Shown piece by piece: positions 1 through 21,701 of a stretch of 21,701 nt of DNA. Source of the DNA: a virus; the IMG/VR virus record IMGVR_UViG_3300008117_000638, positions 1-21,701 of that record, one strand, 5' to 3'. Position 1 is the stretch's first letter. Each line of letters opens with the position of its first letter. The notes under the pieces were generated by a model. That model made no database searches and was not told the DNA's origin. It saw nothing but the letters and a program-made list of their open reading frames with translations. The position numbers and the translations under genes are program-made.

Positions 1-735
1 CAAGCAAGAAATTCTGTAAGTGGACTCAGTTCAAGTACTAGAGGAGTATTTGCTGGAGGAAACAACGGTTCAAACTTAAACACTATTGATTACATAACAC
101 TTGCTTCTGCAGCAAATGCAGTCGATTTTGGTGACCTTCTAAATGTTTCACAAAAACCATCAACGTGCTCAAATAGCACAAGAGGAATAATTACTTTAGG
201 TCTTAGTGCTTCTGGTTATTCAAATATTATTGAATATGTAACAATAGCAACCACAGGAAACGCCACCGACTTCGGTGACTCTACGCAAAATCATGGATTT
301 GCCTCTGCTTGTGCTAGCACAACACGAGGAGTTGTTGGTCCTCGATTCTTAGGAAGCAACACAGATTCTAACGTAATCGACTATGTGACCATTGCCTCAA
401 CAGGAAATGCCACAGACTTTGGCGATAGCACAGTGGCTAGATTTAATTCAGCAAGTTGTTCAAGTAGCACTCGTGGAATTTGGACAGGTGGCCTTACAAG
501 TGCTGACCAAAACCAAAATGTAATCGAGTACATAACAATCGCCTCAACAGGAAATGCCACAGACTTTGGCGATTTAACAGTTGCAAGATACAACTTATCT
601 GGTGCTTCTAGCAGTACTCGTGGGTTATTTGCTGGTGGAACCGTTTATGGAAGCAGTGCAAGCAACGTAATTGACTATATTACAATCGCTTCTACTGGAA
701 ACGCCACCGATTTTGGTGACATACTATCTGCTGGA
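1..735 (+). repeat. Five tandem ~144-bp coding repeats
   Basis: The spacing between equivalent Arg codons is 141, 144, 147 and 147 nt. Copies 3-5 are the most alike. A 33-nt stretch is identical at 394-426 and 541-573, exactly 147 nt apart, pointing to recent duplication or gene conversion of one blade. Copies 1 and 2 are more diverged, with Ala-Ala replacing Thr-Gly in copy 1. Confidence 0.85.
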
Positions 736-777
736 CTGGCTAACGCAGGACTATCTAACGCTCATGGAGGTCTATAA
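1..777 (+). CDS. Kelch-like repeat tail/head fibre protein (5' end outside window)
   Basis: The reading frame is open from the first base to TAA at 775-777, so only the C-terminal 258 residues are visible and the start lies upstream. It contains five copies of a 47-49-residue repeat. The repeat core is S-S-T-R-G followed by a hydrophobic/AGG strand, then N-V-I-(D/E)-Y-(I/V)-T-I-A-S-T-G-N-A-T-D-F-G-D. The conserved Arg codons begin at 40, 181, 325, 472 and 619. Repeats of this type are common in phage structural proteins and look like kelch/RCC1-type beta-propeller blades. The protein ends 16 residues into what would be a sixth blade. The likely role is an adhesive fibre or receptor-binding surface, and which virion part it sits on cannot be read from the sequence. 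The stop overlaps the next start (TAATG), so translation is probably coupled. Confidence 0.75.
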   Translation, partial: QARNSVSGLSSSTRGVFAGGNNGSNLNTIDYITLASAANAVDFGDLLNVSQKPSTCSNSTRGIITLGLSASGYSNIIEYVTIATTGNATDFGDSTQNHGFASACASTTRGVVGPRFLGSNTDSNVIDYVTIASTGNATDFGDSTVARFNSASCSSSTRGIWTGGLTSADQNQNVIEYITIASTGNATDFGDLTVARYNLSGASSSTRGLFAGGTVYGSSASNVIDYITIASTGNATDFGDILSAGLANAGLSNAHGGL

Positions 778-1343
778 TGCCCATAACTACTTTAAAGAAT
801 AAGACCTCTGGTAGAAAGTTACTTGCTGGCAACATAACTGACTCTTTACAGTCAGCATTTGTATCTATTGCTACTCCTACAATTTCAGGCAGTGCTAACT
901 TTATAGACTTTACTGATATTCCACAAACATTTCAACATTTACAAATTCGTTTCTCTATTCTTGCAAACGCAACTAATGCAGATGTTACTCTAACATTTAA
1001 TGGTGTTTCATCGGCAGGCAGTTACACCTATCACGAACTTCGTGGTACTGGAACCGACACCTCTGCAACTGGAAATGGTTCAACAACTTTTATGTATGCT
1101 GCTACTAACGCGACAAGTGGAACCTATCCTGCCGTAGGTATTGTAGATATTTTTGACTACGCTAATGACAATAAAATAACAACTATTCGCTCACTTTCAG
1201 GAAAAGATGAGAACGGTGGCGGAACTCTTCAAATATTATCAGGTATGAATAAAGTAACTACAGCAGTAACTTCTATTAGAGTTGACTGCGGTGCAACAAT
1301 AGATACTAAATCAAAAATTGCTCTTTATGGAATTAGGGGGTAG
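777..1343 (+). CDS. Beta-rich phage structural protein, paralog 1 of 3
   Basis: A 188-residue protein starting at an ATG that overlaps the previous stop by one base. It shares a plan with the next two genes: an N-terminal beta-strand segment, a conserved F-x-D-I-P-Q-x-x-x-x-L block (about residues 44-55), a middle 'T-x-x-FNG' segment followed by a variable Gly/Ser/Thr-rich loop, an 'I-x-D-Y' block, a 'N-K-V-T-x-A-V-T-S-I' strand and the C-terminal signature L-Y-G-I. I recognise the pattern from many uncultivated phage genomes, where it is annotated only as a structural or hypothetical protein. The extra ~20 residues at the N-terminus, compared with the other two copies, could attach it to another virion part. 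The role as a fibre tip or capsid decoration is inference. Confidence 0.65.
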   Translation: MPITTLKNKTSGRKLLAGNITDSLQSAFVSIATPTISGSANFIDFTDIPQTFQHLQIRFSILANATNADVTLTFNGVSSAGSYTYHELRGTGTDTSATGNGSTTFMYAATNATSGTYPAVGIVDIFDYANDNKITTIRSLSGKDENGGGTLQILSGMNKVTTAVTSIRVDCGATIDTKSKIALYGIRG

Positions 1344-1346
1344 ATT

Positions 1347-1850
1347 GTGCCAAGAACATATGAAACTGTGCAAACCACCACTATTGCTTCAGCAACTTCA
1401 ACAGTAGAGTTTACTTCTATTAGTTCTGCTTATACCGACTTAATTTTGGTGTGGGCATACAAGTCTAATAGCACAAACAACCCAACTCTTAGATTAACTT
1501 TTAACGGAAGTAGCACAGGGTATAGTGGTAGACAAATGTATGGTTCTGGGTCTTCTGTTGCTTCTAATAATAACACAAATGCTTCATTTATCTCTATCGC
1601 TCGCGCCGTAGGTGGGCCTTCGGTAGTAAATGAGACTGCGTTAGTTATTCTTCACGTTATGGACTATGCGGCTACCAATAAATATAAAACCGTATTTGCA
1701 CAAGTAAACAACGCTCAAAACGGTGGAGAGTTAGACGTTGGAGTATGGGCTAATAACGCTGCAATAAATCAAATCACTTTTACTAGTCCCACCAGCAACG
1801 ATTTTGCGGTTGGTTCGGTTCTAACCATATACGGAATAAAGGCGGCCTAA
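1347..1850 (+). CDS. Beta-rich phage structural protein, paralog 2 of 3
   Basis: A 167-residue protein starting with GTG at 1347. The purine-rich TTAGGGGG at 1333-1340 is a well-placed ribosome binding site, and the start lies 3 nt after the previous stop. It shows the same block order as its neighbours: T-V-E-F-T-S-I-S near residues 19-26, then D-L-I-L-V, L-R-L-T-FNG, the variable loop, V-M-D-Y-A-A-T-N-K-Y-K, and the terminal I-Y-G-I-K-A-A. No signal peptide, membrane segment or catalytic motif is visible. The variable loop (about residues 55-85, rich in Gly, Ser and Asn) is where the three copies differ most. That would fit surface-exposed binding loops. Confidence 0.65.
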   Translation: MPRTYETVQTTTIASATSTVEFTSISSAYTDLILVWAYKSNSTNNPTLRLTFNGSSTGYSGRQMYGSGSSVASNNNTNASFISIARAVGGPSVVNETALVILHVMDYAATNKYKTVFAQVNNAQNGGELDVGVWANNAAINQITFTSPTSNDFAVGSVLTIYGIKAA

Positions 1851-1852
1851 AA

Positions 1853-2368
1853 ATGCCAATAACATATAAATTAATTCAGACAGTAACAGTTACAGCCGCA
1901 ACGCAAAATGTTATTCAATTTTTGAACATACCACAGATTTATGATGATTTAGTTATCAAAATGAGTACTAGAACAAACGAAGCAACCTTTTATTCTGATA
2001 CTGATATTACTCTTAACTCTGAATCAAGTAGGTATTGGTTTGGTTTTTACTCTGTAAACAATACTAAAGCAGCCAACACTCCAGGAAATTCTGGTTTTAA
2101 TATCGTTGGAGAAGCCACCGCTGCTAGTGCAACTGCTAATGTATTTGGTATTGCTGACATTTACATTCCTGATTATAAAAGTAGCAATAATAAAGCAATA
2201 GGTTCAACAGGTGCGCAAGAAAACGATAGTACAGGTAATAATGGTCTATTCGTACATTCTAATAAAGTAGTTAATGGAACCGCCATTACAAGCATAGAAC
2301 TTGACCCGTTCTATGCCCCATTAGTGACAAACTCTTCAGCGTCACTATACGGAATAGTAAAGTCATAA
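1853..2368 (+). CDS. Beta-rich phage structural protein, paralog 3 of 3
   Basis: A 171-residue protein with ATG two bases after the preceding stop. It carries F-L-N-I-P-Q-I-Y-D-D-L (about residues 23-33), D-I-T-L-N-S, I-P-D-Y-K-S-S-N-N-K, 'N-K-V-V-N-G-T-A-I-T-S-I' and the terminal L-Y-G-I-V-K-S, placing it in the same family as the two genes before it. Three adjacent diverged copies suggest old tandem duplication with diversification. The product is either a hetero-oligomeric surface structure or alternative adhesins. Function is not established by anything in the sequence. Confidence 0.65.
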   Translation: MPITYKLIQTVTVTAATQNVIQFLNIPQIYDDLVIKMSTRTNEATFYSDTDITLNSESSRYWFGFYSVNNTKAANTPGNSGFNIVGEATAASATANVFGIADIYIPDYKSSNNKAIGSTGAQENDSTGNNGLFVHSNKVVNGTAITSIELDPFYAPLVTNSSASLYGIVKS

Positions 2369-2377
2369 GGAGATAAA

Positions 2378-2605
2378 ATGCCAACAAAACTCGTTGTAGA
2401 TTGCTCTACAGGTGTTACTACTGAAGTAGAACTTACTGCCGAAGAAGTAGCCGAACGTGAAGTAAGACAAGCAGAATACCTTGCTCTCAAGGAGCAAGAA
2501 CTCTTAGCAGCACAGGCCAAGGCAGAGGCTAAAGCCTCAGCATTGGTCAAACTTGCTGCCCTAGGTCTAACTGAGGAAGAAGCAGCAGCAATCGCTGGCG
2601 CTTAA
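2378..2605 (+). CDS. Small helical phage protein
   Basis: A 75-residue protein preceded by a strong AAGGAG at 2367-2372. The N-terminus (K-L-V-V-D-C-S-T-G-V-T-T-E-V-E-L-T) is a short beta segment. From residue 20 on it is a long Ala/Glu/Lys-rich amphipathic helix, probably a coiled coil, ending in a second short helical segment, L-T-E-E-E-A-A-A-I-A-G-A. Proteins with this 'V-x-C-x-T-G-x-x-x-x-x-x-L-T-x-E-E' start often sit next to phage fibre genes. I infer an accessory or chaperone role for the fibre-like genes upstream, but no function is proven. Confidence 0.6.
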   Translation: MPTKLVVDCSTGVTTEVELTAEEVAEREVRQAEYLALKEQELLAAQAKAEAKASALVKLAALGLTEEEAAAIAGA

Positions 2606-2643
2606 TACTTTCTTTCCAGTAACAGTAGGGGATAATCAATCCT

Positions 2644-3177
2644 ATGCGTGGAAGCAAAGTTCAGGGCCGATTTAAAATAGACTTCGAAACCAAGTCTATG
2701 GATGAGGGCATGATTGATGAACTACGCGACCCTGTAGGAACGATAGTCGATTGGTGGGTCTGGAACCCAACCGAGTTTGATGATAACTACGCAGACTATG
2801 TAGACCCAATCTATGACGTGTCTAATCAGACCGATGGTCTTGGTCGCCGTTGGGATGAGCCATTTGATTTGCCCGTTATGTTGGCGCAACAAGTTCGTGG
2901 TTCAAATATATTAAATGAACGAGGCTTTTATACCGTTGATACTTTGCGCCTAGTAGTTGCCGTTGATGATATCAATAGACTTCTTCCTGCAATGATTAGC
3001 GACCCAACAGCACATATCAAGGACCGTATTGTCTTCCAGAATACTGTGTTCACGCCCACCCGCGTGAACCCACGAGGAAGGTATAAGGAACGCTATTCTG
3101 TTGTTACAATTGACTGCAACCAGGTAAACGCTGAAGAACTTGTAAATGACCCACAGTTCCAGCAGTACGCAGAGTAG
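2644..3177 (+). CDS. Probable neck/head-tail connection protein
   Basis: A 177-residue soluble protein with no signal peptide or membrane segment. The start ATG lies about 12 nt after TAGGGGAT (2626-2633), a somewhat long spacing, and no better in-frame start exists upstream. Visible features are an acidic N-terminal third, a W-W-V-W-N-P segment near residues 37-42, and a beta-rich C-terminal half containing D-T-L-R-L-V-V, I-K-D-R-I-V-F-Q and R-Y-S-V-V-T-I-D-C-N-Q-V. Its position ahead of the gp10-like and tail-terminator genes is where head-closure or stopper proteins usually sit. That assignment rests mainly on gene order. Confidence 0.5.
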   Translation: MRGSKVQGRFKIDFETKSMDEGMIDELRDPVGTIVDWWVWNPTEFDDNYADYVDPIYDVSNQTDGLGRRWDEPFDLPVMLAQQVRGSNILNERGFYTVDTLRLVVAVDDINRLLPAMISDPTAHIKDRIVFQNTVFTPTRVNPRGRYKERYSVVTIDCNQVNAEELVNDPQFQQYAE

Positions 3178-3185
3178 GAGATTGT

Positions 3186-3323
3186 ATGTCCTTTGAACCA
3201 GAGATAGACCCAGACCTTTTTGACGAAGATTTGATAGCAGAAATTGACCATGAATTCGACATGGCTGAGGACTATGATGACCATTACAACGATGATGAAG
3301 CCCTAGAGGAAGAGGAAGAGTAA
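3186..3323 (+). CDS. Highly acidic 45-residue protein
   Basis: Starts at ATG 3186 with TAGGAGAT (3175-3182) just upstream. Of 45 residues, 12 are Glu and 11 Asp, with no Lys or Arg; net charge is about -23 before counting His. The last five residues are all Glu. Phe and Tyr are spread through the Asp/Glu background, as in short acidic interaction peptides. It is followed without a gap (TAATG) by eight consecutive strongly basic genes. It resembles no family I can name. Possible roles are a charge partner for the basic proteins or an anionic chaperone; both are inference. Confidence 0.6.
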   Translation: MSFEPEIDPDLFDEDLIAEIDHEFDMAEDYDDHYNDDEALEEEEE

Positions 3324-3502
3324 TGGCTAAAGCAACTGCAAAACAAAAAGGTAAAGTTGAAAAGGTCATGAAGGAGTATAAGTCTGGCAAATTAAAGTCA
3401 GGCAAAAAGGGTCCAGGTAAAGGACCAGTAGTTAAATCACGTAAGCAGGCAGTCGCTATCGCTATGAGCGAAGCAGGCATGGCTAAAAAGAAGAAGAAAT
3501 AA
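3323..3502 (+). CDS. DUF6496-like basic protein
   Basis: A 59-residue protein starting in a TAATG overlap. It contains 19 Lys and 1 Arg against 3 Glu. The central pattern G-K-V-x-K-V-M-K-E-Y-K-S-G-K-L-K-S-G and the later V-K-S-R-K-Q-A-V-A-I-A-M-S-E-A-G match what I know as the DUF6496 domain, frequent in phage and metagenomic contigs and without known function. The end is five consecutive Lys. The predicted helix K-Q-A-V-A-I-A-M-S-E-A-G plus basic flanks would suit nucleic-acid or acidic-protein binding, but this is inference. Confidence 0.65.
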   Translation: MAKATAKQKGKVEKVMKEYKSGKLKSGKKGPGKGPVVKSRKQAVAIAMSEAGMAKKKKK

Positions 3503-3687
3503 TGCCACGTAGAAAGAAGTCACCTGGTGCTCGTGCTGGAAAAGCGCCACAGAAACAGGTGCGTACTAATTTAACTGAGTCTAAATTTTCATCAGGTGGC
3601 GCAAGGCTACGTAAAAAGAAGGGCGGCTACATACGTAAGCCAAAGCCACCAATTAGATACACTCATCGTAAAAAGGTAGTTATATGA
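3502..3687 (+). CDS. Arg/Lys-rich small protein
   Basis: A 61-residue protein in a TAATG overlap with the preceding gene. It has 12 Lys and 9 Arg and a single acidic residue, giving about +20. Clusters include R-R-K-K near the N-terminus, R-L-R-K-K-K-G-G-Y-I-R-K-P-K-P-P in the middle and H-R-K-K near the end. It is rich in Gly and Pro and is probably disordered until bound. The composition resembles nucleic-acid-condensing or ribosomal-protein tails. I do not recognise a family. The stop overlaps the next start as ATGA. Confidence 0.6.
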   Translation: MPRRKKSPGARAGKAPQKQVRTNLTESKFSSGGARLRKKKGGYIRKPKPPIRYTHRKKVVI

Positions 3688-3890
3688 AGACAGTCAAAGT
3701 CAGTGGCGTAAAGCACACCGTTAAGAAGAACAAGAAGGGCGATGTAGTCGTTGACCACGAAGCCAAGGCTAAGGCTGGGAAATGGGACAAGATTAACCTG
3801 ACTAAAAAGGGTGGTTCTAAGACAATTAAGCAGGGTGTCAAGGCCGTTAAGGACTGGCACAAAAAGAATCCTCACAAGAAGGAAAAATAA
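3684..3890 (+). CDS. Lys-rich small protein
   Basis: A 68-residue protein with 22 Lys and 6 acidic residues. The N-terminal part alternates hydrophobic and polar residues (V-K-V-S-G-V-K-H-T-V), suggesting a short beta hairpin. The C-terminal part, T-I-K-Q-G-V-K-A-V-K-D-W-H-K-K, is an amphipathic helix. It starts in an ATGA overlap with the previous gene and ends in TAATG with the next. No known family is recognised; a small DNA- or RNA-binding protein is possible. Confidence 0.6.
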   Translation: MKTVKVSGVKHTVKKNKKGDVVVDHEAKAKAGKWDKINLTKKGGSKTIKQGVKAVKDWHKKNPHKKEK

Positions 3891-4039
3891 TGGCTAAGAA
3901 GTCTGACCCATGCTGGGATGGCTACATCCAAGTTGGCATGAAGATGAAGAATGGGCGTAAAGTACCTAACTGTGTTCCAGACCGTTCAGGCAGGAACAAG
4001 ATTGCAAAGCCAACAAAACAGAAAGCAGGTAAGAAATAG
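3890..4039 (+). CDS. CWxGY...VPNCVP small basic protein
   Basis: A 49-residue protein. It carries the motif D-P-C-W-D-G-Y-I-Q-V-G-M-K, then K-V-P-N-C-V-P, which I know as a recurrent short phage domain. It occurs alone or appended to capsid, protease or portal-region proteins in many environmental phages. Its two Cys (C8, C28) are conserved parts of that motif. The C-terminal third is Lys-rich. Function is unknown. The stop TAG overlaps the following GTG start (TAGTG). Confidence 0.6.
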   Translation: MAKKSDPCWDGYIQVGMKMKNGRKVPNCVPDRSGRNKIAKPTKQKAGKK

Positions 4040-4155
4040 TGTGTGCTACATGTGGATGTATGAAACCAAAAGATAAGCACGGAGAAAAGACTCTAGCCGC
4101 TGCTAACAAAAAGTACGCCAAGAAGAAGGCGGACAAGAAGAAGGAGAAGAAGTAA
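4039..4155 (+). CDS. 38-residue protein with N-terminal CxxCxC
   Basis: Reads from a GTG overlapping the previous TAG by one base to TAA at 4153-4155. The first residues are M-C-A-T-C-G-C-M, giving Cys at positions 2, 5 and 7. The rest is Lys-rich (14 Lys in total) with a helical A-A-A-N-K-K-Y-A-K-K-K segment. The Cys knuckle could bind a metal, or join with the five Cys of the next gene. The perfect fit of the frame between two stop/start overlaps is the main evidence that it is a gene. Confidence 0.55.
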   Translation: MCATCGCMKPKDKHGEKTLAAANKKYAKKKADKKKEKK

Positions 4156-4220
4156 TGGCTCTCTCCTGTGATATGAAGAATTGCAAGTGCAAATGCAAAG
4201 TTTGTAAAGGAAAAAAATAA
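4155..4220 (+). CDS. 21-residue Cys/Lys mini-protein
   Basis: A 21-codon frame beginning in a TAATG overlap and ending directly before the next ATG. It contains five Cys (positions 5, 10, 12, 14, 17) and seven Lys; the core alternates C-K-C-K-C-K-V-C-K. This is metallothionein-like in composition but far shorter than characterised metallothioneins. It could bind one metal ion or form a mixed cluster with the preceding CxxCxC protein. At this length coding is uncertain, and support comes from its exact fit in the overlapping chain. Confidence 0.45.
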   Translation: MALSCDMKNCKCKCKVCKGKK

Positions 4221-4358
4221 ATGAAAAAACTATCTCCTAAGCAGAAGAAGATTGCTGCAGTTGCTGGAAACAAGAAGAAGATTGATGGGGCCGATTTTAA
4301 GGCTCTTCGTGCCTCCAAAGGCAAAAAGCAGGCTCTACCTAGAAAGCGTGGTATGTAA
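4221..4358 (+). CDS. Small basic 'KLSPKQKKIA' protein
   Basis: A 45-residue protein whose ATG directly abuts the previous stop. Its K-K-L-S-P-K-Q-K-K-I-A-A-V-A-G followed by I-D-G-A-D-F-K-A-L-R is a pattern I have seen in short phage proteins near head and neck genes. It has 13 Lys, 3 Arg and 2 Asp. Two short helices are likely: residues 5-15 and 23-31. Function is unknown. TAATG joins it to the next gene. Confidence 0.6.
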   Translation: MKKLSPKQKKIAAVAGNKKKIDGADFKALRASKGKKQALPRKRGM

Positions 4359-4624
4359 TGGCTAAATACACCAAAGAGGCCGATGAAAAGAAAGACAAGG
4401 GCCTATTAAAAAAGGCTGGTTTTGACAAAGAGCAAAAAGAAGAGTTTGAAAAGAAAGACAAGGCTCACGGCAAAAAGAAGAAGCCAAAGACTCTTGAAGA
4501 GGACAAGGCCATCGATAAGAAGATTATCAAGGGCATAAAGAAGAAAGAAAAGGCCCACGAAAAGAAGGAAGGCAAGAAGGGCGAAAAAGAGGAAAAGAAG
4601 AAAGAAAAGAAAGAAAAGAAGTAA
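4358..4624 (+). CDS. Lys/Glu-rich low-complexity protein
   Basis: An 88-residue protein, the last and longest of the basic chain. Lys makes up 37 residues and Glu/Asp 22, so net charge is about +15. The first ~60 residues hold a few hydrophobics (L-L-K-K-A-G-F, I-I-K-G-I) that could form helices. The C-terminal ~28 residues are almost only K, E and G and would form a single charged helix or be disordered. Similar K/E-rich proteins occur in other phage genomes without known function. It is followed immediately by the terminator at 4631. Confidence 0.6.
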   Translation: MAKYTKEADEKKDKGLLKKAGFDKEQKEEFEKKDKAHGKKKKPKTLEEDKAIDKKIIKGIKKKEKAHEKKEGKKGEKEEKKKEKKEKK

Positions 4625-4630
4625 CAAGTT

Positions 4631-4650
4631 GGGGCCTCGAAAGGGGCCCC
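4631..4650 (+). terminator. Rho-independent terminator with GAAA tetraloop
   Basis: GGGGCCTC (4631-4638), loop GAAA (4639-4642) and GGGGCCCC (4643-4650) form an 8-bp stem containing one T-G wobble, closed by a GNRA-type tetraloop and followed by TTTTGTTT. It starts 6 nt after the stop at 4624 and is the only strong terminator I see in the window. It separates the small-gene chain from the tail module. Confidence 0.9.
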
Positions 4651-4663
4651 TTTTGTTTATCCT

Positions 4664-4722
4664 ATCCTTATCGGAAATCCGTGCGGACTCCGTGTAGTAC
4701 CCACTACTTGCGATAAAGGGGA
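4664..4722 (+). promoter_or_regulatory. Candidate structured leader upstream of tail module
   Basis: CCTTATCG (4666-4673) can pair with CGATAAAGG (4711-4719) if one A is bulged. Between these arms are GTAGT-ACCC-ACTAC (4694-4707) and an alternating series CGGA/TCCG/CGGA/TCCG (4672-4675, 4678-4681, 4684-4687, 4689-4692), which allows mutually exclusive hairpins. The 3' arm includes the AAAGG that serves as ribosome binding site for the ORF at 4728, so folding could hide it. I could not fit a convincing bacterial -35/-10 pair here, though a phage-specific promoter is possible. Structure was judged by eye only. Confidence 0.35.
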
Positions 4723-4727
4723 TTTAA

Positions 4728-4772
4728 ATGGCTTGGAAGCCTTGGTACGAAAGGCCAAAAAGAATTGAATAA
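4728..4772 (+). CDS. 14-codon ORF (leader peptide or remnant)
   Basis: ATG at 4728 with a strong AAAGGGGAT (4715-4723) upstream, reading M-A-W-K-P-W-Y-E-R-P-K-R-I-E and TAA at 4770-4772. The M-x-W-K-P-W-Y-E start is like that of a longer small phage protein found in neck regions, so this could be a truncated remnant. Alternatively it is a leader peptide whose translation delivers ribosomes to the TTG start of the next gene, which it overlaps by 8 nt. It is too short to be sure. Confidence 0.4.
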   Translation: MAWKPWYERPKRIE

Positions 4773-5082
4773 AAATAAACTAAATAGCGCCCTAAATATG
4801 GCTAGTCGAGAAACGACTAGGCTCCTTTCTGCGCACCTGCGCACGGAGGCGCGAAAGAGCGGCTGGTCTGAAGACGTAGTCAGTTCTATGAACGTCACCT
4901 ACGGAAAAGATGGCTTCACATCTAATGTGAGTAAGAAGCACTTTGATAAGGCAAGAGATTTTGAATACGGCACTCCAAATACCCAGCCTACGGCTGCCGT
5001 TCGTCGTTTTAACAACCGCACCGCAGAAGCAGAGCACTTCTTTGTAAACCGTCTCTTCAAGCATATCGAGGATGACCTATGA
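4765..5082 (+). CDS. HK97 gp10-like tail-completion/neck protein
   Basis: A 105-residue frame from TTG at 4765, with ATG at 4798 as the alternative start; no ATG or GTG lies upstream in frame. It has an N-terminal helix (residues ~10-35), a beta hairpin around G-K-D-G-F-T-S-N-V, and the E-Y-G-T-P (67-71) to A-V-R-R-F (78-82) segment. That last segment matches the conserved 'E-x-G-T ... P-x-(P/A)-x-(I/V/F)-R' region of the HK97 gp10 / tail-component family. Such proteins work at the head-tail joint or tail end. It ends in an ATGA overlap with the next gene, which fits a joint role in tail termination. Confidence 0.7.
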   Translation: MNKNKLNSALNMASRETTRLLSAHLRTEARKSGWSEDVVSSMNVTYGKDGFTSNVSKKHFDKARDFEYGTPNTQPTAAVRRFNNRTAEAEHFFVNRLFKHIEDDL

Positions 5083-5801
5083 GTTTCCTACTTGATGAAG
5101 ATGAAGCCCTAAGAGACTTACTCCTTGGGATGACCGTAACTGACCAAAAGCAGAACGCTGCTCGTAACGTTGGCGTATGGTTTGGTCAACCTGACCAAGA
5201 GTTACGTGAGCAGAAGTATCCCTACATTACAATCGATATGATTGATATTGCCGAAGATTTCACACGTGCTATGCGTGGCAAGGTTCGTCCTGCATATATC
5301 CAAGACCCAACCGTTATGGTTGCTGGTGTACAAGGCACTCAGTCAGTTCAGTTTGTTCAGCAAGTAAACTTTGATGATGATGACCATGCCTGGGAAATTG
5401 ATTATCCAATCCCAGTAAACATTGACTATCAAATTACTACATATTCACGTCAACCACGTCATGACCGCCAAATATTGGCGCAGTTACTAAACACAAAGAT
5501 TCCACTTCGATTTGCTGTCCTTTTGACGGGGCCAAATACCGTCTATGGCACACATCGTCGTTTGGATGTTCTGGATATCGCAAAACGCGATGTGTCAGAA
5601 AATGGCAAACGGTTGTTTGTCAATGCAATCACTGTGCGTATCTCATCCGAGATTGCACAAGAAACCTTCACCAAACTCTATAAGGCGCAAGAACTTACTA
5701 TCACTGGTGTTACAGACGACGAAGGCAATACTGATGGAAGTCAGGTTATTGGTCGTGGTCAATTCACTGCAATTCAAGGCATAACTATTACGGCACCATA
5801 A
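5079..5801 (+). CDS. Tail terminator-like protein
   Basis: A 240-residue soluble protein in ATGA overlap with the gp10-like gene and directly upstream of the sheath gene, the usual place for the tail/sheath terminator (role of T4 gp15 or gp3). The N-terminal helix L-L-D-E-D-E-A-L-R-D-L-L-L-G, the strand Y-P-Y-I-T-I-D-M-I-D-I, and the later I-P-V-N-I-D-Y-Q-I-T-T-Y-S-R-Q-P-R-H-D-R-Q fit the alpha/beta fold of such terminators. A C-terminal extension (about residues 195-240) is less typical. The assignment combines context with fold pattern; I see no decisive motif. Confidence 0.6.
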   Translation: MSFLLDEDEALRDLLLGMTVTDQKQNAARNVGVWFGQPDQELREQKYPYITIDMIDIAEDFTRAMRGKVRPAYIQDPTVMVAGVQGTQSVQFVQQVNFDDDDHAWEIDYPIPVNIDYQITTYSRQPRHDRQILAQLLNTKIPLRFAVLLTGPNTVYGTHRRLDVLDIAKRDVSENGKRLFVNAITVRISSEIAQETFTKLYKAQELTITGVTDDEGNTDGSQVIGRGQFTAIQGITITAP

Positions 5802-5831
5802 GGAACAAACTCAACCTAGTTAGGAGAAAAG

Positions 5832-7343
5832 ATGTCATTTAGTCGCCCAGGCGTTTATATTACAGAACGCCTATTACCAGCAACACTTCCGCAAGGACCA
5901 AGTGCGGATGCCGCTGGTGCAGTAGTTGCGCCTTTTGCACAGGGACCAGAAACGGTAACTCGTGTAACTTCTTGGTATGACTTTACCAAGTACTTTGGTG
6001 GATATAACGCTTCTTATCCAGCAACATTTCAGGTAGCAGCATTCTTTCAAAACGGTGGACGCGAACTTTATGTTCAGCGCCTACTCGCATCCAACGCTGT
6101 AAAAGCCGATACCGACCTAGTCGATAGCGGTAGCGCAGCACAAGTTAATATTCAATCAAAGAATGCAGGAACGGATGGAAACAACCTTCGTGCAGTTCTT
6201 TCAGCAGGTCAGGTAGCCAGCACATACACACTTACTCTGTACAAAGAGTCAGGTGTAGCAAACGACATTTCTGACGATATCCTTCTTGAACGATATGAAA
6301 ACATCGTTTTTGATGATGATACTTCTAGTGATTATGCAGAAACCGTAATCAACGTTGTTTCGCCAAATATCACAGTAACAGTGGACTCAGGTTATTCAGG
6401 ACAGTCATTGACTTCTGCAACCTACCCACTTGCAGGTGGTTCAAATGGAACTGCAACAGCATCTACTGATTACACCAACTACAAGGCTAGTGGTTCATCA
6501 GTATTTACTAGATTCTCAAATCTTGAGCGTCCACTTGTAATGTTCCTTCCAGTTGCTAACGCTCTTGCTTCTGGAACTACAGGCGTTTTTGATGCAGCAA
6601 CTTCTTGGGCAGAAGATAACAACGGATTCGTTGTTGTAGATACTGACCCAGATTTAACTCCAGCAAACGCAGTAAGCGCTGCTGCTGCACTTGCAGATAC
6701 AAGTTACGCAGCCGTCTATTACCCAAATTACTTCATTGCTGACCCACTAGGACGTGGCGCTGGTGCGCTTCGTAAAATTGGGCCATCAGGTGCTCTTGCA
6801 GGTATCTACCTATCAAACGATGCATCACGTGGTGTATTTAAGGCTCCAGCAGGTGTAGGAGTGGTTCTTCAAGGCGCCGTTGTCATGGAGAGAACCTTCA
6901 CATCAACTGAACTTGACACGATGAACGCAAGCACATCGCCAGTCAACGCAATCCGTGCTCTCCCAGGTGCAGGCATCTGCGTCATGGGCGCACGTACGCT
7001 CAAGCAGGATGGAACAGCAAACAAGTATGTCAACATGCGTCGTTCGCTTATCTACATTCGCAAGCAACTAAAGAACCTCACAGAGTTTGCAATCTTTGAA
7101 AACAATGATGAAAAACTATGGGCATCACTTCGCACCGTAATCTCCTCATTCTTAGTTGAATATAAGAATCAGGGTGGTCTACGTGGCGCAACAAACTCAG
7201 ATGCGTTCTTTATCAAGTGCGATGGAGAAAACAACACCGCACAATCAATTGCAAACGGAGAGGTACGCATCCAAGTGGGTGTCGCACTCCAGTATCCAGC
7301 AGAATTCGTTGTCATTGACCTAAGTCAAAAGACCGCGAATTAA
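5832..7343 (+). CDS. Contractile tail sheath protein
   Basis: A 503-residue protein with TTAGGAGAA (5819-5827) close upstream of ATG. The N-terminus S-F-S-R-P-G-V-Y-I-T-E is the classic sheath start. The C-terminal domain (from ~residue 381) has G-A-R-T-L, Y-V-N-M-R-R-S-L-I-Y-I-R-K, F-E-N-N-D-E-K-L-W-A-S-L, G-G-L-R-G-A-T-N-S-D-A-F-F-I-K-C-D (~448-465) and P-A-E-F-V-V-I-D-L (~489-497), all hallmarks of the T4 gp18/phage tail sheath family. The middle region (residues ~100-230) is the variable surface domain. It polymerises around the tail tube and contracts to drive the tube through the cell envelope. This gene defines the phage as a myovirus. Confidence 0.95.
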   Translation: MSFSRPGVYITERLLPATLPQGPSADAAGAVVAPFAQGPETVTRVTSWYDFTKYFGGYNASYPATFQVAAFFQNGGRELYVQRLLASNAVKADTDLVDSGSAAQVNIQSKNAGTDGNNLRAVLSAGQVASTYTLTLYKESGVANDISDDILLERYENIVFDDDTSSDYAETVINVVSPNITVTVDSGYSGQSLTSATYPLAGGSNGTATASTDYTNYKASGSSVFTRFSNLERPLVMFLPVANALASGTTGVFDAATSWAEDNNGFVVVDTDPDLTPANAVSAAAALADTSYAAVYYPNYFIADPLGRGAGALRKIGPSGALAGIYLSNDASRGVFKAPAGVGVVLQGAVVMERTFTSTELDTMNASTSPVNAIRALPGAGICVMGARTLKQDGTANKYVNMRRSLIYIRKQLKNLTEFAIFENNDEKLWASLRTVISSFLVEYKNQGGLRGATNSDAFFIKCDGENNTAQSIANGEVRIQVGVALQYPAEFVVIDLSQKTAN

Positions 7344-7364
7344 TTCGAAGGAGAAATGAAATAA

Positions 7365-7817
7365 ATGCCAACAATAATCAATAACCGCTCGACACTGGTA
7401 ACCGACCCGTTACGTAACTTTCGGTTCCTTGTCCAGTTTAAACCTCTAACGGGATTCCCAGGAGCACTGGGCGGAACGTTACGCAGTGGAGCCGTAAACT
7501 CTGTTTCTTTTGGGTTTACCTCTGTATCTGGTCTGTCGGTAACAACAGACTCCATCCCATACCGTGAGGGTGGGTACAACACAACCGTTCACCAGATTCC
7601 TGGTCAAACTACATTCACACCGCTCACACTACAGCGTGGTGTAATGCTTGGAACAAACCAGAACTGGGAATGGATGCGCCTTCTGTTTGCAACAGTTGCA
7701 GCAGGTGGCAGCACACGTTCAATTGCAGAAAACTTCCGTTGCAATATTGAAGTATCTGTTCTTTCACATCCAATTCCTGCTTCAGGTGCTGGAGACCCAA
7801 ATGCTGCCGCTTTCTAG
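7365..7817 (+). CDS. Tail tube protein (frame ends early at TAG 7815)
   Basis: A 150-residue open part of a T4 gp19-like tube protein. D-P-L-R-N-F-R-F-L-V near residue 14 is followed by F-T-S-V-S-G-L, I-P-Y-R-E-G-G-Y-N-T-T, H-Q-I-P-G-Q-T-T-F-T-P-L-T-L-Q-R-G-V and N-W-E-W-M, the usual tube-protein blocks. The frame stops at 7815-7817, but the expected C-terminal block V-E-Q-V-T-F-V-H-E-G-F continues in the -1 frame to 7909. Either ribosomes shift frame or the gene carries a deletion. AAGGAG (7348-7353) is better spaced for an ATG-AAA-TAA two-codon frame at 7356-7364; the true ATG at 7365 follows it directly, so reinitiation is possible. Confidence 0.85.
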   Translation: MPTIINNRSTLVTDPLRNFRFLVQFKPLTGFPGALGGTLRSGAVNSVSFGFTSVSGLSVTTDSIPYREGGYNTTVHQIPGQTTFTPLTLQRGVMLGTNQNWEWMRLLFATVAAGGSTRSIAENFRCNIEVSVLSHPIPASGAGDPNAAAF

Positions 7818-7909
7818 TTGAACAAGTTACCTTCGTACACGAAGGCTTTGATATCAACTGGGGTACAGCGCTTACAGCAGCAGGACAAGCACCAGACTTC
7901 GCAGACTAA
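7811..7909 (+). other. C-terminal part of tail tube protein in the -1 frame
   Basis: Reading from TTT 7811 in the -1 frame relative to the upstream tube ORF gives F-L-V-E-Q-V-T-F-V-H-E-G-F-D-I-N-W-G, then a short tail to TAA at 7907-7909. The (L/V)-H-E-G block is the conserved C-terminal signature of gp19-like tube proteins, so this is coding sequence of the same gene. It has no start codon of its own. In relatives as I remember them, about 20 residues containing an N-A-W-P-like segment lie between the A-x-F strand and the L-V-E-Q strand. Here these strands are directly joined, so a deletion may underlie the frame change. Confidence 0.7.
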
Positions 7910-7921
7910 CAAAGGAACATA

Positions 7922-8725
7922 ATGTCGAAAACAATTAGTGCAGCGGCTAAACCCGCAGTGGCAAATAAAATGCTCAGTGATGTTGTGGAAGAAAATCCAC
8001 AGCAAAAAGAAATAAAGATTACTTCTCCTTCGAACAATATCGTGACTCTCCCTGGTGGCTACATAACAGCCACTGGGGAAGTCATCGATGAAGCAGAGGT
8101 AAGAGAACTCACTGGCGCAGATGAAGAAGCAATAGCAAAAGCCCCAAATGTGGGAAGAGCGTTGTTAACTATTCTGCAAAGAGGTACTGTAAGAATAGGA
8201 GAAGAACGGGCAGACGATAAGGTCCTAGATAGCATCTTATCTGCAGACCGTGATGTTCTTCTTCTTGCAATATTCAAAGCCACTTTTGGAAACACAACAA
8301 TAATCCCTGTATACATTGATGGAGAAATGAAGGAAGTTGAAGTAGACCTTGATGCGGATATCCCAATCAAGACTCTATCGGACAAGGTAAATGACCGTTA
8401 CTTTACTGTAAAGGGCAAAAAGAACATTTACACCGTGCAACTGCCAACAGGCAAGACTCACAGAGAAATGATTAAGAACTCTGAAAAGTCATCTGCTGAA
8501 TTGACCACTCTAATGTTAGAAGGAACTGTTACAGAAATAAACGGAACACCAGTTTTAAGTAAATCCCAGGTACAAACTCTCGGAATTCAAGACCGTAAAA
8601 TCATCATTGATGAAATCAATAAAAGGCTCCCAGGGCCACAGTTTGACAATGTCACTGTGACTGACCCTGATACAGGAAAAGAGGTAAGAGTTCCCGTTAA
8701 TTTCGGGACCTTATTTCGATTCTAA
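7922..8725 (+). CDS. Tail assembly chaperone / baseplate hub assembly protein
   Basis: A 267-residue protein, ATG preceded by AAAGGA. It has a disordered N-terminus, then I-V-T-L-P-G-G-Y-I (about 40-48), V-R-E-L-T-G-A-D-E-E-A-I-A-K, and A-D-R-D-V-L-L-L-A-I-F-K-A-T-F-G (D109 onward). This is the recurring core of the proteins encoded between tube and tape measure in actinobacterial and other myophages. The C-terminus ends V-N-F-G-T-L-F-R-F. These proteins coat the tape measure or help hub assembly and are normally not in the mature virion. Position between tube and tape measure supports the call. No Cys-rich finger of the kind seen in some relatives is present. Confidence 0.65.
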   Translation: MSKTISAAAKPAVANKMLSDVVEENPQQKEIKITSPSNNIVTLPGGYITATGEVIDEAEVRELTGADEEAIAKAPNVGRALLTILQRGTVRIGEERADDKVLDSILSADRDVLLLAIFKATFGNTTIIPVYIDGEMKEVEVDLDADIPIKTLSDKVNDRYFTVKGKKNIYTVQLPTGKTHREMIKNSEKSSAELTTLMLEGTVTEINGTPVLSKSQVQTLGIQDRKIIIDEINKRLPGPQFDNVTVTDPDTGKEVRVPVNFGTLFRF

Positions 8726-8726
8726 C

Positions 8727-8873
8727 GTGACGAGTTATGAAACACTCATTGCGGAGTGGGCAGCGCTCACTAGGTCTTTTAAAGGTTGGACACTAACGGA
8801 GATAAAAGCGTTATCTCCACGAGAACGTAAGAACTGGCTAGAAGTAGCCCGTTATGTCAGGGAAAGGGATTAG
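8727..8873 (+). CDS. Small tail-chaperone companion protein
   Basis: A 48-residue protein from GTG at 8727 to TAG at 8871-8873, one base after the upstream stop. Sequence features are W-A-A-L-T-R-S-F-K-G-W-T-L-T-E-I-K-A-L-S-P-R-E-R-K-N-W-L-E-V-A-R, matching the short protein that in many myophages follows the tail chaperone and precedes the tape measure. Its frame is open back to 8688, inside the end of the chaperone gene. A +1 (or -2) frameshift fusion with the chaperone is therefore possible, but the GTG start is simpler. It is mainly helical and basic. Confidence 0.65.
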   Translation: MTSYETLIAEWAALTRSFKGWTLTEIKALSPRERKNWLEVARYVRERD

Positions 8874-8874
8874 T

Positions 8875-11397
8875 ATGGCAAATAATAAAATGCTGTCTAA
8901 CGTTCGTGACCTGACTACTGCCGTTGGTCAACTGCAACAAAAAATTGACGCCCTATACAACTCTCTAGATAAAGTTTCAGGTAAAGCAACTGAGGCTCTA
9001 GGGGGTGCGCAGGGCGTCCTACAATCTGGTGGGCAGATAGGCGTTGGTCAAGGTTCTACAACAATGAACCTTGGTTCAGACAACGCCAAATTCCCAACTT
9101 CACAGCCGTCTTCTGGCGGCAAGATGATGCCATCAAGTCTTGGAAACTTTAGTTTCTCATGGCAATTTAGACAAGGAAATCCAGAAGCAAGTTTAATGAC
9201 TTCGCAGGCTGGCGGTGGAGGTGGCGGAGGAGGCGGTGGCACCGGATTTTTTGGTCCTGTAGATGCTTTTAAATTTGGATTTAAAGGTGCCGCAAAAGTT
9301 GGGCTAGGTGTTGCTGCAGGTATGTACGCTGCTGCTCCAGACATATCTCTTCTTGGACAACGAAGCGTTGGATTAGAGCAAGCACTACGTCTTGGCACTG
9401 GTAATAGACAGATGCTTAATCAACAGTTAACTGGTGGATTAAGAAATGCAATGTCAAGCGTTGGTTCTGATGCAATAGTTGCTCCAATTCTTGCAAGCCG
9501 TGGTTTTATGCCAGGAACCTCAAATTATAAAATGATGGTAGGTGAAACGGCTGGAGCGTTTAGATATTTAGGAATTGATAATGCTGCTGCAGCAAGTGCG
9601 TTAGCCAGTCTGCGTTCTGCGCCTACAGGAGCAGCGCTTTATAACCTTGGAATTAATACATATGATGCTGCTACTGGAAAATTTAAGTCTACTGGTGCTA
9701 TTGCTAAAGAGTTAATGAGTACATTAACTGCAGGTAGAGGAGCAACTCCAGAGCAAATTGCTTTTGCTATTCAATCAGGAACTTTATCAGGAACTTTAAC
9801 AGACTTGTTTGGAACAGGCGCTGAAAGAGACATAATGCAAGTTGCCATGATGGATATTGCAAAAGGCAAAAATCCAGACCTTGCAATGCGTGGAGAGAAA
9901 GAAGCCATTCCTATTCTTGAAGGTGTTGGGCAAATGAATTATGCTCAAACAAGATTATATGAAGCCTCAGAAGACAGAATGGTTGAAGGGTTTAACAGAG
10001 CAGCAAAAGTTGTTGATGCGTTCAATAGAGCAATGGAAAAAGTAGTTGGTCCACTTGCAGAACTAAAGGGAGTTATTCAAGGCGCTGGTGGAACAAACGT
10101 AGGAGAAGCCGTATCTACTGGTGTTCCTCTTATTGCTTCAGGATTAAAGGATATGGCTAAGTCATTAACCAGTCTTTTTCCAGGAATAGCAGGAGCAGGA
10201 ATTGCTGCAGGTCTTGCAACGGTAGCAGCAGGATTTACTTCACTTACTGAGATTATGGATGACAAACCACAAGGTGGAGGGTCATCCGGTTATGGCGCAT
10301 CATTTAATGCACAAAGATTGGGTGGAAAAGGCGGAGGTTTATACGCAGCACCAGGTGGCATGGTTACCGCAATGTTTGGCGCCCAAGATAACTCACTATG
10401 GGCATCTTCAGGAGGAAAACACACGGGTACAGATATTGCAATGCCAGTAGGAACTCCTGTAGAAGCAGCCATGGATGGCACAGTATCTAGCACAAATGCT
10501 GGAAATGAGTACGGTACTTCTATAGTGCTAGACCATGGGAATGGCTACCAAACTGTTTATGGTCATTTAAGTGAACGCCTAGTAAACCTTGGAGATAAAG
10601 TTTCAAAGGGACAAAAGATTGCAAAATCTGGAGATACAGGCAACTCAACAGGCCCACACCTTCACTACGAAGTTAGATTTGGACAAAACAATCCGGTAGA
10701 CCCATCTTCTTTAAATACAGCGTACACAGCCACTGGAGTTAGCCCAATAGTTATTGAAAAAATGGGAAACAAATTATCAGGGTACATGGGCGCGAGCGCG
10801 AGCGCGGGAGCATCTGGTAATTACACAGGAAAAATGGGAACAGGAAGTCAAAATAATTGGGCATCTAAACTTCTTGGAAGTCTTGGAGCACCTGTTACTG
10901 ATGCAAACGTTGCGGCTTTAACAACCTGGGCTCGATTTGAAGGCGGACATTGGAAAAACAGTGCAAGTTTTAACCCTTTAAATACAACTTTAGATTTGGG
11001 TGGAAATAAATCAATAAATAGCGTTGGAGTAAAGAAATACGGGTCATGGGAAGAAGGCTTAAACGCAACAGTTAAAACACTTCTTGGTAATCGTTCTTCT
11101 GAAAGAGGATACGCTGCAATTGTAGACGCGTTAAGAAGTAACGCGGGAACTTCAGCCGTATTATCTGCTGTAAATCAGTCTGCTTGGGTTCACGGAGAAG
11201 GCAAGGCAAGTAACTACAATTTCCCACGTGGTGGTGGCGGTCCTGCAATGATGCAGGCTATGGATTCTGGAGCAAAAACAGTAAATATTACTGTTACCTT
11301 TAATCAAGCAGATGAAACTTCTGCAATGAAGTTTGCTAAACAAGTCCAATCATACCTTGATAGAGAAAACAACAATGCAATGATGGGGAGTAACTAA
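8875..11397 (+). CDS. Tape measure protein with M23 peptidase and second lytic domain
   Basis: I choose ATG 8875 (840 residues) because AAAGGGA at 8863-8869 fits it; ATG 8854 in the same frame (847 residues) has no purine-rich site. The N-terminus is a coiled coil, followed by a poly-Gly linker (~residues 113-122), a long helical body and two hydrophobic stretches (~140-160 and ~430-455). An M23/LytM endopeptidase domain spans ~500-620 with zinc-ligand motifs H516-x-x-x-D520 and H595-x-H597. A second domain (~672-785) contains A-R-F-E689-G-G-H, F-N-P-L-N-T-T, Y-G-S-W-E-E-G-L and A-T-V-K-T-L, a lysozyme-like pattern seen in phage tape measures. It sets tail length and probably opens peptidoglycan during infection. 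Confidence 0.85.
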   Translation: MANNKMLSNVRDLTTAVGQLQQKIDALYNSLDKVSGKATEALGGAQGVLQSGGQIGVGQGSTTMNLGSDNAKFPTSQPSSGGKMMPSSLGNFSFSWQFRQGNPEASLMTSQAGGGGGGGGGGTGFFGPVDAFKFGFKGAAKVGLGVAAGMYAAAPDISLLGQRSVGLEQALRLGTGNRQMLNQQLTGGLRNAMSSVGSDAIVAPILASRGFMPGTSNYKMMVGETAGAFRYLGIDNAAAASALASLRSAPTGAALYNLGINTYDAATGKFKSTGAIAKELMSTLTAGRGATPEQIAFAIQSGTLSGTLTDLFGTGAERDIMQVAMMDIAKGKNPDLAMRGEKEAIPILEGVGQMNYAQTRLYEASEDRMVEGFNRAAKVVDAFNRAMEKVVGPLAELKGVIQGAGGTNVGEAVSTGVPLIASGLKDMAKSLTSLFPGIAGAGIAAGLATVAAGFTSLTEIMDDKPQGGGSSGYGASFNAQRLGGKGGGLYAAPGGMVTAMFGAQDNSLWASSGGKHTGTDIAMPVGTPVEAAMDGTVSSTNAGNEYGTSIVLDHGNGYQTVYGHLSERLVNLGDKVSKGQKIAKSGDTGNSTGPHLHYEVRFGQNNPVDPSSLNTAYTATGVSPIVIEKMGNKLSGYMGASASAGASGNYTGKMGTGSQNNWASKLLGSLGAPVTDANVAALTTWARFEGGHWKNSASFNPLNTTLDLGGNKSINSVGVKKYGSWEEGLNATVKTLLGNRSSERGYAAIVDALRSNAGTSAVLSAVNQSAWVHGEGKASNYNFPRGGGGPAMMQAMDSGAKTVNITVTFNQADETSAMKFAKQVQSYLDRENNNAMMGSN

Positions 11398-12833
11398 TGC
11401 CAGGTCCTTCTTATAACAACCCACAACTTGAATACACTAAAAATAAAAAGAATAATGAAACTGCTGCGCAGCGTTTAAAAACTGAGCGTGAAAAAGCAAA
11501 GGTTGCAGCAACAAACGCAAAAACTGCAGCGTCATTGAGAGACCAAATTTCTCAAAATAATAAAACTATAAATAATTTAAGTGCAATTATTAAAAGTGCA
11601 GAGATTACCAAAGCAGAGTATGTAACTCAGTACAATACTTTAACACGAAATTCTCTTAGTCCATCAAGTCCTGGAGGTGCAACCCAAACTTCAGGTGAGT
11701 TAGCAGCAATTGCTTCTTATCAAACTCTAATAACTGGAAGAGAACAGTTAATTAACAACTCAAAAAACAACATTAAAGATTTAAAGAATAAAAATGATGC
11801 TATTACAAAACAAATTAATTCAATCTATAACATTAAGGCGGTTGGTGATTACAATTTAAGCACTGGAAAAGTGACTACTACTTCAGGTAGTGGAGGTAAT
11901 AAAAGCGGCGGCTCATCAGGTAATAAAAGAAAAGGAGAAGAACAGAAGCCAAAAGGACCGTATAAATACAACCTTCCCTTAATTAAACCAGCCAGATTTT
12001 CTACAGGTTCTTCAGCACCTCTTACATCCTCATTAGGTGATGCATCTAACTTGATTAATACTCCAGGATTTAATACAACTGATGCTGAAAATTATTGGAA
12101 AGAAAGTCCAGGCAGGGGAGTTCTTAGAGTAAACCGAGAGTGGATGAAGGCTATTTTAAACAGTACAACTACTGAAAAAGGAAACGTTCAAAAAGGAAAC
12201 CTTGACCTAGTTAATGGAGCGTCAGTTCCTCAACGAACGCCCGACAAACAACTTTATGGGTTTAGGTTTTTATACAACCCAGAAAAAATACAAATGATTT
12301 ACGATATAAACGCGGACTTACACCCTGGAATGATTGCCACTGGAAAAGACGTGTTTCTGCCTTTAACAAAATCAAGTAGTGCAGTCTCTTTAGACTTAGT
12401 TCTCAACCGCATGGAAGATATGAAATACAGAACTAATCCTAGTTTAGCAGTAAGAAGACAAGTTTATTTTGGCGGAGGAGAAACGGAAAGTCTTCTTCCA
12501 GATATAAAAGAAGTGCATGAAAAAGGAACAATGTATGACATGGAGTATATGTTTAAAACAATGAATGCTCCACATGCTACTTTTAATTCTACTTATAATG
12601 GAAAAACTGCAGATATGGGATTCATTCGTCCTACCATTCTTGAACTACATTTAGGAAATAGACTGCGTTATCCAGTTAGAGTAATAAGCCTTGCAGTTGA
12701 ACATAAGATATTTGACCCAAGAATGGTTCCCATCTTTTCAATTGTTAGAATTACATTTGGCAGATTTATTGAATTTGAAAACAAAAGGGAAACAGGTGGC
12801 AGCGGTGGCGGGGGAAGGCAACAACTTAGATGA
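11397..12833 (+). CDS. Baseplate hub / tube-initiator-like protein
   Basis: A 478-residue protein starting in a TAATG overlap with the tape measure. Residues ~11-75 and ~115-145 are Lys/Asn-rich coiled coil, and ~158-182 a Gly/Ser/Lys linker. The structured C-terminal part has Y-G-F-R-F-L-Y-N-P-E-K-I (~287-298), F-L-P-L-T, L-D-L-V-L-N-R-M-E-D-M, K-G-T-M-Y-D-M-E-Y-M-F (~376-386), and R-P-T-I-L-E-L-H-L-G-N-R-L-R-Y-P-V-R-V. I recognise this pattern from actinobacterial myophage baseplate genes that follow the tape measure. It probably links the tube to the hub. A Gly-rich tail ends the protein. The exact T4 counterpart is uncertain. Confidence 0.6.
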   Translation: MPGPSYNNPQLEYTKNKKNNETAAQRLKTEREKAKVAATNAKTAASLRDQISQNNKTINNLSAIIKSAEITKAEYVTQYNTLTRNSLSPSSPGGATQTSGELAAIASYQTLITGREQLINNSKNNIKDLKNKNDAITKQINSIYNIKAVGDYNLSTGKVTTTSGSGGNKSGGSSGNKRKGEEQKPKGPYKYNLPLIKPARFSTGSSAPLTSSLGDASNLINTPGFNTTDAENYWKESPGRGVLRVNREWMKAILNSTTTEKGNVQKGNLDLVNGASVPQRTPDKQLYGFRFLYNPEKIQMIYDINADLHPGMIATGKDVFLPLTKSSSAVSLDLVLNRMEDMKYRTNPSLAVRRQVYFGGGETESLLPDIKEVHEKGTMYDMEYMFKTMNAPHATFNSTYNGKTADMGFIRPTILELHLGNRLRYPVRVISLAVEHKIFDPRMVPIFSIVRITFGRFIEFENKRETGGSGGGGRQQLR

Positions 12834-13105
12834 TTTATTTAGATAGTCGTTATGCAGACGCTAGACTGTATCGTGCTTACGATTCAAGAACTGGTCAATA
12901 TCCTGTAACGGTACTACGTCAGTATCCAACTTATACAGTGTCCTTTTCCTATCATGAGTGGACAGAGACAGACAGATTAGATGTTTTAGCGTTGAGATAT
13001 TTAGGAAGTCCTTCTTTATGGTGGCAAATTATGGATGTAAATCCAGAAGTAATTGACCCGTTTGATATTCCTTATGGTACACAATTAAGGATTCCAAATG
13101 ACTAA
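12830..13105 (+). CDS. gp53-like baseplate wedge protein
   Basis: A 91-residue protein in an ATGA overlap. The C-terminal half reads W-T-E-T-D-R-L-D-V-L-A-L-R-Y-L-G-S-P-S-L-W-W-Q-I, then M-D-V-N-P-E, D-P-F-D-I-P-Y-G-T-Q-L-R-I-P. This is the compact LysM-like 'D-x-L-A-x-x-x-L-G-x-x-x-L-W-W-x-I-x-x-x-N ... P-G-x-x-L-x-I-P' motif of T4 gp53/tail protein X-type baseplate proteins. It connects wedge or hub components in the assembled baseplate. It overlaps the next gene by 8 nt. Confidence 0.75.
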   Translation: MIYLDSRYADARLYRAYDSRTGQYPVTVLRQYPTYTVSFSYHEWTETDRLDVLALRYLGSPSLWWQIMDVNPEVIDPFDIPYGTQLRIPND

Positions 13106-14345
13106 TCAATATGCATTTGATAACTCATTTAAAGTTACCTATCCTGATTTTCCTGGATTTGAAGAAATTCCAAGCACAATTAGGTTAATTCAAAAATCAA
13201 GTCATCAGGATATAGTAGAAATACAGTACTTTAATGTTTCGTCTTTTTATCAAAATGCATTAAAACCTGGTTCTTTATTGAAAATAAATTGGATGAGTTC
13301 CTCAGTAAGAGGGCAGTTCTTTGGACAAGTTGTAAGTGTACTTCCTACAAAAACTTTTGGACAAAATAATCCTACAACCATTAAGGCTATTGGAACTGGG
13401 TTGTCTTTAAAAGAAAGCACACCAAAGATATGGTTAAACAAAACTGCTTCTGAAATTGTTCAAGAAATTGCTAAAAAGTTTAAATTAAAACCAATAGTGT
13501 CTCCAACAAAAGTTAGATTAACTCAAGAGTCAATGGTTGGTCAAACCTATTGGCAAAAATTAAGAGAACTAGCAAACAAATCGGGGTACGTGTTTCATGT
13601 ATTCGAAACAGAACTCTATTTTGTTCCTTTTGATACTATGATAAACACTTTTATGGGAAGTATTCCTTTCCTATCTCTTGAAACAAACTATGGAGATGGA
13701 TATGACAATATCTATCAATCTAATCTTTTAGAATTTAAAACCGAAAGTTCTACAATCCCATCAGAGTCAAGGTATTCAAATAGAACAAAAAATATAATGG
13801 GAATTGACCCATTTACTGGTAAAGTTTTTACTCATAAAACTTCTCCATCTGAGGTTGGTAAAGCATTAAGAAAGAACACCACTACTCAAGTGTTCTCCGA
13901 ACAGATGTTTGGAGTGACTGTGGGAAGCAAAGCGCTCGCAGAAAGTAGAGCAAAATCTGAAGCAATGGTTTCTTCGTTTAGTGAACATGCCAAGGGCACG
14001 GCTCAAGGTGACCCAAGAATATCTCCTTTTAAAACTATTCATGTAGACGGAACGGGAAATTCCACAGATGGTTTTTGGATGGTAAAAGACGCTGAACACT
14101 TTATGACACATGACGGCAGATACACAGTTGACTTTTCTTGTATGACTGATGGAACTGGTAACAACAAAACTTCATCATTTAGACAGACTCCAACTAAAAG
14201 TGTTGCTGTAAGAAACGTTGCCTATGAACTAGCCTCTGGATTGCAGACAAAACCATCAGTAACTAAACTTAATTCAAATAGGTTGTTAATAAAACAATCT
14301 GACAATGGTATACAGTTAAAACAAAGAAAATGGATAGGTAAATAA
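13098..14345 (+). CDS. Baseplate hub protein, gp27/gpD-like
   Basis: A 415-residue protein whose start overlaps the previous gene by 8 nt. The pattern I-W-L-N-K-T-A-S-E-I-V-Q-E-I-A-K-K-F (~111-128), then M-V-G-Q-T-Y-W-Q-K-L-R-E-L-A-N-K-S-G-Y (~145-163) and L-Y-F-V-P, is typical of the Mu gpD / T4 gp27 / VgrG N-terminal hub fold, including the 'W-x-x-L-x-x-L-A-x-x-x-G-Y' helix. These proteins trimerise at the tail tip and bind the spike. The last ~60 residues are more variable and basic. It ends in TAATG with the gp25-like gene, matching the usual hub-wedge order. Confidence 0.75.
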   Translation: MTNQYAFDNSFKVTYPDFPGFEEIPSTIRLIQKSSHQDIVEIQYFNVSSFYQNALKPGSLLKINWMSSSVRGQFFGQVVSVLPTKTFGQNNPTTIKAIGTGLSLKESTPKIWLNKTASEIVQEIAKKFKLKPIVSPTKVRLTQESMVGQTYWQKLRELANKSGYVFHVFETELYFVPFDTMINTFMGSIPFLSLETNYGDGYDNIYQSNLLEFKTESSTIPSESRYSNRTKNIMGIDPFTGKVFTHKTSPSEVGKALRKNTTTQVFSEQMFGVTVGSKALAESRAKSEAMVSSFSEHAKGTAQGDPRISPFKTIHVDGTGNSTDGFWMVKDAEHFMTHDGRYTVDFSCMTDGTGNNKTSSFRQTPTKSVAVRNVAYELASGLQTKPSVTKLNSNRLLIKQSDNGIQLKQRKWIGK

Positions 14346-14761
14346 TGGCTACAAGAGAAACCGCTATATCTCTTCCATTTTCCATAAACCCATATGGAAG
14401 AGTTGGAACAACGATTGAACAGCCTAAAATCTGGCAAGATAGAGTCAGGTCCGTGATAGGCACTTACTTAGGTGAAAGAGTGATGCGTCCAAACTTTGGG
14501 GCTGACGTAGTTGACGCTGTTTTTGAAAACTCAGGAGAAGCCGAATTGATTGTACAAAACGAGACTAGGAAGGCATTTGAAAGGTATCTACCAACCCTAA
14601 ATTTGGTAGAAGTTATACCTCATTATGACGAAGAGACAGGCATATTAGAGACAGAGATAGTCTACTCATTGCCAGACGCACGAATTGAAGACGTAACAAG
14701 CACTACAATAGGCTTAGTAAGAATTGCAGGAAACTTACCCCCAATTCAGGAGAAACTATGA
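14345..14761 (+). CDS. gp25-like baseplate wedge protein
   Basis: A 138-residue protein with the gp25/GPW signature: R-V-R-S-V-I-G-T-Y-L-G-E-R-V-M-R-P-N-F-G (G43-E-R to F-G at 52). It continues to an N-E-T-R-K-A-F-E-R-Y helix and strands L-V-E-V-I-P-H-Y and L-E-T-E-I-V-Y. In T4, gp25 is the wedge core that helps nucleate the sheath. The protein name 'lysozyme-like' used for the family is historical, and no lysozyme active site is apparent. ATGA overlap couples it to baseplate J, the normal partner in the wedge. Confidence 0.88.
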   Translation: MATRETAISLPFSINPYGRVGTTIEQPKIWQDRVRSVIGTYLGERVMRPNFGADVVDAVFENSGEAELIVQNETRKAFERYLPTLNLVEVIPHYDEETGILETEIVYSLPDARIEDVTSTTIGLVRIAGNLPPIQEKL

Positions 14762-16317
14762 CAATAACGCCAGCCTCTAATATCCCTGTATCGGTTGATT
14801 ACACCAGTAAGGATTATTACTCAATTCGTGAAGAGTTGATAGAAAGAATTCAAGACCGAATTCCAGATTGGAAAGCAAGTGACCCAGCAGACTTTGGTGT
14901 TGCTCTTGTAGAAGCCTTTGCTTATGTTTCCGACATACTTTCATACTATATTGACAGAAACGCCAATGAAGCGTTTATAACCACGGCAAGTCAAAGAGAT
15001 AGCGTTCTTAACATTGCTCGTAACTATGGTTATACCCCTGCTGGTTACAGGCAGGCTCTAGTCGAATTAACTTTCACTAACACCTCTGCAACTGAGGTAA
15101 CCTTGCCTGAAGGTACAGTTGTTTCTGGCGATGTTGTAATAGATGACACAGTAAACACCATTTATTTTACAACCGTTGCAGACGCCGTAGTTGCAGAACA
15201 AATAGGGTCATCTCCAGGAGAAACAACAGTAACTGCTGCAGAAGGTCGTTCAGTAGTTCTTGTATCCGATGATGCAACCACAAATGGAGAGTTAATAGGT
15301 ACCTCTACAGGCATTCCTGCAATGTCGTTTGAATTAGGAGAAACACCTGTAGTAGAAGACTCTATTGAGGTGTATGTACAAGACGGTGTTCTGTTTGTAA
15401 AATGGACAGAGGTTCAACATCTTTCAGATTACGGACCAAATGACCAAGTTTATGTAACCTCACTTGATGAGGATGATGTTGTAACAATTAAATTTGGAGA
15501 TGGAGTTTCTGGAGCAATACCAACTCTCTATTCAGAGATTAGAGCAAAGTATACAGTTGGCGGTGGAAACGCTGGAAACGTTGATGCCGACACACTAGAC
15601 ACACTTGTATACGTTCCTGGGTTATCTGAAGTTCAAATTACGGCCCTTCAAGCAGATATTTCAGTTGCTAATGGGGATGTTGCATTTGCTGGTGCAGACC
15701 CAGAGTCAACGGAACAAATACGAACTGCTGCTCCATTAACTTTGCGTGCTAACAACAGAGCAGTAACATTAAACGATTTTGCAAATCTTGCTCTTTCAGT
15801 AACTGGAATTGGAAAAGCAAATGCAACTGCAGCAGTTTGGACTTCAGTAACTGTTTACATAGCACCAACAAGAACTGCAACAGATGTTGACGCTGCTCCA
15901 GGTTTAGATGAACTGGGAGACCCAACGGCAGAATTCGATAGATTACAAACAGACTTAGAGACCTTCTACGAAGGTAAAACGTTAATTGGAACTTCAGTAA
16001 CTATATCTCCTCCAGTATACGTAGATGTAAATGTAACTATTCAATATACCAAGTTGAACCAATACACTACAACAGAGATTGAAACCGCAATTAAAGAGAA
16101 GATGGTTACAGCCTTTGGTTATGCCAATCTATTCTTTGAAGAAACAATTAACTCTGGAGACCTTGAGTTTGAATTACTTCAAATTCCTGGAATTCAAGTT
16201 GCTCGTGTAACTCAACTTTACAGAACTGGAAGCGGAGCCGCTCTTACAACGCTGCAAGGCGACCCAGATGAAATCTTCCGCTTTACAGAGGACAACTTAA
16301 GTATTGGTGAAATCTAG
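14758..16317 (+). CDS. Baseplate J-like wedge protein (gp6 family)
   Basis: A 519-residue protein. The N-terminal region shows the full baseplate J pattern: V-D-Y-T-S-K-D-Y-Y-S-I-R-E-E-L, I-P-D-W, D-P-A-D-F-G-V-A-L-V-E-A-F-A-Y-V-S-D-I-L-S-Y-Y-I-D-R-x-A-N-E-A-F. It continues with R-D-S-V-L-N-I-A-R-N-Y-G-Y-T-P and later G-D-G-V-S-G-A-I-P. Length is within the range of T4 gp6/P2 gpJ homologs. It dimerises and forms the inner ring of the baseplate with the gp25-like protein, with which its start overlaps. Confidence 0.92.
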   Translation: MTITPASNIPVSVDYTSKDYYSIREELIERIQDRIPDWKASDPADFGVALVEAFAYVSDILSYYIDRNANEAFITTASQRDSVLNIARNYGYTPAGYRQALVELTFTNTSATEVTLPEGTVVSGDVVIDDTVNTIYFTTVADAVVAEQIGSSPGETTVTAAEGRSVVLVSDDATTNGELIGTSTGIPAMSFELGETPVVEDSIEVYVQDGVLFVKWTEVQHLSDYGPNDQVYVTSLDEDDVVTIKFGDGVSGAIPTLYSEIRAKYTVGGGNAGNVDADTLDTLVYVPGLSEVQITALQADISVANGDVAFAGADPESTEQIRTAAPLTLRANNRAVTLNDFANLALSVTGIGKANATAAVWTSVTVYIAPTRTATDVDAAPGLDELGDPTAEFDRLQTDLETFYEGKTLIGTSVTISPPVYVDVNVTIQYTKLNQYTTTEIETAIKEKMVTAFGYANLFFEETINSGDLEFELLQIPGIQVARVTQLYRTGSGAALTTLQGDPDEIFRFTEDNLSIGEI

Positions 16318-16319
16318 TA

Positions 16320-17018
16320 ATGGATTTTGAGCGAACACTACCTGGCATATACAGAGCAGTCGTTCACGATAACAGAGACCCTAAAAAGTTACGAAGATTA
16401 AAAGTTAAGGTCACTGCAACAGGTGAACAGATTACTAACTGGATTTGGCCTGTAATCTCAACCAAACGTCCACCCGCAATTGGCACTGGCGTATACGTCA
16501 TGTATGTAGGAGGAGACCCTGAATATCCTGTATGGATAGGTGAGTTTGGTGAAAAACCGCAAGGAGTCTTTGCTTATGGTTCTTGGTTTAGCACCCAAGA
16601 CCAAACAGCCTCAGTCAATACTGAAAAAATTATGACAGTAAACAGCATTGACTTTTCTGAAGGAATCTCGGTTGTAGATACTTCAAAATTTACTGTTGCC
16701 GAAACTGGAACATACAACCTTCAATTCTCGGCTCAGTTTCACCATAGAACTGGTGGTGGAGGAGGCTCTGGAAGTAACGCTTATGTTTGGTTAAAAAAGA
16801 ATGGGTCAACGGTTGCAAACTCTTCTACCTCTTTAAATATTGGAAGCGGTAACTATGCTGTAGCGGCATGGAATTTCTTTGTAAAACTCAAATACAACGA
16901 ATACGTTCAACTAGCCTGGTCTACAACAACTACCAATATTGCCCTTGAAGCAAATGGGGCAACCTCTCCCTCACCAGCCATACCCTCATTGATAGTGACT
17001 ATGAACCAGATAGCCTGA
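16320..17018 (+). CDS. OB-fold spike protein fused to C1q/TNF-like domain
   Basis: A 232-residue protein starting 2 nt after baseplate J. Residues ~5-80 (G-I-Y-R-A-V-V-H-D-N-R-D-P, R-R-L-K-V-K-V, I-W-P-V, P-A-I-G-T-G-V-Y-V-M-Y-V-G-G-D-P-E-Y-P-V-W-I-G) match the OB-fold of gp5/gpV/VgrG spikes. Instead of a lysozyme and beta-helix, residues ~95-232 look like a C1q/TNF-type jelly roll: F-T-V-A-E-T-G-T-Y-N-L-Q-F-S-A-Q-F, a Gly-rich loop (146-153), A-Y-V-W-L-K-K-N-G-S-T-V and F-F-V-K-L-K-Y-N-E-Y-V-Q-L. Both folds trimerise. It probably sits at the tail tip; the C1q-like part may bind a surface ligand. Domain calls are by pattern only. Confidence 0.7.
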   Translation: MDFERTLPGIYRAVVHDNRDPKKLRRLKVKVTATGEQITNWIWPVISTKRPPAIGTGVYVMYVGGDPEYPVWIGEFGEKPQGVFAYGSWFSTQDQTASVNTEKIMTVNSIDFSEGISVVDTSKFTVAETGTYNLQFSAQFHHRTGGGGGSGSNAYVWLKKNGSTVANSSTSLNIGSGNYAVAAWNFFVKLKYNEYVQLAWSTTTTNIALEANGATSPSPAIPSLIVTMNQIA

Positions 17019-17054
17019 GTTCAGCAGGTAAATAGGGGGCAAACCTAAGAAAAT

Positions 17055-17068
17055 AGACCGATAGGTCT
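17055..17068 (+). promoter_or_regulatory. Perfect 5-bp hairpin in 64-nt intergenic gap
   Basis: AGACC-GATA-GGTCT lies in the largest gap of the baseplate module (17019-17082), immediately before AAAGGAAG, the ribosome binding site of the GTG at 17083. There is no T-tract, so it is not an intrinsic terminator. It could be an mRNA processing or stability element, or limit access to the ribosome binding site. Confidence 0.35.
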
Positions 17069-17082
17069 GAAAGGAAGTCAAC

Positions 17083-17619
17083 GTGACAGCATCGTATCCC
17101 TCATCGGTGAAGTCGTTTACCACTAAGGTAGACTTTACTGACACCGTTCTTGCGGCGCACGTAAATGACCTGCAAGACGAAGTAAACTCTATTGAAGCCA
17201 CTTTAGGCTCTAGCATTAAGACAGGCTCAGGATGGGCTGGGGCTGCAGACTTTGCTACAACAAACTGGAACACAGTAAAAGATAGAATAACTAACTTAGA
17301 ATACGTAGCAAAAATTGCATACGATGCCCGTAATCCTGTTGGAGGAACTACTGGTCAAGTTCTTGTTAAGAACTCCTCTACCAACTATGACTATTCATGG
17401 ACAACCTTTACAGGTCTGCCATCTCAAACTAGCAACAATGGATACTTTTTAACTACTGATGGTTCATCAGCGTCTTGGGCTGCTATTAGTCAGGTACCGT
17501 CTCAGTCAACTCATGCAGGAAAGTTTTTAACGACAGATGGAACTATTGCATCTTGGGCTACCGTATCAACTAGCGGTGGTGGGTCTGTAACCGATACCCT
17601 AATGTTAATGGGAGCATAA
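17083..17619 (+). CDS. Tail fibre protein
   Basis: A 178-residue protein from GTG, with AAAGGAAG upstream. The N-terminus Y-P-S-S-V-K-S-F-T-T-K-V-D-F-T-D-T-V-L-A-A-H-V-N-D-L-Q-D-E-V-N-S-I-E is a very common start of phage fibre proteins: a short attachment part plus a coiled-coil segment. The C-terminal half has two ~26-residue repeats of the type (L/V)-P-S-Q-(T/S), then F-L-T-T-D-G, then A-S-W (about 112-135 and 138-160), likely a fibrous beta repeat as in trimeric shafts. It ends in a hydrophobic L-M-L-M-G-A. It probably trimerises and attaches to the baseplate. Confidence 0.7.
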   Translation: MTASYPSSVKSFTTKVDFTDTVLAAHVNDLQDEVNSIEATLGSSIKTGSGWAGAADFATTNWNTVKDRITNLEYVAKIAYDARNPVGGTTGQVLVKNSSTNYDYSWTTFTGLPSQTSNNGYFLTTDGSSASWAAISQVPSQSTHAGKFLTTDGTIASWATVSTSGGGSVTDTLMLMGA

Positions 17620-17634
17620 AAAGGAGCCACATAA

Positions 17635-19608
17635 GTGGGAAATTACGGTAACTTTGTTTACGGTGGCGGCAAATATGGAGCAACTCCAAAACTTGCGTAC
17701 TCCGTTGAACCTATGTCAATTACGGTTCTTGATTATGACCGAACTTTAGTTGAATGGCAATCACCTACTGGTGACTTTACCCGTTGGAGATTGGTACGCA
17801 GTCAAACAGGTTATCCAGAGAATGAAGAAGACGGCGTTATTGTTTATGAAGAGTTTGCTACTGAAGGTAATGTAACACGCCTATCGTTTGTAGACAGTGA
17901 TGATGCAGAAGACCCAATAGTTGCTATTGACCCAGGTCGTCAAATTTATTATAGATTCTTTTTATACATCGATACAGAGTATTGGGTTGTTGCTGGACAA
18001 GTAACTGACACGGTTCCTTCAGACCATGATGCCCAAAAAAAACTTATGGACATTATTCCAAAAGTTTACACTAGTGAAGTCCAGAGTCCTCTAGGAGTTA
18101 CTGATACCGCATCAGATTTGTATAAGTTTATGGACGGCGTTTCATTTACGGTAGACCAACTATTGACACAGATTGATGTGCTAAAACCAAACCATTCATC
18201 AGAGAACACTCCTGCGTCCTTGTTACCCATTGAACTATTGAACTCAGGATTTACAACAGAAAGTAATATTCCAGTTAAGTATCAGAAAAAACTGGCAAGA
18301 GATGCGTTCTTTCTTTACTCTAATCGAGGTTTGCAATCAGGCCTTGAAGCCTACATAGAAGACCTAACAGGTTTTGCCCCAACAATTACAGTATCTCCAA
18401 ATCTACTACTGACAATTCAAGACTCAACATTTTTAGAAACCATAGGTAACTGGCAAACATCTACAACAACTCTTACATCTGTAACAGAACAGGTGCCAGA
18501 CATAAACACCTACACAATTGATGAGGACTACACAGGCAAGGCTATTGCTGCATCTGGTGCTTCCTTTATAACTTTGGGTGCAAATGACCCAATAGGCAAA
18601 GGAATCCCTGTAACTGCAGAAACAGACTTTACCTTTGGATATAAATATAAGTCACCTGCAAGCGCAGGAAGCGTAAGACTAATAGTTAAGTTCTATGACA
18701 AAGATGGAACAGACTTAGCAGCAGACTTTACTGGAACTTTAAATGCCGCCAATAACACGTGGCAAACATCTTGGGAAACAACTGAAACACCAGCCGATGC
18801 TGTGTACGCTTCTCTAAAGGTGACTTTTAGTGCAGCAGGAACTTACTATCTAGACCAGTTCTATGCTGAAAACGGTGAGAACTTAGATAACACATCATTC
18901 CAAGAGGCTCGTGCCGTAAACATCTTTTTACTTCCTAGTAAAACTAATTACATACAAAATCCTTCATTCGAAGATAACTCAAATACTTGGACAATAACGG
19001 CTGCGGCTAACGTAAGAGAAGTTGAGACTCCTGACAGTGTAGGTGCAGGTGATGATTCTCTAAAATTAACTTTAACTACAGGTGCAATATTAGAAACAGA
19101 CACAGGTGCTATTCCATCAACAGGCTTAGATAAGTATTACACACTTTCGTTTTACGCCAAAGCAAGTGCTGCAGTAGATGTAGATGTGACGCTAACACCA
19201 AATGATGATGGAACTCCTACAACTGGAGAAGAGATTGAAACCTTTACCTTGTCAACTGATTGGGAGCGTTACACAATCACAGCGTTCGTAGATAATGCGG
19301 ATGTAGCAGGAGAACTCACTTACACAATAAACTTAGACTTTGATACGGCCTCTGGAGTGTACGCATGGGTAGATGCGTTCCAATTAGAACAAAGTTTTAA
19401 AGCAACAGACTACTTTGACGGTAGCCTATCCAGTCAGTTTGGCGTTGTATGGGAAGGCACAGCCCACGAGTCAACCTCTCACGCTTATGTAAACAAGGCC
19501 ATCAAGTTACCTCGTCTATCTCAAACGCTAGATTCTTGGGTTCCTGCAAATTGCTATTGGAGACTGTCCACCTACGCCGGAGTTGAGTACACCAGACTAT
19601 CGGTATAG
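17635..19608 (+). CDS. Tail protein I-like baseplate protein with carbohydrate-binding-like modules
   Basis: A 657-residue protein from GTG with AAAGGAG upstream. Residues ~20-125 look like a fibronectin-III-type domain (V-E-W-Q-S-P-T-G-D-F, Y-Y-R-F-F-L-Y). Residues ~135-255 resemble tail protein I (P2 gpI family): L-M-D-I-I-P-K-V-Y, L-Y-K-F-M-D-G-V, L-L-P-I-E-L-L-N-S-G, K-L-A-R-D-A-F-F-L-Y-S-N-R-G. Then follow two beta-sandwich modules (~258-420 and ~438-590). The second has N-Y-I-Q-N-P-S-F-E-D, Y-Y-T-L-S-F-Y-A-K-A and V-D-A-F-Q-L-E-Q, the pattern of CBM4/9-like modules common in actinophage tails. It bridges baseplate and fibres and may bind surface glycans. Confidence 0.7.
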   Translation: MGNYGNFVYGGGKYGATPKLAYSVEPMSITVLDYDRTLVEWQSPTGDFTRWRLVRSQTGYPENEEDGVIVYEEFATEGNVTRLSFVDSDDAEDPIVAIDPGRQIYYRFFLYIDTEYWVVAGQVTDTVPSDHDAQKKLMDIIPKVYTSEVQSPLGVTDTASDLYKFMDGVSFTVDQLLTQIDVLKPNHSSENTPASLLPIELLNSGFTTESNIPVKYQKKLARDAFFLYSNRGLQSGLEAYIEDLTGFAPTITVSPNLLLTIQDSTFLETIGNWQTSTTTLTSVTEQVPDINTYTIDEDYTGKAIAASGASFITLGANDPIGKGIPVTAETDFTFGYKYKSPASAGSVRLIVKFYDKDGTDLAADFTGTLNAANNTWQTSWETTETPADAVYASLKVTFSAAGTYYLDQFYAENGENLDNTSFQEARAVNIFLLPSKTNYIQNPSFEDNSNTWTITAAANVREVETPDSVGAGDDSLKLTLTTGAILETDTGAIPSTGLDKYYTLSFYAKASAAVDVDVTLTPNDDGTPTTGEEIETFTLSTDWERYTITAFVDNADVAGELTYTINLDFDTASGVYAWVDAFQLEQSFKATDYFDGSLSSQFGVVWEGTAHESTSHAYVNKAIKLPRLSQTLDSWVPANCYWRLSTYAGVEYTRLSV

Positions 19609-19617
19609 GATGACCCT

Positions 19618-19890
19618 ATGACCGATATCTTGATTACTGTTCTACTAGTTGCACTTGCAGTTACCTATGTGTTGGAGTTACTTGACTTAACCATTCTTGG
19701 TGCATGGATAGGTAAATCAAATATAAACATCTTTTTTGCACCTCCTTTAAGTCTTGGGGGCCTTTATTTGCTCAGTGGCTTAAACCTCAATTTGGTGGTT
19801 TTAGTACCAGCCGCTACATTCGTTTCATTGGCGCTAGCCAAGTATTTAAATAAACCGACAGTGGTTCAACAGAGGTTACCACGTCTATAG
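19618..19890 (+). CDS. Small integral membrane protein
   Basis: A 90-residue protein with probable membrane segments at ~3-26, ~38-55 and ~56-77, and a basic C-terminus (V-Q-Q-R-L-P-R-L) expected to be cytoplasmic. AGGA at 19607-19610 precedes ATG. Number and size of membrane helices would allow a holin, and late phage genes often encode one near the tail module. No endolysin gene is adjacent, though, and there is no holin family signature I can name. It could also be a phage-encoded envelope protein of other function. Confidence 0.55.
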   Translation: MTDILITVLLVALAVTYVLELLDLTILGAWIGKSNINIFFAPPLSLGGLYLLSGLNLNLVVLVPAATFVSLALAKYLNKPTVVQQRLPRL

Positions 19891-19898
19891 GAGGGGTT

Positions 19899-20477
19899 AT
19901 GAAGAGGATAATTGTTTTGCCATTTAAGGATGGCGATATCCAAGATGGAATGCGTAGGTTAATACAGTTAACCCCAGAAGCGGTAGTTGTTTTTCCAGTA
20001 GTGGAACTGCCGATGTTTACTGAATCTATGATAAAAATTCTTGAAGAAACTAATGCAAAATATCATTTGTTCTTTACTGATGGAAATGACGACATCGATA
20101 GCCTAGTTTTAAAAGCACATGATTTAACTATGTGCAATAACCCAATAAGAGAAATTACAAGAGAGATAACCGCCGAAGATATTCTTGCAATGGTTTGGGA
20201 AGATAGCATCGAGGCTCACTTGACTCTTCATGCAGTTGAGGACTTGGCTATAGAGACTTGGAATATCGAAGATGGCCTTGAGCCAATCGAAGTGGAGTTT
20301 GACGATGACGATGAGTCTGACGTGCTCTATGAAGAAATGCAGGATGCCCTTTCCAATTTCATCGAATCCTTTGCTACCTACATCACCAATGGCGTTCTAA
20401 ACACCCTCTCAAAGGCCGTACAAGAGCGCATAAAAGAGGATATGGGCAAAAAGGATGTTGACCCCTTCGGTAAGTAA
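19899..20477 (+). CDS. Unknown protein with acidic C-terminal segment
   Basis: A 192-residue protein with a very strong AGGAGGGG directly upstream of ATG. The N-terminal ~70 residues alternate strands and helices (R-I-I-V-L-P-F, A-V-V-V-F-P-V-V-E, Y-H-L-F-F-T-D-G) as in a small Rossmann-like fold. Then come A-E-D-I-L-A-M-V-W-E-D-S, L-H-A-V-E-D-L-A-I-E-T-W-N-I-E-D-G-L-E-P-I-E-V-E, an acidic D-D-D-D-E-S-D stretch and a helical end. I believe similar proteins occur in actinobacterial phages next to replication genes, without known function. I assign none. Confidence 0.6.
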   Translation: MKRIIVLPFKDGDIQDGMRRLIQLTPEAVVVFPVVELPMFTESMIKILEETNAKYHLFFTDGNDDIDSLVLKAHDLTMCNNPIREITREITAEDILAMVWEDSIEAHLTLHAVEDLAIETWNIEDGLEPIEVEFDDDDESDVLYEEMQDALSNFIESFATYITNGVLNTLSKAVQERIKEDMGKKDVDPFGK

Positions 20478-20486
20478 CATAACCCC

Positions 20487-21461
20487 GTGAAAATACCGCA
20501 GGAGGCGTTTACCGCCCAATTAACCGATTATCAGTTCCGACTACTGGTCGTTCTATGCCGTTTTGCGGGCTCCAAAGGCCGTTTTAAGGCCTCAGTAGAT
20601 GTACTGGGTAGAGAGACTGACAAGAAGTCCGACAAGACCGTCAGAAGGGCCCTTAAAGCCCTAGAACAGAAGGGCCTTGTTTCTCTTTCAAAGACACGTC
20701 GTGCCAATGGGTTTAATAGCCTATTGATGATTGAGATAAGGGACGCAAATTACCGCACTGTAGAGACCGAAGGGGACGCAAATTACCGCACCTCACATGA
20801 CTATGTGACTATTAGTTCACGTGATACTAACCAGTTAGTAGTACCTACTAGTCAATCTAGTAATCAATTAAAAGAGTTTAGAAACACCGAAGGTGTTTCA
20901 CTAAAGGAAGTGAAGGTTCCTATGAAAGGCTATGACGATGGCGACGAATTGGCAGGATTTGGTCTTATTGAGCCAAAGGATGCTCCTACGCAGAAAATCT
21001 CAAAGCGCGACCCAAAGACCCGTGGGAAGAGACCAGAGCATGAGTGGACCCCAATGGATGTCGCTGCAGAATTTTCTTTTAGGGTTGGGCGTAAGTACCC
21101 CCTACTTCCAGGAACCGTCAATGTCCGAGCCCTCTCAGGAGCGCTCTCAAAATTCAGAAAGCAATACGGAACAACCGCTCTCGTAGAACTTGAGTTGCTT
21201 CGTTTGTTTATGGCAGACGAAAGAAACTTCAAACAGATTGGCGATGAGGCTCCAAGTCTTTATAAACTTTATCTTGCATCTTTTGGAAAGAAGATGAATC
21301 AAGCAAGAGAGAACTTAGGATTGCACCGAGTTTCTAAAGAGAAAACTCCTACTGCTAAGATGGCTACCGTAACTGCAAGTGATGGCAAAGAGTTTCAAAA
21401 CTCAATGTCTGGTAGAGCACAGTTAGAGCGTTACGAACAGAGGTTGAGGGGAGCAAAATAG
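20487..21461 (+). CDS. Winged-helix replication initiator-like protein
   Basis: A 324-residue protein starting at GTG 20487; the ribosome binding site is weak. Residues ~8-75 form a winged helix-turn-helix: L-T-D-Y-Q-F-R-L-L-V-V-L, D-V-L-G-R-E-T, S-D-K-T-V-R-R-A-L-K-A-L-E-Q-K-G-L-V. A polar linker (~80-150) joins it to a basic helical C-terminal domain (~185-275: E-W-T-P-M-D-V-A-A-E-F, A-L-S-G-A-L-S-K-F-R-K-Q-Y-G-T-T). Such two-domain proteins initiate replication and recruit the helicase loader. The loader gene follows in a TAGTG overlap, as in O/P-type pairs. The linker DNA contains direct and inverted repeats (see separate entries), supporting a lambda-O-like role at an internal origin. 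Confidence 0.7.
   Translation: MKIPQEAFTAQLTDYQFRLLVVLCRFAGSKGRFKASVDVLGRETDKKSDKTVRRALKALEQKGLVSLSKTRRANGFNSLLMIEIRDANYRTVETEGDANYRTSHDYVTISSRDTNQLVVPTSQSSNQLKEFRNTEGVSLKEVKVPMKGYDDGDELAGFGLIEPKDAPTQKISKRDPKTRGKRPEHEWTPMDVAAEFSFRVGRKYPLLPGTVNVRALSGALSKFRKQYGTTALVELELLRLFMADERNFKQIGDEAPSLYKLYLASFGKKMNQARENLGLHRVSKEKTPTAKMATVTASDGKEFQNSMSGRAQLERYEQRLRGAK
20740..20791 (+). repeat. Two exact 19-bp direct repeats (candidate iterons)
   Basis: GGGACGCAAATTACCGCAC occurs at 20740-20758 and 20773-20791. The 33-nt period keeps the reading frame, and both copies encode D-A-N-Y-R-T (residues 86-91 and 97-102). A period of 33 bp is about three helical turns, so a protein binding both copies would sit on the same DNA face. 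They lie in the linker between the initiator's two domains. Confidence 0.75.
20793..20885 (+). other. Cluster of inverted repeats plus AT-rich tract (candidate replication origin)
   Basis: Directly after the direct repeats come TCACAT-GACT-ATGTGA (20793-20808), the palindrome TCACGTGA, TACTAAC-CA-GTTAGTA (20825-20840), TAGTAG-TAC-CTACTA (20836-20850) and TACTAG-TCAAT-CTAGTA (20846-20862). The sequence then becomes AT-rich (about 20859-20885). Neighbouring inverted repeats share arms, so alternative structures are possible. The encoded peptide here is a low-information Ser/Thr/Gln/Asn linker, which leaves the DNA free to carry signals. Function as an origin is inference by analogy with the origin inside lambda O. 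Confidence 0.5.
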
Positions 21462-21701
21462 TGTACGACGTGAATCAATTGTCGTCTATGAAAAAGCATT
21501 GGCTTTTGCGTACTTCGAATATCCCACGTCGCTTTCTTGGTCTTGAAACTAAAGACATAGTTGAGCGTTCTGGTGAATTGCCTTCACAATACGACCAGTG
21601 GATTGATGATGTTGCTAATGGTCTTGTTATAAAGCAGGTTGGCAACATTGGTACAACTGGTGTCGGTATGCTTTTTGATGGAGGGCCCGGAATTGGCAAA
21701 A
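21461..21701 (+). CDS. DnaC/IstB-type helicase loader ATPase (3' end outside window)
   Basis: Starts at a GTG that overlaps the initiator's TAG by one base; the first 80 codons are visible and the frame runs off the window. I-P-R-R-F-L-G-L-E near residues 24-32 is typical of DnaC/DnaI/IstB-like loaders. The last residues, M-L-F-D-G-G-P-G-I-G-K80, are the end of the first core strand and the Walker A P-loop. The protein would load the replicative helicase at the origin in partnership with the winged-helix protein encoded just upstream. Walker B and the arginine finger lie beyond the window. Confidence 0.8.
   Translation, partial: MYDVNQLSSMKKHWLLRTSNIPRRFLGLETKDIVERSGELPSQYDQWIDDVANGLVIKQVGNIGTTGVGMLFDGGPGIGK

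Follow-up and report, generated by a model that had tools for sequence, protein, structure and literature searches.

A probable replication origin in the linker-coding DNA of the initiator gene of an uncultivated lineage of contractile-tailed phages

Known intragenic origins and the initiator gene of the window

The origin of phage lambda carries four iterons of 18–19 bp, each an imperfect inverted repeat, and the number varies among its relatives, with six in Stx phages. These iterons, an AT-rich tract and a 28-bp hairpin at positions 39162–39189 all lie within gene O, and gene P is next (PMC7466680). In the Bacillus phage SPP1, oriL consists of direct repeats and an AT-rich region inside the initiator gene, gene 38 (PMC6316719), and the Rep boxes of the RepA_N plasmid pSK41 fall in the stretch of rep that codes for the linker (PMC5703833). 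Intragenic origins are already known from these three systems, and by its anatomy the locus described here would be a variant of them and work in the same way.

The window, by which we mean the whole stretch of 21,701 nucleotides analysed, is a contractile-tailed phage contig with sheath, baseplate and tail genes according to PHROG and Pfam scans. Its tail sheath is closest to those of Streptomyces myophages such as BRock (~40% identity), and an actinobacterial host is plausible. The tail module includes an 847-aa protein (8854–11397) with an M23 peptidase domain at residues 522–617, which is probably the tape measure with a cell-wall-cutting domain. Two other exact direct repeats were seen in the window: a 33-nt repeat, GCCTCAACAGGAAATGCCACAGACTTTGGCGAT, at 394–426 and 541–573 within the first, truncated gene, and a short repeat, TGAAAAGAAAGACAAGG, at 4384 and 4447, 63 bp apart. 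The features relevant to the putative origin are the following.

20487–21461, plus strand: initiator gene, 324 aa, GTG start, the last complete gene of the window
20740–20758, plus strand: iteron 1, GGGACGCAAATTACCGCAC, an exact repeat whose type tracks the recognition helix
20773–20791, plus strand: iteron 2, an identical copy of GGGACGCAAATTACCGCAC, at a period of 33 bp from iteron 1
20792–20876, plus strand: near-invariant core CTCACATGACTA ... GTACCTA ... AATTAAAAGA, about 85 bp with short palindromes, from the homolog alignment
20845–20885, plus strand: AT-rich tract, probable DNA unwinding element, the gene's least stable 40-mer
20881–20899, no strand assigned: hairpin GAAACACC-GAA-GGTGTTTC, at the right edge of the tract and directly after AATTAAAAGA
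21461–21701, plus strand: start of the downstream gene, of which the window contains the first 80 codons before the gene runs off its end

The N-terminus of the initiator matches HTH_36 (PF13730; 34.2 bits against a cut-off of 25) in the Pfam scan and also matches several PHROG replication-initiation families; the match to "replication initiation O-like" (E 6.9e-6) covers the N-terminal part only. In the AlphaFold2 model, built with 39 homologs, residues 1–87 form a winged helix, residues 88–167 are a linker predicted to be disordered (pLDDT ~31–48, and ~31–37 at 91–160), and the C-terminal domain is helical with moderate confidence. This agrees with the first-pass annotation, which had placed the repeats in a linker between two domains. 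The top Foldseek match to the model is 4pql_B, "N-Terminal domain of DNA binding protein", and among solved structures the Rep–DNA complex 5kbj ranks third and DnaD sixth, with every E-value above 0.001 and other winged helices scoring equally. We take 4pql_B and 5kbj to be RepA_N domains. A sequence profile search gave no meaningful solved structure for the initiator. Like pSK41, the window encodes a winged-helix initiator whose candidate binding sites fall within the linker region of the initiator gene itself. The protein differs from the RepA_N family in that it matches HTH_36 and contains no RepA_N Pfam domain, the similarity being one of fold only (Foldseek). The chimeric Rep of pPR9 has HTH_36, like the window protein (PMC5703833). 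A further point of difference is that the pSK41 Rep contacts DnaG primase.

About 105 homologous initiator genes were collected from IMG/VR scans, all of them from uncultivated phages. No match to the initiator was found among 50,697 phage records by tblastn, and no relative was found in the bacterial genomes of the genome collection, either by protein or by core motif. One relative, L007, comes from a record of 96,345 bases (the 96.2-kb relative) which is probably complete, because it carries a 127-base terminal repeat. Downstream of the initiator, this record has genes for a DnaC-like loader, a DnaB-like helicase, a primase and an SNF2-type helicase. The counterpart of the downstream gene in L007 (8944–9696) matches IstB (PF01695) and the PHROG DnaC-like loader (E 2.6e-23), which bears out the earlier assignment of a DnaC-like loader after the initiator. 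A gene of unknown function (19899–20477) adjoins the initiator upstream in the window and has equivalents at the corresponding position of L178 and L184.

The layout is that of lambda: iterons between the DNA-binding and C-terminal parts of the initiator gene, then the AT-rich tract, the hairpin and the loader gene. The lambda-like placement claimed at first pass is thus seen, in the same order as in lambda. SPP1 may be likened to the window's lineage by layout as well, with direct repeats in the initiator gene and a set of initiator, loader and DnaB-type helicase (PMC6316719); the loader in the window's lineage is a DnaC-like AAA+ protein and that of SPP1 is gp39.

Iterons and their match to the recognition helix

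The two exact 19-bp repeats with a 33-bp period reported earlier are present at the positions given above and nowhere else in the record. No third GGGACGCAAATTACCGCAC site exists in the 21.7-kb record even when three mismatches are allowed, and shuffles give 0. In the homologs, a fixed core is preceded by two or three repeats that vary in copy number and spacing, so that two iterons in the window and two to three in its relatives stand against four in lambda. The class-A repeat is ATTACCGCAC, at spacings that are mostly 15, 21, 24, 30 or 33 bp, and in every class-A representative the distance from the start of the ATTACC of iteron 2 to the conserved core is exactly 10 bp. Every exact ATTACCGCAC match in three large records (54–87 kb) sits in the linker. 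The class-G repeat is GGAC-N6-GTCC or ATGTCC. Two bases distinguish GGGACGCAAATTACCGCAC, the repeat of the window, from GGGACGCAAATGTCCGCAC of class G, and clear dyads are present in the GGAC-N6-GTCC class only among the iterons of the window and its relatives.

Repeat type follows the recognition helix of the initiator. ATTACC repeats pair with K.SD[KR]TVR helices and GTCC repeats with [NG]V.E[KR]TVR helices in 70 of 70 representatives, with no conflict, and in a wider scan of 103 distinct copies none combines K.SD with a GTCC repeat or NV.E with an ATTACC repeat. In the C-terminal-domain tree, the repeat type switches five times, each time together with the helix, and these switches provide only four independent, well-supported contrasts (sign test p 0.125). 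Linkage could contribute partly to the match, the helix and the repeats being about 100 bp apart. Two records, L182 and L243, have a third helix type, NPSDSTVRRAV, together with a third repeat, CCAGACTGTCACC, while the place in the linker and the downstream core are unchanged. In three others (L088, L100 and L113), class-G repeats occur together with hairpin versions typical of class-A relatives, a combination that suggests exchange inside the putative origin itself.

In the relatives L178/L246 and L184/L275/L276, the winged helix and the repeats are separated by an in-frame HNH nuclease domain (PF01844). The loci are 2001–2663 of L246 (on the same contig as L178), 2001–2723 of L276, and L275, and the domain scores 40.4 and 30.6 bits, above the cut-off. 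Because the domain is inserted while the putative DNA origin is intact, the protein linker evidently tolerates a whole domain. The HNH domain may represent a mobile nuclease that has settled at the putative origin and might, by analogy with known homing nucleases, cut rival origins that are without the insert.

Conserved core, AT-rich tract and hairpin

The core motif was found in at least 120 viral stretches, as a single copy in each among the matches listed. The ratio of synonymous differences to expectation was calculated for 44 representatives, each pair being scaled to its own C-terminal-domain rate. It was 0.09, 0.03, 0.17 and 0.10 in four consecutive blocks of 20772–20876, of which the first two are 20772–20786 and 20787–20816, and it was ~0.5 around the hairpin and 0.87–1.09 at 20967–21446, in the C-terminal half of the gene. 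None of 20,000 random codon sets was as low in synonymous change as the linker codons. The alignment of homologs that had been proposed as a check thus showed a collapse of synonymous change in the linker, and the homologs examined keep initiator-type repeats whose type follows the helix. An overlapping gene is excluded, as the alternative frames across the linker carry stops in every homolog. Because all of these frames are closed in a synonymously frozen linker, the constraint acts on the DNA. Lambda differs here, having a purine-rich tract where the present lineage has a frozen, partly palindromic core of ~85 bp that extends from the iterons through the AT-rich tract. Two further sequences were considered: AAATACCGCA near the gene start (20491) has a synonymous ratio of 0.76 and shows no marked constraint, and a second copy of TCACATGACTA in the 96-kb relative falls within unrelated coding sequence that has no repeats.

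The inverted repeats described at first pass were found, with arms of 7 bp (20825–20831/20834–20840) and 6 bp (20793–20798/20803–20808, 20836–20841/20845–20850, and a pair within 20846–20862), and several of the four share bases. What that description missed is the longest one, at 20881–20899, most of which lies past the end given for the element. Four such inverted repeats per 146 bp were reached by 6 of 863 same-length stretches of the record and by none of 1000 Markov shuffles. The short palindromes are for the most part specific to the window's clade; the exception is the GTACC-centred one at 20836–20850, which is present in 105 of 105 genes, with ATTAG-TAC-CTAAT in 103 of 105. The window and its nearest relative have GTAG-TAC-CTAC in place of ATTAG-TAC-CTAAT, a single paired change. 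The earlier idea that palindromes replace additional iterons therefore holds in part: most of the short ones are not conserved, and the conserved extras are the ~85-bp core and a covarying hairpin, for which lambda has a counterpart in the same position.

The AT-rich tract noted earlier, listed above as the gene's least stable 40-mer, has a nearest-neighbour energy at the 99.4th percentile of the window. At its right edge, the hairpin GAAACACC-GAA-GGTGTTTC folds as DNA with ~-7 kcal/mol on either strand, and the lambda hairpin, GTCAGAGAATTC-TGGC-GAATCCTCTGAC, is likewise directly right of the AT tract. The hairpin exists in 25 sequence versions, with a perfect stem of 6–10 bp in 102 of 103 copies (GAATCC/GGATTC, GTGGCG/CGCCAC, GAAAACAC/GTGTTTTC, GAGGAAA/TTTCCTC, GAAACG/CGTTTC and others), and the peptides encoded there differ (RNTEGVS, SESKGIL, VAQEAPL, ENTSVF, EEKDFL). 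Pairs were counted by stem finding with shuffle and synonymous-resampling nulls; the MAFFT alignment of the hairpin was set aside for this purpose because it put gaps in loops. A 6-bp stem is present in 2–3% of matched 32-mers elsewhere in the genes, and when synonymous codons were resampled for the same protein, ten different stems each had a p of ~0.05 or below. Because conservation follows pairing and is free of sequence, it points to a hairpin rather than a binding site. G–T wobble adds no stem length in 29 of 29 distinct hairpin sequences, which argues, not decisively, for a DNA over an RNA hairpin. Nearly all members of this lineage retain the hairpin, with covariation, in contrast to ten lambdoid O genes, in about half of which such a hairpin is clear.

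Cumulative GC skew had also been suggested as a check, and it speaks neither for nor against an origin in the linker: skew at four-fold degenerate sites shows no step there in four large relatives. A step in third-position skew of plus-strand genes in these four relatives was lost at four-fold sites, probably reflects amino-acid composition and was given no weight. The window contains no DnaA boxes (TTRTNCACA).

A proposed origin, its alternatives and its meaning

We consider it very probable that the linker DNA at ~20740–20900 is a phage theta-type replication origin built like ori-lambda. The first-pass annotation had inferred an origin in the linker, and homolog conservation, the helix–repeat match, the AT-rich tract and the loader neighbourhood, all of them features of sequence, support it. 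By the same evidence, what selection preserves in the linker is the DNA itself: the repeats, a readily melted tract, and a hairpin that varies in sequence but retains its base pairing. In the proposed mechanism, the winged-helix domain would bind the iterons, as the correlation of helix and repeat suggests, and the initiator–repeat complex, with negative supercoiling, would open the AT-rich tract at 20845–20885. The C-terminal domain would then recruit the DnaC-like loader encoded next door, and the loader would place the phage DnaB-like helicase onto the opened strand; both steps are modelled on gene order, lambda and SPP1. The hairpin, immediately to the right of the tract, would mark the tract edge. 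After opening of the tract it most likely functions as a hairpin of single-stranded DNA, because its sequence drifts while perfect Watson–Crick pairing is kept and G–T pairs give no gain; a role as unwinding stop, or as landing or priming structure, is a guess. More tentatively, the hairpin may be a part of the origin that is selected for shape, not sequence, and that fixes the unwinding stop or the engagement of helicase or primase. It may be a general element of intragenic phage origins, because a hairpin occupies this position in lambda and several lambdoid phages too.

The repeats could instead be initiator sites for autoregulation or replication control, that is, an operator or control locus, with replication starting elsewhere. 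Such sites would be expected to show the same match to the helix, the GC skew does not point to the linker, and in some phages the initiator binds more than one region, for example oriL and oriR in SPP1 (PMC6316719). However, an operator has no need for an adjoining tract of weakest duplex or for a hairpin conserved in structure, the site lies deep within the gene, away from its start, and ATTACCGCAC is confined to the linker in the three large records where it is found there; we regard this explanation as improbable. It is still harder to believe that the hairpin and the frozen core are RNA elements of an early transcript, acting in translation control or RNA processing, and not a DNA origin. 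Compensatory pairing would look similar in RNA, and the element is presumably transcribed along with the gene, but the 29 distinct hairpin sequences gain no stem length from G–U pairs, the linker element has no match in Rfam, and the AT-rich tract and the helix-tracking repeats would be left unexplained.

Two further readings deserve almost no credence. According to one, the NYRT peptide was duplicated for a function of the protein and the DNA repeat is a consequence. The frozen synonymous codons contradict this, even though the 19-bp repeats do encode a repeated peptide, DANYRT; moreover, the peptides vary by repeat class (NYRT, NVHT) while the DNA layout is constant, and the linker is predicted to be disordered and accepts the HNH domain. 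The other reading, a packaging (pac/cos) or recombination site, draws on the fact that phage genomes need such a site and that it can lie in genes. It predicts no match to the recognition helix of the initiator, and on the circular map of the 96.2-kb relative the terminase (4.3–5.7 kb) is ~36 kb away from the initiator site (65.2 kb).

An origin in the linker, the reading that we prefer, would extend the lambda type of intragenic origin to an uncultivated lineage of contractile-tailed phages. With about 100 variants, the lineage would serve as a natural mutagenesis series, which separates a sequence-dependent core, iterons that match the binding domain and a hairpin for which only pairing matters. 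The two-base switch between ATTACC and ATGTCC repeats, matched to residues of the helix, would offer a ready-made test of specificity, and with the series the function of the hairpin next to the unwinding tract, a hairpin that lambda has too, would become directly testable.
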